DNA of 64,000 nucleotides from Rhodothermia bacterium. Its GTDB lineage: Bacteria > Bacteroidota > Rhodothermia > Rhodothermales > UBA2364. The position numbers were made by a program, and so were the translations under genes. The stretch spans positions 1 to 64,000 of the forward strand of contig JAFLBZ010000006.1 of NCBI GenBank assembly GCA_017303715.1. Direction: 5' to 3'. Below, piece after piece: positions 1 through 64,000 of this stretch. Below the pieces are notes generated by a model. The model was given only the letters and a program-made list of their open reading frames with translations, did not search any database and was not told the DNA's origin. Position 1 is the first letter of the stretch, and every line of letters starts with the position of its first letter.

Positions 1-2
1 CT

Positions 3-194
3 CAAGCAGAATTAGATGTAAATTTAGATCAAGCATCATACAAGAAACGGTTCACGATTGAGCGTACATTTGCATGGGAAGACAAATTTAGACGATTAGT
101 AGTACGGTATGAACGGCTGGCAGAAATGTTTCTTGCCTTCAAAATGCTCGCCTTTATCCTCATAAATTTAAAGGACTTAGTCAATAAAACATGA
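3..194 (+). CDS. IS5-type transposase, C-terminal fragment (runs off left edge)
   Basis: The reading frame is open from the window edge to a TGA at 192-194 and gives 63 residues. The stretch YKKRFTIERTFAW followed by FRRLVVRYERL matches the end of IS5-family DDE transposases, in which the glutamate of IERTFAW is the last acidic catalytic residue. The tail FKMLAFILINLKDL is also typical. The rest of the gene and the left end of the element lie outside the window, so it cannot be judged whether the element is intact. The element has landed in another gene, whose remnant reads towards it on the opposite strand and ends inside the transposase tail. Confidence 0.75.
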   Translation, partial: QAELDVNLDQASYKKRFTIERTFAWEDKFRRLVVRYERLAEMFLAFKMLAFILINLKDLVNKT

Positions 195-507
195 CTTGCA
201 ACCAGTTTATTCCAAACACTAAAACTTTTGAATCGGGAGTTACCTTTTTAGCCATCTCTGCTAATCTGAAAACCATTCTTGATTGATTTGTTTCAGCGTA
301 AAACAAAATCAATTCAGGTTGCAGTAGATAAGAAGGAATGATGTCTGAAAGAGTAAGGTGTTGGTAGGTTACGTCAAGAACAATTGAATCCCAATTTTCG
401 TGATTGTCCACAAGCGAAGCAGTTTCACCAAGGAAAATGCTTTTGTTATAGACTGTGAAGTCGTGTTCTAAAAAATCGTTTACAGATATAATTAATGCTT
501 TTTTCAT
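181..507 (-). pseudogene. 5' fragment of a gene cut by the IS (B12-binding/radical-SAM-like N-terminus)
   Basis: The 108-residue frame starts at ATG 505-507. It opens like a small Rossmann domain (MKKALIISVND), continues through WDSIVLDVTYQ and PELILFYAETNQ, and reaches KVTPDSKVLVFG. This order resembles the N-terminal cobalamin-binding domain of B12-dependent radical SAM enzymes; that is a family-level guess from pattern only. The last residues (INWLQVMFY) lie beside or inside the transposase tail, so the native gene was probably longer and was truncated by the insertion. No radical SAM CxxxCxxC cluster remains. Confidence 0.4.
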
Positions 508-864
508 TCGTAATTATTTTAACTCAAAGATAGAAGTTGAAATGAAATATCGCTTGTCTTTGTTGCGGTTGGGCAAGAGAAAATGTGAAGCAACTTGCGT
601 TGGCTTGTGGGGTGCGTTGCTTTTCTTTTGCTCTTGCGAAGGGATAGCCAAACGGCTTTGCCGAAAATTACTCTGTCGTCCATTTTTTCACTGTTGTTTA
701 ATGTTTGCACTGTCGCCATAGAATGACCGATAACGGATTAGGTATTTGCGAAGGCAGGGCTTTGAAATACGTCTGCTTGGATTTTGCACAAATGTTGATA
801 GAAGTAAAAATGCTCAATTACTTACGTCAGCCCTGCTTTTGCAAATACCCTGTTAGGTGCAGTT
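508..864. repeat. Two imperfect long palindromes; attC-like site beside the toxin-antitoxin cassette
   Basis: No convincing gene lies in this 357-bp stretch. Two stem-forming structures are visible. In the first, 573-594 pairs with 616-637 in 18 of 22 positions. In the second, GGTATTTGC at 741-749 pairs with 841-849 and GCAGGGCT at 754-761 pairs with 829-836. Read on the minus strand, the second begins with ACCTAAC (rc of 852-859 is AACCTAAC-like, R-box consensus RYYYAAC) directly after the stop of the toxin gene. Its far end is GTTATCG (rc of 728-734), which only partly fits GTTRRRY. This is the architecture of an integron attC site following a cassette gene. The identification is inferred. 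Confidence 0.4.
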
Positions 865-1440
865 TTATTTGATTTCAATTTTAATACCATCAAATTTGTC
901 TATGAGTTGTTGAATGTTAATTGTCGGAATGTCTAATTGCGAACAAATGGCAGGAATTTTTTTAAACACCTTGTTGTCGTTACTTGCTTCTGTTTCTTCT
1001 GTAACAAGGTAAATTTCTTCCGTTGGGTTTTCACTTTTCAAGTTTAGACTTGTCAAAATCATTTTCATATCAGCAGAATTCATAAAGTCGGTCTTCAAAG
1101 AATCATATTGAGTGTCGTTCAGCCTTTTTCTTTGGATTGCAACTACAAAATTATTGTCCACCATTCTGTAAAATTTGGCAGGTGCAGGTGGAAGAATAAA
1201 CTCTGTATTGAGTGGAAGTTTGTGTGTTTTGTTAAAGGATTTGTCGGTGAGGAATGAAAGTGTTTCTAAAACAATTCCTTTGGAAGTATAATCACATTCT
1301 TCAATTATTTTATCTATGACCAAAATTTCGCCATTGGCAATTTTGGTTTTAATGATTTCAAACAATATTTTCTGTTTGTCAAATGGCAAGTAATAACGAA
1401 CCAACGACAATAGTGAGCTGGTATCAATTACTACTTTCAT
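865..1440 (-). CDS. DUF4411 family PIN-like toxin
   Basis: The protein has 191 residues. It begins with VIDTSSLLSLVRYY, the first acidic motif of PIN-like RNases, followed by an IIEECD acidic segment near residue 45, and has the length of the DUF4411 family. Members are predicted toxin ribonucleases paired with an ImmA/IrrE-type partner, and exactly such a gene lies upstream with a 17-bp overlap (1424-1440), so the two are probably translated together. The region is clearly more AT-rich than the core genes to the right, which suggests recent transfer. The toxin activity is inferred from the family and the pairing. Confidence 0.75.
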   Translation of the reverse strand: MKVVIDTSSLLSLVRYYLPFDKQKILFEIIKTKIANGEILVIDKIIEECDYTSKGIVLETLSFLTDKSFNKTHKLPLNTEFILPPAPAKFYRMVDNNFVVAIQRKRLNDTQYDSLKTDFMNSADMKMILTSLNLKSENPTEEIYLVTEETEASNDNKVFKKIPAICSQLDIPTINIQQLIDKFDGIKIEIK

Positions 1441-2593
1441 AGAGGAAACTGTCTATTTTTCCGGGTTTAATATTTAGTTTTTTGCAAAATTCATATTCAT
1501 TGATTACTCCTTCATAAAATGCTGTTTGTATTGTAGAAACTAATAAAGGTGATTTTATTGGAATTGGTGTTGAGCCACCTATGTTTATTCCATTTTGCTT
1601 GTCTAATTCTCGTTGCTTTTTTAGTTCTTCATTTTTAATTCTAAACTCTTCTTCAAATTCATTTCTTACTTTTTTATAGTTGGCAGGACTAATTTTATTG
1701 AGCAATAGTAATTTGGTGAAAATTGCTATTCTGCTTAAATGTGTTTTTTCTGATATACTTTGAACCAAGTCAATATTATAGTCATTATTAGCATTTGAAT
1801 TGTCAATAGCTTCAATAACTTTTTCAAATTCTCCACTCAAAAAATAGTATGCAAAGTCATTACACCAATTTTCTATTTTAGATAGATTTTGGTTTGCTAA
1901 ATCGTCATATTCAATTTTATCAATTTCTTCTTCGTCTAAAAGATAATGCCCTAATTCGTGGGCAAGAGTAAAAATTTCTCGTTTGAATGAAATTTGGTGT
2001 CTTTTTAAAACAATGACATTTGACTTAAGGAAAAAACCATCAATGTTTGCTTTGTCTTTTTTGTTCCAAGTTTCTACGAACTCAAAGACTAAAATATTTT
2101 TTTCAGCTAATTTATTTATTAACTCGGTTAAATATTCTTTTGGTTTGTCTTTAAATTCAGGTGCAATAAGTTTTTTAATTTCACTTGCAACAGTTTTAGG
2201 GCTGTTACTAATTTTAAAAACTGGCAACTGTCTTTCAAATTTTACATCTGAAAGTTCAGCAATGGCAGAAAGCGAAATTTTAAATTCTTCAAAGTGATTT
2301 ACTATTTTTCTTGCACCTAAATTCAAATCAACATCAAAATTTGTCTTTCTAAAAAATATGCTTGCATCTTTTGAAATGTCTGGCGATTTTGGGTCTAAAT
2401 AGTAGTGAATACCCTTATTAAAGACCTTGTCAATTCGCTTTAAGTGTCCAAGTTCAATGTTGGTAGCAAAAATTTGTTCTTTGGTAATAGGTGTTTTAAG
2501 TCCAACACTAATTATAGGCAATAGTTCTTCTACTGTCATTTTAAGTAATGACAGCAAGTATTTTAATCTTTGTATGTTTTGTTCAACTTTCAA
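1424..2593 (-). CDS. ImmA/IrrE-family metallo-endopeptidase, predicted antitoxin/regulator of the DUF4411 toxin
   Basis: The protein has 389 residues. The zinc-peptidase motif HELGH lies at 212-216, with a candidate third ligand at E241 in ENWCNDFA, as in ImmA/IrrE proteins. The first 50 residues are helical and could be a degenerate XRE-like helix-turn-helix, but no clear one is visible. The start used is TTG at 2591-2593; an ATG at 2539 is the alternative and would drop 18 residues. In DUF4411 systems this protein is regarded as the antitoxin or regulator. The gene overlaps the toxin gene and shares its low GC content. Confidence 0.75.
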   Translation of the reverse strand: MKVEQNIQRLKYLLSLLKMTVEELLPIISVGLKTPITKEQIFATNIELGHLKRIDKVFNKGIHYYLDPKSPDISKDASIFFRKTNFDVDLNLGARKIVNHFEEFKISLSAIAELSDVKFERQLPVFKISNSPKTVASEIKKLIAPEFKDKPKEYLTELINKLAEKNILVFEFVETWNKKDKANIDGFFLKSNVIVLKRHQISFKREIFTLAHELGHYLLDEEEIDKIEYDDLANQNLSKIENWCNDFAYYFLSGEFEKVIEAIDNSNANNDYNIDLVQSISEKTHLSRIAIFTKLLLLNKISPANYKKVRNEFEEEFRIKNEELKKQRELDKQNGINIGGSTPIPIKSPLLVSTIQTAFYEGVINEYEFCKKLNIKPGKIDSFLYESSN

Positions 2594-2662
2594 GAAGTCC
2601 TATAATTTTTGTTGCAAAGGTAGTCAAAATTTTGGTTGTCTGTCAAGTGTTGGTGGTTCTGA

Positions 2663-2735
2663 AAAATTGCGCCTAACATCCGTATTGCCGCAATATTGCG
2701 GCAATATCCTTATTGTCTATAGGTCCGTTAAATGA
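2663..2735. repeat. 24-bp perfect palindrome with attC-like core boxes
   Basis: A perfect 24-bp palindrome centred on CAATATTG occupies 2683-2706. Outside it lie GCCTAAC at 2671-2677 and GTTAAAT at 2727-2733. These fit the integron consensus boxes RYYYAAC and GTTRRRY, and on the minus strand they read ATTTAAC ... GTTAGGC. The outer box falls within the last codons of the recombinase gene. With the site at 727-860 it brackets the toxin-antitoxin pair. It could instead be a simple transcription-blocking hairpin, but no T-run follows on either strand. Confidence 0.45.
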
Positions 2736-3043
2736 TCCAAGGGGCTTACAAACTTGGCAATAGCCCACTCGGTGATGTGGGTATAGCCCTCGGTGGTCTT
2801 GGTACGCTCATGACACAGAAGGGCTTGTATATACCGCAGTTCCATACCTTGTGCCAACAAATGTGTTGCAAATGAGTGTCTTAATGTATGTACCGTAGTA
2901 TAATGATTTACACCAGATTTGTCAACGGCTTTCCTCAAAATCATCTGTACACTTCTTGCACTATAGGGGCCGTATTTTTGCCCTTCAAATGCCCAATATA
3001 CAGGCTTATAAATGGCCATATATTCCCGTAAGGCAGTCGCCAT
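2717..3043 (-). pseudogene. Tyrosine recombinase (XerD/integron-integrase-like), C-terminal half only
   Basis: The 108 residues contain the catalytic core end of a tyrosine recombinase: YSARSVQ, box II HTLRH (H52, R55), H78 in LLCHER and the nucleophile Y87 in GYTHI, ending in SPLDHL. Complete members have about 300 residues, so the N-terminal SAM-like domain and the first catalytic arginine are missing. An in-frame TGA lies about 24 bp upstream of the ATG, so the gene is truncated. The preserved SPLDxL tail is shared by integron integrases and many Bacteroidota solo integrases. Its 3' end abuts the attC-like palindrome. Confidence 0.75.
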
Positions 3044-3070
3044 TTTAGTAGAAAGAATACTATATCAGCC

Positions 3071-3292
3071 TTTTTTTGCTATTACAATGCTTTTTTCTAT
3101 CAAGATGGCGGGGCTAATGCCCCTATTTTTGCGCTTGCAATACGTTTTCTACGAAGATGTCAGGGCTGACGCCCCTGTTTTTGCCCTTGCAATACCTTAA
3201 TTCTATCAAGATGGCAGGGCGAACGCCCCTGTTTTTGCCCTTGCAATACCTTATTCTATCAAGATGGCGGGGCTAATGCCCCTATTTTTTAC
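3071..3292. repeat. Four tandem copies of a 52-54 bp hairpin repeat
   Basis: Units begin at 3095, 3147, 3201 and 3254 with TTCTATCAAGATGGC or close variants. Each contains a short hairpin (GGGGC-TAAT-GCCCC in units 1 and 4; CAGGGC...GCCCCTG in units 2 and 3), then a T-rich tract and GCNCTTGCAATACC. The last unit is cut after the T-tract, and 3071-3094 looks like the decayed end of a preceding unit. There are no unique spacers, so it is not a CRISPR. The short frame across it is not a credible protein. Confidence 0.8.
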
Positions 3293-3514
3293 AGGGAGCA
3301 ATTTTTGTACACACAAAAGCAAAGAGAAGCGTAGCTCTCAAATCTTCGTAGATGCAGGTACATTCAATTAAAGTAAGAGGAGCGTAGCTCTGGCCTCAAA
3401 CAAAATAGCCCTAAACACAAATGCCAAACACATGCACCCAATGATACCTTCAAATGGATTAACAAACCGATAACGTAGCTCCCGTTTCCAGAAGCTAAAG
3501 CCACCAGATTCCAC
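3293..3514. other. Non-coding stretch with duplicated GCGTAGCTCT motif
   Basis: No gene is visible. The motif GCGTAGCTCT occurs twice (near 3330 and 3385), each time preceded by A/G-rich sequence that makes a small imperfect hairpin (AGAGAAGCGTAGCTCT). The stretch lies between the tandem hairpin repeats and the decayed IS1 element. Confidence 0.5.
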
Positions 3515-4042
3515 CTCCTGATGGTAGTGTTTAACTTTGCAGCAAAAACTTCGGCTACAGTTATCGAACATCAATACTGCCGTAAATGTGGCTCCGAACA
3601 CATCGTCAAAAGCGGTAGAAACGGAGTGGGCAATTCCAAGTATAAATGCAAGGCTTGGGCTTGGGGGCGTATTCCAAATGCTTCGAAGAAGCGAGGACAT
3701 GCTTCAATTAGACGAGTTTTGGTTGTCCGTTTATTGTAGCGAAGAAAGTTGTCGGAAATTCTGGCAGTTAGTTCCGCAATTGTACCGTTGTTACAGGACT
3801 TTTAGTGATTTCTGAAAAAGCATATGCAGCAGTCATCGCAACGGGCAGTCATGAAATGGCTGGAAAAGGAATCGGAGAAACTTGCCATGTGGAACGTTGG
3901 GATAACATGCTTCGCCAAAGAATTTCCCGCTTCGTCCGAAAAACCCTCTCGTTTTCTAAGAGCGACGAAATGCACGAACTTTATCTGCACTTGTTTATCT
4001 ATAATTACAATACATCACTCGTTAAGTAACTCCACCAAAACA
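3514..4042 (+). mobile_element. Decayed IS1-family insertion sequence
   Basis: Pieces of an IS1-type transposase appear in successive frames: the zinc-finger start YCRKCGSEHIVKSGRNG (about 3575-3660), LQLDEFW (about 3700) followed by CRKFWQLVP and YRTFSDF (to 3815), then a frameshift into [19 protein letters not shown] and [13 protein letters not shown], ending at 4029. About 30 residues between LQLDEFW and CRKFW are missing compared with intact InsB-like proteins. The ends look like degenerate inverted repeats: GGTAGTGTTTAAC near 3516 and the complement of GGTGGAGTTACTTAACG near 4041. With at least two frameshifts and a deletion it cannot encode active transposase. Confidence 0.75.
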
Positions 4043-4089
4043 TCTAATTCGTTTATTAACAATGATCTAAAGCCATAAATTACATTTGG

Positions 4090-5961
4090 TTAAAACATCC
4101 CTGCTGCCAAGGCAAGCCATTGCTGAATCCAGACCAAAAATTGACGTTTGAGCGGCTGGGTAAACTGCTTATCGGGCGAGGTGGTTTTTTGGTTATTCAG
4201 CCGATCGAGGTCTAAGCGGTTTTTGAATTGCGGATCAATCTGCACAGCGCGAAGGTTTTGTGAGAAGGTAAAAGACTTCCAACGCTCGCGCCCTTCCCAA
4301 TATTTCCAGACGGTTTCCCCGTTTTCCAACTCAAACCGAACGTTTTGCGGAAAAAAACCTTCCCCCAAGTTTTGCAACCATACGGTTTTCCCCTCCAGAC
4401 GGCCTACTGCATAATCGTTTGCCGCAGACGAATAGAGGTATTGCTGGAAAAACCACCGAAGAGATTGCCCGGAGACCTCCTCGGCTACGGCCATAAAGTC
4501 GCGGGTGGTGGGATGCTTAAAACGCCATCGGGTAACATACGTTCGGAGGATGCGCTGCATAACCGGTTCCCCCACCAAGCCTTCTAATGCACTTAACATC
4601 GTTCCGGGCTTGGCATATGAACACGTTCGGTATGCGCCATCCGAGGCGAATTTCCACGAATCGGTAACGATTACACAGCGGTTATCCACATCTAACGTAA
4701 AAGAAAGTCGTTGGATTACCCCATCCGAAAGTGGAAAGGTCGGAAAGTCTATGGCCGACCCACCGCCATAAGCTGCATCCATAATTTTATGCTCGGTATA
4801 GGAATTAATGCCCTCGTCTAACCAAGATTCTTCAAACTCATTCGAGGCCAAGAGACCATACCAGAACTGATGGCCAAACTCGTGGACGGTGACCAATTCC
4901 AGGAAACGTGACCAAGTTGGCATTGCATAGGACGTCCCGCAAGTAATCAACGTCGGGTATTCCATTCCATTTGCACCGGATAGGGCATCTACCAACGTGA
5001 GGGTATCATAGGGATACATGCCATACCACCGATCAAAATAGGATAAGGCTGTTTGTGCCGCTGCTAAATGACGTTGGCCTTGTGTGGCATGATTTTCCTG
5101 CACCAATGCCCGAATTTTGACGTGTTTCCAAGTGGTGGTAAATTCCCGAAACGAGCGGGAGGCCGTCCAAGCAAAATCGTGCACGTCTTGCGCTTCAAAT
5201 ACAAATGTGGTTTGGTTGCCTGTTGTGGTACGCCCTGTTTCACGTCCTGTGGCTCCTATCAGATACCCTTTCGGAACAGTCATCTCCACTTTATACGTGC
5301 CAAAATCTGCATAAAACTCGGAATTTGAATGGAACTGATGGGTATTCCATTGGCCTATTTTTGATGCCATAGGTACATATCTTCGGCCGGGTTGCTCATA
5401 AACACCGAATTTGGGAAACCATTGGGCCACCATAAAAAACAGCTGCCCTGCCTCGTCGGTTGCCCAGCCTGTACGGGCAAAGATTTTGGGCAACTTGGCC
5501 TCGAAAGTGACTTCTAAGGAAATCGTTTTTCCGGGCGGAACAGGCTGAGGTAAGGCAAGCGAGGCGACGGTAAAATCATTAGGATTCCCATCATCTGGTT
5601 GGATAAACGTAAGTTTTGAACGGAGGTCTAAGCCATCGGTTTGGCGGATGCTTTTTATGGTCATATGGCCGCGAGTGTCTTTGTTGTCCGTTTTAAAGCC
5701 GCGATGTTCGCCCCCGCTTTCGCGCATGAAAGTGGACTTTTCATCTCGGAAGGCATTTAGATAGAGGTGAAATTGAAGCTCGTTTACAGGTGATCCTCCC
5801 GTATTGCGCCACGTCATGATTTGGGAGCCATACAACGTTTTGCGTGCTGCATCTAACCGTACTTTGATATGATACGACACCAAACGATCGCTAAGGGGTG
5901 CTTGTGCCCATAAAAAAACGGGCAATATGCTTAAAAGCAAGAAGAAGATGCTGTTTTTCAT
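4090..5961 (-). CDS. Exported M1-family metallopeptidase
   Basis: The 623-residue protein starts with a signal peptide (MKNSIFFLLLSILPVFLWAQ). The zinc site is complete: HEFGH at 360-364 and E383 18 residues later in LDEG. The exopeptidase GxMEN motif is replaced by GMEYP at 332-336, as in several bacterial M1 relatives whose aminopeptidase activity is unproven. The N-terminal half is the beta-rich M1 saddle domain. It probably trims peptides in the periplasm or outside the cell. It is divergent from the phosphodiesterase gene at 6049, with 87 bp between the starts. Confidence 0.88.
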   Translation of the reverse strand: MKNSIFFLLLSILPVFLWAQAPLSDRLVSYHIKVRLDAARKTLYGSQIMTWRNTGGSPVNELQFHLYLNAFRDEKSTFMRESGGEHRGFKTDNKDTRGHMTIKSIRQTDGLDLRSKLTFIQPDDGNPNDFTVASLALPQPVPPGKTISLEVTFEAKLPKIFARTGWATDEAGQLFFMVAQWFPKFGVYEQPGRRYVPMASKIGQWNTHQFHSNSEFYADFGTYKVEMTVPKGYLIGATGRETGRTTTGNQTTFVFEAQDVHDFAWTASRSFREFTTTWKHVKIRALVQENHATQGQRHLAAAQTALSYFDRWYGMYPYDTLTLVDALSGANGMEYPTLITCGTSYAMPTWSRFLELVTVHEFGHQFWYGLLASNEFEESWLDEGINSYTEHKIMDAAYGGGSAIDFPTFPLSDGVIQRLSFTLDVDNRCVIVTDSWKFASDGAYRTCSYAKPGTMLSALEGLVGEPVMQRILRTYVTRWRFKHPTTRDFMAVAEEVSGQSLRWFFQQYLYSSAANDYAVGRLEGKTVWLQNLGEGFFPQNVRFELENGETVWKYWEGRERWKSFTFSQNLRAVQIDPQFKNRLDLDRLNNQKTTSPDKQFTQPLKRQFLVWIQQWLALAAGMF

Positions 5962-6048
5962 CGTAGATTGAGATTTTCACTAAAGTACGTTACCGCCCCA
6001 AGGTTTCAAAGAACGGATTTTAAAACGCTTTAACAAGTTGGAGGAACG

Positions 6049-7281
6049 ATGCGCCGACTCTTCTGGATAATGCTTTTGGTCTTTGCAGGATGTAAGACGA
6101 CCGCCCCTAAAACAACCCCTCAAACCGATGCAGCACCCTTGATTTTGATCTCCTTGGATGGCTTTAGAAGCGATTATTGGCAAAAAACAGATGCGCCGAC
6201 ACTTCGAAACATGGTTGCTTCCGGTGTACGGGCAGAATGGATGTCGCCAGCCTTCCCCTCAAAAACATTCCCAAATCATTACACCCTTGTAACGGGTCTT
6301 TATCCCGATCATCATGGCATTGTGAACAACAACATGTTCGACAGCACCATGACGGAGATTTTTGCCTTGAGGAACCGAAAAGCTGTAACCGATCCACGTT
6401 GGTGGGGCGGCGAACCCATTTGGGTGACCGCGCAAAAACAAGGAAAACGATCGGGCGTGATGTTTTGGCCCGGCTCCGAGGCTCCGATTAAAGGCGTATT
6501 TCCAACCTATTGGAAGGTTTATGAACATGAAATGCCCGGAAATGCGCGTATAGATACATTACTTTCATGGTTAGACCTCCCAAAAGAAAAAAGGCCGCAC
6601 CTCTTTACCCTATATTTTAGCCAGACCGATGACGCCGGACACCGCTATGGGCCTGATGCACCGGAAACACAGGCCGCAATCCGAGAGGTTGATGAATATC
6701 TTGCTCGATTGATGAACGGATTGGAAAGACGGGGACTTGCCGGGAAGGTGAACGTGATCATTACTTCCGATCACGGGATGACGGACATCAGCTTAGCCCG
6801 GGTGCTGAATGTGGAGGACTACGTGGACTTGCGAAAAGTGGAGCGTTTTATGGGGGGTGAAATTGGGTACTTCTGGCCAAAAACTGGAAAAACCGACTCG
6901 GTTTACAATGCCTTAAAACGTATGCCTCATGCCCAAACCTATAAAAAAGCAGAAATCCCCAAAAGGTTCAATTACGGAACGCATCCGCGCGTTTCTCCCA
7001 TCGTGAGCATCTCGGATGAAGGCTGGCTACAAATGACAAAGGAGCAACTCCTTCGCGCACAAAATAACCCGCAATATGGAAAAGGAACACATGGCTACGA
7101 CCATACGTTGACCACCATGCGCGCCACCTTTCTTGCACAAGGCCCAGCCTTCCCAACCGGAAAAACCGTTGCCGCTTTCGACAATATTCACCTATACGCC
7201 CTATTGTGCCATCTTTTAAACATTACACCCGCTCCAAACGACGGGCAACTGGGTGCTATTCGCCATGTACTTCGGCAGTAG
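6049..7281 (+). CDS. NPP-type nucleotide pyrophosphatase/phosphodiesterase lipoprotein
   Basis: The protein has 410 residues. The lipobox cysteine is C15 (VFAGC), so it is probably a lipoprotein. It belongs to the alkaline-phosphatase superfamily: the metal ligand D37 lies in ISLDGF, the nucleophile T73 in SKTFPNHY, and DDAGHRYGPD and TSDHGM supply the other metal ligands. NPP enzymes cleave phosphodiester or pyrophosphate bonds in nucleotides or lipids; the substrate here is unknown. A clear Shine-Dalgarno sequence (GGAGG) lies five bases before the ATG, which is unusual for this genome. It converges on the zinc-ribbon gene with a 17-bp gap. Confidence 0.88.
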   Translation: MRRLFWIMLLVFAGCKTTAPKTTPQTDAAPLILISLDGFRSDYWQKTDAPTLRNMVASGVRAEWMSPAFPSKTFPNHYTLVTGLYPDHHGIVNNNMFDSTMTEIFALRNRKAVTDPRWWGGEPIWVTAQKQGKRSGVMFWPGSEAPIKGVFPTYWKVYEHEMPGNARIDTLLSWLDLPKEKRPHLFTLYFSQTDDAGHRYGPDAPETQAAIREVDEYLARLMNGLERRGLAGKVNVIITSDHGMTDISLARVLNVEDYVDLRKVERFMGGEIGYFWPKTGKTDSVYNALKRMPHAQTYKKAEIPKRFNYGTHPRVSPIVSISDEGWLQMTKEQLLRAQNNPQYGKGTHGYDHTLTTMRATFLAQGPAFPTGKTVAAFDNIHLYALLCHLLNITPAPNDGQLGAIRHVLRQ

Positions 7282-7298
7282 GCGTCTTTGCGGCTTGT

Positions 7299-7538
7299 TT
7301 AATGTCCGAAAATGGCATCAATTACCGTATGCCAATTCGACTGCTGCGTGAGGGTCTGGATGTGGTAGAACTCAGTAAAGCCACAAAGTGGGCATGATAC
7401 CGCCAAGTAACCTCCCGAAGACTCGGACTCAACGGCTTCGGGAGCAGTTTGAACGTGGTGCGTATGCGCTCCTTTGTGGTGACACTTCGGGCACTTAAAA
7501 CGATGCGCAAATGTTTCCTCAAGGCTTAATTTTGGCAT
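7299..7538 (-). CDS. Small zinc-ribbon protein (DUF2082-like)
   Basis: The 79-residue protein has the paired knuckles CPKC (residues 16-19) and CPLC (54-57) of a zinc ribbon, followed by GFTEFYHIQTL, the usual end of the DUF2082 family annotated as putative nucleic-acid-binding zinc-ribbon proteins. The function is unknown. It is a monocistronic gene between convergent and divergent neighbours. Confidence 0.7.
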   Translation of the reverse strand: MPKLSLEETFAHRFKCPKCHHKGAHTHHVQTAPEAVESESSGGYLAVSCPLCGFTEFYHIQTLTQQSNWHTVIDAIFGH

Positions 7539-7718
7539 AGGAGTAAGGGTTAGAATGGCAAAACCGCATTCGAAACGTTTGAGTAATAAATGAAACGTAG
7601 CCTTATCGGTTTGTAATGGAAGTAAAGTATGTAACTTATTTCCGGTAATGCGTTAGTAAATCCCCCCAAAAGACGTGCGATTTTTACGTACAGCGCTCTG
7701 GGGCTAATCTTTTTTGTT

Positions 7719-8915
7719 ATGATCCGATATTTTACCGCAGGCGAATCGCACGGTGAAGCCTTAATTGGCATTGTAGAGGGCATTCCGGCAGGTGTGCCTG
7801 TCCATCCAGACGATTTGAACGAACATACACGGCGGCGTTGGCAAGGCTTTGGGCGAGGTGGACGCGCCAAAATCGAAAAAGACCAAGTCCATATTTATTC
7901 CGGTATCCGATTTGCTAAGACGATGGGAAGCCCGATTGCCCTTAAATTAGAAAACACTTCGTATCACAAAGACAAGGCGAATTGGCCAGAAGTGATGTCC
8001 GTTGAGGCTTCGGGGGATGGCATCGAAAAGATCACCCTTCCGCGTCCGGGACATGCCGATTTGGTGGGCGTTCAGAAATACCACTTGGATGACATCCGCC
8101 CCGTCATTGACCGCTCTTCGGCACGAGAAACCGCCATGCGTGTCGCCTGTTGCTCGGTTGCACGGCAATTTTTGCGTGAAGTGGGTATCGAAATTGGGAG
8201 CCATGTCATCCGAATTGGTGAAGTAGGATATGAGACCTCCTCAGCATGGCAAGATCGCGTACAGACCTTGCTTGAGGAAGGAGGTGCAACCGCGCTTTAC
8301 AAGGCCGCCGACGAAAGTGAGGTCAGGATGTTAGATCCATCGCTCACAGAGCAGTGCATCGAACACATCAAGGCCACAAAGAAAAATGGCGACTCTTTGG
8401 GTGGAGCCTACGAAGTGGTGGTGACGGGCGTTCCTCCAGGACTTGGCTCTTATGTGCAATGGGATCGGAAATTAGATGCTTTATTAGCACAAGCCATTAT
8501 CTCCATCCAAGCCCAAAAAGCGGTTGAGATCGGGGACGGACTGCTGGGAAGCCACTTACCCGGCTCACGAATCCATGACGAAATTTATAAGGACGGCGAA
8601 ACCTTCCTTCGACGAACAAACCGCGCTGGTGGCATCGAGGGCGGGGTCTCAAACGGAATGCCGATTGTGATTCGAGGCTATATGAAGCCCATCCCAACCC
8701 TCATAAAACCGCTCGAAACAGCAGATATGCACACGGGCGAAAGCCAACCCACACGGTATGAGCGTAGCGATGTAACAAGTGTGCCTGCCGCTTCTACGGT
8801 GGCCGAGGCCGTAGTAGCGGTGGTGATTGCCAATGCGTTCTTGGAAAAATTTGGTGGAGATAGCCTGTCCGAGATCAAAGCGCGTTACAGCGAAGAGGTG
8901 ATGTGGCGGCAATAA
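7719..8915 (+). CDS. aroC: Chorismate synthase
   Basis: The protein has 398 residues and starts MIRYFTAGESHG, the family's N-terminal signature; GRGGRAKIEKD and RSSARETAMRVA are the second and third. It converts 5-enolpyruvylshikimate-3-phosphate to chorismate with reduced FMN. It opens a run of genes with short gaps that ends with the shikimate-pathway gene aroQ, so the two are probably co-transcribed with the unrelated genes between them. Confidence 0.97.
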   Translation: MIRYFTAGESHGEALIGIVEGIPAGVPVHPDDLNEHTRRRWQGFGRGGRAKIEKDQVHIYSGIRFAKTMGSPIALKLENTSYHKDKANWPEVMSVEASGDGIEKITLPRPGHADLVGVQKYHLDDIRPVIDRSSARETAMRVACCSVARQFLREVGIEIGSHVIRIGEVGYETSSAWQDRVQTLLEEGGATALYKAADESEVRMLDPSLTEQCIEHIKATKKNGDSLGGAYEVVVTGVPPGLGSYVQWDRKLDALLAQAIISIQAQKAVEIGDGLLGSHLPGSRIHDEIYKDGETFLRRTNRAGGIEGGVSNGMPIVIRGYMKPIPTLIKPLETADMHTGESQPTRYERSDVTSVPAASTVAEAVVAVVIANAFLEKFGGDSLSEIKARYSEEVMWRQ

Positions 8916-8946
8916 GCATAACCGTCATTCATTAAGGAGTAATAAA

Positions 8947-9738
8947 ATGTGGTGTTTTAAACAATTTCATTTAACAAAGTATTTTTTGATATTACTGTTC
9001 GCACTTCTGGAGGCAAACATGCTCTGGGCACAGATGTTCTCCGTTCCTTCAAAAGAAGGGCGAGCAACACCCACCGACCGTGCGATCTCGGTGGGGCGCA
9101 TCAATGGGGTGTATCAAGTCCGTGCAGCCTTGCCGACGGGCACAACGCAAACCCTGCGCTACGATCCCATGAAGTTGTACTATGGCGTATTGCAGACTTC
9201 GGGCATTGTGATAACAGGTGCAATTGGTACGATAAATGCCTGCGAAACGGGTGCTGCTTGCGAGTACCAAATTAAGGATTTCCATGCGGCCTCGGTGAAT
9301 GGGATCCCTTTGAACCGTAGTGGCCGCAACCGCTTTTCCGTCCCCATAGGCTTGGTGTTAGACTTTCGGCGTAGCGGCCCAAAAGATCAGTTCAATGCGC
9401 CCGGATCTTATTTTGGCGTAACAGCTGCACAATTGGCAGCAGGTTTTACCGGAGAATTTGCCCTTAGCCGTCGTACCGAGCTAAAGATACGTGGTATGGC
9501 GGGAGGTGGACTTGCCCTGCAAACTCAAGACAGTGGCTTGGGGCTTGCACGGCAGTACGAAGCAATGGCCGAACTTCGCTTGGCAAACCTCATCGGGCGG
9601 TATGGTCTGGTCGTTGGAGCGGATTTGCGGGGCTTTGATTGGGATGTGCGCTACACAGGCTTGCAATTAGAGACCGCACCCAAAAAAACCAACTACTCCG
9701 GTCAACAATTAGGCTTTCGCGCCGGAATCAGTTTTTAG
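8947..9738 (+). CDS. Exported outer-membrane-like protein of unknown function
   Basis: The protein has 263 residues with a signal peptide ending near LLEANMLWAQ. The rest alternates hydrophobic and polar residues, has repeated short beta-strand-like segments after residue 130, and ends in phenylalanine (RAGISF), as beta-barrel outer-membrane proteins do. I do not recognise the family. An AAGGAG Shine-Dalgarno site lies about nine bases upstream of the ATG. It sits between aroC and a small ORF that starts one base after its stop, which suggests translation as part of one operon. Confidence 0.7.
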   Translation: MWCFKQFHLTKYFLILLFALLEANMLWAQMFSVPSKEGRATPTDRAISVGRINGVYQVRAALPTGTTQTLRYDPMKLYYGVLQTSGIVITGAIGTINACETGAACEYQIKDFHAASVNGIPLNRSGRNRFSVPIGLVLDFRRSGPKDQFNAPGSYFGVTAAQLAAGFTGEFALSRRTELKIRGMAGGGLALQTQDSGLGLARQYEAMAELRLANLIGRYGLVVGADLRGFDWDVRYTGLQLETAPKKTNYSGQQLGFRAGISF

Positions 9739-9739
9739 C

Positions 9740-10039
9740 ATGAAGACAGAGGCAATGGTAAAAGAATTGGTACAGGTGGCCGGAAAATTAGGGATTCGGG
9801 TCGTTTTTGATGCCGGCAACTTTAGAGGTGGAGCTTGTCAGGTAAAACAAAACCCATATCTTGTCCTCAATAAACGCCATCCGGCAGAAGTTCACCTTGG
9901 CTTATTGGCGGAGCGGCTTCGTGGCGTGCCCGACGACCAACTTACTGTACGTCCGGCTGTTCGTAAAACCCTCGAATCCCTTTGGAAAAACCGCACCACC
10001 GATACGCCCGACATAGACTTGCATGACGGCACTGCATAA
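9740..10039 (+). CDS. Conserved-looking small protein of unknown function
   Basis: The protein has 99 residues with no signal or membrane segment. The core FDAGNFRGGACQVKQN followed by LVLNKRHPAEVHLGLLAERL looks like a compact cytoplasmic domain, but I cannot name the family. The start follows the previous stop after one base, and its end overlaps the MBL hydrolase start by 17 bp, so translational coupling is likely. Confidence 0.7.
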   Translation: MKTEAMVKELVQVAGKLGIRVVFDAGNFRGGACQVKQNPYLVLNKRHPAEVHLGLLAERLRGVPDDQLTVRPAVRKTLESLWKNRTTDTPDIDLHDGTA

Positions 10040-10865
10040 CATTAAACTCACCTTTCTTGGAACGGGAACCTCTACTGGAATCCCCGTGTTGGGGTGTACA
10101 TGCGAGGTCTGTACCTCAAACGATCCGCGAGACAAGCGCCTACGCTGCTCCGTGTACATCGAGGTCAATGGTCTCCACCTCCTTATAGATTCGGGACCAG
10201 ACTTCCGGTATCAGGCCATGCGGGCCAAAATAAAACAGGTGGATGCCGTCCTTTATACACACCACCACTTCGACCATGTTTTCGGGATGGAAGACCTCCG
10301 CCCATACTTTTTTTACAACGGATACCCCATTCCATGCTATCTTGCGCCCAACATCGGGGCGGTTCTGAAAAACATGTTCGGATATATCTTCCAAGACGGA
10401 ACCTATCCGGGTGTCCCTAAAATGGAACTCCAGCCCGTCAGCGGGCCATTCGAGGTCTTCGGACGATACAGCTTTGACGTAGCACTTCCAGATGGCACGC
10501 CTATCAGTATGGAAAATACCGATCGCAGTGTAAGGGTCATCCCCATTCCATTGTTACATGGTGCATTGCCGATCTACGGGTATCGAATCGGTAACATGGC
10601 CTATTTAACCGATACAAGTACAATTCCCGAAGCCTCTTTTGAACTGCTTAAGGATTTGGATGTATTGGTTTTAGATGCCCTAAGACCGCAAGAACACCAT
10701 TCCCATTTTTCCATTACACAAGCGGTTGATGCAGCCAATAGGATAGGTGCAAAACAAACGTATTTTATCCATATGACCCATCAGGTTCTTCATGAGCGCG
10801 AAGAAACCGCCTTACCACCACACATGCACTTTGCCTTTGATGGCCTCACCTTAGCATCTACCTAA
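10023..10865 (+). CDS. MBL-fold metallo-hydrolase (PhnP-like)
   Basis: The protein has 280 residues. It begins FLGTGTSTGIPVLGC and carries the cysteine cluster C25, C27, C30 seen in PhnP-type proteins. The metal-binding HxHxDH motif is H80-H82-D84-H85 (THHHFDH), and DSGPDFR, HG and IHMTHQ supply further conserved positions. Relatives are phosphodiesterases acting on cyclic or small phosphoesters; the substrate is unknown. It lies nine bases upstream of aroQ. Confidence 0.85.
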   Translation: MTALHNIKLTFLGTGTSTGIPVLGCTCEVCTSNDPRDKRLRCSVYIEVNGLHLLIDSGPDFRYQAMRAKIKQVDAVLYTHHHFDHVFGMEDLRPYFFYNGYPIPCYLAPNIGAVLKNMFGYIFQDGTYPGVPKMELQPVSGPFEVFGRYSFDVALPDGTPISMENTDRSVRVIPIPLLHGALPIYGYRIGNMAYLTDTSTIPEASFELLKDLDVLVLDALRPQEHHSHFSITQAVDAANRIGAKQTYFIHMTHQVLHEREETALPPHMHFAFDGLTLAST

Positions 10866-10874
10866 AACAAAAAA

Positions 10875-11315
10875 ATGCGTATTCTTGTTCTCAATGGACC
10901 AAACCTAAACTTGTTGGGGGAGCGTGAACCAGAAAAATATGGTTATGCCACCCTAAAAGACTTGGCCTCCGACTTAAGGCTACATTTTCCGGAGGTGACG
11001 TTTTCGTTTTTCCAAAGTAACCACGAAGGCGCACTTATAGATCGTTTGCACCAAGCGCACCAGGATCATATGGATGGCATCGTTTTTAATCCGGGGGCTT
11101 ATACCCATACGTCTATTGCCTTGCGCGATGCTATTGCAGCCATTCGCCCGCCCGTCATTGAAGTACATATTTCCAATGTCCATGCCCGCGAATCCTTCCG
11201 CCATACGTCTATGCTTGCGCCCGTATGCATAGGCCAACTCACTGGGTTTGGCATGTTGGGCTACCGAATGGCCACCCAATACTTGATCTGGGAAAAAGGA
11301 ACAGAACGTGAATAA
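10875..11315 (+). CDS. aroQ: Type II 3-dehydroquinate dehydratase
   Basis: The 146-residue protein matches the small type II enzyme throughout: LNGPNLNLLGERE, the catalytic tyrosine Y22 in EKYG, QSNHEG, NPGAYTHTS and the catalytic histidine H98 in EVHISN. It dehydrates 3-dehydroquinate to 3-dehydroshikimate. Together with aroC at the head of the run it links the operon to aromatic amino-acid synthesis. Confidence 0.96.
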   Translation: MRILVLNGPNLNLLGEREPEKYGYATLKDLASDLRLHFPEVTFSFFQSNHEGALIDRLHQAHQDHMDGIVFNPGAYTHTSIALRDAIAAIRPPVIEVHISNVHARESFRHTSMLAPVCIGQLTGFGMLGYRMATQYLIWEKGTERE

Positions 11316-11405
11316 TGCAGCGAAATGTATGAACCTTGGCTGTCTGAAGTAACAAGGCATGGTTTTGGTTTACCAAGGTTATCAGAATAAAAAAATCCAA
11401 TACTT

Positions 11406-11957
11406 ATGAATAACAATATCACACATACCTTTACTATTTTGGTATTTATCAGCCTGCTAATGGCTGGTAGTGCCTGTGCCCAACCCCACTCCGAGCCACA
11501 AGCGCCCGTCCGCGTGGCTGTTGCCGATACCACACTCAGCTGGCGCTCCTTTCCGGATGCCGTTGCAGAAGCCGAAGCGCACGATAAAAAATTGCTTGTT
11601 TTTATTTATACCGATTGGTGCGGGTGGTGCAGAAGATTCCAGAAAGAAGTTTATTCGGATCCTGCCGTTCGCACCTATCTGAACGAGGCTTATGCCATTA
11701 CCCGCGTAAATGCTGAAAGCAATGAAAAACTGACCTTTAAAGACATGTCCTTCACCGAGTCCGAGCTTGCCCTTTCCCTTCAGGCACGAGGCTTCCCAAC
11801 CCATGTTTTTATGGCTCCCGGACGTGAGAAACTACAATACCTCTATGCCATGCCCGGTTTTATGCCCGCCGATAAATTCGGTAAAGCCCTGCGCTATTTT
11901 GGCCAAAACCATTTCGAAAAGGTCTCTTTCGAGGAGTATTTAGACGCTACCAAATAA
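11406..11957 (+). CDS. Exported thioredoxin-fold protein (CGWC active site)
   Basis: The protein has 183 residues. A hydrophobic signal ends at GSAC (C24), which might serve as a lipobox; otherwise signal peptidase I would cut near AQP. The active site WCGWC has C72 and C75. The fold resembles the thioredoxin_7/DUF255-like group: TDWCGWCRRFQKEVY, then FPTHVFM with the cis-proline. It may reduce or oxidise disulfides in the periplasm. It lies 90 bp after aroQ, so it may be the last gene of that operon or have its own promoter. Confidence 0.82.
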   Translation: MNNNITHTFTILVFISLLMAGSACAQPHSEPQAPVRVAVADTTLSWRSFPDAVAEAEAHDKKLLVFIYTDWCGWCRRFQKEVYSDPAVRTYLNEAYAITRVNAESNEKLTFKDMSFTESELALSLQARGFPTHVFMAPGREKLQYLYAMPGFMPADKFGKALRYFGQNHFEKVSFEEYLDATK

Positions 11958-12108
11958 ACATGCCCCAAAAAGCCACATAAACACGAACTTTAGCGGAGAA
12001 TAATTCTGATATGGCCGAAAAGGGATTCTCCATTCACGATTTTAAGATCAAAGAACATAACACTTTATTGATATATCTAACTTTTGACAACTTACCCATT
12101 GAATATTT

Positions 12109-12747
12109 ATGGCAAAATCACTTTCTTTACTCCTCGTGCTTATTTTCCCCTTAGTGGCTTTAGGGCAAGAACAATGCGGAACCTTCGATCAAAGTGAATT
12201 GGTGTTTGCGCAAGTCTCGAAAATTAAAGGCAAAAAAGGAGAAAAAGCATACTTCTACAAACATGGTGGGAACTGTCCGGATGGCCCAAATTGTAAAACC
12301 CGTGCTTTTGTTCTCCCAGAAGACTTGGTGATGGTATCTTCTCCAACCGATTATAGCGGTTGCGTCCGGTACGTATCCGAGAAAGGGGTAGAGACCACTG
12401 GCTGGATTATGGGAAAACATTTAAACTATGATGCTGTTCCTCTGCCACTTGCCTCGTGGGCAGGTACTTGGCGCGATGAGTCGGGCGACTACGAGATTAA
12501 CATCAAGCAAGAGGGGACACAGTTGAAGGTATCGGGTGTTGGGGCTTTCGACATGGGCAATGGTACAGTGAATAATGGCAGTTTTGGAGGTAAAAGCCGA
12601 CCTAATAACGGTATTCTTGTGATTCAAGAAGGGGAGTGCAGGGTCTCGATTGCCAACCTCAAAACCCGCCTTTATGTTGCCGCAACCTTGGCTTGTGGGG
12701 GAATGAATGTGGTTTTCGATGGAACCTATCGTAAAAATTGGAAATAA
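12109..12747 (+). CDS. Exported protein of unknown function, two beta-rich domains
   Basis: The 212-residue protein has a signal peptide (MAKSLSLLLVLIFPLVALGQ). Residues 25-105 resemble an SH3-like domain with four cysteines (C22, C55, C61, C83), and residues 110-212 form a lipocalin-like strand pattern (WAGTWRDESGDYEINI ... FDGTYRKNW). I do not recognise a family. The gene is followed by a strong terminator at 12792-12826. Confidence 0.7.
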   Translation: MAKSLSLLLVLIFPLVALGQEQCGTFDQSELVFAQVSKIKGKKGEKAYFYKHGGNCPDGPNCKTRAFVLPEDLVMVSSPTDYSGCVRYVSEKGVETTGWIMGKHLNYDAVPLPLASWAGTWRDESGDYEINIKQEGTQLKVSGVGAFDMGNGTVNNGSFGGKSRPNNGILVIQEGECRVSIANLKTRLYVAATLACGGMNVVFDGTYRKNWK

Positions 12748-12791
12748 ACCGCGACAATGCCTAAAACATTGTCTTACAATCTTTACAGAAC

Positions 12792-12826
12792 AAAAGGCCG
12801 CTCCATTTGGCGAAGCGGCCTTTTCT
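12792..12826 (+). terminator. Intrinsic terminator after the exported protein gene
   Basis: An 11-bp perfect stem (AAAAGGCCGCT at 12792-12802 with AGCGGCCTTTT at 12814-12824) has an 11-base loop and ends in TTTT. A terminator for the plus-strand gene ending at 12747. Confidence 0.85.
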
Positions 12827-12912
12827 CGGCTGAGGTTATAGGAGGTGCGTATTTTTAGCGTTGGAAGCGTTTCAAAGCAATGGATTAAATCAGCAAAACA
12901 ACACACGTTCAC

Positions 12913-13479
12913 TTATAGCGTTAAATAGGGCTTCATATCGGCAAACTTCTTTTCCCCAATTCCTTTCACTTCCATGATCTGCGAGATGTCGGTAAATTTC
13001 TTAATACCTGCACGGTAACTCAGAATTTTTTGTGCTGTGGCTGGCCCAACGCCGGGCAGTGTCTCCAATTCGGCCAAGCTCGCCGTATTCAAATTCACAG
13101 GACGAGTTGGCATACCTTTTTTTTCTGATTTTTTCTTGGGAGCCTTGAGGACTTCATCCATCGGGAGCAGGGGCATATCTTGCACAGCCGGTGTAACCGC
13201 AACCGAGTCTTTTTCGGGTGCTAAGGGCGGTACAGCCGCTAAAGCCAAGCTATCCGATGGCGCAACCGATAATGGTTTTGTAGCAACAAGACCTGTTGTA
13301 GGGGCAAGACTCATAGCGGCTGGCCGGATGAACTCCGCACGAGGAGGCGTTTGCGTCTGTCCTATTTTGAAAATATCAATCCCGTAACCCAAGGTAAATA
13401 GCCCTAAGACCGTGGCCAAGGCAATTGCTTCGTATTGGGTGATCCCAATTTTTGATTGAAGTTTATAAAACCATTTCAT
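12913..13479 (-). CDS. ComEA-like membrane-anchored helix-hairpin-helix protein
   Basis: The protein has 188 residues: a short cytoplasmic start, one membrane segment at about 17-34, a proline- and alanine-rich spacer, and a C-terminal domain (about 127-188) with two helix-hairpin-helix motifs (LETLPGVGPATAQKIL and IMEVKGIGEKKFADM), introduced by the typical VNLNTAS. Such proteins bind double-stranded DNA; ComEA receives DNA during natural transformation. The spacer between anchor and DNA-binding domain is longer than in many ComEA proteins. Confidence 0.82.
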   Translation of the reverse strand: MKWFYKLQSKIGITQYEAIALATVLGLFTLGYGIDIFKIGQTQTPPRAEFIRPAAMSLAPTTGLVATKPLSVAPSDSLALAAVPPLAPEKDSVAVTPAVQDMPLLPMDEVLKAPKKKSEKKGMPTRPVNLNTASLAELETLPGVGPATAQKILSYRAGIKKFTDISQIMEVKGIGEKKFADMKPYLTL

Positions 13480-13783
13480 AAGACTTTGGGGTTAAATTAG
13501 TCAATTATTATGATGACATCCAGTTGTTATGTTGACAAATTATCTTTATAAAAAATAACTTCTTAACGCAAAAAAAAGTCAGTCTTCTGTGCTAAAGACT
13601 GACTTACCCACCATTATGTTGACAAGCAGTATTAAGAATTAAGAGGTGTTATTTTAGAAGTGACTTATCCCATTGACACCGGCCTCTGCGAAAACATAAC
13701 CTGTCAATTGAAAAAAAATTTGATCTTAACGTTTTTAGGCTTGGCAATACTATTTTGTTGCAAATCCTTAAACCCAAGTCCGA
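13480..13783. other. Intergenic region with repeated TTATGNTGACA and an orphan hairpin
   Basis: No protein gene is visible in these 304 bases. The word TTATGTTGACAA occurs twice (near 13527 and 13613), and a near copy TTATGATGACA lies near 13508. A minus-strand terminator-like hairpin at 13569-13605 has no gene upstream of it on that strand. The copies could be operator half-sites or part of a small RNA locus. Confidence 0.4.
13569..13605 (-). terminator. Orphan minus-strand terminator-like hairpin
   Basis: AAGTCAGTCTT (13576-13586) pairs perfectly over 11 bp with AAGACTGACTT (13595-13605), with an 8-base loop. On the minus strand the stem is followed by a run of eight T. The only upstream sequence on that strand is 13606-13783, which is non-coding, so it may end an antisense or small RNA. 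Confidence 0.6.
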
Positions 13784-14563
13784 ATGTTTTCAGAAATTAA
13801 ATCCGAACTTAGCCGCGCATGGCGGGTCTATAAAACCTTAGACACGCAAACGGTGGTGGTACTCACTGCCAGTGTCGCCCTGATTATTCTTCAACTCAAC
13901 TTTGGCGGTCGCTTGTTTTTTCTGCGAACCTTCGGATTGATGGTTCCGGCAGAATGGCAGGGCATTGCCGAGTGGGCGTGGTGGTTTGGCACGCAAGGTG
14001 TTACGGGTTTCTTAATTCCGGTTTTGATCCTTAAAGTGGGGTTCCGGCAAACATGGGCCGAGATGGGACTTGGATTGGGGGATTGGAGATTGGCCTCAAA
14101 ACTGGCTTTGACGTACATTCCTTTGGTTGTCGTGGGAACCTGGGTTCTTTCTAATGGAGCCGATTTTCAATCCAATTATCCGCATTATCCTGAAGCAGCC
14201 CGGAATTGGCGTATGTTCTTTCTATACGAGGCGCTTTTCTTGTTCTATTGGATGGGCTGGGAATACCTCTGGCGGGGGTTTGTGCAGTTCGGGACAGCCC
14301 GGACGTTTGGATATTGGGCTATTTTTGTTCAAATGATCCCATTTGCCTTACTTCATGCCGACAAACCGCTCGCGGAGGCTTTTTTGTCCATTCTGGGCGG
14401 TGTAGCACTTGGGGCACTTTGTTGGCGTACCCGTTCATTTTGGATTGCCGTGCCCATCCATGCCGCCCAAATGTTCATTCTGGACTTGTGGTGTACGCTC
14501 CGCCTGAGAACTGGCGCTAATGGGATAGGATGGGAGGCGCTGACGAAAGCACTCGGTTTTTAA
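13784..14563 (+). CDS. CPBP-family intramembrane metalloprotease
   Basis: The protein has 259 residues with about seven membrane segments. The Abi/CPBP motifs are present in variant form: WEYLWRGF (normally EExxxR), the H in ALLHADKP and a final PIHAAQ. The first glutamate of the EE pair is replaced by tryptophan, so activity is uncertain, though single-E variants are common. Substrates are unknown. Its stop codon overlaps the convergent recN stop by four bases. Confidence 0.8.
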   Translation: MFSEIKSELSRAWRVYKTLDTQTVVVLTASVALIILQLNFGGRLFFLRTFGLMVPAEWQGIAEWAWWFGTQGVTGFLIPVLILKVGFRQTWAEMGLGLGDWRLASKLALTYIPLVVVGTWVLSNGADFQSNYPHYPEAARNWRMFFLYEALFLFYWMGWEYLWRGFVQFGTARTFGYWAIFVQMIPFALLHADKPLAEAFLSILGGVALGALCWRTRSFWIAVPIHAAQMFILDLWCTLRLRTGANGIGWEALTKALGF

Positions 14564-16260
14564 GGATGGTTCAGCAATGCACGAGCACTTTCCAATGCGG
14601 CCTCGGTAATTTCATCGCCCGAAAACATGGCAGCAATGGTTCGGATGCGTTCTTCGTCCGATAATTTTCTAATTTCTGAACGGGTACGGGCTTCGTTGAC
14701 CAATTTCTCCACAACATAGTGGCTGTTCCCTTGTGCTGCAATTTGGGGCAGGTGTGTAATGGCAATAATTTGGTGGTATTTCCCCAAACTTCGCATGGCC
14801 TCGCCCACTTTACCCGCAATACGCCCTGAAATGCCGGTGTCTATTTCGTCGAAAACCAAGATGGGGAGGCGTTCGTTCTTGGCCAGAATGGTTTTAAGAG
14901 CCAGCATAATCCGGCTAATTTCACCCCCAGAAGCGGTTTTGGCCAATGGCCTTGGTGTTTCACCGAGGTTTGTCGAAATGTAAAACGCCACCTCGTCCAT
15001 GCCATTGGATAAGGCCGCATATCGTTTTCCGGTTTCAGGCAGCCGAATCCAGCCCTTCAGGTCTTCTAAAGCATTAAATTGAACGCGAAAATCGGCGTGG
15101 GTAATGCCCAAGTCCTTGAGTTCTTGCACAATTTCCCCTTCAATCTGCAAGGCCGCCGCTTTTCGTTTTTCGGACAATTGTACAGCCAAGGTGGCTAATT
15201 TCTGGGCAAATTCGATCACCTTTTTATCCGCCTTTGCAATAGCCCCTTCAAAATCAGCAGCCAAGCTGAACTGCGCCCCAATTTCATTGCGGTATGCCAA
15301 GACCTTAGAAATGGTTTCACCATATTTTCGTTTGAGGTTAAGAAACTCCCCCAGTCGGTTCCGAATTTCCATTAACCGTTCTGGGTCGAAAGATACACGG
15401 GCATGATAATCTTGCAGAAATTTGGTCAATTCGGCAATCATGACTTCGGCAGAGTGCAATTCTTCAAGGGGTTCCTCCAGCCGCTTATCCATCGAAGCCA
15501 ATTCCGAGAAGGTATTCCGTGCAAGTACCAATCGGTCATATACCGCCTCCTCGGCTTCATAGAGCATTTGGATCAACTCCCCAGTCCCCGCAAAGCGTTT
15601 TTCGGCATTTTCCAAAAGTTTAAGTTCTTCTTCTAAGGCTTCTTCCTCGTCTATTTTTGGTGAGACTTCATCTATTTCTTTAATTTGATAGGCATAAAGT
15701 TGCTGCTTTTGTTTTAGGTCTTTTTCTTTGGTAATAAGTTGTCTCCGTTCCTTAACGGCATTGTCCATTTCCCGATAAAGGGTTTGATAAGCCAAGCGGA
15801 GTTCTCCAAGTCCGGCATAATTGTCTAAGACCTCGATATGGGTTTCGGTGTGTAAAAGCGATTGGTGTTCGTGTTGTCCATGAAGGTCTATCACACTTTC
15901 CGCAACTTGGCGCATCATTTGCATGGTTGCCGGACTGTCATTAATGAAGCCTCGGCTGTACGAATTGGTAATTTCACGTCTTAGGAAAAGGGTTTCTTCA
16001 TACTCGTACCCATTGTCCAAGAGCATCTGACGAATTTTAGGAGCATTTGGGGCATCAAACACCCCTTCCAAGATGGCTTTGTTAGCACCTGTTCTAATCA
16101 CATCGGTAGAGGCACGTTCGCCTAAAATCAATTTAAGTGCGCCCACCAAAATAGACTTTCCAGCGCCGGTTTCACCAGTGATGATGTTGAGGCCATTTTC
16201 GAACGCTATTTCAAGGCGATCTATCAATGTATAATCGCGAATGCTTAACGAACGGAGCAT
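14560..16260 (-). CDS. recN: DNA repair protein RecN
   Basis: The 566-residue SMC-like ATPase has a P-loop GETGAGKS at 29-36, QHEHQSL in the characteristic RecN segment, a long coiled-coil middle, the signature TASGGEISRIMLALK, and Walker B LPILVFDEIDTGISG. It organises broken DNA ends during recombinational repair. Length agrees with the family. It is a single gene; its 3' end overlaps that of the CPBP protease gene. Confidence 0.95.
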   Translation of the reverse strand: MLRSLSIRDYTLIDRLEIAFENGLNIITGETGAGKSILVGALKLILGERASTDVIRTGANKAILEGVFDAPNAPKIRQMLLDNGYEYEETLFLRREITNSYSRGFINDSPATMQMMRQVAESVIDLHGQHEHQSLLHTETHIEVLDNYAGLGELRLAYQTLYREMDNAVKERRQLITKEKDLKQKQQLYAYQIKEIDEVSPKIDEEEALEEELKLLENAEKRFAGTGELIQMLYEAEEAVYDRLVLARNTFSELASMDKRLEEPLEELHSAEVMIAELTKFLQDYHARVSFDPERLMEIRNRLGEFLNLKRKYGETISKVLAYRNEIGAQFSLAADFEGAIAKADKKVIEFAQKLATLAVQLSEKRKAAALQIEGEIVQELKDLGITHADFRVQFNALEDLKGWIRLPETGKRYAALSNGMDEVAFYISTNLGETPRPLAKTASGGEISRIMLALKTILAKNERLPILVFDEIDTGISGRIAGKVGEAMRSLGKYHQIIAITHLPQIAAQGNSHYVVEKLVNEARTRSEIRKLSDEERIRTIAAMFSGDEITEAALESARALLNHP

Positions 16261-16377
16261 AGGAATGGATCAAAGTATGTGTGTAAAATATGTTGGAAGC
16301 TACAAAACGTCTGCTAAAAAATCAAAAGGAGCATGAAATTTTTATTTATTGTGCAGCGTTTGAGGTATGTCTGCCAT

Positions 16378-16409
16378 TTGGAACCAACTTGTCCCTTACG
16401 GTATATTTG
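16378..16409 (+). promoter_or_regulatory. Bacteroidota-type promoter for pbpC
   Basis: TTTG at 16378-16381 and TATATTTG at 16402-16409 are separated by 20 bases. They match the -33 TTTG / -7 TAnnTTTG promoter of Bacteroidota. Transcription would begin around 16415, about 20 bases ahead of the pbpC start. Confidence 0.6.
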
Positions 16410-16435
16410 CATAGCCCTAATTCTCTTGCCCACCA

Positions 16436-18964
16436 ATGGGAAATTCTAAAATGCGGAAATTTACCCAATTTGACCATTTGAACAACTTAGGACATCCTTT
16501 CTTGGCCGTTTTTCGGAAAAGGCTTAGAGATATTTGCGGCTTATATATCGCTCCTATCCTCCAGAACCCCATTGTACGTTCTGGAGCGAGGTGGACGCCA
16601 GTGGCAGTTTTTTTAGGGTTGTGGGTCTATATTTTATGGCCTCTTCCTGATGCCTATGCACCAACAGCACAAAGCCGAAGTGTGCGAATTGTGGATCGAA
16701 ATGGTCAGTTATTATATGAATATCGCCCAGAAGGAAGTGGTTTACCGGTTCAACTTGGAGCGATTCCTCCACGTGTGGTTGCTGCACTATTGGCCACCGA
16801 GGACAAGCGGTTTTACCACCATACCGGAGTGGATATGGCGGCTATGGGACAAGCCCTTTTACAAAACTTAAGGGCTGGCGGGATAAATCGGGGCGGATCC
16901 ACGATTACCATGCAGGTGAGCCGGATGCTCCGAGACGCTCCGCGACGAGGCTTGGCAAGGTGGTGGTCTAAAGGGATGGAGGTTTTGCTGGCGTGGCGGT
17001 TAGAGACACACCTCTCTAAAGACGAAATCCTAACGATGTGGCTCAATAAAGCGCCCTTCGGAAATCGGGTATTTGGCATAGAATCGGCGGCAAAGTTCTA
17101 TTTTGGCAAACGGGCAAAGGATTTGAACTTGGCGGAAGGATCTTTTTTAGTAGGCCTGCCCCAAAGCCCAACCGCTTATAACCCCTTCAGCCGTCCGGAA
17201 ATTGCAAAAAGACGCCAAAAACAAGTCCTTGCGGCGTATGAAAAAGTTGGAGGACTCACCTCCGAAGAACGGCAAACACTTTCCCAGCGCCCACTCTTTG
17301 TTGCAAAACCAGAACAAGTTTTCAGGGCGCCTCACTTGGTCAATCGGCTGATACAAGAATTACCCTTGGCCACAGGTAAATGGAAAACACTGCAAACAAC
17401 CATTGACCTACGCTTACAACGCACGTTAGAAAACATTATACAAGGCCATATGCGGCGGGTAGGCCAGTCTAATGTGACCAATGCCGCAGCCTTGGTTTTA
17501 GACAATCAAACGGGCGAGGTATTGGCATATGTAGGCAGTGTTGACTTCTGGGAGGATCGGCTGGGGGGGCAAAACGATGGCAATCAGGCGCTACGGCAGC
17601 CCGGAAGTGCCCTAAAGCCCTTTACCTATGCCCGTGCATTGGCCACCCGAAAATACACACCTTCCACCATTTTGCCAGACTTGCCCACACAGATTCTTGA
17701 GGTGGGCGGGGCATTTTCTCCGGAGAACTACGACAAACAGTATCACGGGCCAGTTCCGCTACGCCAAGCCTTGGCCAGTAGTTATAACATCCCTGCCGTC
17801 CGAATGGCACGGGAAATAGAACCAACTGTTTTGCTGAATGGTTTTCGGAAAGCAGGACTTTTTTCCCTAAGAAAACCTGCCGAGTTCTATGGGGTTGGGC
17901 TTACACTGGGCAATGGGGAAGTCACGTTGCTGGAACTTGCGCGGGCGTATGCGGGAATTGCAAACGGTGGTACACTTCCCGCAGTGCATTTTGTGATGGA
18001 TGAACAGGCTCGGCAACTGTACGCCAATGCACCCTTCGCACAAAAAACACAAAATGGCATTTCTCCCCAAGTTGCTTATCTGATAACCCATATCTTATCG
18101 GATCCAGAAGCACGCGCACCAGCATTTGGGCGAGGAAATGTGTTAGAGCTGCCTTTCCCGATGGCTGCCAAAACCGGAACGTCTAAAGATTACCGAGATA
18201 ACTGGGTGGTGGGATTTACCCCGTCTCATACCGTAGCTGTTTGGGCAGGAAATTTCGACGGAAGCCCGATGCAGTATGTCTCGGGCATTTCGGGTGCAGG
18301 CCCGATTCTCCACGACGTAATGTTGGAATTAGGCTCCGGTGGAGATTTTACGGCTCCACAGGGCACAGAAGAAGCGGTTATTTGCCCTGCAAGCGGAAAA
18401 AGACCGGGAAAATTTTGCCCGACTGTCAAGAAAGAAGTTTTTTTTCTGGGAACCATACCACGCGACACATGCAATGTTCACCAAGTCATCAAAATCAACA
18501 TCGAAACCGGCGAGTTGGCGGAGGACAAAACCCCAACAACCCTTGTTCGTGAAGAGTTGTTTACGGTTTATGCACCAGAATTTCATGCTTGGATGCTCGA
18601 AAATGGCCTGCGCCTTCCGCCACGAAACTCCGAAATGAACCTCCCACTTACGTCTGCAAAATGGACATTTTCGGACTTGCTACAAGTGCAATATCCGGCC
18701 TCTGGAACAATTTTTCTTATAGACCCAATACTCCGGCGCGATTATCAGCGCATCCGGCTCCGAGGAGTCGTCAGTGAGGCATTTTTCAACCTCCGCTGGG
18801 TCATTGATGACGTTGTACTACAAGGAGATTATCGCCACACCGATTGGCCGCTTACGCAGGGCGTGCATTATATCGCCCTGCAAGGGCAAACCAAAGACGG
18901 CAAACTGATCCGCAGCACCCCTTCAAAAATCATCGTCCACCCACCCGGAAAGGATGCAAATTAG
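16436..18964 (+). CDS. pbpC: Penicillin-binding protein 1C (bifunctional glycosyltransferase/transpeptidase)
   Basis: The protein has 842 residues. A membrane anchor lies at about 55-70. The GT51 domain follows, with the catalytic E122 in ATEDKRF and GGSTITMQ at 153-160. The transpeptidase has S391xxK394 (SALK), SYN at 449-451 and KTG at 579-581. The C-terminal 100 residues form the extra beta domain of the PBP1C class. It polymerises and crosslinks peptidoglycan. PBP1C often pairs with a bacterial alpha-2-macroglobulin; here that gene is 30 kb away. ATG 16436 fits the promoter; 16451 is an alternative. Confidence 0.93.
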   Translation: MGNSKMRKFTQFDHLNNLGHPFLAVFRKRLRDICGLYIAPILQNPIVRSGARWTPVAVFLGLWVYILWPLPDAYAPTAQSRSVRIVDRNGQLLYEYRPEGSGLPVQLGAIPPRVVAALLATEDKRFYHHTGVDMAAMGQALLQNLRAGGINRGGSTITMQVSRMLRDAPRRGLARWWSKGMEVLLAWRLETHLSKDEILTMWLNKAPFGNRVFGIESAAKFYFGKRAKDLNLAEGSFLVGLPQSPTAYNPFSRPEIAKRRQKQVLAAYEKVGGLTSEERQTLSQRPLFVAKPEQVFRAPHLVNRLIQELPLATGKWKTLQTTIDLRLQRTLENIIQGHMRRVGQSNVTNAAALVLDNQTGEVLAYVGSVDFWEDRLGGQNDGNQALRQPGSALKPFTYARALATRKYTPSTILPDLPTQILEVGGAFSPENYDKQYHGPVPLRQALASSYNIPAVRMAREIEPTVLLNGFRKAGLFSLRKPAEFYGVGLTLGNGEVTLLELARAYAGIANGGTLPAVHFVMDEQARQLYANAPFAQKTQNGISPQVAYLITHILSDPEARAPAFGRGNVLELPFPMAAKTGTSKDYRDNWVVGFTPSHTVAVWAGNFDGSPMQYVSGISGAGPILHDVMLELGSGGDFTAPQGTEEAVICPASGKRPGKFCPTVKKEVFFLGTIPRDTCNVHQVIKINIETGELAEDKTPTTLVREELFTVYAPEFHAWMLENGLRLPPRNSEMNLPLTSAKWTFSDLLQVQYPASGTIFLIDPILRRDYQRIRLRGVVSEAFFNLRWVIDDVVLQGDYRHTDWPLTQGVHYIALQGQTKDGKLIRSTPSKIIVHPPGKDAN

Positions 18965-18972
18965 CCTTTTCC

Positions 18973-21300
18973 TTAAAAAACATGCCCTATACTCAAGACA
19001 GGCCTAACCGATGTAAAGTCCGTCACAAGCCCCATCCGTATCGGGCCAATTCGGTCTAAAGAATATCCCGCAACAACACCTATTCCCCATTTGATAGGAA
19101 CTTCTGTATCAAAAAAAGATGCGTTAGACAAATGACCAGCACTCGCCAAAATACCCAAAGTTGCTTGGCGATACACGCGATAATTAAGGCCAATTGTCCC
19201 GCTTTTGAGGTAATTCCCCCAATATGCTTGGTCTGGATGTCCGGGTAAAATGGCATGGTGATTTCCGAATAAATAATTGCGGGTAAAACCGCCTAAATAG
19301 AACCGACGGTACAAAGGTGCGGAATCTCCTAAGGTAAATCCTGTTTGAAAATCGGTGGTTAGTTGAACACTCGGAAAAGGCAAATACGTCCCTGATTGGC
19401 TAAACCATCCTTGAAAATAAGATTTTTCTCCGTTTTGTTCAGGGGCAAGTCCCCACATTAAGCTCCAATTTATGGTATAAAAGCCATGTTCTCGCGCTTC
19501 ATTTGGCCTAAGGGCGGACTTAAACGACGTACCGATACGGAGACCTCCCCAATGTTTTTCCTGACCAAAACGCCCCCCCAATGCGCTCACCCGTTCAAAA
19601 TAGGTGGCCAAGTCGGCATGAAATTGCAAGCGAAGCCGGCTACTTAGGGCTACAGAAAGTCCTCCCTCTTGAAATGCTTCTACAACATCATGAAATTCGG
19701 CGGTTTTTTCTATTTGAGAAGGGAACTTTAAGTAATTCCGAGAGAGTTGGCTCATGTAAGAAAGTTGTGTGACGGGATTACCCGCCACCATCACAGAAGG
19801 CACAACCTGTATATACCAGTTTTTATTTAAAACCCCACGTATTTCCATGCGAACTGGCGCACTTTGCAACATGCCATCTAACCGCAATCCGGCCATGAGC
19901 GCAGGACCACTGGGCTGATCAAAACGCGCTCCAAGTCCTAAAATACTGTTGTTTTGTCGGATGGCCTCTAGGGTGAGAGTAGAGATGCTGTCTTTCTTCG
20001 AAAAACGATATGACACTTGCCCGAAGTGTCCGGAAGACATGATCCGATCCACACCATCCGATAGAACTTGAAGGTCAAAATTCTCCCGATTTTTTATCTG
20101 GAAGTGGAAAAGCACCAAGTCTTCCAAAATTCTCGTACTTGCTACACGGGGCAACCGCTGAAGGATGCGTTCGCGGATAAAAGTAGGCTCGTCCAATTGA
20201 TTCACCACAGAAACGTTAATCTTCTGCACATTCAGGTTGTGGTCGTTGATGGGTAGGGAAAACGATCTGGGCTGTGGCGTCAGACCAAGCGAATCTCTCA
20301 GCGCCTCCAATGACGAACGTAAGGCGTCGGTAGCCATTCTTCCTCGCTCAATGAAAAGATTGGGATCCTCAAAAGAAAATGCCCCATAGCCTGTTACGTC
20401 TGGACGGATCAGAATCGTCGCCTGTCGGCGATCTTCTTCTATGGATTTTTCCATCCAAAAACCAATGGCTTGGTTCATCAGGTCAGAGAAGTTCTTGACG
20501 TAAGACATGGGCTGCGGTTGCCAACCCACATCTACTGCAATAACCACATCAGCCCCCATCTGAAAGGCTTCTTTCACAGGAAGATTCCGCGCTACGCCGC
20601 CATCAAAATAGTATCGTCCATCTATCTCCACCGGCGAAAACACCCCCGGAATGGCCATACTTGCTCGAATACTTTGGTGTAAACTGCCAGAGGTAAAAAG
20701 CCTTGCTTGACCCGTTTCCACATCCGCACCCGTACAAGCAAAAGGTGTGGGCAAGTTCATAAAATCCTGCAAAGAATCCGCCCGAATCAATAACCTACTT
20801 AGGAGCATATCTAATCGCTGGCTCGAAAGCAAGCCGCTCGGATTTTTGCTTTTTTGCCCAATGGGAAACGAGATGGCAAATGCGTCGTGTTCCGGTAGCG
20901 AAACTTCGGCAACATCTCGCGCCGAGAACCCTGTTAAACCCGTTAATAGCTCGCCCCATTTTTGCGTTACGGCAATTTGAGCAAGGCTATCTGGTGAGTA
21001 TCCCAAGGCGTACAAACCGCCAACAACTGCGCCCATACTTGTACCAACCACCAAATCTATCGGGATATTAAGGTCTTCAAGCGCTTGGAGCGCACCCACA
21101 TGCGTGATGCCTTTTGCTCCACCACCACTCAAAACAAGCGCTACCATAGGGCGTTGTAGCCGGAGGGTATCTCCTCGACTCACCATCGTTTGTACAAGTG
21201 AGGGTACTTCTGGCTGCTGCGCATAGGCCGTGGTTGCGAAAAGAAAGACGAACAAAAGCCTACATAAATTGAATAGTCCTATTCGTAAAATCCCACACAT
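18973..21300 (-). CDS. Patatin-like phospholipase with C-terminal beta-barrel
   Basis: The frame can open at 21345, but the ATG at 21300 gives a good signal peptide (MCGILRIGLFN...TAYAQ), so I prefer it (775 residues). The patatin domain has SGGGAKG (oxyanion hole), the nucleophile in GTSMG and DGG (catalytic aspartate). A POTRA-like segment follows, and the last 300 residues look like a BamA/Omp85-type barrel ending in F. This is the layout of PlpD-like proteins, which place a lipase at or through the outer membrane. It is divergent from the beta-lactamase-like gene. Confidence 0.87.
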   Translation of the reverse strand: MCGILRIGLFNLCRLLFVFLFATTAYAQQPEVPSLVQTMVSRGDTLRLQRPMVALVLSGGGAKGITHVGALQALEDLNIPIDLVVGTSMGAVVGGLYALGYSPDSLAQIAVTQKWGELLTGLTGFSARDVAEVSLPEHDAFAISFPIGQKSKNPSGLLSSQRLDMLLSRLLIRADSLQDFMNLPTPFACTGADVETGQARLFTSGSLHQSIRASMAIPGVFSPVEIDGRYYFDGGVARNLPVKEAFQMGADVVIAVDVGWQPQPMSYVKNFSDLMNQAIGFWMEKSIEEDRRQATILIRPDVTGYGAFSFEDPNLFIERGRMATDALRSSLEALRDSLGLTPQPRSFSLPINDHNLNVQKINVSVVNQLDEPTFIRERILQRLPRVASTRILEDLVLFHFQIKNRENFDLQVLSDGVDRIMSSGHFGQVSYRFSKKDSISTLTLEAIRQNNSILGLGARFDQPSGPALMAGLRLDGMLQSAPVRMEIRGVLNKNWYIQVVPSVMVAGNPVTQLSYMSQLSRNYLKFPSQIEKTAEFHDVVEAFQEGGLSVALSSRLRLQFHADLATYFERVSALGGRFGQEKHWGGLRIGTSFKSALRPNEAREHGFYTINWSLMWGLAPEQNGEKSYFQGWFSQSGTYLPFPSVQLTTDFQTGFTLGDSAPLYRRFYLGGFTRNYLFGNHHAILPGHPDQAYWGNYLKSGTIGLNYRVYRQATLGILASAGHLSNASFFDTEVPIKWGIGVVAGYSLDRIGPIRMGLVTDFTSVRPVLSIGHVF

Positions 21301-21415
21301 GCCGTATATTTTATGTCTAATGTCCAAAGCGTTCATACACAACATCCTAAGGTTAACCTACGTGCGCTCTTCTTCTTGTATAGAAATAGATTTATCACAA
21401 TATAAATACAATTCC

Positions 21416-22330
21416 GTGACCATTTTCACCCAACGTCCTTCCTACTTTCTATGGTACATTCTTGCCCTTTTCATGTTAGGAGGATGTAGTGCCCCGAAGA
21501 AAAACATACAACGCATGGAAACGCTACGCTCCGAGATTGTCCAACTGATTAACGAATATCCAAAAGCTACCGTTGGCGTCTCGGTTATAGACTTAGCAAC
21601 CAACCAGACCATAGACTTCAATGGCGATGTTCGGGTTCATGCCGCTAGTACCATGAAGGTTCCTGTGATGATCGAAGCTTTTAACCAGATGGCAAAAGGG
21701 AATTTACGTCTGAATGACTCTTTGATGGTCAAAAACGATTTTCGGTCTATTGTGGATGGTTCTTCCTTCGCCATAAGTGACGACTCGGACGATCAAACGT
21801 ACCGAGAGTTGGGCAAAAAAAAGCCCGTATATGACCTAATTTACCAGATGATCACCGTTTCTTCCAATATCGCCACCAATATCCTGATAGATCATTTAGG
21901 TGCAAAGAATGTGCAACAAACCATAGAACGCCTCGGAACCAAACAAATGCAAGTTCGGCGCGGCGTAGAAGACAACAAGGCTTTTGAGCTTGGGCTAAAC
22001 AACGAAGCGACTGCAAATGATTTGGCACGCCTTATGGCAAAAATCGCACGCAGAGAAGCAGTGGGCAAACATGAAGATCGGGTGATGAACGAGATTTTAT
22101 TGGCCCAAAAGTTCAACGAAATGATTCCCGCAGGCATCCCAGAAGATGCAAAAGTTGCGCATAAAACAGGCGAGATAACAGCACATCGCCACGATGCGGC
22201 CATTGTTTATCCCAAAAAAGGAAAACCATATGTTTTGGTGGTTTTAATAAAAGGGATTGAAGAATCTGATAAAGCGTATGGCCTTGGGATCAAAATCAGC
22301 AAAAAAGTGTATCTTGCACTTAGGGGTTAA
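21416..22330 (+). CDS. Class A beta-lactamase-like serine hydrolase lipoprotein
   Basis: Starting at GTG 21416 gives 304 residues with a clean lipoprotein signal (FLWYILALFMLGGC, C24). The frame is open further upstream to 21230, but that would overlap the divergent patatin gene and bury the signal. The class A motifs are S78xxK81 (STMK), S149-S-N151, ExxLN at 191-195 and KTG at 250-252. It may hydrolyse beta-lactams or be a related DD-peptidase; all four active-site motifs are present. Lipidation would hold it at a membrane. Confidence 0.82.
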   Translation: MTIFTQRPSYFLWYILALFMLGGCSAPKKNIQRMETLRSEIVQLINEYPKATVGVSVIDLATNQTIDFNGDVRVHAASTMKVPVMIEAFNQMAKGNLRLNDSLMVKNDFRSIVDGSSFAISDDSDDQTYRELGKKKPVYDLIYQMITVSSNIATNILIDHLGAKNVQQTIERLGTKQMQVRRGVEDNKAFELGLNNEATANDLARLMAKIARREAVGKHEDRVMNEILLAQKFNEMIPAGIPEDAKVAHKTGEITAHRHDAAIVYPKKGKPYVLVVLIKGIEESDKAYGLGIKISKKVYLALRG

Positions 22331-22366
22331 TTTTTGGATAGCATGGCACGTTTAATCAATAGCTTA

Positions 22367-22591
22367 TCACTTTGCCCCTAAGATAATTTCGAGTGTTGCC
22401 GCTCTTTTTTGGAGCGTTTGCATTTCTGCCAAAGACTCGTCCGACGATCTTGTTAATGCCGCAGAATCCTCCAGCATCTTTTGCGTATCTGAAAAACGTC
22501 TTGCCTGTGCTTTAACACCCCGGCTAAGCCCGATTCCTGCACCGATTGTTGCGACCAATAATCCACCCAGAAAAATAGAAAATGACACCAT
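22367..22591 (-). CDS. Small single-pass membrane protein
   Basis: The 74-residue protein has an N-terminal membrane segment (FLGGLLVATIGAGIGL) followed by a helical, charged tail with heptad-like spacing that may form a coiled coil. The family is unknown. It is divergent from the small gene at 22640, with only 48 bp between starts. Confidence 0.55.
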   Translation of the reverse strand: MVSFSIFLGGLLVATIGAGIGLSRGVKAQARRFSDTQKMLEDSAALTRSSDESLAEMQTLQKRAATLEIILGAK

Positions 22592-22639
22592 ACATTTATC
22601 AAATTTAGTTCACCTTTTCTCGTGAAAGACATAAAGACC

Positions 22640-22828
22640 ATGAAAACAATTTCTCGCACATCCTCACACAGAAGGCGCAAAAGCCGCAATCACTACAAAG
22701 AAAAGCCATTAGAAGTCCGCTCAGCCACGTTGCCCTTCAACCCACGACGGGCAAAATGGGGTATTGGTCTTGGGATGGCCTTTTTGGCAATTATTGCCCT
22801 TGTAGCGCTTCTCCAATCGGTTGCCTAA
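22640..22828 (+). CDS. Small basic protein with C-terminal membrane anchor
   Basis: From ATG 22640 the protein has 62 residues: a very basic start (SSHRRRKSRNHYKEK), then RRAKWGIGLGMAFLAIIALVAL, a single C-terminal membrane segment. It looks tail-anchored. No family was recognised. A strong terminator follows 19 bases after the stop, which supports it being an expressed gene. Confidence 0.6.
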   Translation: MKTISRTSSHRRRKSRNHYKEKPLEVRSATLPFNPRRAKWGIGLGMAFLAIIALVALLQSVA

Positions 22829-22846
22829 GTTCTGCACCTTTTTTTG

Positions 22847-22880
22847 ATGCGCACCCCATTCTTGAGGTGCGCATTTTTTT
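22847..22880 (+). terminator. Intrinsic terminator after the small membrane protein
   Basis: ATGCGCACC at 22847-22855 pairs with GGTGCGCAT at 22866-22874, and six or more T follow. It lies just before the convergent dnaB stop. Confidence 0.85.
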
Positions 22881-22884
22881 ATTG

Positions 22885-24441
22885 TTAAAAAGGCGCATCA
22901 TATGATGATGGCGGCAAATAGGCGTCGTAACCATCCCCACTTCCTGACACTGGCGGGATGTATTCATCTGGATTGTAGTAATGCGCCAAATTCTCAAACC
23001 GCGCAAACCGATCCACAAAAGCCAATTTTGCCGTCCCAATAGGGCCATTCCGTTGCTTGCTAATCAATATTTCAGCAACACCTTCGGTTGACTGGCCGCT
23101 TTCATCCACGGGAATGCCATATTTTTCGGGCCGGTAGATGAACAGCACCATATCCGCATCTTGTTCGATAGAGCCAGATTCCCGCAAGTCCGAAAGTTGG
23201 GGTTTTTTATCTCCACCGCGTGTTTCAACAGCCCGCGAGAGCTGGGAAAGAGCAATAACCGGAATTTCCAATTCCTTGGCAAGAATCTTCATGGATCGCG
23301 AAATTTGTGCGATCTCTTGTTCTCGGCTATTGTTGCCTTTACCACCGTGCATCAACTGGAGATAATCTACCACCACCAATCCAATATTGTGTTCGGCTTT
23401 TAACCGGCGGCATTTTGCACGCAACTCTAATATTCCCAATCCCGGCGTGTCATCAATAAAAATAGGTGCTTCCGAAAGTCTTCCGGCGGCACGGGGCAGC
23501 TCCATCCAAGCCTCTTCCGAGAGCTTCCCCATCCGGGCGGATTGAGCGTCTATACGGGCTTCCGCTGTAAGCAAACGTGTCGCCAACTGTGCGGCACTCA
23601 TTTCCAAGGAAAAAATAGCAACGGGAACCGGATTTCGGGGACTCAGAGCTGCATTTCTAACCAAACTTAAGGCAAATGCAGTTTTTCCCATAGAAGGACG
23701 AGCAGCCACGATGATCAGATCCGAGTTTTGCCAACCACTTGTCATGGCGTCCAAGGCGCTAAAGCCAGAAGGAACACCTGTAATTCCACCTTCTTGCCCG
23801 TGGATAGCTTCTAAATGCTCCATAACCTTCCGAACAACCGCGTTCATGGGTTGCGCTGCATTCCGCAATTGGTTTTGGGAAATCTGAAAAATGGCTTGTT
23901 CGGCACTGTCCATCAGTTCAAAGGCATCCGTTGCGGGGTCAAATGCCTTTTGAATAACGCCCGTCATGGTTTCGATCATCTGCCGCAGCAGGGACTTTTC
24001 CGCGACGATACGGGCATGATGTCCTACGTTTGCCGCCGAAGCAACACGGGTGGAAAGTTCGGAGATGTAGTAGCCACCTCCCACCACTTCGAGTTGTCCT
24101 ATCCGGCGGAGTTCTTCGGTAAGCGTGATGATATCCACCGGGACATTGCGCTCAAAAAGTCCGGAAATGGCCTTGAAAATGAAACGGTGTCGTGGGTCAT
24201 AAAAACTTTTTTCTTGTAATAGTTCTATCGCCTCCGGAATGGCTTCTGGCTCGATGAGCATCGCGCCTAAGACGGATTGTTCTACCTCAAGGGCTTGAGG
24301 CGGGATGCGGCCATCTTGTGGTGGAGTAGCAACGGGAGGGGGACGATGGCCACGGGACGTGCGTTCGGAGGTATTGCCCAAATCCTGTTGCAAAGTGGGC
24401 AGGCTCACCCACGGCTGCTCTGGCGAAAAAGTAGGTTCCAT
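22885..24441 (-). CDS. dnaB: Replicative DNA helicase DnaB
   Basis: The 518-residue protein has the N-terminal DnaB domain (PQALEVEQSVLGAML, near residue 50) and the RecA-like ATPase with P-loop RPSMGKTAFAL, Walker B LVVVDYLQLM and the SQLSRAVE and LRESGSIEQDAD motifs. It unwinds DNA at the replication fork. The first 45 residues are a poorly ordered extension. No intein is present. The glycosylase-like gene lies nine bases upstream on the same strand. Confidence 0.97.
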   Translation of the reverse strand: MEPTFSPEQPWVSLPTLQQDLGNTSERTSRGHRPPPVATPPQDGRIPPQALEVEQSVLGAMLIEPEAIPEAIELLQEKSFYDPRHRFIFKAISGLFERNVPVDIITLTEELRRIGQLEVVGGGYYISELSTRVASAANVGHHARIVAEKSLLRQMIETMTGVIQKAFDPATDAFELMDSAEQAIFQISQNQLRNAAQPMNAVVRKVMEHLEAIHGQEGGITGVPSGFSALDAMTSGWQNSDLIIVAARPSMGKTAFALSLVRNAALSPRNPVPVAIFSLEMSAAQLATRLLTAEARIDAQSARMGKLSEEAWMELPRAAGRLSEAPIFIDDTPGLGILELRAKCRRLKAEHNIGLVVVDYLQLMHGGKGNNSREQEIAQISRSMKILAKELEIPVIALSQLSRAVETRGGDKKPQLSDLRESGSIEQDADMVLFIYRPEKYGIPVDESGQSTEGVAEILISKQRNGPIGTAKLAFVDRFARFENLAHYYNPDEYIPPVSGSGDGYDAYLPPSSYDAPF

Positions 24442-24450
24442 GGCTTTCGT

Positions 24451-25197
24451 TTATAATTGTAGTCCGCCTTTGGAGGTCAGTTTTTTTTGGATCGTTTGCA
24501 GGTCTTCCCAAGTACTTCGCTTTTTTGCAGGTTGGACGAGCAAATGCGATGCCGAAAAAATAACACGTAACGGAATACCCATAAAATCAAACCATTTCCC
24601 CCGTAATTCGGCTTGCTCCGCCTGTTTTTGTCCCGTTAGCATTTGTGCAATCCGGTTGCCCATACAAATCAATACAAGAGGTTGATATAGTCCGATCTCT
24701 TTACACAACATAAGTTTATCCGCAGTTTGCCCTTCGCCACTTTTCCGCAACACCGTCCGATATACTTGTTCAGGTTCTAAGGCAATAGCGGCCAGCATTT
24801 TCCATAACAATGCATCCGATGCAGGTGTTCGCTCTTCATCATCGTCTTCTATTAACATTACCGGAACGCTATGCCCAACTTGTGCTGAAATCCGCTTTAT
24901 TTCATGCGATGATGCAAAGTGCTGCCAGTCGGCAATGGTGTTGATTTTACTTAGGCGATGCGTTGGCGGGATCAGGTTTTCAATTTTTTTCCAAGGCGTA
25001 TCGGGTACGTGTATTTCGGGGATTGCTTTGGAAGGTAGGTTGTTTGGTATCTGCTTTTCTTCATTAACAACTCCTTTTTCGGGAAAAGGCATTTCCGAAA
25101 AACCGTTTTCTGGGGCACGCAATACCCAAGGGCCATAAACCACTTCCTGATACTTCAGGTACTGTTTGATTTGGGAAAGCAGTTCGGTGGCGGACAT
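24451..25197 (-). CDS. Degenerate uracil-DNA-glycosylase-superfamily protein
   Basis: The protein has 248 residues. The C-terminal 150 residues follow the order of family 4-like uracil-DNA glycosylases: DALLWKMLAAI, CKEIGLYQPLVLICMGNRIAQML, ELRGKWFDFMGIPLRV, then SASHLLVQPAKK and WEDLQTI. The catalytic GxAPGxxED motif is replaced by PVMLIEDDDEE, the usual xxHP motif by SASHLL, and no Fe-S cysteines are seen. The first 100 residues are a low-complexity, proline-rich extension. It is probably not an active glycosylase. It is placed directly upstream of dnaB, probably in one transcript. Confidence 0.6.
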   Translation of the reverse strand: MSATELLSQIKQYLKYQEVVYGPWVLRAPENGFSEMPFPEKGVVNEEKQIPNNLPSKAIPEIHVPDTPWKKIENLIPPTHRLSKINTIADWQHFASSHEIKRISAQVGHSVPVMLIEDDDEERTPASDALLWKMLAAIALEPEQVYRTVLRKSGEGQTADKLMLCKEIGLYQPLVLICMGNRIAQMLTGQKQAEQAELRGKWFDFMGIPLRVIFSASHLLVQPAKKRSTWEDLQTIQKKLTSKGGLQL

Positions 25198-25307
25198 AAA
25201 AGCGATGGTTGTTTGTTTCTCAAACTACGACTTCTTTTAAGAAACCCCAACGGTTCTTTTTGCACAAGTTTTCGACAACGCCTCGTGGAAAACCCATCGC
25301 AAGTCTG

Positions 25308-26513
25308 CTATGGCTTAGGCAAAAAGGGCGCTAAATGGTGTAGAATGCCTGCTGCAATCTCTTTTTTTGAGGCCAAAGGTAATTCGTGCCGACTCCCATC
25401 TTTTCCAAGTATCACCACTTGATTGGTGGCGGTGCCAAATCCGGCACCCGGAACGGTAAGGTCGTTTAGCACGATGAAGTCGAGGTTTTTTCGCGCAATT
25501 TTGCCTTGCGCATGGGCCTCGGCATCATGGGTTTCTAAGGCAAACCCCACCAACATTTGATCGGGGCGCTTTTTAAGACCAGCATTATACAGAATATCCG
25601 GTGTTTTTTGTAAGGCGACGGTGAGTTCCTCCTCCTTTTTTTTAAGTTTTTGCGAAGCCACTACCGCTGGCGCATAATCGGCAACCGCAGCCGCAGCCAC
25701 CATAAAGGTCGCTTCTGGCAGTTTTTCTTGAACGGCTTGGTTCATTTCGGCTGCGGAAGTTATTTCGATAACCTCTATGCCATTAGGCTTGGGCAACGAA
25801 ACCGGCCCCGTTACCAAAGTAACTTTTGCGCCCATCTCACGCGCTGTTTCCGCGATTGCATACCCCATTGTTCCGGTAGAATGATTGGAAATATAGCGAA
25901 CGGGGTCTATTGCTTCTCTTGTTGGGCCAGCCGTTAGGAGGAGATGTTGTCCCAACAATGGCTGTTTGGGGGTCAGAACCGATGTTATGGCCGCGACCAC
26001 TTGCGCAGGTTCTGGCAAACGGCCTTTTCCGATTAGGCCACTTGCTAATTCTCCGTGTTCCGGCTCAAGGACGGCGTACCCATAACTACGCAGGATGGAT
26101 AAATTGTTCTGTGTTGCCGGATGCTCATACATGTCGTGATCCATCGCAGGACAAACCATCACAGGGCATCGTGCCGCCAGTGCCGTGGCGGTCAGCATGG
26201 AGTCGCAAAAGCCATGTGCCAATTTTGCAATGGTTTGTGCCGTAGCTGGTGCAATCACCAAAAGGTCTGCCGAGATACCAAGGGCAATGTGTTTGGTCCA
26301 AGAACCCGTTTCATGTTCGGAAAAAACGGTAGAGTACACCTCCGATTCGGAGAGTGTGCCCAAGGTCAGGGCCGGAATAAAGCGTTCTGCATCGGGCGTC
26401 ATCAAGACTTGTACTTTTGCATCGGCTTTTTTGAGCAGTCGTACCAATTCTGCCGCTTTATATGCCGCGATGCTACCCGTTATGCCCAATAAAATGAATT
26501 TATCTTGCAACAT
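25308..26513 (-). CDS. coaBC: Bifunctional phosphopantothenoylcysteine decarboxylase / phosphopantothenate-cysteine ligase
   Basis: Starting at ATG 26513 (MLQDKFILLGITGSIAAYKA) gives 401 residues; the open frame extends 20 codons further, into the terminator, and is disregarded. The CoaC half has GSIAAYKA, the active-site histidine in WTKHIALG, and CPAMDHDMY. The CoaB half has TAGPTREAIDPVRYISNHSTG. It makes 4'-phosphopantetheine for coenzyme A. The rpoZ gene lies upstream, an arrangement common in bacteria, with a terminator-like hairpin between them. Confidence 0.95.
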   Translation of the reverse strand: MLQDKFILLGITGSIAAYKAAELVRLLKKADAKVQVLMTPDAERFIPALTLGTLSESEVYSTVFSEHETGSWTKHIALGISADLLVIAPATAQTIAKLAHGFCDSMLTATALAARCPVMVCPAMDHDMYEHPATQNNLSILRSYGYAVLEPEHGELASGLIGKGRLPEPAQVVAAITSVLTPKQPLLGQHLLLTAGPTREAIDPVRYISNHSTGTMGYAIAETAREMGAKVTLVTGPVSLPKPNGIEVIEITSAAEMNQAVQEKLPEATFMVAAAAVADYAPAVVASQKLKKKEEELTVALQKTPDILYNAGLKKRPDQMLVGFALETHDAEAHAQGKIARKNLDFIVLNDLTVPGAGFGTATNQVVILGKDGSRHELPLASKKEIAAGILHHLAPFLPKP

Positions 26514-26533
26514 GATCTTTAAAGGACACGCAC

Positions 26534-26586
26534 AAAAAAACCTTCCCATCAGGCTTGCTATACGCATATGCAAGCGTGCGGGAAGG
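26534..26586 (-). terminator. Terminator or attenuator between rpoZ and coaBC
   Basis: On the minus strand CCTTCCC (26580-26586 as complement) pairs with GGGAAGG (26541-26547 as complement), with a nested GCTTGC/GCAAGC stem, and seven T follow. It stands between rpoZ and coaBC, 21 bp ahead of the coaBC start. Confidence 0.8.
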
Positions 26587-26611
26587 CAAAGTCGGCGTAT
26601 AAATAAACACG

Positions 26612-26917
26612 TTAAAAATCGGAGACGTCCGGCTCAATGTATTTATAAGACAACTTTCCGGCCACCAATTCGTCCAAAGCCGTTTCGGTTGGTTTTGGGG
26701 CACGTTCGTACTCTAAAGAGATGCCCACTTGTTGATCGTTCATGCGGCGATCTTCGGGGTCTCGGTCAAATCCATCAAAATACGACAACCGGTCTGTCAT
26801 TTCGGTTCGGGTTGATGCAGAAATCTGGCGGGCACGTTTAGCGGTGATGCAAACGGCTTCGTAGATGTTGTCGTATTGGGAGCCTAAGAGATCCACATCT
26901 AAGGTTTTGATAGCCAT
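26612..26917 (-). CDS. rpoZ: RNA polymerase omega subunit
   Basis: The frame opens at 27001, but the family start MAIKTLDVDLL lies at ATG 26917, giving 101 residues. NIYEAVCITAKRARQI matches the conserved NxYEaVxxxAkRARQ segment of omega, and the C-terminal KPTETALDEL is also typical. It helps RNA polymerase assemble. It is followed by a terminator and coaBC. Confidence 0.92.
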   Translation of the reverse strand: MAIKTLDVDLLGSQYDNIYEAVCITAKRARQISASTRTEMTDRLSYFDGFDRDPEDRRMNDQQVGISLEYERAPKPTETALDELVAGKLSYKYIEPDVSDF

Positions 26918-27031
26918 ATGGTTAGGTTTATTTGCAGTTGCAAAGGATTGGGGGGTAAGCGATACCAGTAAAATAAACAGATCCTTAACCACTAAAGCCA
27001 AACTCGGTTCCTCGAAGAAATGAAGAATGTT

Positions 27032-28846
27032 TTACTCCTGCACTTCAGCGATCCGAATTCCCCAACTGGCGGGCTTATCTGGCGGGTCAAAGGTGAAGTC
27101 ACCAAAGGCATGAATGTTATTGGTTTGGTAATGAACGCGATAATTTCCGGGCTTTAGTACTACTTGTCCATCAAATACGCGGTTCCGGTTGTCGCCACCT
27201 GCCGGTAGGGTTGTACTGGCACGCATGTCCCAGACCTTTCGGCCTTGTTCATCTTCTATCCAGCCATAGTCCAACCAGCGGCCATCGTTTTTTTCGCCCA
27301 TCCCAACAATGCGGAGTACATTTTGCTCCTCTATCAAATTCAAAGGCTCGCTAACCGCTTCTCGGTTTCCGATACGGATGAGGTTCACCAAAACCCGCTC
27401 ATTCTCGGAGAATGCTCCATTACTGGGACGTAAACTTCCGCGCACGTCTTCTATGGCATCCTGCGCACCATCAAGTACTTCTTTGAGAACATCTCCCAAG
27501 CCACCTCGCCCGACGGGTTGCTCTGTGGTGAAAACAGCATTTGGAGAGAGTGAATATACTGAAACGCCCCACCGTTCTTTGTATTCCGGCGGATCTACAT
27601 TCCATTTATTAAAAGAATGGGAACCATCGCTCTTAAACCGCAACTGGTACGTTCCGGCCTCAAGGGTGATAAATCCATCATCTTGGCGGTTTTTAGGATT
27701 TCCTCCAGCTTCTCGTGCCTTGTTCGGGTTCGGCTCCCAGACCACCGTACCATCCTCACGTTCTAACCAGCCTTTGTCAAAGATTTCGTTGTCCGTATAT
27801 TCACCCATCGTATGGATATAAATCCCCGTTTTTTGTTGGAGTGTAAAACGTTGCACAAAGTCGGCATCGTCTCCCGGACGTAAAATCCCCGCAACGAGCG
27901 GATGTTCAAAGGGGCGTAATTCGCCAATATTTGCCTCGTACCCAGCTACGGCTTTAATCACAACGCCCCATCCTGTAGGGTCTAATGGTGGATTATCCGT
28001 CCATTCGTTGTAGCTGTGGGTAAAGTCGGACTCATAAGAGGCTTGATAAATACCCGGTTGGAGCCAAACCTCGCCCTCGAACAGCCTATTTCTAATGCTC
28101 CCTCCCGCTGGCTTGGTATTTTCGAGTGTCATTTTCCAAACAGGTTCGCCAGATTCGAGATTGGTGATTTGGGCAAAGTCCACAAACCTCTCTAAATAGT
28201 CTCCGATGGCCTTAAGGTGGACCCGACTCGGCGCCTTCACCTCAAAGTTATAGCGTTCATTTCGGTAGCTCACCTGCCGGCTTTGATTCCAAATGTCTAA
28301 CCGATTTGGCGCCTCCTCTTGGTATTGCACCAGACGGATATCTGATTCTTGTCCTTTGTGTATGGTTTTGAGAACGAAATACCACCGTTCTGACTCCGAG
28401 AACCAAGCGCGTTCATCGCTTCCGGTGAGTTTCGCCCACAAGGTTCGCTCGCCCACAGGAATTTGGCTGTCCCCATGAGAAGTGTAATAGACCGAATAAA
28501 CCCCTTTAGGTAAGGTAAAGGAGGAGACGGTTCTGCCCAATTGTCCTTGCTCGACCTTTGTGTTATTAGGCGTCATTTGCCAAACCACCGTATGATCTAA
28601 TTGGTTAACAATCCAGCCATAGGTTGCCAAAACGCCGGGTTTTTCAAAAGAGCCTCTGGCATCTATCTGTACTTCTACGGGGCGTGTCACTTCCAAAGTT
28701 TGTTGGTATAGGCGTCCTTTTGGGATGTCTGTCCATACCAAAACACCTTCTTTGTCTGATGTCCCGACGATGCTTTTTAGTAGAACACCAACACCTAAAA
28801 GGGCCAAAACAATCACTAATATCCGGTTAATACGGTTCCTGCTCAT
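27032..28846 (-). CDS. Membrane-anchored protein with four beta-sandwich-like repeats
   Basis: The protein has 604 residues, with one N-terminal membrane segment (about 9-26) and the rest outside. Four related repeats lie at about 46-160, 198-300, 330-432 and 505-604. Their signature is a YGWI/KGWL strand, xxVW, a PAGGxxxNR turn, LxPGxYxxxYxxxxxHSxxxW and WGVxI. The first repeat is the most diverged, and a helical linker (about 445-470) precedes the last. I do not recognise the family. It stands downstream of three genes for another repeat family but is separated from them by a terminator. Confidence 0.7.
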   Translation of the reverse strand: MSRNRINRILVIVLALLGVGVLLKSIVGTSDKEGVLVWTDIPKGRLYQQTLEVTRPVEVQIDARGSFEKPGVLATYGWIVNQLDHTVVWQMTPNNTKVEQGQLGRTVSSFTLPKGVYSVYYTSHGDSQIPVGERTLWAKLTGSDERAWFSESERWYFVLKTIHKGQESDIRLVQYQEEAPNRLDIWNQSRQVSYRNERYNFEVKAPSRVHLKAIGDYLERFVDFAQITNLESGEPVWKMTLENTKPAGGSIRNRLFEGEVWLQPGIYQASYESDFTHSYNEWTDNPPLDPTGWGVVIKAVAGYEANIGELRPFEHPLVAGILRPGDDADFVQRFTLQQKTGIYIHTMGEYTDNEIFDKGWLEREDGTVVWEPNPNKAREAGGNPKNRQDDGFITLEAGTYQLRFKSDGSHSFNKWNVDPPEYKERWGVSVYSLSPNAVFTTEQPVGRGGLGDVLKEVLDGAQDAIEDVRGSLRPSNGAFSENERVLVNLIRIGNREAVSEPLNLIEEQNVLRIVGMGEKNDGRWLDYGWIEDEQGRKVWDMRASTTLPAGGDNRNRVFDGQVVLKPGNYRVHYQTNNIHAFGDFTFDPPDKPASWGIRIAEVQE

Positions 28847-28927
28847 GATTTTAGGAGATAGTCTAAAGTATTGAGGTTTCCGGTACGTTACGAGTGTGCA
28901 GAAAGTTTTGGTTATGGCTGTTTTTTC

Positions 28928-28960
28928 AAAAAATAAAACCCCAATGGTTCTCCACTGGGG
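28928..28960 (-). terminator. Terminator ending the repeat-protein operon
   Basis: On the minus strand CCCCA-TGG pairs with CCA-TGGGG around an AGAA loop with one internal mismatch (28939-28960), followed by TTTTATTTTTT. It lies 24 bases after the stop of the seven-repeat gene. Confidence 0.8.
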
Positions 28961-28984
28961 CTAACGTGTCCTTATTGCAAACAC

Positions 28985-31345
28985 TTATTTTTTGTCATTT
29001 TTGGTCATGCGAAACTTTTTTGCTCGGCAAACATCCACGCCGGACTTTTCGTAGGTGGCTTCGATGCCCGTAGCACGTACATCAAAAACACATTCCCCTT
29101 TGAATTTCGACAGGTTCACTTTCCCGTTTGCGCCCATTGCGGCATCCGCATCTTTGGCATTATAGACCTCGGAGAATTTAGGAGAACCTTTGGGACGTAC
29201 CCGAATGGTCATAAGCACATCGCCATTGGTAGCATTTTCAAAAGAAACGGCGTTGTAGTCAAACTGGTCGCTTGGTACTGGTGGTGGAGGTTGTGGTGCA
29301 GGATCGTTGTTTTCTGGCGGACGGCTTCCGGTCAGGGTAAAGCGAACCGTACTGTTCCGGCACAAGTCCACATTGTTGATTCTGGAGATTTCGGAGCGTG
29401 TATCATCAAGGCGCGTACCACGAAGGTCGAATCGGCAATTTCCGGCCTTAAGTCCGGGGATTCTTAGCGTGCCCGTTTCGCCGTCTTGGAAGGTATAGAG
29501 GTCTTCTCCCGCATTTTCAAGCAAGTCTTCACCCCATTCTTGCGTTCCGACTGGGCGGACATTCAAGTAAAAGATGGTTTCGCCCGATGCATTGGTAATG
29601 GTAATCGGGTCTCCATCCACCGCTACAGGTTCGTTTGGCGTAGGTTCAGGGTCGCTATTGCTGTCCTCCGGTGCTGGTGTTACCCCCGGATCAAGGGTGA
29701 AGGTAATGTTGTTGTTTCGGCAGAGGTCAACATTGTTTTTGGTACTCAGAACCTGATTTTCATCCAAACGGGTGGCCTTCAGGTCGAAGCGGCAATTATC
29801 CGATCGTAATCCGGGGATTTTAAGGTCGCCCGTTTCCTGATCTTGGAAGGTATAGAGGTCGTCGCCTGCATCGGCGAGCAAGTCGCGGCTCCACGTTTCG
29901 GCCCCCGACTTGCGGGCATAGAGGTAAAAAATGGTTTCGCCCACTTGATTGGTAATGGTGATGGTGTCGCCGTCTTCGGTAGGCTCATCGGGCGTTTCTG
30001 GCTCATCGGGAGTCGCAGGTGTAACGCCATCATTCAGCGTAAATATAATTTTGGTATTCCGGCATAGATCCACATTGTATTTGGTGGAGAGGATTTCGGA
30101 TTCATTCAGCCGTGTGCCCTTCAGATCAAATTTACAATTACCAGACCCCAGCCCCGGAATCACAAGCGCTCCAGACTCTTCGTTCTGGAAGGTATAGAGT
30201 GCTTCTCCCGCGTTTTCTAAAAGGTCGTTGCCCCAGTCATCGGTTCCGGCCTTACGCGCATAGAGATAAAAAATGGTTTCGCCCGTGTTGTTGGTCACGA
30301 CGATCTGTTCACCATCTGCTGATATGACAGGAGGAGGAATAACCTCTTCGGTTTCTAAAGGTGTTGTACGTTTTTGCAGTTTTGGCGTTCGGCCTGTTTT
30401 GCTGAACGTTACCGTTTCGTTTTCGCAGAGGTCTATTTGCTGGTACGTCTTTATTTCGCCTCGGTCACTTAGCCCTTTTATTTGGACATCAAAGAGGCAA
30501 TTTGAGGTAGAAAGTAATGGGAGTCTTAGGGTATAGCTTTCACCGTCCGAAATGGTGTTGGTCTCACCTTCAAGGTCTAAGAGGTCTGCCCCCCAATCGG
30601 GATCACCTTTGGGACGCGCATAGACATAAAAAATGGTTTCTCCGGTTTTGTTCTCAACTGTAAACTTTGGACCGGAGGCGGTCTCTTCAGGGTTTTCGTT
30701 AAGGTCTATGGCGGTGATGCTAAAGGTGTCGTCCTCGCAAAGGTCTTTATTTTCCCAGATAAAGAGGGTTTTCTCTTCCAAATCGGTTCCTTTGAGGTCA
30801 TAATAACAGCCGCCTTTGAGTGGAATAAAAACTTTCTCGGATTCCTTGCCAGAGATCACTTGTCCTGCATCTAAAACATCCTCACCCCATTCGGATGCTC
30901 CGGTAGGACGGACGAAGAGGTAGAAAATGGATTGATCGGTATCATTGTCAAACGTAATGGTTTTTTTATCGCCACCGTTTTCATCACCAGCATCTGCCTC
31001 AATTTGGTTTTGTGCAGTGATATTAATCGTTTTATTCCGGCAAATATTGTGGCTTTCCACTTGCCACACCTTTTCGCCGCTCAGGTCTGTTGCACGGAAG
31101 GTAAAGGTACATGCGGTATTGTTTGCACCGTCAATTTTTATGGTGAAAGACTTATTGTTCTCCAATACCTGATCGGAGGCCATAAGGTCATCACTCCACT
31201 GGTCTGATCCATCTCCTTGATAACGGAGGTAAAAAATGGTTTCCCCTGTTTTGTTTGTAACAACAGCCGTTTTTTGCGCCAATAGCAATACAGGTGCAAA
31301 AAACAAGAGCAAAAACCAAATGGTGTGGGTTTTAAAACACTTCAT
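28985..31345 (-). CDS. Exported protein with seven two-cysteine GETIFYLY repeats
   Basis: The protein has 786 residues with a signal peptide to about LLLAQ (24). Seven copies of a domain of about 90 residues lie at roughly 27-111, 128-212, 226-316, 347-437, 460-551, 580-672 and 699-781. Each has N-x-TGETIFYLYxRxxG, W-G-x-DLL and two cysteines, e.g. C404/C428, C518/C542 and C637/C662, 21-25 apart in CxFDLxGTxL...VDLCRN. One disulfide per domain is likely. Linkers are acidic and proline-rich. Repeats 4-6 are nearly alike, which points to recent duplication. The last is most diverged. The function is unknown. Confidence 0.8.
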   Translation of the reverse strand: MKCFKTHTIWFLLLFFAPVLLLAQKTAVVTNKTGETIFYLRYQGDGSDQWSDDLMASDQVLENNKSFTIKIDGANNTACTFTFRATDLSGEKVWQVESHNICRNKTINITAQNQIEADAGDENGGDKKTITFDNDTDQSIFYLFVRPTGASEWGEDVLDAGQVISGKESEKVFIPLKGGCYYDLKGTDLEEKTLFIWENKDLCEDDTFSITAIDLNENPEETASGPKFTVENKTGETIFYVYARPKGDPDWGADLLDLEGETNTISDGESYTLRLPLLSTSNCLFDVQIKGLSDRGEIKTYQQIDLCENETVTFSKTGRTPKLQKRTTPLETEEVIPPPVISADGEQIVVTNNTGETIFYLYARKAGTDDWGNDLLENAGEALYTFQNEESGALVIPGLGSGNCKFDLKGTRLNESEILSTKYNVDLCRNTKIIFTLNDGVTPATPDEPETPDEPTEDGDTITITNQVGETIFYLYARKSGAETWSRDLLADAGDDLYTFQDQETGDLKIPGLRSDNCRFDLKATRLDENQVLSTKNNVDLCRNNNITFTLDPGVTPAPEDSNSDPEPTPNEPVAVDGDPITITNASGETIFYLNVRPVGTQEWGEDLLENAGEDLYTFQDGETGTLRIPGLKAGNCRFDLRGTRLDDTRSEISRINNVDLCRNSTVRFTLTGSRPPENNDPAPQPPPPVPSDQFDYNAVSFENATNGDVLMTIRVRPKGSPKFSEVYNAKDADAAMGANGKVNLSKFKGECVFDVRATGIEATYEKSGVDVCRAKKFRMTKNDKK

Positions 31346-31407
31346 AAGAGTCCTTTTTGCAAAATGATATTCTGTTATATTACGGTTATGTACAACCGAA
31401 ACGAAGG

Positions 31408-32709
31408 CTATTTCCGAAAAGTCACAGAGGAATTACGGCACAAGTCAACATTGGTTAACGTCTTCAGAACCTTGGTTTTCTCCAATGCTGTTGCCTTGAA
31501 GTCGAATTTACACGTTGAGCGGCTAAACCCGGGAATATTCAATGAACCCGTTTCGCCGTTTTGGAAGGTGTAAAGGGTTTCGCCCGCACCTGCCAATAGG
31601 TCTTCGCCCCAATCACTCGAACCGGATTTGCGGACAAAGAGGTAGAAGATGGTTTCGCCGATCTGGTTGCTCACATTGATGGCATTTCCGCTGTTACTGT
31701 CTTGATTGTCATTGTTCTCGCTATTGTCTTTAAGAACCAAATCGATGTTGTTCATCGTACATAAATCAACATTGCGAGCGTCCACCAAAACCTTTGTTTG
31801 GTCTAAGGCCGTGGCTTTGATGTCGAATTTGCAGTTGTTACGGCTGAGGCCCGGAATCCGGAGTTGGCCACTTTCGCCATCTTGGAAGGTATAAAGTTCT
31901 TGGCCGGCCGTCTTTAACAAGTCATTCCCCCAATCATTGCTCCCACTTTTTCGGGTATAAAGATAAAATACGGTTTCGCCCAATTTATTCGAAACGGTGA
32001 TGGTTCCCGTTACGTTCTGTGCAGCGTTGTTGGTATTTTGGGCATTTCCTTTTCTAAAAGTCACGGACGGATTATTACACAAATCCACATTACTAACTGT
32101 TGAAAGTACGTTAGACTCGTCTAAGGCTGTGGCCTTAAAGTCAAATCGGCAAGTTCCGTCGCCCAAGCCCGGAATCGCCAAGTCTCCCGTTTCACCGTCT
32201 TGAAAAGTGTAGAGATCTTGACCCGCACCCGCCAAAAGATCACCACTCCATTGACCAGAGCCACTTGGCCGGACGTAGAGGTAAAAAATCGTTTCTCCTA
32301 CGCCATTTGTCACTTGGATGCTATTGCCAGAAGTGGTGTCTTGTTCGGGGGCAGCATCGCTAAAATTAGACTCATCGAAGGTGAAAACCCGTGTTTTACA
32401 TACGTCGGCATCTTCGATGATCCACTCTAACCCAATTTCATCAAACGAGGTCGCAAAAAGATCAAAATTACAATTATCAGGCCCGGCATCTGGAATGGTA
32501 ATCTTGATTTGATCACCATCCGCAAGGGCTTCAGTTTTCATCAGGGTTTCGCTCCAATCTACCGTTCCACGCTGTCGAGCAGACACCTCATTAATTTCAT
32601 AACCTGTATCGTTTTTGATGGTTATTGTGCGTGCTGGCAATACAGGATTTGCTTGAAGCAGGGTCATACTCGCGGTAAAGAGTAGAAAGATGGTAATAAG
32701 ATGTTTCAT
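31408..32709 (-). CDS. Exported protein with four two-cysteine GETIFYLY repeats
   Basis: The protein has 433 residues with a signal peptide (to about LLQAN). Four copies of the same domain as in its neighbours lie at about 27-112, 130-219, 236-327 and 343-433, with cysteine pairs C80/C104, C187/C211, C293/C317 and C400/C424. Copies 2-4 share the GETIFYLYxR, DLYTFQDGETG, IPGL and CxFDxKATALD stretches; copy 1 is older. Linkers are rich in asparagine. It ends right after the last domain, without a sorting domain. It is in the same direction as its paralogues, with gaps of 62 and 166 bp. Confidence 0.8.
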   Translation of the reverse strand: MKHLITIFLLFTASMTLLQANPVLPARTITIKNDTGYEINEVSARQRGTVDWSETLMKTEALADGDQIKITIPDAGPDNCNFDLFATSFDEIGLEWIIEDADVCKTRVFTFDESNFSDAAPEQDTTSGNSIQVTNGVGETIFYLYVRPSGSGQWSGDLLAGAGQDLYTFQDGETGDLAIPGLGDGTCRFDFKATALDESNVLSTVSNVDLCNNPSVTFRKGNAQNTNNAAQNVTGTITVSNKLGETVFYLYTRKSGSNDWGNDLLKTAGQELYTFQDGESGQLRIPGLSRNNCKFDIKATALDQTKVLVDARNVDLCTMNNIDLVLKDNSENNDNQDSNSGNAINVSNQIGETIFYLFVRKSGSSDWGEDLLAGAGETLYTFQNGETGSLNIPGFSRSTCKFDFKATALEKTKVLKTLTNVDLCRNSSVTFRK

Positions 32710-32875
32710 TGTGGTTTTGTGGGTTGTGGTTTACGGAAAGTGGGTGAGGTGCAATACAAAAACGCCAATACTTAAGTACGTTTATTATAACGTCAGTTCT
32801 AAAGTACTTTTATTAAACGACTTTTGGCGAAAGGTTGTTGTACGGATTTCTAAAACTGTACACCATCCCGATAAT

Positions 32876-34192
32876 TTATTTAATCTGGACAGTTTTTTCG
32901 GCACATAAGTCCACACCTTTCATAAAGAACACTTCTTGGTCTTTAAGGTCTAACCCTCGAATATCAAAGCGACATGAGTCCGCAAGAAGTTCTGGCAGAA
33001 CGATTTCCACCATTTCTCGTGGGGACAAGGCATTGTCTTCGGCAAGACGGTCACTTCCCCAAAGGCCATTGTCGTCCCCGCTGGGCCGAATATGGAGGTA
33101 AAAAACGGTTTTCCGCAACCGATTCTCGAACGATATTTTGGTGGCGGCATCAGGCTCTGGGTCAATTGGAAAAACCACACTTACCTCTGACGCATCATAC
33201 ATTTCCTCGGTGATTCTCAACTCCTTCTGGGTACAAAGATCAATGTCGCGAATGAGCCATACTGCACTGGCATCCATGTTGGTCGCTTTTACATCGAACC
33301 GGCAGGCGTTGTCCGGTGGTAATGGAACTTCAACCGTTTGGGATTCTCCTTCCACCACAAACTCTTGAGCGCCTAAAAGGTCTATGCTCCATTCTTCACC
33401 CTCCCGTGCAACGCGAGAAAATAAAAAATGTATGGTCTCCTTAACATCGTTAAAGACTTGAACGGGCGTGGTTGCGGTGTCGTCATCTAAGGATAGCGCA
33501 TTAAGGCTTGCCTCCCCCATATCGTCCAAAGTAAGCACAATTTCCTTGTTTATGCAAAGATTTTGGTTAATTAGCGTGTATATATCCCCGTCCTCATCCA
33601 ATGCCCGTACATTGTAAAGACAACCCTTTCCGGCGGAAAGGTCAAAGCTCCGGTCTCGATCTGTATTCATGGTCTCGTCTCCCAGCCGATCTTCGCCCCA
33701 ACCGTCAGTTCCTTGATAAATATAAACCTCTTCCAAGGTAAATCCTGTTCGGTTTAGGAAACTGACCTCGCCCGGGCTTTGTATAGTCTCAGGTTCAGAC
33801 AAAATCGGTTCGGAAGTGATGGAGACCTCGACTTGTGCAAGGTTGCCCAAACCTCTTTCGTGGTTTTTATTGATTTCAACTTCGGCATTTTCACAAATAT
33901 CCACAGCCCATAATTGAAAAGTGTTTGATTTTGCCGTTTCGGCGAGGATATCCACCATACATATATTGCTTGGTTGCTCGACTTTAATCGTGATACGTTT
34001 CCCATGGGGCAAGTGTCCACTACTAAGTTTATTGGCTCCCCAAACGACATCTGGTGCAGAGACAAACAATGAGGTCAGGTCTCCTCCGGTTGCGTTAAGT
34101 ATGGAAAGGGATTTATTTGTGGTTCCTTGGCTTTTTGCTATAGATGGGGTAATGGCCATCAGCATGATCAAGAAAAAGAGACGTTCTTTCAT
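32876..34192 (-). CDS. Exported protein with four diverged two-cysteine repeats
   Basis: The start at ATG 34192 gives a signal peptide (MKERLFFLIMLMAITPSIAKS) and 438 residues; an open extension to 34252 is disregarded because the ATG overlaps the TGA of the upstream ORF as ATGA. Four domains of the neighbouring family are present but more diverged, as in FLNRTGFTLEEVYIYQG...GWGEDRL and FENRLRKTVFYLHIRPSG...LWGSDRL, each with the CxxDxxA / DLC cysteine pair. It is probably the founder-like member of the operon. The role is unknown. Confidence 0.78.
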   Translation of the reverse strand: MKERLFFLIMLMAITPSIAKSQGTTNKSLSILNATGGDLTSLFVSAPDVVWGANKLSSGHLPHGKRITIKVEQPSNICMVDILAETAKSNTFQLWAVDICENAEVEINKNHERGLGNLAQVEVSITSEPILSEPETIQSPGEVSFLNRTGFTLEEVYIYQGTDGWGEDRLGDETMNTDRDRSFDLSAGKGCLYNVRALDEDGDIYTLINQNLCINKEIVLTLDDMGEASLNALSLDDDTATTPVQVFNDVKETIHFLFSRVAREGEEWSIDLLGAQEFVVEGESQTVEVPLPPDNACRFDVKATNMDASAVWLIRDIDLCTQKELRITEEMYDASEVSVVFPIDPEPDAATKISFENRLRKTVFYLHIRPSGDDNGLWGSDRLAEDNALSPREMVEIVLPELLADSCRFDIRGLDLKDQEVFFMKGVDLCAEKTVQIK

Positions 34193-34383
34193 GGGGAGAT
34201 TTTTTTGCCGATTTCGGCACGATGAACAGGATTTTCTGGCGGAATAACACACGCACGAGTTTGAAAGGGGTTCTTGGTTGCTCGACTAAGGTGCAATGTG
34301 CGAATAATACGGATAACCATTTCATAAGTAAAGGGTTGGTTCAAGGATTCTTCAAGCGACTGGCACAAACTTTTCGGTGTCAT
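34189..34383 (-). CDS. Small ORF coupled to the repeat-protein operon
   Basis: This ATG-initiated 64-residue ORF (MTPKSLCQSLEESLN ... AEIGKKISP) ends in a TGA that overlaps the ATG of the next gene as ATGA, the classic arrangement for translational coupling. There is no signal peptide or membrane segment, and the first half looks helical. It is not recognised. It may be a regulatory leader peptide or a small cytoplasmic protein. The coupling is the main support; the composition alone would not be. Confidence 0.45.
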   Translation of the reverse strand: MTPKSLCQSLEESLNQPFTYEMVIRIIRTLHLSRATKNPFQTRACVIPPENPVHRAEIGKKISP

Positions 34384-34663
34384 GTCAGTTTTTTTTTTGT
34401 TTTAATCCCATTTCTAACCGATATTATGTGTTTATTGGGTAATGGTTTTGTTTACTCGCGAGGGACACCCCCTACTGGCAAGGTGCGTCTAAACGGAAAC
34501 CCATCCCACAGCGTCATGACACTACGTGTTCATGGCGCTTTTTGTATTATCCCCTATAAATAATTGACACAGCTTCTGTTTGGGATTCCGACCATTGGGT
34601 TTGTATTATAACGTTATTATTTTAGGGTCATAAGACCTCATTAATCATGTATTTTTGCCCTTT
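34384..34663. other. Divergent intergenic region with an orphan plus-strand terminator
   Basis: No protein gene is visible. It contains a CTCGCGAG palindrome near 34455, a hairpin-forming stretch at about 34463-34492 and a terminator-like hairpin at 34510-34543. The palindrome ATAACGTTAT lies near 34610. TATTTTTG at 34650-34657 fits the -7 box TAnnTTTG only seven bases ahead of the amidase ATG, so that mRNA may be leaderless. Confidence 0.45.
34510..34543 (+). terminator. Orphan plus-strand terminator-like hairpin
   Basis: AGCGTCATGACAC (34510-34522) pairs with GTGTTCATGGCGCT (34526-34539) with one mismatch and one bulge, and TTTTT follows. No plus-strand gene lies upstream within the intergenic region, so it may end a small RNA that starts after about 34400. 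Confidence 0.6.
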
Positions 34664-35857
34664 ATGAATCGTCTTGCTTGGTTGTTGTTTTTTTGGTTGG
34701 GTTACGGAGTACCCCTTTCTGCACAAAGTTATGTTACGGCATTGCCACACGAAAGTGAAGGCATTATGGGGATGTTGCGTCGGTTCGAGTTACCCACAAC
34801 ACCAGAAATGGTTACACAATTCCGAAAGCTCAATAACCTAAAACCAAACGAAGGCGTCAAGATTGACAAAACCTACCGAATGCCTGTCCGACGGTATCGG
34901 TATAACCAAAAAAGTATCCGAACCACCTTAGGGATCACAGACTACAACCGAGCGCAGCGCATTGCCGATTACAACAACCGGATGACGGCAGAGGGTGTTC
35001 GTGAAGATGACTTCCTAACGTCGCTTTCGCTTTGGGTTCCGATACACGAGGCAAAAAACTTACGGCCTGCAACGACCGAACCAGAGATACGCATCCCACA
35101 GACGGCTTCCCCTCGTATTCAAGGCAATACGGCAAATTGGCCCATTTTCGGAAGCAAATATGCCGTCGTAAAGCGGAAAAATACACGCCTCGCTGGACGG
35201 GTGTACTATATAGATGCCGGACACGGCGGGCCAGATCCCGGAGCAACGGCTAAATTAGCAGACTTTGCAATGTATGAGGACGAATATGCCTACGATATTG
35301 CCCTGCGTTTGGCACGAAACCTCTTGCAACATGGAGCAAAGGTGTATCTCATCGTGCAAGACCCTAATGACGGTATCCGAGACGGTGCTTTTTTGACGCC
35401 AGATAAACATGAGGTTTTTCTAGGAAATGTAGAAATGGTAAACAATTTTGCAGATAGACTCCGCCAACGATCTGGAATTGTGAATGCGCTTTTCGAGCAG
35501 AATCCACAGGCAACCGCCCACCGCTTAATCTCTATCCACGTAGATTCACGTCAACTCAAGGACGTACCACAACCGATGGATCCGCACTTTTCTTATTTTT
35601 CCAGTAGTGATGAAGGGGCACGGCTTGCGAGAATCCTCTTTGAGGCCATGAAGCCGTATTATTCCACACAAGGCCGCACGTTTACCGGAACCATCGCCAC
35701 ACGAGACCAACTGCATATGTTGCTTTATCCCAAACCGATAGCCATCCTTGTTGAAACTGCCAATATCCAACATCCCGAAGATCAAGCCCGCCTCATGAAG
35801 TCGTCGTATCGTCAAGCTATTGCAGACCGACTTACCCTTGGGCTTTTGCAAGAATAA
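34664..35857 (+). CDS. N-acetylmuramoyl-L-alanine amidase (Amidase_3)
   Basis: Starting at ATG 34664 (a TTG nine bases upstream also opens the frame) gives 397 residues with a signal peptide (MNRLAWLLFFWLGYGVPLSAQ). Zinc amidase motifs are present in the C-terminal half: YIDAGHGGPDPGA, the ligand E in YEDEYAY, LISIHVDS and the catalytic glutamate in ILVETANIQ. The N-terminal third is not a recognised targeting domain. It cleaves the bond between muramic acid and stem peptide, probably in cell separation. Confidence 0.88.
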   Translation: MNRLAWLLFFWLGYGVPLSAQSYVTALPHESEGIMGMLRRFELPTTPEMVTQFRKLNNLKPNEGVKIDKTYRMPVRRYRYNQKSIRTTLGITDYNRAQRIADYNNRMTAEGVREDDFLTSLSLWVPIHEAKNLRPATTEPEIRIPQTASPRIQGNTANWPIFGSKYAVVKRKNTRLAGRVYYIDAGHGGPDPGATAKLADFAMYEDEYAYDIALRLARNLLQHGAKVYLIVQDPNDGIRDGAFLTPDKHEVFLGNVEMVNNFADRLRQRSGIVNALFEQNPQATAHRLISIHVDSRQLKDVPQPMDPHFSYFSSSDEGARLARILFEAMKPYYSTQGRTFTGTIATRDQLHMLLYPKPIAILVETANIQHPEDQARLMKSSYRQAIADRLTLGLLQE

Positions 35858-35927
35858 AAGACTCGGAGGTATAAAACAAAGGTAAACTCCAAATCCGAGC
35901 CCCCTCCCACCCAAAACCAGCACAATC

Positions 35928-37646
35928 ATGGCTTTATTTGTAGATCAGAAATTTCAGGCGTATCGCACACATATAGAAGAAATCGTAAAAGACCTCCACA
36001 ACCTTGCTTCGGAAGTGGGTTATCAAGAGTTACGTCAAACCGTAAGCGACCTCCGGAATCGGATCCACGAACCTTTCATGTTTGTAATCGTGGGCGAAGT
36101 CAAAGCCGGTAAAAGTAGTTTTATCAATGCTTTATTGGAAGCAAAAAAAGACATCTGCAAAGTTGCTCCAGCACCTTGTACCGATACCGTCCAACAAATC
36201 TTGTATGGTGAACATCAAGAAGTCGTGGTGGTAAATGAACACCTGAAAAAAATCTTTACACCAGAACCCATTCTACAGGAAATTGCGATTGTGGATACGC
36301 CCGGAACCAATACCATTGTGGCGCATCACCAAGAAATTACGGAACGTTTTATTCCAGCCTCCGATCTTATTGTCTTTGTATTTGAGTCAAAAAACCCGTA
36401 CCGACAATCTGCATGGGACTTCTTTGATTATATCCACAGCGATTGGCGGAAAAAAATCATCTTCGTCCTCCAACAAAAAGACCTGCTAAGTGCAGAGGAT
36501 TTGGCCATTAACAAACAGGGTGTCATTGATTTTGCCCTCAAAAAAGGGATTAAAAATCCGGTGGTTTTTACGGCTTCTGCCAAAATGGAACAAGAAGGGA
36601 AAGCCGAAGAAAGTGGTTTTACCGAAATTAGGGCCTATATCCGTGAAAATATTACGGGAGGAAAAGCACCCTATCTAAAACTCAGAAACAACATAAGCAC
36701 CTCCCAAAACATCAACGATAAACTTGCTGCGGCCTTAGACATCCGCGTAAAACAATATGAGGCCGACGTCGCTTTCCGCGAAGACATCAAAGAAACGTTG
36801 GATAGCCAAACACGGAAATCAGGAAAACAAGTTACGATCTTGGTGGAAAACTTGGTCGCCGGATACGACAACATCACACGGCGCGTAGAGCAAGAATTGG
36901 AAGAAGGGCTTTCGTTCTTTACCCTGCTAAAACGTTCTGTGTCCTCCATTTTCGATTCGGATGCTTCGCCACAGGCATGGATTAAGCACATCAGTCGCAA
37001 TTTTGAGCAGGACCTTCAAGCCGAAATGCGCCGTAAATTGGAGGAAGGCGTAGGCGATATTGCCGACCAAATCCAAACCATGGCGCGGTTGGTGGACATG
37101 AAAATCAAGAACAGCCAAACCGTCCTGAAAAACAACCACGAAATTTTTAGTGATATTGCCGAACGGCGTAGTACCGTATTGGCAGACCTCCAAAGCACGT
37201 TTACCACCTTTCTTAGCCGCTCCGAGAACTTTCGTGCCGATGGTCTTAGCGACCAAAATGCTTCTTTTTCCCCCAATATTGCTACCGGAAGCGGCTTGGC
37301 CATCATCGGTGTAATTCTCGCAACCGTCACTCAAGGCGCTGTTTTGGACATTACAGGCGGTTTATTGACCACCATGGGCTTGCTCTTCGCAGGCGTTACA
37401 GTGGGACTAAAACGCAAGCGGATCATGGACGAGTTCCGAAACGAGGTAGCACAAGGACGAACACAATTGGAAAAAGAGGTGCTTCAACGGCTTAGTTCGT
37501 ACATCACTACACTCAAAAATCGGATTGATGCAAATTTTAACGACTTCGATGCCTTGCTTGAACAAGAAGGGCGCTCCCTTGCGCTTTTCACGACGAGACA
37601 ACAAAACATCAAAAACCGATTGGAGGCATTAGACAAATCTTTTTAG
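35928..37646 (+). CDS. Dynamin-like GTPase
   Basis: The protein has 572 residues. The GTPase domain has the P-loop GEVKAGKS at 56-63, the switch threonine in CTDTVQQ, DTPGTN at 123-128 and QQKD in place of the G4 NKxD motif. A long helical region follows, with a hydrophobic hairpin at about 445-490 (GLAIIGVILATVTQGAVLDITGGLLTTM split by a turn) that could insert into membrane, and a coiled coil at the end. This is the layout of bacterial dynamin-like proteins that remodel membranes. It stands alone rather than as the usual tandem pair. Confidence 0.85.
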   Translation: MALFVDQKFQAYRTHIEEIVKDLHNLASEVGYQELRQTVSDLRNRIHEPFMFVIVGEVKAGKSSFINALLEAKKDICKVAPAPCTDTVQQILYGEHQEVVVVNEHLKKIFTPEPILQEIAIVDTPGTNTIVAHHQEITERFIPASDLIVFVFESKNPYRQSAWDFFDYIHSDWRKKIIFVLQQKDLLSAEDLAINKQGVIDFALKKGIKNPVVFTASAKMEQEGKAEESGFTEIRAYIRENITGGKAPYLKLRNNISTSQNINDKLAAALDIRVKQYEADVAFREDIKETLDSQTRKSGKQVTILVENLVAGYDNITRRVEQELEEGLSFFTLLKRSVSSIFDSDASPQAWIKHISRNFEQDLQAEMRRKLEEGVGDIADQIQTMARLVDMKIKNSQTVLKNNHEIFSDIAERRSTVLADLQSTFTTFLSRSENFRADGLSDQNASFSPNIATGSGLAIIGVILATVTQGAVLDITGGLLTTMGLLFAGVTVGLKRKRIMDEFRNEVAQGRTQLEKEVLQRLSSYITTLKNRIDANFNDFDALLEQEGRSLALFTTRQQNIKNRLEALDKSF

Positions 37647-37724
37647 TCCGTACTTCTTCGCTAAACGCTGTTCTGGACAGACGCACATACCAGATTTCGA
37701 CAGACTTTAGCACCTGATAACCAT

Positions 37725-38171
37725 ATGAATTTACAAGACTTCCCGCTTAAAACCTTTGATAAAATTCGGTATAACGATACCGATCGCCAAGGACATGTAA
37801 ACAATGCTGTTTTTGCTAGTTTTTTGGAGACGGGACGTGTGGAGGTCTTATATAGTTCGTCAAATCCAATTCTTTTACAAGGGACAAGTTTTGTAATCGC
37901 CTCCTTGAAATTGAATTTTAGAAGAGAGATTAATTGGCCGGGGCGTGTAGAAATTGGTACGGGTGTCACCAAAATTGGAAATAGCTCAATTGTTCTGTTT
38001 CAAGCATTGTTTCAAAGTGATCAATGTGTGGCGGATGCAGAGACTGTGATTGTACAGGTTTCTAACGCAGTAGGCTCAAGTTTGCCGCTGGGTCTTGCCG
38101 CACGAGATACGCTAAAAAAGTGGTTCCTCAAACCTTTTACCAATAGCTCCGTTGGCGAGATACCATTGTAG
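37725..38171 (+). CDS. Acyl-CoA thioesterase-like hotdog protein (4HBT)
   Basis: The protein has 148 residues. RYNDTDRQGHVNNAVFASFLETGR is the 4-hydroxybenzoyl-CoA thioesterase/YbgC-type active-site segment (D in YNDTDRQGHVNN). SFVIASLKLNFRRE and IGTGVTKIGNSS follow in the usual order. It probably hydrolyses acyl-CoA thioesters; the chain preference is unknown. Confidence 0.85.
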   Translation: MNLQDFPLKTFDKIRYNDTDRQGHVNNAVFASFLETGRVEVLYSSSNPILLQGTSFVIASLKLNFRREINWPGRVEIGTGVTKIGNSSIVLFQALFQSDQCVADAETVIVQVSNAVGSSLPLGLAARDTLKKWFLKPFTNSSVGEIPL

Positions 38172-38758
38172 AAAACGTTTCTGAACGAACGACAGCGCAC
38201 CATCGGGACAACATCTTCCTATCTTCAATCCGATACTTGAACCTGTTAGAAGCCAGTGACTTAAAGTACATCTGGGAAGAAATAAATTTAATTATAGAGC
38301 GCTAATTCGTTTAATAACCACAATATAAAACCAACCACTTATTTGTGTTAAATCAGGGCTAAAGCCTTTTATTTTTCGTTGGTCACACCTCCGCCCAAAA
38401 TGGACGGCGTTAATGTAGCGTTAGGCGTATGTTTTTCCTGAATGCCTCCGCTCTATCTGACGGCGTTAAGAAGTGTTTGGGGTTGCTTGATGTTCCCAAA
38501 ATAACGGGTGATGATGCCACATTTCCAGCTTGAATTTAACCCCTTGCTTTAGCTTGGGGTTGTCTTCAGCGGACTCCTCCCGCTGGCTTTAGCCATGAAA
38601 AAGAAGGCAAGTCGTTTAATACCATCAATTTTAAACCCGCAACTCGCGTAATAACAACACCTTAAAATCCATAACTCACATTGGTACTTTACCCCTAAAA
38701 CGACAATAGCCCATCCCCAAACAAGAATAGGCTATTGAAAAATAATCGCATAAGGGCA
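38172..38758. other. 587-bp non-coding region with three hairpins sharing a GCTTTAGC core
   Basis: No gene is visible. Hairpins with a TTTA/TAAA loop core occur at 38355-38370 (AGGGCTAAAGCCTTTT), 38538-38561 (AACCCC...GGGGTT enclosing GCTTTAGC) and 38584-38595 (TGGCTTTAGCCA). The first is followed by ATTTTTCG, like the tandem repeat units at 3095-3290. A weak terminator candidate for the sigma gene lies at 38704-38737. Confidence 0.5.
38704..38737 (-). terminator. Weak terminator candidate after the sigma factor gene
   Basis: CAATAGCC (38704-38711) pairs with GGCTATTG (38730-38737) over eight bases with an 18-base loop. On the minus strand it is followed by TCGTTTT, a short T-run. It lies about 20 bases beyond the sigma gene stop. 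Confidence 0.4.
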
Positions 38759-39598
38759 TTAGCCAATGTGCATTTGCAATTCCTCGCGGCGGTGTTTTTG
38801 CCGCAACTTACGAAGGGCTTTTTCTTTGATCTGGCGAACCCGTTCGCGAGTTAGGTTAAAGCGCTGACCAATTTCCTCCAACGTAAGGGGGTGCTCACGC
38901 CCAATACCAAAATAAAGGCGGGTGATCTCCGCTTCGCGGGGGTGTAACATGCTCAAAGCCCGTTCGATGTCAATTTTCAACGACTCATCCATCAGTGTTT
39001 CATCTGGAGAAAGGCTATCTTCATGTGGCAATACATCCAGAAGGCTGTTTTCGTCGTCGTCATTAAATGGGGCATCCATCGAAAGGTGGCGTCCTGTATG
39101 TTGCATGGCCTCTCGGATTTTTTCCACATCCACGCCCAACTCCATCGCCAATTCCTCGAAGTTTGGGGCACGTTCATGGATTTGCGCGAGCTTGGCACTC
39201 GTTTTCCGAATTTTGGAAATGGTTCCAATGCGGTTTAGAGGTAAACGAACCACACGGCTCTGCTCAGCCAATGCCTGCAAAATGGCCTGTCGAATCCACC
39301 ATACGGCATACGAAATAAACTTAAAGCCCCGCGTTTCGTCGAAGCGCTGTGCCGCTTTGATGAGACCGTAGTTCCCTTCGTTGATCAAATCTGCAAGTGA
39401 AAGCCCCTGTCCCTGATATTTTTTGGCTACGGAAACCACAAACCGTAAATTGGCACGGGTTAATTCGTGCAAGGCTTTGCGATCGCCATCTTTAATTCGC
39501 CGTGCAAGTTCAACTTCTTTTTCGGGGGAAAGGAGCGGAATTTGGCCAATCTCTTGGAGATATTGATCCAACATTCGCTGCTGTCGTGGAACGTACAT
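38759..39598 (-). CDS. rpoD: Primary sigma factor (short RpoD type)
   Basis: The 279-residue protein lacks region 1.1 and has regions 1.2 ([14 protein letters not shown]), 2 ([28 protein letters not shown] and [15 protein letters not shown]), 3 and 4.2 ([28 protein letters not shown]). This compact form is the housekeeping sigma factor of Bacteroidota, which recognises TTTG/TAnnTTTG promoters. It is divergent from folP, with a 328-bp region between. Confidence 0.92.
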
Positions 39599-39926
39599 AA
39601 TGGATTGTTCTGAACTATTTAGTGGGTGTAACAGTGATTATGGCGGTGTGTTGGTCTAAGCAGATGATTTATAAGGTAGATGATCTATTTCACAAATGAT
39701 CTTTGAGGGCGGAATATGGTGGATGTAAGTCTGCTAATTTAAGGATTACCATACACAGTTACAAAAAGAGGAATACACCTTCATTAAAAACAAGTGACCT
39801 CATTGACGCCACAAACTTGCCCTATGTTCCGCTACACACTTAAAAACTTTTGTAAATATGTTGTTTTAATGCGTCTTTTATTTATTTTTTGCAAGTCACG
39901 CGGTTTATGATGCACGAAAAAACCGA
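39599..39926. other. Divergent promoter region between the sigma factor and folP
   Basis: No gene, repeat or strong hairpin is visible in these 328 bases. A T-rich block just ahead of folP (TATTTTTTGC near 39884) resembles a loose -7 box with a preceding TTTTG near 39850, but the spacing does not fit well. Confidence 0.4.
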
Positions 39927-40832
39927 ATGTTTAATTTGAGAATGGCAAACCAGCACCCATTTTACATCCCAACCCAAAAAGGAATCCTAAAGCTTGGGCC
40001 AAAGGACAAGCCCATAGTGATGGGGATTTTGAACATCACGCCAGACTCCTTCTCGGACGGCGGCCTATATTTAAAAGTTCCAGCCGCCCTCAAACGTGCC
40101 GAAGTGATGCTACACGAGGGTGCAACACTATTGGACTTGGGGGCGGCCTCTTCGCGCCCCAAAGGACAAGTCTATGGGGACGGGGCAAGCGTATTGCCTG
40201 TTAAAACCGAACGTGCTCGGCTCATTCCAGTGGTAGAAGCCCTTGTGCGCCACTTCCCAGAGGCCATTTTATCCATAGACACCTTTAATTCGGAGGTCGC
40301 AAAAGCGGCATTGGAAGCCGGCGCAGATATATTGAACGACATTACTGCCCTCCGCTTCGACCCCAACATGGCCACTGTTGCGGCACAGCATAACGCCCCT
40401 TTAATCCTTATGCACGCTGTTGGACTGCCCGGCGAAATGCCCCACCACCTCGAAAACGTCGAGATTTTAGCCACTGTATGCGGTGCGTTGAAGACGGCCA
40501 TCCAGAAAGCCCGCTTTGCTGGCGTTAAACACCTGATTACTGATCCCGGGTTTGGTTTTGGCAAGAGCCATACGGAGAATTTAGCCTTGATCAATGGGAT
40601 TCCGTCACTTTTGGAATTGGGATACCCCGTACTTGTGGGCGTTTCTCGGAAAAGCACGATCGGTGCACTTTTGCAGAGAGAAGGCATACCGCTCCCACCA
40701 GAGCAGCGTTTGTATGGAACATTAGGAGTAACGGCCGTGGCCCTACAACGTGGTACAAAAATTATTCGTACACACGATGTTCGAGAAACAAAACAGTTCT
40801 TAGAACTTTTCTACTTAACCGAACTTGCATAA
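39927..40832 (+). CDS. folP: Dihydropteroate synthase
   Basis: The protein has 301 residues. MGILNITPDSFSDGG and the second signature GATLLDLGAASSRP (normally GAxIIDIGGESTRP) are present, with LSIDTF, ILNDITALRF, LILMH, DPGFGFGKS, LVGVSRKS and a final RTHDV. It joins p-aminobenzoate to the pterin precursor in folate synthesis. The second motif reads AASSRP where most enzymes have GESTRP. The start could also be ATG 39942. It is followed by a terminator. Confidence 0.93.
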   Translation: MFNLRMANQHPFYIPTQKGILKLGPKDKPIVMGILNITPDSFSDGGLYLKVPAALKRAEVMLHEGATLLDLGAASSRPKGQVYGDGASVLPVKTERARLIPVVEALVRHFPEAILSIDTFNSEVAKAALEAGADILNDITALRFDPNMATVAAQHNAPLILMHAVGLPGEMPHHLENVEILATVCGALKTAIQKARFAGVKHLITDPGFGFGKSHTENLALINGIPSLLELGYPVLVGVSRKSTIGALLQREGIPLPPEQRLYGTLGVTAVALQRGTKIIRTHDVRETKQFLELFYLTELA

Positions 40833-40838
40833 TTATTC

Positions 40839-40866
40839 AAAAAAGCCCGTATGGGGTCTTTTTTTT
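40839..40866 (+). terminator. Terminator after folP
   Basis: AAAAAAGCCC (40839-40848) pairs with GGGTCTTTTTT after a short loop, with one mismatch, and ends in a run of eight T. Confidence 0.75.
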
Positions 40867-41179
40867 GCAAAACTCAAGGACATATCCGAAAGAATTTGAA
40901 ACATGACAACGCATGTTAAAAAAATGATACCAAAAATGATATTGTATGTTTTTAAGGTATCTTTTTTTGTATCTTTAGCACAGCAAAACAGGCGGCACAA
41001 CCACATCACCAAAGTCGCTTGTGGAGAACCTTTCTTGTTCTTAATACCTTTCTCGAACAACATAATGGTGGGATTAGACAGGCAATGGTTCCTGTCTCTA
41101 CAAACAAAGGCTTTCTCTTTTCTTGGGGAAAGCCTTTGTTTGTGGTCAAATTCATACGGCGGGAAGTTTGTTCCACTTC
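40867..41179. ncRNA. Non-coding region with serial hairpins; small RNA candidate
   Basis: Frames on both strands cross this 313-bp stretch but neither looks like a protein. From a promoter-like TATCTTTA near 40970 it holds TTGTTC/GAACAA (about 41036-41061), AGACAGG/CCTGTCT (41076-41097) and a 16-bp perfect stem at 41100-41143. Serial hairpins ending in a terminator suggest a small RNA on the plus strand. No known RNA family was recognised. Confidence 0.35.
41100..41143. terminator. Strong bidirectional hairpin after the SIMPL gene
   Basis: Sixteen bases (ACAAACAAAGGCTTTC, 41100-41115) pair perfectly with 41128-41143. The stem carries A-rich and T-rich flanks but no long T-run. It stands 37 bases beyond the minus-strand SIMPL stop and could end transcription from either side. 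Confidence 0.7.
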
Positions 41180-41875
41180 TCATTTAATCCCAAACTTCAC
41201 ATAAACCGAGAGTTGAATTTTGATTTTGCTAAATTGGATATCATCCTCGCCAGATACGGCATCCGCCACACCTGCGATGGATTCCATGATCCGATTTTGA
41301 ACATTACTTAAGGGTGTAGGCGCATAGAGGTCACGTTCCTGTACCACAAGCGGTTTTCCTGTTTGTTCGCCAATAGCGGCCAAGAGGTAATCGGCTTTTG
41401 CTTTAGCAGCTTTTATGGCTTGAATACGCACCTCGCGTCGGAGTTCATCCATTTTGGAATGATATACCCGTACAACATTGGCTTCTGTAATGGCAATCTG
41501 GTCTAATGCCTCGAAGAGGTTACCAAGTGTAGGGGCATCATTCAGTTTAAGTTCATAGTCCTTTCGGGTAATAACGTCCTTGGTTTTGCGGCTAACTCGG
41601 ATATATCCCGCATTTGCACCTGCCACCGAGAGTTGATCCAGACCAATGTTCAAGCGGCGTAGCGTGTCTTTGAGCTTTTCTTCTTGTGCCTCGATAGTCA
41701 CTTTATTCCGGCCTTCAAAGCGTTCGCGGAGGGTAATCGAAACGTAAATCTCATCTGGAACAACCTCTTTTTCGGCGGTTCCGGTGACGTCAATGTATGG
41801 AACTTCTTCGATTTTGCTTTGACCAAAGGCCGGCAAAAAAGCAACAAACAAGAGGATAAGGAATTGTTTTTTCAT
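41180..41875 (-). CDS. SIMPL-domain (DUF541) exported protein
   Basis: The start at ATG 41875 gives 231 residues with a signal peptide (MKKQFLILLFVAFLPAFGQ); the open frame extends 22 codons further upstream. YIDVTGTAEKEVVPDEIYVSI is the SIMPL start, and QIAITEANVVRVYHSKMDELRREVRIQAIKAAKAKADYLL the conserved middle. Members are periplasmic or outer-membrane proteins of unclear function. It is divergent from the sulfatase gene. Confidence 0.85.
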   Translation of the reverse strand: MKKQFLILLFVAFLPAFGQSKIEEVPYIDVTGTAEKEVVPDEIYVSITLRERFEGRNKVTIEAQEEKLKDTLRRLNIGLDQLSVAGANAGYIRVSRKTKDVITRKDYELKLNDAPTLGNLFEALDQIAITEANVVRVYHSKMDELRREVRIQAIKAAKAKADYLLAAIGEQTGKPLVVQERDLYAPTPLSNVQNRIMESIAGVADAVSGEDDIQFSKIKIQLSVYVKFGIK

Positions 41876-42033
41876 GGCTTTATGGATTGATAATGAATGA
41901 TGATATGTGCAACGCACCCATAAGGTACAACGAACAACCACAAAGGGTATTGTATGCTGTGGGCAATAGCTTATTTTATCCCATTAACGAAGCGCAGAGA
42001 CATCAGCAAACAACTATAATAATACCAACTGGT

Positions 42034-43521
42034 ATGAGACTCTTTTACCCAAAGTTACTTTTGCTACCCTTCTTGTTCTGGGGAATTTCGTGTACGGGAA
42101 GCAATACCCATCAGGCGGAGCGAATGCCCAACATCATTTATATCATGGCCGATGACCTCGGTTATGGGAGTTTGGGGAGTTATGGCCAGAAGCTGATTCG
42201 GACGCCACATTTGGATCAAATGGCACGAGAGGGCCTTCGGTTTACGCGGTTTTATGCTGGTAGTACGGTTTGTGCCCCTTCGCGGAATACACTCCTTACG
42301 GGACTTTCGACCGCAAGATCACTGATTCGTGGCAATCAGGAGTTCGGTGGATTTCTTGACGATGAGGAGCGTGGTCAATACCCACTGCCGCCGGGGACGG
42401 AAACCTTAGCCCGCTTCCTGCAACTGCACGGTTATGCGACGGGACTTGTTGGGAAATGGGGATTGGGAGGACCACAATCCACTGGGCTACCGAATCTGCA
42501 TGGATTTGATTTTTTTTATGGGTATTTAGACCAAAAACAAGCCCATAATTTTTACCCATCTCATTTTTGGCGCAACCAAATATGGGAGGCGACACGCAAT
42601 GGCTATTTTAGCCCACATCAAAAACTGAAAGGCGATCCTTCGGATGCACGTGCTTACGACTCGTTTACGGGTGTAGATTATGCCACTGACCTGTTTGGCG
42701 AAGAAGCCTTGCAGTTTATTCAGCAGCACCGCACAAAGCCATTTTTTCTGTATTTACCCTATACCGCCCCACATTTGGCCTTGCAAGCACCAGAGGATGC
42801 GATTGCAGAATATGACGGGGTCTTTGACGAAACAGCGTACATAGGCGATAAAGGATATTTACCACACCCCAAGCCAAAAGCAGCCTATGCAGCCATGATC
42901 ACCCGAATGGACAAGCAAATTGGGCGAATGATGCAAGTCCTTAAAAATCTAAACTTAGACCAAAATACGCTTGTCATTTTTACCAGCGATAATGGGGCAA
43001 GTTTTAAAATGGGTGGCTTCGATCCAGATTTCTTCACCGCCAATGGCGCACTAAGAGGGTATAAACAAGACCTCTTAGAAGGCGGTATTCGGGTCCCTTT
43101 TATAGCACGGTGGCCCGGCAAAATCGCACCCAATACCACGACAGACCACATCAGTGCGAATTGGGATGTTTTTGCAACAGTTGCACATCTTGTCGGGAAG
43201 CCATTATCGAACCAGCAAGAAGGGGTTTCTTTTCTCCCGACGCTCCTCAACAAGGGTATACAAGCCGAGCATGATTGGCTTTATTGGGAATTTCCCGAAG
43301 TTAAAGATGGCATTCAGGCAGTGCTATGGGGGAAATGGAAAGGCATCCGAACTGGCTGGTTGAAAACTCCAGAGGCTCCAATCGAACTCTATGATTTAAC
43401 CAATGATCCTGCCGAGCGGAACAACATTGCAGCCGATCATGCTGATGTGGTGGCACACCTCAAAACGTTATTTGCAAAAAGACAGGTGGCCCCACTTCCC
43501 CATTGGAATCCAGTTTACTGA
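42034..43521 (+). CDS. Sulfatase lipoprotein
   Basis: The start ATG 42034 gives 495 residues with a lipoprotein signal (LLLLPFLFWGISC, C20); the open frame reaches upstream to 41887 over the divergent promoter and is disregarded. MADDLGYG supplies the calcium ligands and C80-APSR the C-x-P-S-R motif whose cysteine is converted to formylglycine. FTSDNGA and TGxxTxR-like LLTG complete the active site. It probably removes sulfate esters from glycans. No maturation enzyme is in the window. Confidence 0.88.
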   Translation: MRLFYPKLLLLPFLFWGISCTGSNTHQAERMPNIIYIMADDLGYGSLGSYGQKLIRTPHLDQMAREGLRFTRFYAGSTVCAPSRNTLLTGLSTARSLIRGNQEFGGFLDDEERGQYPLPPGTETLARFLQLHGYATGLVGKWGLGGPQSTGLPNLHGFDFFYGYLDQKQAHNFYPSHFWRNQIWEATRNGYFSPHQKLKGDPSDARAYDSFTGVDYATDLFGEEALQFIQQHRTKPFFLYLPYTAPHLALQAPEDAIAEYDGVFDETAYIGDKGYLPHPKPKAAYAAMITRMDKQIGRMMQVLKNLNLDQNTLVIFTSDNGASFKMGGFDPDFFTANGALRGYKQDLLEGGIRVPFIARWPGKIAPNTTTDHISANWDVFATVAHLVGKPLSNQQEGVSFLPTLLNKGIQAEHDWLYWEFPEVKDGIQAVLWGKWKGIRTGWLKTPEAPIELYDLTNDPAERNNIAADHADVVAHLKTLFAKRQVAPLPHWNPVY

Positions 43522-43542
43522 TCGGAATCCAGTTTACTGATC
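43505..43542. repeat. Perfect 19-bp tandem duplication at a convergent gene end
   Basis: GGAATCCAGTTTACTGATC occurs at 43505-43523 and again at 43524-43542. The first copy carries the sulfatase stop; on the minus strand the frame change between copies produces the stop of the small membrane protein gene. Confidence 0.95.
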
Positions 43543-43751
43543 GGCTTGGGAGGCTCTTTTTGTTGGGTTGCTCTATCGCGGAGGTATCGCCTAAGCGAAA
43601 GCAATCCGGCGACGGCCGCACCTACGATAAAATCTTGGCTATTGAGGGGCCGGCCTCTCATCAGAACGCCCAATAAAGAGGAAAGTCCCAAAAAGATGGC
43701 ATACACCACCACAAAGTGAATAACAAGCGTTTTAAAAGAAGATTTTGGCAT
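43515..43751 (-). CDS. Small two-pass membrane protein
   Basis: The 78-residue protein has two likely membrane segments (FKTLVIHFVVVYAIFLGLSSLL and DFIVGAAVAGLLSL), then a basic tail. No family was recognised. The gene overlaps the convergent sulfatase gene by seven bases, and its C-terminus (ISKLDSDQ) is set by the 19-bp duplication. Confidence 0.6.
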   Translation of the reverse strand: MPKSSFKTLVIHFVVVYAIFLGLSSLLGVLMRGRPLNSQDFIVGAAVAGLLSLRRYLRDRATQQKEPPKPISKLDSDQ

Positions 43752-44237
43752 TCGGAAACCATGCTAACGGATGAAGAACTTGCCTAAAGATAGTACTTTT
43801 TTCCAAATCGGCGGCGAGTCTATCAAAGCGAATGAAAAAATTTTGAGCCAAATTAAACTTGTGGGGGTTTGCTCGACGGCATCTTGCCACCTATTAACTT
43901 GACACATTTTTGTAATACCTCAATTCAACAAGCATCATACATTCCAAATCGCAGCAATCAAGCCCCGACGGACACATACAGTTTTAGATTGGAAGCGTTT
44001 TGTCCGAAACAGTAGAAGCATTGAGTAAATATGTAACGAAAACAATGGATTTAACCAATGAGCAACTCAAATTAATGGTCGTACCAACAGATAATATGCA
44101 GTGAATAATTTCACTTATGAAGAGAATTTTCTACGTCAATCAAGTGATTTATTTCCTTTTAAGGTGGCATTGTTTTTATGTAAACTATAAAAGTATTTCC
44201 ACCGCCTTTACGCCCTTAAACCATGGAGAAATATCTC
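43752..44237. other. 486-bp region without a convincing gene
   Basis: A short open stretch ending at a TGA near 44103 reads SETVEALSKYVTKTMDLTNE on the plus strand, without a start codon, and may be the tail of a lost gene. Otherwise the region is AT-rich with no strong hairpins. It precedes the T9SS cargo gene. Confidence 0.35.
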
Positions 44238-45650
44238 ATGAAAAAAACATTCTTCTTTTTGATGCTGTTATTTGCCTTAACAATCAACAGAACCCAAGCC
44301 CAAACACCACACATCGAGGTAGCACCTTGCTTGGAATATTGGGTTTTTGCAAATCCTTCAGACCCAAACCAGTGGGGTGAGGTCTGTATGAATCCTTATC
44401 TCGGTGATCCAGCGAACGGGTCAGCTACCCAAGAACAACGCGAATACTATAAAAAAACCAAACCTAATCATTGTTTTATTGGTCGAATTTTTAGCTATGA
44501 AAAATTAGTCCGCTGGCGGGAATATTGGATGATTTTGAATAAAGGAAAACTAAATTGCTACTCAAATTACTTTATAGACAACGGGGTACGCTATGAGGTT
44601 CCACCTATTATGTCTAAAGGAAAAGATTGGTTAGATGACATCGCAATCCCAATTGATATTGACCATATTAAGGCGAAATTAATAGATGGGGAACTTGTCT
44701 TATCTGGCTTTCCGGAATCAATTTCTGTTCTTGAGTTTAGCAAAAACAAGGCCATTATTACGTCTCCTAAAAGTGCCGTTATTATAAAAAAAGGTCAGTA
44801 TCTACTACACAACGGAGAAGTAACTCTGGGCAAATTGATAAGCCTACAAAGCCCGACACACCAATATGGAAAAATACAGGATAACTTGCTTGATGCGGGT
44901 TACAAAATTGACTTTAAAGAGGGTGTATATCGTCTTTTTGGGCCGGGCGGGGAAGTAGAAACAGATTTGCCGATTGTAGAACTTGTAATGGAATTTGAGA
45001 ATCGGTACGGCATAGTTACACCAGTCGGCGATGAAATCCTTAATCTTGTAGAAATCATTGTGGATGAAATCTTATGGGGCATTGTTAATCCGACCGGAGA
45101 AGAGTTGTGTGGCATCGTTACGCCTGTTGGGGAAGAGGTCGTTTCAATCGTAGAAATCGTTGTAGATGAGATATTGCTCGGTATTGTCAGCCCAATTGAC
45201 GTTGACCTTGAAATCGTTAATCCTTCAGGAGAAATTGATGTAAATATCATTGACATCACTATAGACGATGTTCTCATAGGAATTGTACCTCCAGTTGGAG
45301 ATGAGATAGCCAACGCGATTATCAATCCAATTGAAGACATTCCCATAGATCGCATTGGAGATGCAACGAACCCCACTTCAGCGACGGAGGTGCTTACAAC
45401 GTCCGCCTATCCCAATCCGTTTAACCCAAGCACGCAACTGAGTTTTACCCTACCACATGCTGCAACCGTCCGCCTCTCGGTATTTGATTTACAGGGAAAA
45501 GAGGTCGCAAAATTGGTAAATGGTACGTTTAAAGAAGCAGGAAGCCACCAAGTACAATTTGATGCCGGAAATCTACCAAGTGGCGTCTATTTTTACCGAA
45601 TTGTGGCCGGAAATTTTGTCGCAACAAAACGAATTCAGTTGCTGAAATAG
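44238..45650 (+). CDS. Secreted protein with type IX secretion C-terminal sorting domain
   Basis: The start at ATG 44238 (MKKTFFFLMLLFAL) gives 470 residues; ATG 44223 adds five. A signal peptide ends near TQAQ. The middle (about 260-390) carries imperfect repeats built on GIVxPVGEE and IVEIIVDEIL, strongly acidic and valine/isoleucine-rich. The last 80 residues are a T9SS type A sorting domain: YPNPFNPST, VRLSVFDLQGKEV, LPSGVYFYRI and KRIQLLK. It should be exported and cut or anchored at the surface. The N-terminal 230 residues are not recognised. Confidence 0.85.
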   Translation: MKKTFFFLMLLFALTINRTQAQTPHIEVAPCLEYWVFANPSDPNQWGEVCMNPYLGDPANGSATQEQREYYKKTKPNHCFIGRIFSYEKLVRWREYWMILNKGKLNCYSNYFIDNGVRYEVPPIMSKGKDWLDDIAIPIDIDHIKAKLIDGELVLSGFPESISVLEFSKNKAIITSPKSAVIIKKGQYLLHNGEVTLGKLISLQSPTHQYGKIQDNLLDAGYKIDFKEGVYRLFGPGGEVETDLPIVELVMEFENRYGIVTPVGDEILNLVEIIVDEILWGIVNPTGEELCGIVTPVGEEVVSIVEIVVDEILLGIVSPIDVDLEIVNPSGEIDVNIIDITIDDVLIGIVPPVGDEIANAIINPIEDIPIDRIGDATNPTSATEVLTTSAYPNPFNPSTQLSFTLPHAATVRLSVFDLQGKEVAKLVNGTFKEAGSHQVQFDAGNLPSGVYFYRIVAGNFVATKRIQLLK

Positions 45651-45675
45651 CTTTTACCTAAGTCAAGGTAACACG

Positions 45676-45710
45676 AAAGGGTGTGTTTCCCGCATGGGCG
45701 CACCCTTTTT
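45676..45710 (+). terminator. Terminator after the T9SS cargo gene
   Basis: AAAGGGTGTG (45676-45685) pairs with CGCACCCTTT (45699-45708) with one mismatch, followed by TT. It lies just before the convergent ArsA-like gene. Confidence 0.75.
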
Positions 45711-45719
45711 GATTGTGAT

Positions 45720-46877
45720 TTACGCCACAAAAAACACCTTTAACCAGCCATCTTTAAAACTCCAGTGTTTCATTTTATAATAGCTCAAGAACTGCGGAAG
45801 CAAATAGTTCCGGCGCTGATGTCCAGCTTGAATCACCAGTTGGTCGCCAAATTGCTGAACACTTACATTGGCATCGGAGGCCGGCAAGCGAATTTCTAAG
45901 CGGTATCCGTTCTCTTCGTTGACCAGCCGATAGGTCGGCTCGGAAAAAAAGACTTGTGTGGGCGAGGCATCTCCGTAAAGTGAGTCGGCAATTTGTTCTA
46001 ACCGCTCCAAGCCAAAGACCTCCTCACCCAGATGTGGTACTTTGAAAATGGGTAGTGGCTCAAAGCTATTTTCTATTTCTGCGAGGTATTTTTGTTGGGC
46101 AGCCAAGTACTTTCCCCAAACGGCGTCGGATGATTCGGGCAAAACACGGTTCACCAAAATGGCATCCACACCGTATCCATACAACTGGAGATAGGTATAA
46201 GCACGACGTGCTTCATTAATGACCATACGTTCTGGATTCGCCACAATACGCATACTGGTTATGGCAGGATTGGCCAAGATTTTTTGAACTTTTTCCAACT
46301 TTCCGAACATGGCATCCAATTCTTCCACGCCTTTATCTAATGGGACTCCCGTAAAGGTATTGACGGCTTTGCCAAAAAGTTGTACCGCAGAACGCTGAAA
46401 CGGGAAGGCTTTGGTAAGCCACCATTGTGTTACTTGGGGGAGGCTTAGCAAGGTCAGTGTCTCACCAGTGGGTGCGGAATCCACCACAATGACTTCGAAA
46501 TCTCCATCGCTATAAAACTGATCCAACCACAACAAGGTAGAAGCCTCCGCCATGCCCGGTAATGACGCCAATTCTTCGGCAGCAACATCCTGAACGCCCT
46601 GCCATTTAAACAAAACCAAGAGCATATGACGAAGGTTCTGCCAGTACTTTTGCATGGAGTAGTACAAATCCACCTCTTGTGCCCACAAGTTTTGGGCAAT
46701 AGACACAGGCTCTGGACCAAGTTTCACATCCAAGGCATCGGCAAGGCTGTGTGCGGGGTCGGAGGACAAAACGAGGGTTTTTTTGCCTTCGCGTGCCGTT
46801 TTTAAGGCTGTTGCAGCGGCACAGGTCGTTTTTCCTACACCACCTTTTCCCGTAAATAGCAATATTCTTTTCGTCAT
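45720..46877 (-). CDS. ArsA-family ATPase with HSP20-like C-terminal domain
   Basis: The protein has 385 residues. The deviant P-loop GKGGVGKTT (10-18) and SSDPAHSLADAL are ArsA/Get3 signatures; VVDSAPTGETLTLL is the switch region. The last 80 residues (about 305-385) form a beta-rich domain like the HSP20-type tail of single-domain bacterial ArsA proteins. No arsenic gene is near, so arsenite transport is unlikely, and the role is unknown. It lies just downstream of the basic-tailed small protein. Confidence 0.85.
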   Translation of the reverse strand: MTKRILLFTGKGGVGKTTCAAATALKTAREGKKTLVLSSDPAHSLADALDVKLGPEPVSIAQNLWAQEVDLYYSMQKYWQNLRHMLLVLFKWQGVQDVAAEELASLPGMAEASTLLWLDQFYSDGDFEVIVVDSAPTGETLTLLSLPQVTQWWLTKAFPFQRSAVQLFGKAVNTFTGVPLDKGVEELDAMFGKLEKVQKILANPAITSMRIVANPERMVINEARRAYTYLQLYGYGVDAILVNRVLPESSDAVWGKYLAAQQKYLAEIENSFEPLPIFKVPHLGEEVFGLERLEQIADSLYGDASPTQVFFSEPTYRLVNEENGYRLEIRLPASDANVSVQQFGDQLVIQAGHQRRNYLLPQFLSYYKMKHWSFKDGWLKVFFVA

Positions 46878-46932
46878 AAGGTGTTTTTTTGTTACGCACC
46901 ATCATGCACGGTTATACCGGATCACTTGAGGA

Positions 46933-47379
46933 TCAGGCAGAAGTAGGACTTCGTCTTCTGGGCGTCGTTCTTCGGATCGTTCGGGCATGCGCTTTGCGGG
47001 TTGTTTTAGCAGTTGCGCTACGGGTTCTCGTAGTTGTTGAGGCCGTTTTTGCGGTTTTGTGGGCTGTTGCTCTTGTTGGTTTGTTGGTTTTTGTTGTGGT
47101 ACTTTTTCGTCGGACGGATTTGGTCTGAGCGGTTTTACGGACGGTTCTTCGTTTTTTGGATGGATTTTCGTTGAACAAATCCTCTTTTTTCTCAATCAGA
47201 AAGTCCGCAAATTGTTCGGCGGTAATCACCAGACGGAGCGGTAACAAGAATGGCAAGCTGTTATATGCCTCCATAAGCAAGCGTTTGAGAACGGCATTGC
47301 TCACGTCTCCGGCTGTTCCGCCTGTTTTTTCATTTAAAAATGCTCGAATCTCACCTATGTAATGCAAAACAGTACGCAT
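46933..47379 (-). CDS. Small protein with histone-H1-like basic tail
   Basis: The 148-residue protein has an ordered first half (MRTVLHYIGEIRAFLNEKTG ... RLVITAEQFADFLIEKKEDLF, split here) and a tail from about 74 rich in K, R, T and A (KKRRTVRKTAQTK, TKTNKPTRATAHKTAK), like eukaryote-type H1 tails found in some bacteria. A second frame (TTG 47195 to 46902) also stays open through the tail and ends in PEDEVLLLPDPQVIRYNRA, so a frameshift or sequencing error is possible. The function is unknown; a nucleic-acid role is an inference. Confidence 0.6.
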   Translation of the reverse strand: MRTVLHYIGEIRAFLNEKTGGTAGDVSNAVLKRLLMEAYNSLPFLLPLRLVITAEQFADFLIEKKEDLFNENPSKKRRTVRKTAQTKSVRRKSTTTKTNKPTRATAHKTAKTASTTTRTRSATAKTTRKAHARTIRRTTPRRRSPTSA

Positions 47380-47385
47380 AAAATA

Positions 47386-48951
47386 TTACCCTTTCTTAAT
47401 TGATAGTCGTTCCTGTTTCCAATCCCCTACCTGCTTCTTGGTTCCATCAAAGTTGATCCCCACCGCTACCACCGATCGCCCTTGGTGCAGATACGGAACC
47501 GCATAACCTTTTGCATGGATTTGGGCAAGCGCTGCCTCCGCACTTTCGTTTAGCTTAAACTCCAAAATGTATGTATGCGACTGCGTCTGAACCACCATGT
47601 CCGTCCGGCCACCGGCGCAGTGAACCTCCACCCGTGTATTGATGCTAAGTAATTGGAAAACAATGAACAATACAGCATGATAATAACGCTCCTGATCGGC
47701 GATAAACAGGTTGTACGGGATCCCCGAAAAAATCGTATTGATCCCAGAAACCACCTCCTCCAACGCATTCGCCTCGAAGTGACGCGCCATACGAACCACC
47801 ACCGGACTCGACAATCCCGCACGTTCTCCTCCCTGAAACCAGTTCAGCAGGTGTAAGTACATCGCCTGACGTACTTCCTCGTTTGGATAACCAATCTGAT
47901 AAAGACCGTCCTCCGTAACAGACTTCACCGTCAAAAAACCCGCTTGAAACAAAAGCGTTCGGATTGGAAGCTCGTAAATACTTGTCCCTTCAAAAAAATC
48001 TTGACCAACCTCAACCAATTCTAAATCCACCTCGTGCTTCTCCTCAACCATACGACGAACCACCGACGAGGGTACGCCCGTTTCTATCCAATAATTTGAA
48101 AATTGACCGCGTTTTAAAAAGCTAAGCGTCGAAAACGGATTATACACCCGCGTTGTGCCGTCCCATGAATAACCATTATACCAATAACGCACCTGAGCCA
48201 GCCAAGCATCATACGACATCCCTTTTTGGGTTGCCAACTCTTGGAGCCTATCGCGAAAATAGGTTTGAAGTTCCGCTTCTGTAATTCCAACCCCATCTAC
48301 AAAGTCAGGAGAAAAGGTAATGTCTTCTAAGTTATTAAGTGAGGAAAAAACAGATACTTTGGCAAATTTAGAGACGCCCGTCAAAAACACAAACTCCAAA
48401 TATGGCGAGGCGGGTTTGAGTACACCATAAAATCCCTGCAAAACCTGCTGATGATCCGCCAAAACGACTGGATCATCCAGAAAATCTAATAGGGCTTTAT
48501 CGTATTCGTCTATCAAAACAACCACTCGCTGACCCGTTTGGCGGTATAGCTGAAAGATGAGTTCTTCTAATTGAGTACCAGCAGATGTCTCGGCAATCGC
48601 TATCCCATGTAACAACGCTTGACGTTTTATTAATCCAGAAAGGGCTTTTTCTAAACCATCTTGGCGATACGAAGTCGCATCCAAACTGATGTGAACCACC
48701 GGATGCCGCTTCGACCAGTCCCACTTATCATAAATCCAAAGACCGTCAAAAAGAGACTTACGGCCCTCAAAAAGTGCTTTTAGCGTCGAAACCAATAGCG
48801 ACTTCCCAAAACGACGTGGGCGGGAAAGGAAAAAATATTTGCCACCCGACGACAATAAACGATATATATGTGACGTCTTGTCCACATAAACCATACCATC
48901 CTCTCGCAAGGACGGGAAATCTTGTTCACCTATCGGATAACGTAGTGACAT
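47386..48951 (-). CDS. AAA-ATPase-like protein with PD-(D/E)XK nuclease domain
   Basis: The protein has 521 residues. The N-terminal AAA-ATPase_like domain has YPIGEQDFPSLREDG, the P-loop SRPRRFGKSLLVS and Walker B VVVLIDEYDKAL. The C-terminal part has the PDDEXK_9/DUF1703 elements VEVHCAGGRTDMVV and YILEFKLN (D and ExK). This family is abundant and scattered in Bacteroidota; a mobile or defence-related role is suspected but unproven. A 21-bp-stem-like hairpin (48968-48992, ten pairs with one mismatch) lies just ahead of the start. Confidence 0.87.
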   Translation of the reverse strand: MSLRYPIGEQDFPSLREDGMVYVDKTSHIYRLLSSGGKYFFLSRPRRFGKSLLVSTLKALFEGRKSLFDGLWIYDKWDWSKRHPVVHISLDATSYRQDGLEKALSGLIKRQALLHGIAIAETSAGTQLEELIFQLYRQTGQRVVVLIDEYDKALLDFLDDPVVLADHQQVLQGFYGVLKPASPYLEFVFLTGVSKFAKVSVFSSLNNLEDITFSPDFVDGVGITEAELQTYFRDRLQELATQKGMSYDAWLAQVRYWYNGYSWDGTTRVYNPFSTLSFLKRGQFSNYWIETGVPSSVVRRMVEEKHEVDLELVEVGQDFFEGTSIYELPIRTLLFQAGFLTVKSVTEDGLYQIGYPNEEVRQAMYLHLLNWFQGGERAGLSSPVVVRMARHFEANALEEVVSGINTIFSGIPYNLFIADQERYYHAVLFIVFQLLSINTRVEVHCAGGRTDMVVQTQSHTYILEFKLNESAEAALAQIHAKGYAVPYLHQGRSVVAVGINFDGTKKQVGDWKQERLSIKKG

Positions 48952-49198
48952 CGGTTTTTAGCAAAAGAGAATGTGTTAAGATAACGCATTCTAAGGCGTA
49001 ATGATTAGGATTATAGGTACAATAAATTGAACGCCATGCGGCTATCTTGTTCCGCGAAATAGCCGATAAAGCCATCAGCGCATCATTTCAATTAGGTAAT
49101 TAAGCTCATCAACCTACAATTTTTCCTTATCTTAATCGTTCCGGTGTTGCGCCCCCTCGACTCAATTTTATCCGGAACTTGTTCTAAAATACAACACC

Positions 49199-52100
49199 AT
49201 GAGAACCTTTACTTTTCTCCTTTTGGGCTTTTTTGTCTCAACAGTTAGTACCATGTCACAACCGCTATCCAACGATTTTTATCGTGAAAATTGGAAACTT
49301 ACCGAGAAGTTTTTGGAAAATGGCCAGTACAGATCGGCGTATGATCTTGCAAAAACCATTACAGAACGTGCAAAGTCCGATCAAAACACCTCAGAGTTTA
49401 TCAAAGGGTTGATGTTCCGCACCCGATTTGTCCAATCATTAGAGGAAAAAACCTTTAACGATGCGATGAATGAGGTGCGGGGCGAGATTGCAAGCGGCTT
49501 ACCCAATATTAAACCCGTCCTGCACTCTATTTATGCTGAAATGATTTGGAACCACTACCAACAAAATCGTTGGCGGTATATGAATCGTACCACAACGGAG
49601 GGGTTCCAAGAAACTGATATCGAAACATGGGACTTGCGCAAGATTTTGACAGAGGCAAAAACCCATTTCCGTGCCTCGGTTGCCAATCCCAACGCCTTGC
49701 AACAGCTGCCCATTGGCGTATTCAATGCGGTTGTACATCGTCAAGGTAATCCAGATGTGCGCCCAACGCTCTATGACTTTATTGCGCACCGTGCCCTTGC
49801 ATTTTTCACCAATACCGAGGCCGGGCTATCGGATCCCAAAGAACGATTTGCCATTCGCGATAAAAAATGGTTTGCCACCGCACAAGAATTTATCCAGTTG
49901 CCCCCACTCCCAGATGATGCCCTCGGCGCAGATGCTCTACGTTTATGGCAGGATTTAACCAGATTCCATCTGAAAGACACCGACCCAAGCGCGTTGATTG
50001 ACTTGGAGGTGAACCGGCTGGTCTTTGTCCATAGGCATATCTTTACTGCCGATAAAGACCAACTTTTTGAGAATGCCTTAACCTACATCACCCGTACCCA
50101 CAAGCCGGAGGCCATAGCAGAAGCCTATTACGAATTGGCCCAACTTTATAAGAATCAAGGCCATACGTACAAGACCAAAGACCCTTCCCAAATTCATAAA
50201 TGGAAAAACAAAGAAGCCCTCTCCACCTGCGAGATGGTGATGCGGCAATTCCCAAACACGCGGGCGGCATTGGCATGTGCATCGCTTAAGGCTGAAATCA
50301 CCACACAGTCTATCGAGATTTCTGTTCCGGAGTTTACCGAACCTAACCAGCATTTTCCGGCAAGTATCTCCTTTAAAAATACAAAAATTGCCTTCCTCAA
50401 AGCAGTTCTCGTTCCCGCCGATCAATGGATGTTGCTCAAAACAGACTATGAGGCTTACAATCGCTTCGCCACTAAAGCCCGCAAACAAAAAGGCGCTATT
50501 TTTGCAAGCCAGAAACTCCCAGACGATGGTGATTTGCAAACCCACATCACCGAGGTTGCCTTCCCAAAACTTCCCGCCGGATTGTATATGTTGCTGGTAT
50601 CTGCCCGTGAAGATTTTTCGGACGCCACCGCCCGCGAAGCAACAACACTTATCTCGGTTTCAGACATTGCTTTAGTGAAGAGAAATATAGAAAACAACAG
50701 CCTGCTCCGCTTCTCGCACCGCTCCACCGGATCACCATTGGTGGGCGTAGAAATTGCTCGGTTCAGAATGTCTCGGAACGGCAAATCTGGTACCTTGATC
50801 GGTACGCAAAAATCGGATCAGAATGGCCAAGCAACAATTCCACAAGAAAAAAGCAATTACGAAAACCGTTATTACTACCGCTATGCCTATAATGGGCAAA
50901 TCTTGTTTGAAGGTATGGACTACCGGTACTACGGCTATTATCCTAATTACCAATTTTCCGACCAAGTTCGGACGCATCTTTTTACGGATCGCAGCATCTA
51001 TCGCCCGGGGCAAAAGGTGTATTTCAAGGCCATTCACCTTTCGTCCACAAAGGAAAATGACTGGAACGTCGTGGCCGATCAAAAGCTTACGGTATTACTT
51101 TTTAATGCCAACAACGAAAAAGTAGCCGAGATTGAGCAGACCACCAACGAATTTGGCACCATTTCGGGTGAATTTACCTTGCCAACCGGTGGTCTTACCG
51201 GACAATTCAGGCTTCAGACCGAACATGGGAGAGCCTACATCTTGGTAGAGGAATACAAACGCCCACGCTTTGAGGTTTCTTTTAAACCCATAGAAGGTAC
51301 ACCAGCTTTAGAAGAAGAAGTGGCTGTTACCGTGGCTGCCAAATCGTTTTCGGGAGCAAACCTCAGCGATGCAACGGTTTCATATCGCATAACACGAGGT
51401 GCAGAACTCCCCCCTTGGAGCTGGTGGCGCTACTGGTGGAATCCCACACCACCTATAGAAATTGCACAAGGTGAAGGCAAAACGGATGCCAATGGGAACT
51501 TTGTGATCCGCTTTAAGGCACAAGCAGACCCATCCCAAGATCCAAAAACTGAACCTATTTTTGTCTTTAGCATTGAGGCCAATATCACTGACATTACCGG
51601 AGAAAACCACCGCGACGAAACGGAAGTCCGCATCGGATACAATTCGCTTACCCTTAATGCCGATATTCAAGAAATACAATCAGTTAGCGATTTGAATAAA
51701 TTAACCATAAAGGCACAGAATCTGAATGGACAAGCCATTCCCACAGCTGGACAAGTGACTATTACCCGTCTTAAATCGCCGGACAGGGTGCTTAGAAGTA
51801 GAACATCGGGGCGCGTGCCCGATGTGCAAGCCATGAACGAAGCCGAGTTTAAAAGGCTCTTGCCACTTGATCCATTTGGCGATGAAGGCGAAATGCGAAA
51901 TTGGAAAGAAGGCGAAAAGATAACGAGTTTACCTTTCGATACGGGTAAAAATGCGTCTATAGAGCTAACCTCACTACGGTTACAACCGGGGGCATACCTG
52001 ATTACCCTAACGGCCAAAGACCCACAAAACCGTCCGGTAGAAACCCGTCAAATAGTCACATTGTACAATGAAGCCGCCCAAACCCCGCCATTACCCCAAT

Positions 52101-55100
52101 CATTTTGGCACCGCCCGCTTAAAACCAATGTTCAACCCGGCGAAAATGCTTCCTTCCTGATTGGCGCCGCCGGAAAAACACACGTTTTATTTGAAATAGA
52201 GCACAAAAGTAAAATCATTTACTCGGAAGTCATTGCTTTGCTGGGCAACCAAGTGGTCAAAACCATCCCCATCAAAGAAGAACACCGAGGCAATCTGGGA
52301 TACCACCTCTCGGCCATTCGCGACAACCGAAGCTATACCGAAAGCCAAAACATTGAGGTTCTATTCTCCAACAAAGACCTCAAAGTGGCCTTCGAGACTT
52401 TCCGAAACAAGCTATATCCAGGGCAAGCAGAAGAATGGCGGCTTAAAATTGCGGGGGCAAAAGGTGAAGCCGTTGCCGCCGAAATGGTCGCCGCGATGTA
52501 CGATGCCTCGCTTGATGAATTTAGAGGGCACGGCTGGTGGATGAGCCTTTGGAATTATAGCAGTCCACAATTGGGCTGGGGAAGCACTTTGATGGGGACA
52601 ACAAGTTTTGCATGGAGCCGCGCTACACCCGCTATGTACGCACCAGATCGGGCATACGACCTCTTTGGGTTTGATGATGACCATGAAAAGTTAGGAGATT
52701 GGCCAAACTTCCAAAATGCTGTTTCTGGAGCAGCTAATGCTGGAACCATATCGGGAACGGTTTACGATAGTAGCAACAAAAAAACCCTTGCAAATGCTTT
52801 GGTCTTGTTGGAAAATACGTCCTTTAGAACCAGAACCGACAGCAAAGGGCAGTTTAGCTTTAATCAATTGGCAGCCGGAAGTTATGTAGTACTGGTAGCC
52901 CACCCACAACACAAAACAGCCCTAACCCCCATAACCCTTCATGCGGAAAAAGGAATAAAACTAACGTATAAATTAGATTCGACAAACAATGATATGGAGG
53001 TTTACGATAATGTAGGAGGCAGAGACCGCACGAGAATTTTATATATGAAATCGGCTCCCGTTCCGGTATCAGCTTCGGCAGCCGGCGCTCCGATGGCAGA
53101 TATGGTTGCAGCCGAGGCTGCACAAGAAGAAGGTCCTCCGCCTCCACCTGCTCCCGGCGGTCAGACGAACAAACCACAAGAAGGAACTACCAAGCCGAAA
53201 AATGACCTTGGTGACGTAAAAGCGCGTACCAATCTGAATGAAACCGCCTTCTTCTTGCCGCAACTTCGCACCAACGAAAAAGGCGAGATTGTGTTAGCCT
53301 TTACGATGCCAGAAGCCCTTACCCGTTGGAATCTATTGGGATTGGCACATACCAAAGACCTCCGTATTGGGCAAATCCGCGAAACGGTGATTACGCAAAA
53401 AGACTTGATGGTTACGCCAAATGCACCACGTTTCTTCCGCGAAAATGACACCATTACTTTTACGGCAAAGGTGGACAACCTCTCGGCGCAAGACCTCAAC
53501 GGCCAAGCCCAATTATTCCTCTTTGACGCCCTCACCAACCAACCTTTAGACAACAAGTTTGGTAATACGAAGCCACAACTGGATTTTTCCGTCCAGAAAA
53601 ATGGTAACGCCTTGCTAACTTGGTCGCTGAAAGTTCCCGAGGGTATTTCTGCCATAACCTACCGCGTTGTCGCCAAAGCAGGCACATTTACCGATGGCGA
53701 GGAAGCCGCTCTTCCGGTCTTGACAAACCGCATGTTGGTAACAGAATCGCTACCGCTCCCCATTCGTAATGCCGGAGACACCCGCTTTACCTTCGACAAA
53801 CTCCTTAACCACACCTCGCCTACCCTGCGACACCAATCACTTACCATAGAGTTTACACCAAATCCCGTTTGGTATGCGGTTCAGGCCATTCCGTATATGA
53901 TGGAATATCCGTATGAATGTGCCGAACAAACCTTTACCCGATTCTATGCCAATGCCATCGCCAGTCATCTCGTAACCAAACAACCCAAGATTCAAGAAAT
54001 TTTCCGTCAATGGCAAACAACCGATAAAGAGGCTTTCCTCTCGAACTTAGAAAAAAACCAAGAATTAAAGTCCGTTCTTTTGGAAGAAACGCCCTGGGTG
54101 TTCCAATCCAACGACGAGCAAGAGCGCAAAAAACGCCTTGGCCTGCTCTTTGATACGGCCCGCATGGCACGAGAATTGGAAGGATCCATGCAGAAACTCC
54201 GTGAAATGCAACTCTCTAATGGCGCTTGGCCCTGGTTTAAAGGTATGGAACCCAGCCAATGGGTGACACAACACATTGTTTCCGGCTTTGCACGCCTCAA
54301 ACAACTGGGGGTTTACGACGCCATGTCCACCGAGGCAAAAGACATGGTAACCCGTGCCGTTCAATATTTAGACGAGCAAAATCGAAAAGACTACGATTGG
54401 ATTGTGAAAAATGGCAACTTGAACAACGACAATCTTAGCTACTTCCAGATTTATCACCTTTATACAAGAGGGAATTTCCGCAATATAGAGATGAACAGCA
54501 AACAAAAAGAAGCATTCGATTACTTCTTTGGTCAGGCAAAAAAATACTGGCTTGCAAAGTCTATCTATATGCAAGGGATGCTTGCGATTGGTCTAAACAA
54601 CTATGGCGAGACGGAAATTCCAAACAAAATCGTGGTTTCGTTACGCGAGCGGAGCATCAACAACAAAGAAATGGGGATGTACTGGAAAGGAGAATCCGGT
54701 TATTGGTGGTATCAAGCACCCATCGAGACCCATGCCTTGATGATCGAGGTTTTTCATCGGGTAGCAAACGACCAAAAAGCCGTAGAAGACCTTAAACTAT
54801 GGCTGCTTAAGCAAAAACAAACGCAGGACTGGAAAACCACAACTGCTACCGCGAATGCCGTCTATGCCCTACTCCTACGCGGAACCGACCTTTTGGCGCA
54901 ACAACAAACAGCCAAAATAACGCTTGGTAACAAAGTCTTAGACCCGCAAACCGATGCCTCCATTCGCTCGCAAGCCGGAACTGGATACTTCAAAACTACC
55001 ATTCCAGCCTCCGAAATTAAACCGGAAATGGGTCGTATCACCGTTAATAAGACCGGAACGGGTGCTGCTTGGGGAGCCGTATATTGGCAGTACTTCGAAC

Positions 55101-55552
55101 AACTCGATAAAATAACACCTGCCGCGACGCCACTTAAATTGGAACGGGTCTTGTCTTTGGAAAAGAACACACCCAATGGCCCGGTTCTTGCCCCCATTAC
55201 TGCCACAACGCCCCTCAAAGCCGGTGACCGCATCAAAGTTAGGTTGGTCTTGCGTGTAGATCGGGCGATGGAGTACGTTCACCTGAAAGATATGCGTGCG
55301 TCCGGTTTTGAACCCGAAAACGTGTTAAGTGGATATCGGTATCAAGGCGGATTGGGATACTACGAATCCACCCGTGATGCCGCTACCAATTTCTTCATCG
55401 GCTGGATGAATCCGGGTACCTATGTTTTTGAATATGCCCTCCGTGTAACCCATGCGGGCGATTTCTCGACGGGTATTACGAGCATCCAGTGTATGTATGC
55501 CCCCGAATTTGCAAGCCATTCGGAAGGTGTTCGGGTTCAAGTCCGTAATTGA
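49199..55552 (+). CDS. Giant alpha-2-macroglobulin-like protein with thioester and an inserted carboxypeptidase-regulatory domain
   Basis: The protein has 2117 residues with a signal peptide (to about TMSQ). MG-type domains begin near 370; TDRSIYRPGQKVYFKAI at about 596 is the MG2 signature. An inserted CarboxypepD_reg domain (GTISGTVYDSSNKKTLANA) lies at about 1180-1265, followed by a proline-rich linker (about 1300-1340). The thioester motif CAEQ is at 1574-1577 in YPYECAEQ, within the helical TED domain. Such proteins trap proteases, typically in the periplasm beside PBP1C; pbpC is 30 kb away here. The terminator at 55566-55601 follows. Confidence 0.9.
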   Translation: MRTFTFLLLGFFVSTVSTMSQPLSNDFYRENWKLTEKFLENGQYRSAYDLAKTITERAKSDQNTSEFIKGLMFRTRFVQSLEEKTFNDAMNEVRGEIASGLPNIKPVLHSIYAEMIWNHYQQNRWRYMNRTTTEGFQETDIETWDLRKILTEAKTHFRASVANPNALQQLPIGVFNAVVHRQGNPDVRPTLYDFIAHRALAFFTNTEAGLSDPKERFAIRDKKWFATAQEFIQLPPLPDDALGADALRLWQDLTRFHLKDTDPSALIDLEVNRLVFVHRHIFTADKDQLFENALTYITRTHKPEAIAEAYYELAQLYKNQGHTYKTKDPSQIHKWKNKEALSTCEMVMRQFPNTRAALACASLKAEITTQSIEISVPEFTEPNQHFPASISFKNTKIAFLKAVLVPADQWMLLKTDYEAYNRFATKARKQKGAIFASQKLPDDGDLQTHITEVAFPKLPAGLYMLLVSAREDFSDATAREATTLISVSDIALVKRNIENNSLLRFSHRSTGSPLVGVEIARFRMSRNGKSGTLIGTQKSDQNGQATIPQEKSNYENRYYYRYAYNGQILFEGMDYRYYGYYPNYQFSDQVRTHLFTDRSIYRPGQKVYFKAIHLSSTKENDWNVVADQKLTVLLFNANNEKVAEIEQTTNEFGTISGEFTLPTGGLTGQFRLQTEHGRAYILVEEYKRPRFEVSFKPIEGTPALEEEVAVTVAAKSFSGANLSDATVSYRITRGAELPPWSWWRYWWNPTPPIEIAQGEGKTDANGNFVIRFKAQADPSQDPKTEPIFVFSIEANITDITGENHRDETEVRIGYNSLTLNADIQEIQSVSDLNKLTIKAQNLNGQAIPTAGQVTITRLKSPDRVLRSRTSGRVPDVQAMNEAEFKRLLPLDPFGDEGEMRNWKEGEKITSLPFDTGKNASIELTSLRLQPGAYLITLTAKDPQNRPVETRQIVTLYNEAAQTPPLPQSFWHRPLKTNVQPGENASFLIGAAGKTHVLFEIEHKSKIIYSEVIALLGNQVVKTIPIKEEHRGNLGYHLSAIRDNRSYTESQNIEVLFSNKDLKVAFETFRNKLYPGQAEEWRLKIAGAKGEAVAAEMVAAMYDASLDEFRGHGWWMSLWNYSSPQLGWGSTLMGTTSFAWSRATPAMYAPDRAYDLFGFDDDHEKLGDWPNFQNAVSGAANAGTISGTVYDSSNKKTLANALVLLENTSFRTRTDSKGQFSFNQLAAGSYVVLVAHPQHKTALTPITLHAEKGIKLTYKLDSTNNDMEVYDNVGGRDRTRILYMKSAPVPVSASAAGAPMADMVAAEAAQEEGPPPPPAPGGQTNKPQEGTTKPKNDLGDVKARTNLNETAFFLPQLRTNEKGEIVLAFTMPEALTRWNLLGLAHTKDLRIGQIRETVITQKDLMVTPNAPRFFRENDTITFTAKVDNLSAQDLNGQAQLFLFDALTNQPLDNKFGNTKPQLDFSVQKNGNALLTWSLKVPEGISAITYRVVAKAGTFTDGEEAALPVLTNRMLVTESLPLPIRNAGDTRFTFDKLLNHTSPTLRHQSLTIEFTPNPVWYAVQAIPYMMEYPYECAEQTFTRFYANAIASHLVTKQPKIQEIFRQWQTTDKEAFLSNLEKNQELKSVLLEETPWVFQSNDEQERKKRLGLLFDTARMARELEGSMQKLREMQLSNGAWPWFKGMEPSQWVTQHIVSGFARLKQLGVYDAMSTEAKDMVTRAVQYLDEQNRKDYDWIVKNGNLNNDNLSYFQIYHLYTRGNFRNIEMNSKQKEAFDYFFGQAKKYWLAKSIYMQGMLAIGLNNYGETEIPNKIVVSLRERSINNKEMGMYWKGESGYWWYQAPIETHALMIEVFHRVANDQKAVEDLKLWLLKQKQTQDWKTTTATANAVYALLLRGTDLLAQQQTAKITLGNKVLDPQTDASIRSQAGTGYFKTTIPASEIKPEMGRITVNKTGTGAAWGAVYWQYFEQLDKITPAATPLKLERVLSLEKNTPNGPVLAPITATTPLKAGDRIKVRLVLRVDRAMEYVHLKDMRASGFEPENVLSGYRYQGGLGYYESTRDAATNFFIGWMNPGTYVFEYALRVTHAGDFSTGITSIQCMYAPEFASHSEGVRVQVRN

Positions 55553-55565
55553 TTAGGTAGATTCG

Positions 55566-55601
55566 ACAAAAAAGCCGTTTATTTGCGAATAGGCGGCTTT
55601 T
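55566..55601 (+). terminator. Terminator after the alpha-2-macroglobulin gene
   Basis: AAAAGCCG (55570-55577) pairs with CGGCTTTT (55594-55601), with an inner TATT/AATA pairing. It lies 18 bases after the stop. Confidence 0.7.
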
Positions 55602-55680
55602 GACATGATTCCGCCATGATTTTGCAAATAGCTTTCCGTACATTCCGACAACCTCCTTCATTCACCAATTTCCGACTTCC

Positions 55681-56055
55681 ATGAAAAAAGTACTTTTCCT
55701 TTTCCTTCTATTTATGGCGCCGTGGACCTACGCCCAACGTGGTGGCGCACCTCCCGACTCAGCCACCGTTATGCAACGCACCCTCGACCAAGTGGAACAA
55801 ATGAAAACCAAACTTTCTTTGACCTCCGAGCAAGCAACCGCGTGTTTGGAAATCTTGAAAGGTGCTACTTTAGAGCGGATGGCGCTCATGAAAAATGGCT
55901 TTGGTGGCCCCGGTATGCGCGAAGCCTTCCAAGAAATGCGTGAAAAAACCAACGCCGCACTTTCCAAAGTCTTGAATGAGCAGCAAATGGCGAAATATCA
56001 GGAGATGTTGCAAGAAATGAGGGGTCAAGGTGGCGGAAGGCGGGGCGGACAATAA
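55681..56055 (+). CDS. Spy/CpxP-like small exported protein
   Basis: The 124-residue protein has a signal peptide (MKKVLFLFLLFMAPWTYAQ). Its mature part is a helical bundle with LSLTSEQATACLEIL and VLNEQQMAKYQEMLQEM, the LTxxQ-like repeats of the Spy/CpxP group of periplasmic chaperone-like proteins, and ends in a glycine/arginine-rich tail. Assigning chaperone function is an inference. Confidence 0.7.
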   Translation: MKKVLFLFLLFMAPWTYAQRGGAPPDSATVMQRTLDQVEQMKTKLSLTSEQATACLEILKGATLERMALMKNGFGGPGMREAFQEMREKTNAALSKVLNEQQMAKYQEMLQEMRGQGGGRRGGQ

Positions 56056-56066
56056 CGGAAAAGAGC

Positions 56067-56099
56067 AAGAGGGTGTAATTTGTCACCCTCTTTATTTTT
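56067..56099 (+). terminator. Terminator between the Spy-like gene and the glycan cluster
   Basis: AAGAGGGTG (56067-56075) pairs perfectly with CACCCTCTT (56084-56092), followed by TATTTTT. The stem touches the stop codon of the convergent glycosyltransferase gene. Confidence 0.85.
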
Positions 56100-57198
56100 C
56101 TAGACGTTGGTATGCACTCAACAAGACCTTCTCGGCAGTCGCCCAACCATACTTTTCGCCCGTAACAAGGGCATTTTGTGAGGCTTTTTCAAACGCTGCT
56201 GGATGATCCAACCAATCCTGCACTTGACGAATTACAGCGGCAGTATCGCCATAGCGAACGGTTTTCCCCAAATCGTTTGTTTCCACCCACTCCCGCCAAG
56301 TTGTTATGTCGGTACAAATCAATGGCAAACCCTCGATGGCATATTCAAAAAACTTGGTTGGAATAGGCCACCACTCATGCGGCTCCATTAAACACAAGCC
56401 TATATGTGCCAAACCCACCTGCTCCTCAACTTTGCTATGGGGCAAATAAGTATCCCAGCCATGTAATTCAAGTGTACCCGCTTTAAGCACCTCTGAAAGT
56501 TGTGGAGCCACAGCTTCCCGTTCTGCTGAATTAATACACATCCCCGCCCAGACAATTTTCCAAGGCAATTTTTGTCGAGATACTTCATGAGCGAGTGACA
56601 CCAAAAAATTCAACCCGCGCTTTAAGCCCAATACACCTGTATAAATTAACCTGACGGGTTCTTCTATTTTTTTTACGGACTTCTTGGCCTGCCTAATGGG
56701 GTAATTATCCACCAAATAAACTTTATCAGTATAATCTTTTAAAAAATAACTATAAGATGAACTAGCGACAATTAATGCATCAAATTCTTTAAATCCTTTT
56801 TTTTCCAAAATACGGATTAATATATTCTCAGGGAATTTATTTTTTACAAAATAATCTTCGTGTATATCATAAACAACCTTATATCCCCTTCTCTTTTTCA
56901 TCCATAATACAAGAGGGATTAATTCTGGATCGTGAAAATGCAAGACCTCTGGACGAAGTTTTTTCACCTTGGTCAACACTTCCTTCCAAAGCAATAACCG
57001 TGTAAAACGCCCAGAAGTCGGCGTCAATCCGACAACAGAAACCCCATCTAATACTTCATTACGCGGATGTTGCGCAACCAAACTCACCTCATAACCAGCC
57101 GATTGTAATGACGGAATCTCTTTGTAAAAAATACGTGGATCACCTAAACGGTGGACCGTTGTAAGGTGTACAACACGTGCTTTATTTTCTAAAGACAT
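56092..57198 (-). CDS. Glycosyltransferase, GT-B fold (family 4-like)
   Basis: The protein has 368 residues. The N-terminal half has VHLTTVHRLGDPRIFYKE and LHFHDPELIPL, typical of GT4-type enzymes; the C-terminal half has LIYTGVLGLKRGL and PTKFFEYAIEGLPLICTD, the nucleotide-sugar-binding E segment. It probably adds a sugar to a surface polysaccharide. It overlaps the aminotransferase gene by ten bases, the last in a four-gene minus-strand run. Confidence 0.88.
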   Translation of the reverse strand: MSLENKARVVHLTTVHRLGDPRIFYKEIPSLQSAGYEVSLVAQHPRNEVLDGVSVVGLTPTSGRFTRLLLWKEVLTKVKKLRPEVLHFHDPELIPLVLWMKKRRGYKVVYDIHEDYFVKNKFPENILIRILEKKGFKEFDALIVASSSYSYFLKDYTDKVYLVDNYPIRQAKKSVKKIEEPVRLIYTGVLGLKRGLNFLVSLAHEVSRQKLPWKIVWAGMCINSAEREAVAPQLSEVLKAGTLELHGWDTYLPHSKVEEQVGLAHIGLCLMEPHEWWPIPTKFFEYAIEGLPLICTDITTWREWVETNDLGKTVRYGDTAAVIRQVQDWLDHPAAFEKASQNALVTGEKYGWATAEKVLLSAYQRLEK

Positions 57199-58334
57199 GA
57201 CCGGAGAATCTCAATAATTCGTTCAACTTCAGCATCACCCAAACTTGGATGTAATGGGATACTTAATGCACTTTGGTAATACTTTTCAGTATTCGATAAA
57301 TTGTGCATATTATACCCCAAATTACGATAAAATGGATGGTGAGGAACTGGAATATAATGCACCTGTACGCCTATTTTTTCCTTTTGAAATATTCTAAAAA
57401 GGGCAGCGCGGTCATTTTTTGTATTTCCCACAACACGAATCGGATAAATATGGCGTGTATGAAATCCATCATGTGCATCACACGGCAAAATAAGGGGTAA
57501 GTCCTGTAGGTCTTCCGCATAAATAGCGGCAATCTCGCGTCTTCTACGGTTGTATTCATCAATCCGCCCCAACTGCGCAAAGCCCAAGGCGGCATGTAGC
57601 TCACTCATCTTATAATTGAACCCCAAGAAGTGCTGTTCGTAATACCAGCCTCCCTCCGACGGAAACATTAGGGACTCCGGCTCACGGGTCATTCCGTGCG
57701 AACGCGCCATCTGGAGTTTCGCATAAAAAGCGGGATCATCCGTTGTCACCATCCCACCTTCAGCCGAGGTCATATTTTTTACGGGATTAAAGCTGAAAGC
57801 CGTCATATCAGCCAAGTGACTCCCGATCGCTTTAGCGCCGTACCGCCCCCCCGGTGCATGTGCCGCATCCGAAAGCAATAATACGTGATGCTTTGATGCC
57901 ATCTCCCGAAGTTCTTGATAAGGGCTTGGATGTCCGGCAAAGTCCACCGTCAGAATGGCGCGGGTTTTAGGCGAAATGCACTCTTGTACCGATTTAGGGT
58001 CTAAACAAAGGGTTTTCGAGTCAATATCAGCAAAAACGGGTTTGGCTCCCGTATATAAAACCGCATTTGACGTTCCTGCAAAGGTAAGCGCGGGCAAAAT
58101 GACCTCATCCCCGTTGGTTAAGCCTGCGGCTAAGCACATACCATGCAAAGCTGCCGTTCCAGAGCTATATCCTGTGGCAAAACGGGCCTCCATTTTTTGT
58201 GCAAAGGCCGCCTCGAACTTCCCCAAAACGGGACCTTGCGAGATAAAAGCAGAAGACAACACCTCCTGAACCGCAACAATGTCCTCGGACGTGATGTGTT
58301 GGCAACTGTATGGGATGAAAGAAGAACTGCTCAA
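57189..58334 (-). CDS. DegT/DnrJ/EryC1-type sugar aminotransferase, closest in pattern to PseC
   Basis: The 381-residue PLP enzyme has IPYSCQHITSEDIVAVQEVL and TQGP-like SQGPVLGKFE at the start, SSGTAALH, D156 in LSDAAHAPGG and the PLP lysine K186 in SFNPVKNMTSAEGG. Pattern similarity is to UDP-4-keto-6-deoxy-sugar aminotransferases such as PseC. The start is TTG 58334, overlapping the epimerase stop as TTGA; no ATG is available. It would make an amino sugar for a surface glycan. Confidence 0.87.
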   Translation of the reverse strand: MSSSSFIPYSCQHITSEDIVAVQEVLSSAFISQGPVLGKFEAAFAQKMEARFATGYSSGTAALHGMCLAAGLTNGDEVILPALTFAGTSNAVLYTGAKPVFADIDSKTLCLDPKSVQECISPKTRAILTVDFAGHPSPYQELREMASKHHVLLLSDAAHAPGGRYGAKAIGSHLADMTAFSFNPVKNMTSAEGGMVTTDDPAFYAKLQMARSHGMTREPESLMFPSEGGWYYEQHFLGFNYKMSELHAALGFAQLGRIDEYNRRRREIAAIYAEDLQDLPLILPCDAHDGFHTRHIYPIRVVGNTKNDRAALFRIFQKEKIGVQVHYIPVPHHPFYRNLGYNMHNLSNTEKYYQSALSIPLHPSLGDAEVERIIEILRSCL

Positions 58335-59353
58335 GCGTGTAGTGTGGGATATTGATGGGGTATTTGCGCTTCCGAGATAATGGCTTGTAGAATGCGGTCT
58401 AACGTGGTGTTGGGTTGGTATCCAAGAAATTTGTTTAACTTCTCCAAATTGGGAATCCGCAGGTGTACATCTTCAAAGGACGTTCCAAATGCTTTTTCGA
58501 TTGGAACAAAGACAATAGGAGCGTCGGATCCGGTAAGCTCTTTGATCCTCATCGCTAACTGAAGCATACTAACAGGTATGTTGTTACCAATATTAAACAC
58601 CTCGCCAGAAGCCTCCGGAAGTTTCATCAGGTCTATCATGCAGCGAACCACATCTCCCACATACGAGAAACATCGTTGTTGGGAACCATCGCCATAAACC
58701 GTAATGGGTTCCCCCTTCATAGCCTGCTGGACAAACCTTGGAATTACCATGCCATTTTGCCCTATCTGACGCGGCCCAACCACATTAAACAATCGAACAA
58801 TAACGGCATTAATTCCTTCCTCATGTTTTTTCGCCAAGGTCAGAAATTCCTCAATAGCTTTAATACCCGAATAAGACCAACGATGAATCATCGTAGGGCC
58901 GTAAATCCGATCGGAATCCTCGCGTAAATCCATCACTTGCCCCTGCTGCACATCCATCGCTTTGCCATAAACCTCCGATGTGGAACTTAGCTGAAACTTG
59001 GTGCGATAATGCGTCACCAAATCTAAGATGTTGTCTATCGCCCGAAGGTTATTGAGGATATGGGAACTTGATGGATAGGCGGCTAACCGAACGCCTACAT
59101 AAGAGGCCAAATGATAGACTTCGGTACTTTGTGCCACTAATGGGGCCATCAACTCACGATTGGCTACGTCTAATTTCACAAAACGGAAATTGGGATGATG
59201 TAGGACGTGAGAAAGATTTGACTGGCGACCTGTTGCCAGATTGTCCACGACGGTCACCGTACAACCGTCTGCTAAGAGGGCTTCTGCAAGATGTGAGCCA
59301 ACAAAACCCGCACCGCCCGTTATCAGGCAGTGACGATCATTTTTATGGTGCAT
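58331..59353 (-). CDS. NAD-dependent sugar epimerase/dehydratase (extended SDR)
   Basis: The protein has 340 residues. The NAD-binding GGAGFVGSH is at 13-21; the catalytic serine region is STSEVYG and the YxxxK motif is YSGIK. GNNIPVSMLQL and PNTTLDRILQAI follow as in UDP-glucuronate decarboxylase or GDP-mannose 4,6-dehydratase relatives. The precise nucleotide sugar cannot be told. It is in a run with two glycosyltransferases and the aminotransferase. Confidence 0.88.
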   Translation of the reverse strand: MHHKNDRHCLITGGAGFVGSHLAEALLADGCTVTVVDNLATGRQSNLSHVLHHPNFRFVKLDVANRELMAPLVAQSTEVYHLASYVGVRLAAYPSSSHILNNLRAIDNILDLVTHYRTKFQLSSTSEVYGKAMDVQQGQVMDLREDSDRIYGPTMIHRWSYSGIKAIEEFLTLAKKHEEGINAVIVRLFNVVGPRQIGQNGMVIPRFVQQAMKGEPITVYGDGSQQRCFSYVGDVVRCMIDLMKLPEASGEVFNIGNNIPVSMLQLAMRIKELTGSDAPIVFVPIEKAFGTSFEDVHLRIPNLEKLNKFLGYQPNTTLDRILQAIISEAQIPHQYPTLHA

Positions 59354-59366
59354 GTAGAATCAAGGT

Positions 59367-60518
59367 TCATGGTGTAGAGGTTGCTTTCCCCGAAAAATCG
59401 GTCACCAAATGTTTTAGCATGTGTTTAAAAGACAATGCGGTCGCCTCTATAGACGCATGTTTATGAACAAAGGCTTGATTTTTTGTTCTCATCGCTAATA
59501 GCGTTTTTGGGGCATTGTCCAAAACCCTATTTAAATCAGTGCAAAAAGAAGTTAGGGAATCGTCATTTACAATGAAAGCGCTTACACCAAAATTAACAAG
59601 TAATTGATTACTTGGTATAGGATTGAGGATTGGAATCGCACCAGCCACCATACATTCGAGCACCGCTTCCGATATACCATCGTATTCCGGGCAAGACAAC
59701 ATGAGGTCTGAAATTGTCCAGATCTCGCGTACTTCTACCAAAGGAAGCCGCATTGGAATCACCATTCCGCTTGGGTGCTTCTCTATTCTTTTCAACAACT
59801 TATCCACCTTTTCTGTTCGTTCTTGACCTAAGGTGAGGACAATAATAAATATATCGTCTCGTGTTTCGAGGAGTTGTAATGCCGCCGCCAAAAACAATTC
59901 TGGCTGATAATAAAAATACACCCCACGTCCACACGTCAAGACCTTTTTTCCAGACGGAACGCCCCACTTTTCTCGGAGGAGCGCGTTGTCCGCTTGTGGA
60001 GGTACATAATCCGCCAAACGAATACCCCAAAGGAGTGGCGTAATTTTATGGGCATACTTCGGAAAGTTCTCTTGTGCCATTTTAGCCAAAGCAGGACCAT
60101 CTGTTACGATAAGTTTGGCCTGCTTCATGGCACGTGAGACAACAGAATGATAATATTTTTTTAACCACCCTTCAAAAGGATGAACCGTCGTGTCCCGCGT
60201 CCACGTCATCAAAACCAAAGGCGCGAATCCTGTTCGGGCTGCAATCCAACCATAGTGTGTGGCAAAAGAGCCAACCAACACATCTGGTTTAATTTCATCC
60301 AGCAATGACCTAAACGGCGCTACCGAAAACAAATGATACGACCAAAACCCTGTTTTAAGGCCAAAAGGAGACTTTATCTGATGATAAATCACCCCTTTTA
60401 TGGATACTTCCAGTGCATGGTAACTAACCAAGTGTACCTCCACCCCTTGCTCTACCAAAGCGGGAAGCCATTTTTGAAAATGAGGCTCGGTGGCCATTCC
60501 GATGAGCACAAGGCGCAT
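59367..60518 (-). CDS. Glycosyltransferase
   Basis: The protein has 383 residues, GT-B type. LVLIGMATEPHFQKWLPALVEQGVEVHLVSY opens the N-terminal Rossmann domain (shown over two parts in the family), KKVLTCGRGVYFYYQPELFL begins the second, and SDLMLSCPEYDGISEAVLECMVAG is the donor-binding segment. It probably is a family 4-like enzyme of the surface-glycan cluster and opens the minus-strand run; the divergent manC starts 70 bp away. Confidence 0.85.
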   Translation of the reverse strand: MRLVLIGMATEPHFQKWLPALVEQGVEVHLVSYHALEVSIKGVIYHQIKSPFGLKTGFWSYHLFSVAPFRSLLDEIKPDVLVGSFATHYGWIAARTGFAPLVLMTWTRDTTVHPFEGWLKKYYHSVVSRAMKQAKLIVTDGPALAKMAQENFPKYAHKITPLLWGIRLADYVPPQADNALLREKWGVPSGKKVLTCGRGVYFYYQPELFLAAALQLLETRDDIFIIVLTLGQERTEKVDKLLKRIEKHPSGMVIPMRLPLVEVREIWTISDLMLSCPEYDGISEAVLECMVAGAIPILNPIPSNQLLVNFGVSAFIVNDDSLTSFCTDLNRVLDNAPKTLLAMRTKNQAFVHKHASIEATALSFKHMLKHLVTDFSGKATSTP

Positions 60519-60588
60519 ACCTATGGGTTAAATTAGGCTGAATCTTTGTATATTACGACTTGTTTTCCTCGACTACAAATCAACATTT

Positions 60589-61680
60589 ATGGAACAACCT
60601 TCTAAGTCCTTGTACGCCATTATTATGGCGGGTGGAGTCGGCACACGATTTTGGCCCTACAGCCGTCAGGCCAAGCCCAAACAGTTTTTGGACGTTTTTG
60701 GACATGGAACCATGTTGCAGGCAACCTTGGGCCGCCTCTCTGGATTGGTTTTGCCCGAAAATTGCTTGGTGGTGACCAATCATCAATATAAAACCCTTAC
60801 AAGCACACAATTACCCACACTACCCGCATCAAATATCCTCGGCGAGCCAATGAGCCGCAATACGGCTCCTTGTATTGCTTGGGCTGCGGTTGAACTATAC
60901 AAAAAAGATCCCAATGCCACGATGATTGTCTTGCCAGCCGATCATCTAATCGCGAATGTGCGGCGGTTTCACCAAGTACTCAAGACGGCCATAAAGCAAG
61001 CGCAAGTTCCGGGCAGTTTGGTCACCATTGGTATTGAGCCGACTCATCCGGAAACAGGTTATGGCTATATTCAATTCGATACAAACACCTATGAAGCCGA
61101 TGAAGATGGCTTGGTGGCTTGTCCGGTAAAAGCATTTGCAGAGAAACCAGACCTCGAAACCGCTGAGCGTTTTCTTGCAACGCGCGAATTTTTATGGAAC
61201 TCTGGCATGTTTGTGTGGCGTGCCGATACCATCCTCGATGAGATCAAAAAAAACATGCCTAACCTCGCAAATGCCTTTCTACCCGTCTTACAATCCTCCG
61301 CCCCTACAGACGATATGATACGATTGGCATTTGAAAACAGCCCAAAAACCTCGGTTGATTATGGGATTATGGAGCCTGCGAAGAAGGTCTTTGTGGTTCC
61401 GGGAAATTTTGGTTGGAACGATGTGGGCGATTGGCGTGCCGTTTATGAACTAAGTGATAAAGACGAGTTTAACAATGCGGTTCGAGGTCAGGTCATCACC
61501 GAAAATGCTTCAAGAAACCTCATTTATGGTGGCGATAAATTGGTTGCCGTAGTTGGTATGCACGATACCATCATCGTAAATACATCGGATGCCCTATTGG
61601 TCTGTCACAAAGAAGCAACCCAAAATGTTAAAAATGTCGTGGAATTGCTCAATGGCAACGGCTTGGATACACATACATAA
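60589..61680 (+). CDS. manC: Mannose-1-phosphate guanylyltransferase
   Basis: The protein has 363 residues. The nucleotidyltransferase signature IIMAGGVGTRFWPYSR and KPKQFL is followed by EPMSRNTAPCIAW, VLPADHLI, GYGYIQ, FAEKPDLETA and NSGMFVWR, all as in GDP-mannose synthases. It makes GDP-mannose for glycan assembly. It is a single-domain form without the isomerase fusion. It opens a plus-strand run of three glycan genes. Confidence 0.93.
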   Translation: MEQPSKSLYAIIMAGGVGTRFWPYSRQAKPKQFLDVFGHGTMLQATLGRLSGLVLPENCLVVTNHQYKTLTSTQLPTLPASNILGEPMSRNTAPCIAWAAVELYKKDPNATMIVLPADHLIANVRRFHQVLKTAIKQAQVPGSLVTIGIEPTHPETGYGYIQFDTNTYEADEDGLVACPVKAFAEKPDLETAERFLATREFLWNSGMFVWRADTILDEIKKNMPNLANAFLPVLQSSAPTDDMIRLAFENSPKTSVDYGIMEPAKKVFVVPGNFGWNDVGDWRAVYELSDKDEFNNAVRGQVITENASRNLIYGGDKLVAVVGMHDTIIVNTSDALLVCHKEATQNVKNVVELLNGNGLDTHT

Positions 61681-61682
61681 GC

Positions 61683-62375
61683 ATGGTTGTCTCCATTGCA
61701 CAACCCAGCTATTGGCCTTGGCTTGGGTATTTTGATAGAATCCTCAAATCTGACCTACACATTGTCTTGGACCATGTGCAATTTGAGAAGTCGTGGTACA
61801 TCAACCGGAATAGAATTCGTTGTGGTCAACACTGGCAATGGCTCACAATCCCCGTGAAAACCAAAGGAATATTTGGCACCCCCATTCACCAATTACAGCC
61901 CGATCAGCGTCAGAACTGGCAACTTAAACACTTTAGGACACTACGACATAATTACCAACGTACAGCATTTTGGCATAATTTTGAACCTATCATAAGCGAA
62001 CTCTATCAACAAAAATGGCAAGATGTTCGTGGCATTTGTTTGGCGACCTCCAAGATCGTCTCCGAAGCCATTGGTTTAAAAACCCCACTTCTTTCTTCAC
62101 TGGAACTTGCGCCGACGGAGAAAAAAGGCGCATTGGTTTTGGAGTTATGCAAAAAAGCAGGGGCAACACACTATCTTTCGGGGCCATTTGGAAAAGATTA
62201 TTTACCGCTCCATGCGTTTGAGGAGGCTGAAATTCAAATCCTATGGCATGATTTTAAGACGCCACCAGCATTGGCTCCCGCGGATCCACTCATTCCACCA
62301 CTTTCTGCTTTGAACGCACTCATGGAAGTAGGATCGAATGAACTTGCCCAATACCTTCGCGTTAATCCCCGCTAA
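61683..62375 (+). CDS. WbqC-like family protein
   Basis: The 230-residue protein begins VVSIAQPSYWPWLGYFDRI and continues DHVQFEKSWYINRNRIR and THYLSGPFGKDYL, the conserved blocks of the WbqC family found in lipopolysaccharide and glycan clusters. The family may be involved in sugar N-acyl modification; its reaction is not established. It starts two bases after manC, so the two are probably co-translated. Confidence 0.88.
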   Translation: MVVSIAQPSYWPWLGYFDRILKSDLHIVLDHVQFEKSWYINRNRIRCGQHWQWLTIPVKTKGIFGTPIHQLQPDQRQNWQLKHFRTLRHNYQRTAFWHNFEPIISELYQQKWQDVRGICLATSKIVSEAIGLKTPLLSSLELAPTEKKGALVLELCKKAGATHYLSGPFGKDYLPLHAFEEAEIQILWHDFKTPPALAPADPLIPPLSALNALMEVGSNELAQYLRVNPR

Positions 62376-62435
62376 GCACAACAAAACCCATCATATTTAT
62401 TAACAACAACTTATCACAAAGACCAAGTACTTTTC

Positions 62436-63134
62436 ATGTCTCAAAACCCAAAAAGAATTCTTGTTTTTGCAGCGCATCCAGACGACGAGGTACTTGGTTG
62501 CGGTGGAACCATAGCACGTCTTGTTCAAGAGAACCACATTGTACATGTATGTATCTTGGGCGAAGGGGCAACCTCGCGCTTTGAACGTCGTGAGGATGCA
62601 CCAAATGTACTTATTAATGAATTGGCAACGGCAAGCCAAAAAGCAGCAAACGTTTTAGGTGTTTCTTCTGTGATTGGATTGGGATTGCCCGATCAGCGCT
62701 TTGATACCCTGCCCTTTTTGGAGATTGTAAAAAAAATAACCACCATCCTTAATGAAATTCAGCCGGAGGTGGTTTATACCCAACATGGCGGCGATTTAAA
62801 CTTAGACCATGCGATCACTTTCCGTGCAACGCTCACCGCTTGCCGCCCATTTCAAGGCGCTACCGTCCGAGAGGTTTTGGCTTATGAAGTCCCTTCTTCT
62901 ACTGAGTTTGCTTTCGGCAAGTTTTATCCTGTTTTTCAGCCAGATACCTTTATAAATATCAGCCCGTATTTGGATGCAAAAATTGCTGCAATGTATTGTT
63001 ATGCGCCCGAAATGCGCCCTTTCCCACATCCTCGCTCCGAAGAAGCCCTTCGCAGTATTGCAACACGCTGGGGAACTCAGGTAGGTTTTGATGCCGCAGA
63101 AGTGTTCCAAACCATCTTCCGCACGAAACCATAA
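62436..63134 (+). CDS. PIG-L family deacetylase
   Basis: The protein has 232 residues. The zinc motif AAHPDDEVLGCGG is at 12-24, GLPDQRFD in the middle and HGGDLNLDH near residue 117. It also has PEMRPFPHPRS. PIG-L/LmbE enzymes remove N-acetyl groups from sugars; with WbqC it could exchange the acyl group on an amino sugar, which is an inference from the cluster. It closes the plus-strand run. Confidence 0.9.
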   Translation: MSQNPKRILVFAAHPDDEVLGCGGTIARLVQENHIVHVCILGEGATSRFERREDAPNVLINELATASQKAANVLGVSSVIGLGLPDQRFDTLPFLEIVKKITTILNEIQPEVVYTQHGGDLNLDHAITFRATLTACRPFQGATVREVLAYEVPSSTEFAFGKFYPVFQPDTFINISPYLDAKIAAMYCYAPEMRPFPHPRSEEALRSIATRWGTQVGFDAAEVFQTIFRTKP

Positions 63135-63324
63135 AAACCTTTTTTCCTTATCATTCTGGCGATGAAGCATATAGCCGCTGGCGTCAGGAAATTGATTTAC
63201 ATGGTCACATATTGATAACTGTATTCATGAATTGACCGGAAAGATCATAGTATAGCGAAACCATAGAAGGTTGTTCGCCGTTTTGTGGCGGAGATTGCCC
63301 ATATCAAACCATGTGAATGCAGTG

Positions 63325-64000
63325 ATGGAAACCCTTTCTCGGAAAGAAAGAGAACGTCTGAGCCGCCGGCGCGCAATGCTGGATGCGGCCATAGAAGTTT
63401 TTGCAGAAAAAGGCTACGAAAGTGCCTCCATCGAGGAGGTGGCACTCCGTGCAGAATTTGGCAAAGGAACCCTCTATCTCTATTTCCCAAAAGGAAAGGA
63501 AGCCATGTTGGAAGCCATTTTGAAGGATTTGGCAAATGAGGAATATGCGCTGGTAGAACAGGTTCTTGAGCGTGCCAAAATGCAAAACAGGTCTTTTCAA
63601 CAAACTTTTCGGGCACTAATCCAGGCCTATTTAAACCACTACGACCACAAAAAAGACCATTTCCGGCTCGTTATTAAAGTGCTGAATCGGTTAATGCTTT
63701 CCGACGAAAGTGCGTTAAAAGAACTGGCTTTATCGTTAAAAGCCAAAACCATTTTTCTGTTTGCAAGTTTTTTAGACGCGGCCATGCGAAAAGGAGAAAT
63801 CAGGAACTTCCAACCAGAAGCACTGACGCATATAATCTTTGGCAATCTACACGGCTATATCATGTACGATGTTGTCGTTCATCATACCACAAACAAAGGT
63901 GACCCTCAACTAAAATCCTCTTTGGCAGATGCCCAAGAATGGCTCTCGTCGTTGCTACTTCATGGCATTTGTACTGAAACGACAAACAAAGCAACCACAC
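63325..64000 (+). CDS. TetR-family regulator, runs off right edge
   Basis: From ATG 63325 the frame is open to the window edge, giving 225 residues. The N-terminal helix-turn-helix is clear: RRAMLDAAIEVFAEKGYESASIEEVA, then FGKGTLYLYFP (recognition helix and following tyrosines, shown split). The C-terminal helical ligand-binding domain is nearly complete. The targets are unknown. An inverted GGTCA/TGACC pair about 100 bp upstream may be an operator. Confidence 0.88.
   Translation, partial: METLSRKERERLSRRRAMLDAAIEVFAEKGYESASIEEVALRAEFGKGTLYLYFPKGKEAMLEAILKDLANEEYALVEQVLERAKMQNRSFQQTFRALIQAYLNHYDHKKDHFRLVIKVLNRLMLSDESALKELALSLKAKTIFLFASFLDAAMRKGEIRNFQPEALTHIIFGNLHGYIMYDVVVHHTTNKGDPQLKSSLADAQEWLSSLLLHGICTETTNKATT

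Follow-up and report, generated by a model that had tools for sequence, protein, structure and literature searches.

Exported arrays of an uncatalogued two-cysteine domain encoded by three adjacent genes of a Rhodothermia bacterium, with a possible role in multivalent binding

The window analyzed here, a stretch of 64,000 nucleotides from a Rhodothermia bacterium (Bacteroidota), contains three adjacent genes, designated C, B and A, whose products carry repeated copies of a single domain, which raises the question of what these proteins do and whether they belong to an already known system. The genes are co-directional on the minus strand and encode four, four and seven copies, respectively. 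Their coordinates on the window are given below, the domains having been delimited by profile search and the signal peptides by eye.

32876..34192, minus strand: gene C, 438 aa, 4 domains, first gene of the unit
34127..34192, minus strand: signal peptide of C, about residues 1-22, hydrophobic, ending ...SIAKSQ, without a lipobox cysteine
33863-34114, minus strand: domain C1
33524-33772, minus strand: domain C2
33203-33469, minus strand: domain C3
32879-33142, minus strand: domain C4
31408..32709, minus strand: gene B, 433 aa, 4 domains
32650..32709, minus strand: signal peptide of B, about residues 1-20, ...TLLQA/NP (slash, putative cleavage position)
32368-32631, minus strand: domain B1
32041-32325, minus strand: domain B2
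31729-32007, minus strand: domain B3
31411-31686, minus strand: domain B4
28985..31345, minus strand: gene A, 786 aa, 7 domains, with acidic and Pro-rich linkers between A3 and A7
31274..31345, minus strand: signal peptide of A, about residues 1-24, ...LLLAQ/K
31010-31270, minus strand: domain A1
30707-30964, minus strand: domain A2
30395-30670, minus strand: domain A3
30032-30310, minus strand: domain A4
29690-29968, minus strand: domain A5
29330-29611, minus strand: domain A6
28997-29254, minus strand: domain A7
28937..28962, minus strand: terminator-like hairpin 3' of gene A, 11-pair stem and T-rich tail

The intergenic gaps amount to 166 bases between C and B and 62 bases between B and A. 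Gene C starts at about position 34192 (ATG), or at most at 34252 (GTG), so that the end coordinate of 34383 proposed in the earlier note was too far. The hairpin lies 23 bases beyond the stop of A and is the top-scoring terminator-like site of a region in which such sites overall are no more frequent than in shuffles. The gene at 27032-28846 was considered as a fourth member of the unit and rejected, since it encodes a different protein that 53 of 60 relatives in the order share, with or without arrays, and is also separated from A by the hairpin. The product of this conserved single-copy gene, on the minus strand, has 604 aa and combines repeated units of about 120 residues (AGGxxxNR...G.Y...W...WG) with a membrane segment at the N-terminus; it gave no convincing match in Pfam or NCBIfam.

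On the other side of the unit, a non-coding element (34434-34545, plus strand) lies between gene C and a divergent gene (34655-35857) whose product is N-acetylmuramoyl-L-alanine amidase-like by motif. An 82-base portion of the element matches the two other species of the genus at 94-95% identity, although the flanking sequences differ; its folding z is -3.5 against shuffles, and it ends with a terminator-like hairpin and a T run. It matches no Rfam family at cut-off, and 57 further genomes of the order lack it. It may be a leader or an unannotated small RNA that perhaps resembles 6S RNA, and is not counted as part of the array unit. Directly after the amidase-like gene, positions 35928-37646 (plus strand) encode an apparently dynamin-like protein of 572 aa with the GTPase motif GEVKAGKSS.

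The 15 copies of the domain are 83-95 residues long, and every one of them contains exactly two cysteines, 21-25 residues apart. The mature A, B and C proteins have no cysteine outside the domains, the only extra one being located in the signal peptide of A. Residue N7 and both cysteines never vary among the 15 copies, of which 14 also have W26. Profiles built from two of the genes recovered all copies in the remaining gene, with C1 weak at E 0.0035 and the others at E 2.5e-6 or lower; the A+B profile, for instance, retrieved the four copies of C at E 0.0035, 9e-7, 2e-15 and 6e-18. Besides, a profile of nine single-domain proteins from other genomes matched all 15 copies at E 6e-5 to 4e-15, whereas its lowest E against 600 shuffled proteins was 1.1. 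Because the copies are recovered across genes and shuffled proteins give E values of at least 1.1, the homology of the repeats is far above chance. The description of the locus as three adjacent genes for exported proteins with 7, 4 and 4 two-cysteine domains and a cysteine spacing of 21-25 is confirmed. The motifs TGETIFYLY and WGxDLL, initially proposed as marks of the domain, hold for a core subset but not for A7, B1, C1 and C2, which diverge.

The earlier note had also described repeats 4-6 of A as nearly identical, and the array as being expanded. Instead, their pairwise identity is 60-63% at the protein level and 63-65% at the DNA level. The 7/4/4 layout is common to all three species examined in the genus, and in a tree of the 45 repeats of these species the clustering is by position and not by species, the three C3 rows standing at an open long-branch fork with no drawn clade. 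In pairwise identity, all repeats, those of C3 among them, are nearest to their own orthologues and never to a paralogue. The 15 positions thus match one-to-one in the three species, which contradicts an ongoing expansion, and recent duplication as the source of the repeats is ruled out by both the DNA identity and the repeat tree. Given this position-wise orthology, duplication was over before the genus diversified. Judged from the sequences, the arrays are under purifying selection: between the two closest species, dN/dS is 0.13 for A, 0.08 for B and 0.21 for C, against 0.04-0.09 for neighbouring genes. Gene C evolves the fastest of the three and is 50-52% identical between this species and the other two.

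A confident fold was predicted for the domain. Using 30 repeats, AlphaFold2 returned a six-strand beta-sandwich with a mean pLDDT of 92.8 and a pTM of 0.83. In this model, C59 is located just before strand 60-66 and C83 just after strand 73-81; since the two cysteines flank these strands, a disulfide pinning the hairpin would be expected. The domains are joined by linkers in which P, E, D, T, N and S are abundant. A model of the whole B protein, based on two sequences only, displayed four beta-domains connected by linkers of pLDDT below 50, with a low overall confidence (pLDDT 64, pTM 0.28).

Outside the arrays, the domain occurs in single copy. Secreted single-domain proteins of about 120 residues were found in nine other genomes of a 394-genome Bacteroidota sample, to which a broader profile added two more, and on alphaproteobacterial plasmids of Sulfitobacter, Mesorhizobium and Shinella. 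Within the order, single copies were detected outside the genus in five genomes, all five being lipoprotein-like; several of these versions have their cysteines elsewhere (SxCSS and GCWD), which suggests a rearranged disulfide. In Clostridia, a Subdoligranulum plasmid encodes (2842-3714) a 290-aa lipoprotein carrying the domain, with one copy lacking the usual cysteine pair and an apparent diverged second copy. In addition, an exported paralogue with one domain N-terminal to a CAP domain is present in all three species of the genus (in this genome on contig C16, near 74.5 kb). The suspicion that a similar single domain occurs in scattered hypothetical proteins is hence confirmed, in Bacteroidota, alphaproteobacterial plasmids and a Clostridia plasmid. 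The phage collection gave no match to the domain, and a single 13-residue match in a scan of viral contigs was judged to be chance. The genes neighbouring the single-domain relatives are unrelated housekeeping genes with none in common, so that genomic context is uninformative on function. Arrays were sought beyond the lineage, as had been suggested, but a sample of 114 genomes from the order and 394 from the phylum contained none outside the genus. As non-Bacteroidota were sampled only through plasmid and phage collections, this one-genus restriction holds for the sampled Bacteroidota only.

From these results, we infer that A, B and C are flexible proteins that bind multivalently outside the cytoplasm, a reading to which we assign a probability of about one in two. 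After export, each domain would close one internal disulfide that fastens the hairpin of strands 60-66 and 73-81 at its base. The domain would work as a binding module outside the cytoplasm, as suggested by its occurrence also as a stand-alone secreted protein, as a lipoprotein and as an accessory on a CAP protein. With four or seven diverged copies in a chain, a ligand at the envelope or beyond it would be bound with avidity, and the copies might also differ in specificity. This proposal is favoured by the two-cysteine copies, the confident beta-sandwich, the flexible-looking linkers, the position-specific orthology and the dN/dS of 0.08-0.21, as well as by the stand-alone secreted or lipoprotein relatives and the CAP fusion in three species. 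Against it stand the lack of an anchor or sorting domain, the low-confidence four-bead model and the uninformative neighbours of the relatives. From the beads-on-a-string layout, an adhesive or structural role would be plausible. A broader and tentative proposal, which we consider doubtful, is that the domain represents a widespread uncatalogued disulfide beta-sandwich from which one Rhodothermales-like genus would have built a three-protein multivalent system, with its own ligand for each bead position. As the domain recurs in secreted form in Bacteroidota, Alphaproteobacteria and Clostridia, a model of it would allow many exported proteins now listed as hypothetical to be annotated, and the up to seven natural variants per chain in three species are useful for locating the ligand surface.

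The place where the proteins reside bears on another explanation. The N-termini of A, B and C, judged by eye, resemble Sec signal peptides without a lipobox, and searches of Pfam and NCBIfam revealed no cell-surface anchor and no T9SS or other C-terminal sorting domain in the three proteins, which may therefore remain periplasmic or be released. This absence would suit a periplasmic or outer-envelope scaffolding, in which disulfide-hardened spacers bridge or coat the envelope with no outside ligand, and so would the age and position conservation of the arrays and the divergent amidase-like neighbour, whose place is kept in three species. However, most relatives consist of one short domain and would be too small as spacers, the linkers appear flexible and not rigid, and gene C changes faster than the neighbouring genes, which is unusual in a scaffold. 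Such a scaffolding role is rather unlikely.

By analogy with other small disulfide beta proteins, the arrays might also be multi-headed secreted inhibitors, each bead blocking one protease or glycosidase, and a small secreted two-cysteine domain found both singly and in tandem is in line with this idea. A similarity to the protease inhibitor Inh (PF02974) was indeed detected, below threshold (E 0.0024, 18.3 bits against a gathering cut-off of 25), but it spans just 24 residues and is not reproduced with any single domain, for which reason this family was rejected. Moreover, no reactive loop was identified and no enzyme gene adjoins the unit. Inhibition is improbable.

The predicted fold was also compared with known structures. 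Foldseek gave no match at E <= 0.001 against PDB and BFVD, and the best VIA-align Z of 6.7 was spread over unrelated proteins (HGSNAT luminal domain and a DUF4876 protein, 6.7 each), with further matches to cytolysin domain 4 and transthyretin-like domains, values of Z below 8 possibly reflecting only a common arrangement. Through a faint likeness of the predicted fold to an aegerolysin (Foldseek E 0.36) and to domain 4 of many cholesterol-dependent cytolysins (Z 4.7-6.4 over about 82 residues, rmsd about 4), the domains might be lipid- or membrane-binding modules, in a role of binding only; nothing in A, B and C points to pore formation. Unrelated chains score equally high (Z 6.7), and no sequence similarity was found. 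This reading is very improbable.

Of these readings, multivalent binding is the preferred one. The arrays were further compared with known proteins. Profile searches of Pfam, NCBIfam and PHROGs found no family covering the domain, in agreement with the earlier note, which could not name one, and literature searches returned nothing on it. The embryo-specific protein 3 family ATS3 (PF06232) exceeded its gathering cut-off of 27 in whole-protein scores (33.7 for A, 33.1 for B). Nevertheless, of the 125 positions of the model its best stretches cover only 28 and 56, and these do not follow the repeat boundaries, the alignment in B beginning in the final residues of one domain and crossing the linker into the next; besides, it matches none of 19 single domains and no single-domain relative. 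Because this similarity is partial, out of register and never found on a single domain, it was attributed to chance summed over the repeats and rejected.

The closest counterparts are the unnamed proteins of about 120 aa that carry the same domain by profile, such as WP_317406412.1 (Sulfitobacter dubius) and WP_258581068.1 (Mesorhizobium sp. AR10). They share with the arrays the N-x-T/S-G start, W-G-x-D, the cysteine pair about 22 residues apart and C-x-x-D, and A, B and C group with this single-domain family by whole-domain profile match together with an export signal (by eye) and cysteines about 22 apart. Unlike the arrays, these relatives have one copy each, without linkers, and some lipoprotein versions relocate the cysteine pair. 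The CAP/SCP protein of the genus likewise contains the domain, is exported and is encoded in the same genomes as the arrays, but the domain is there in single copy, fused to CAP (PF00188, E 2e-22), and the gene occupies another genomic place. Tandem arrays of Ig-, FnIII- or CBM-like beta-sandwich domains are a familiar architecture of bacterial extracellular proteins. Such proteins are likewise exported strings of small beta-sandwich beads with flexible linkers, although they have no sequence family in common with A, B and C; in a profile search of PDB, the best FnIII chain was unconvincing (E 0.009). Since bead arrays of this kind are already familiar, the locus is not rated as a new system. 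On the basis of the sequence comparisons, the domain is uncatalogued in the searched libraries and has been locally elaborated into the arrays.
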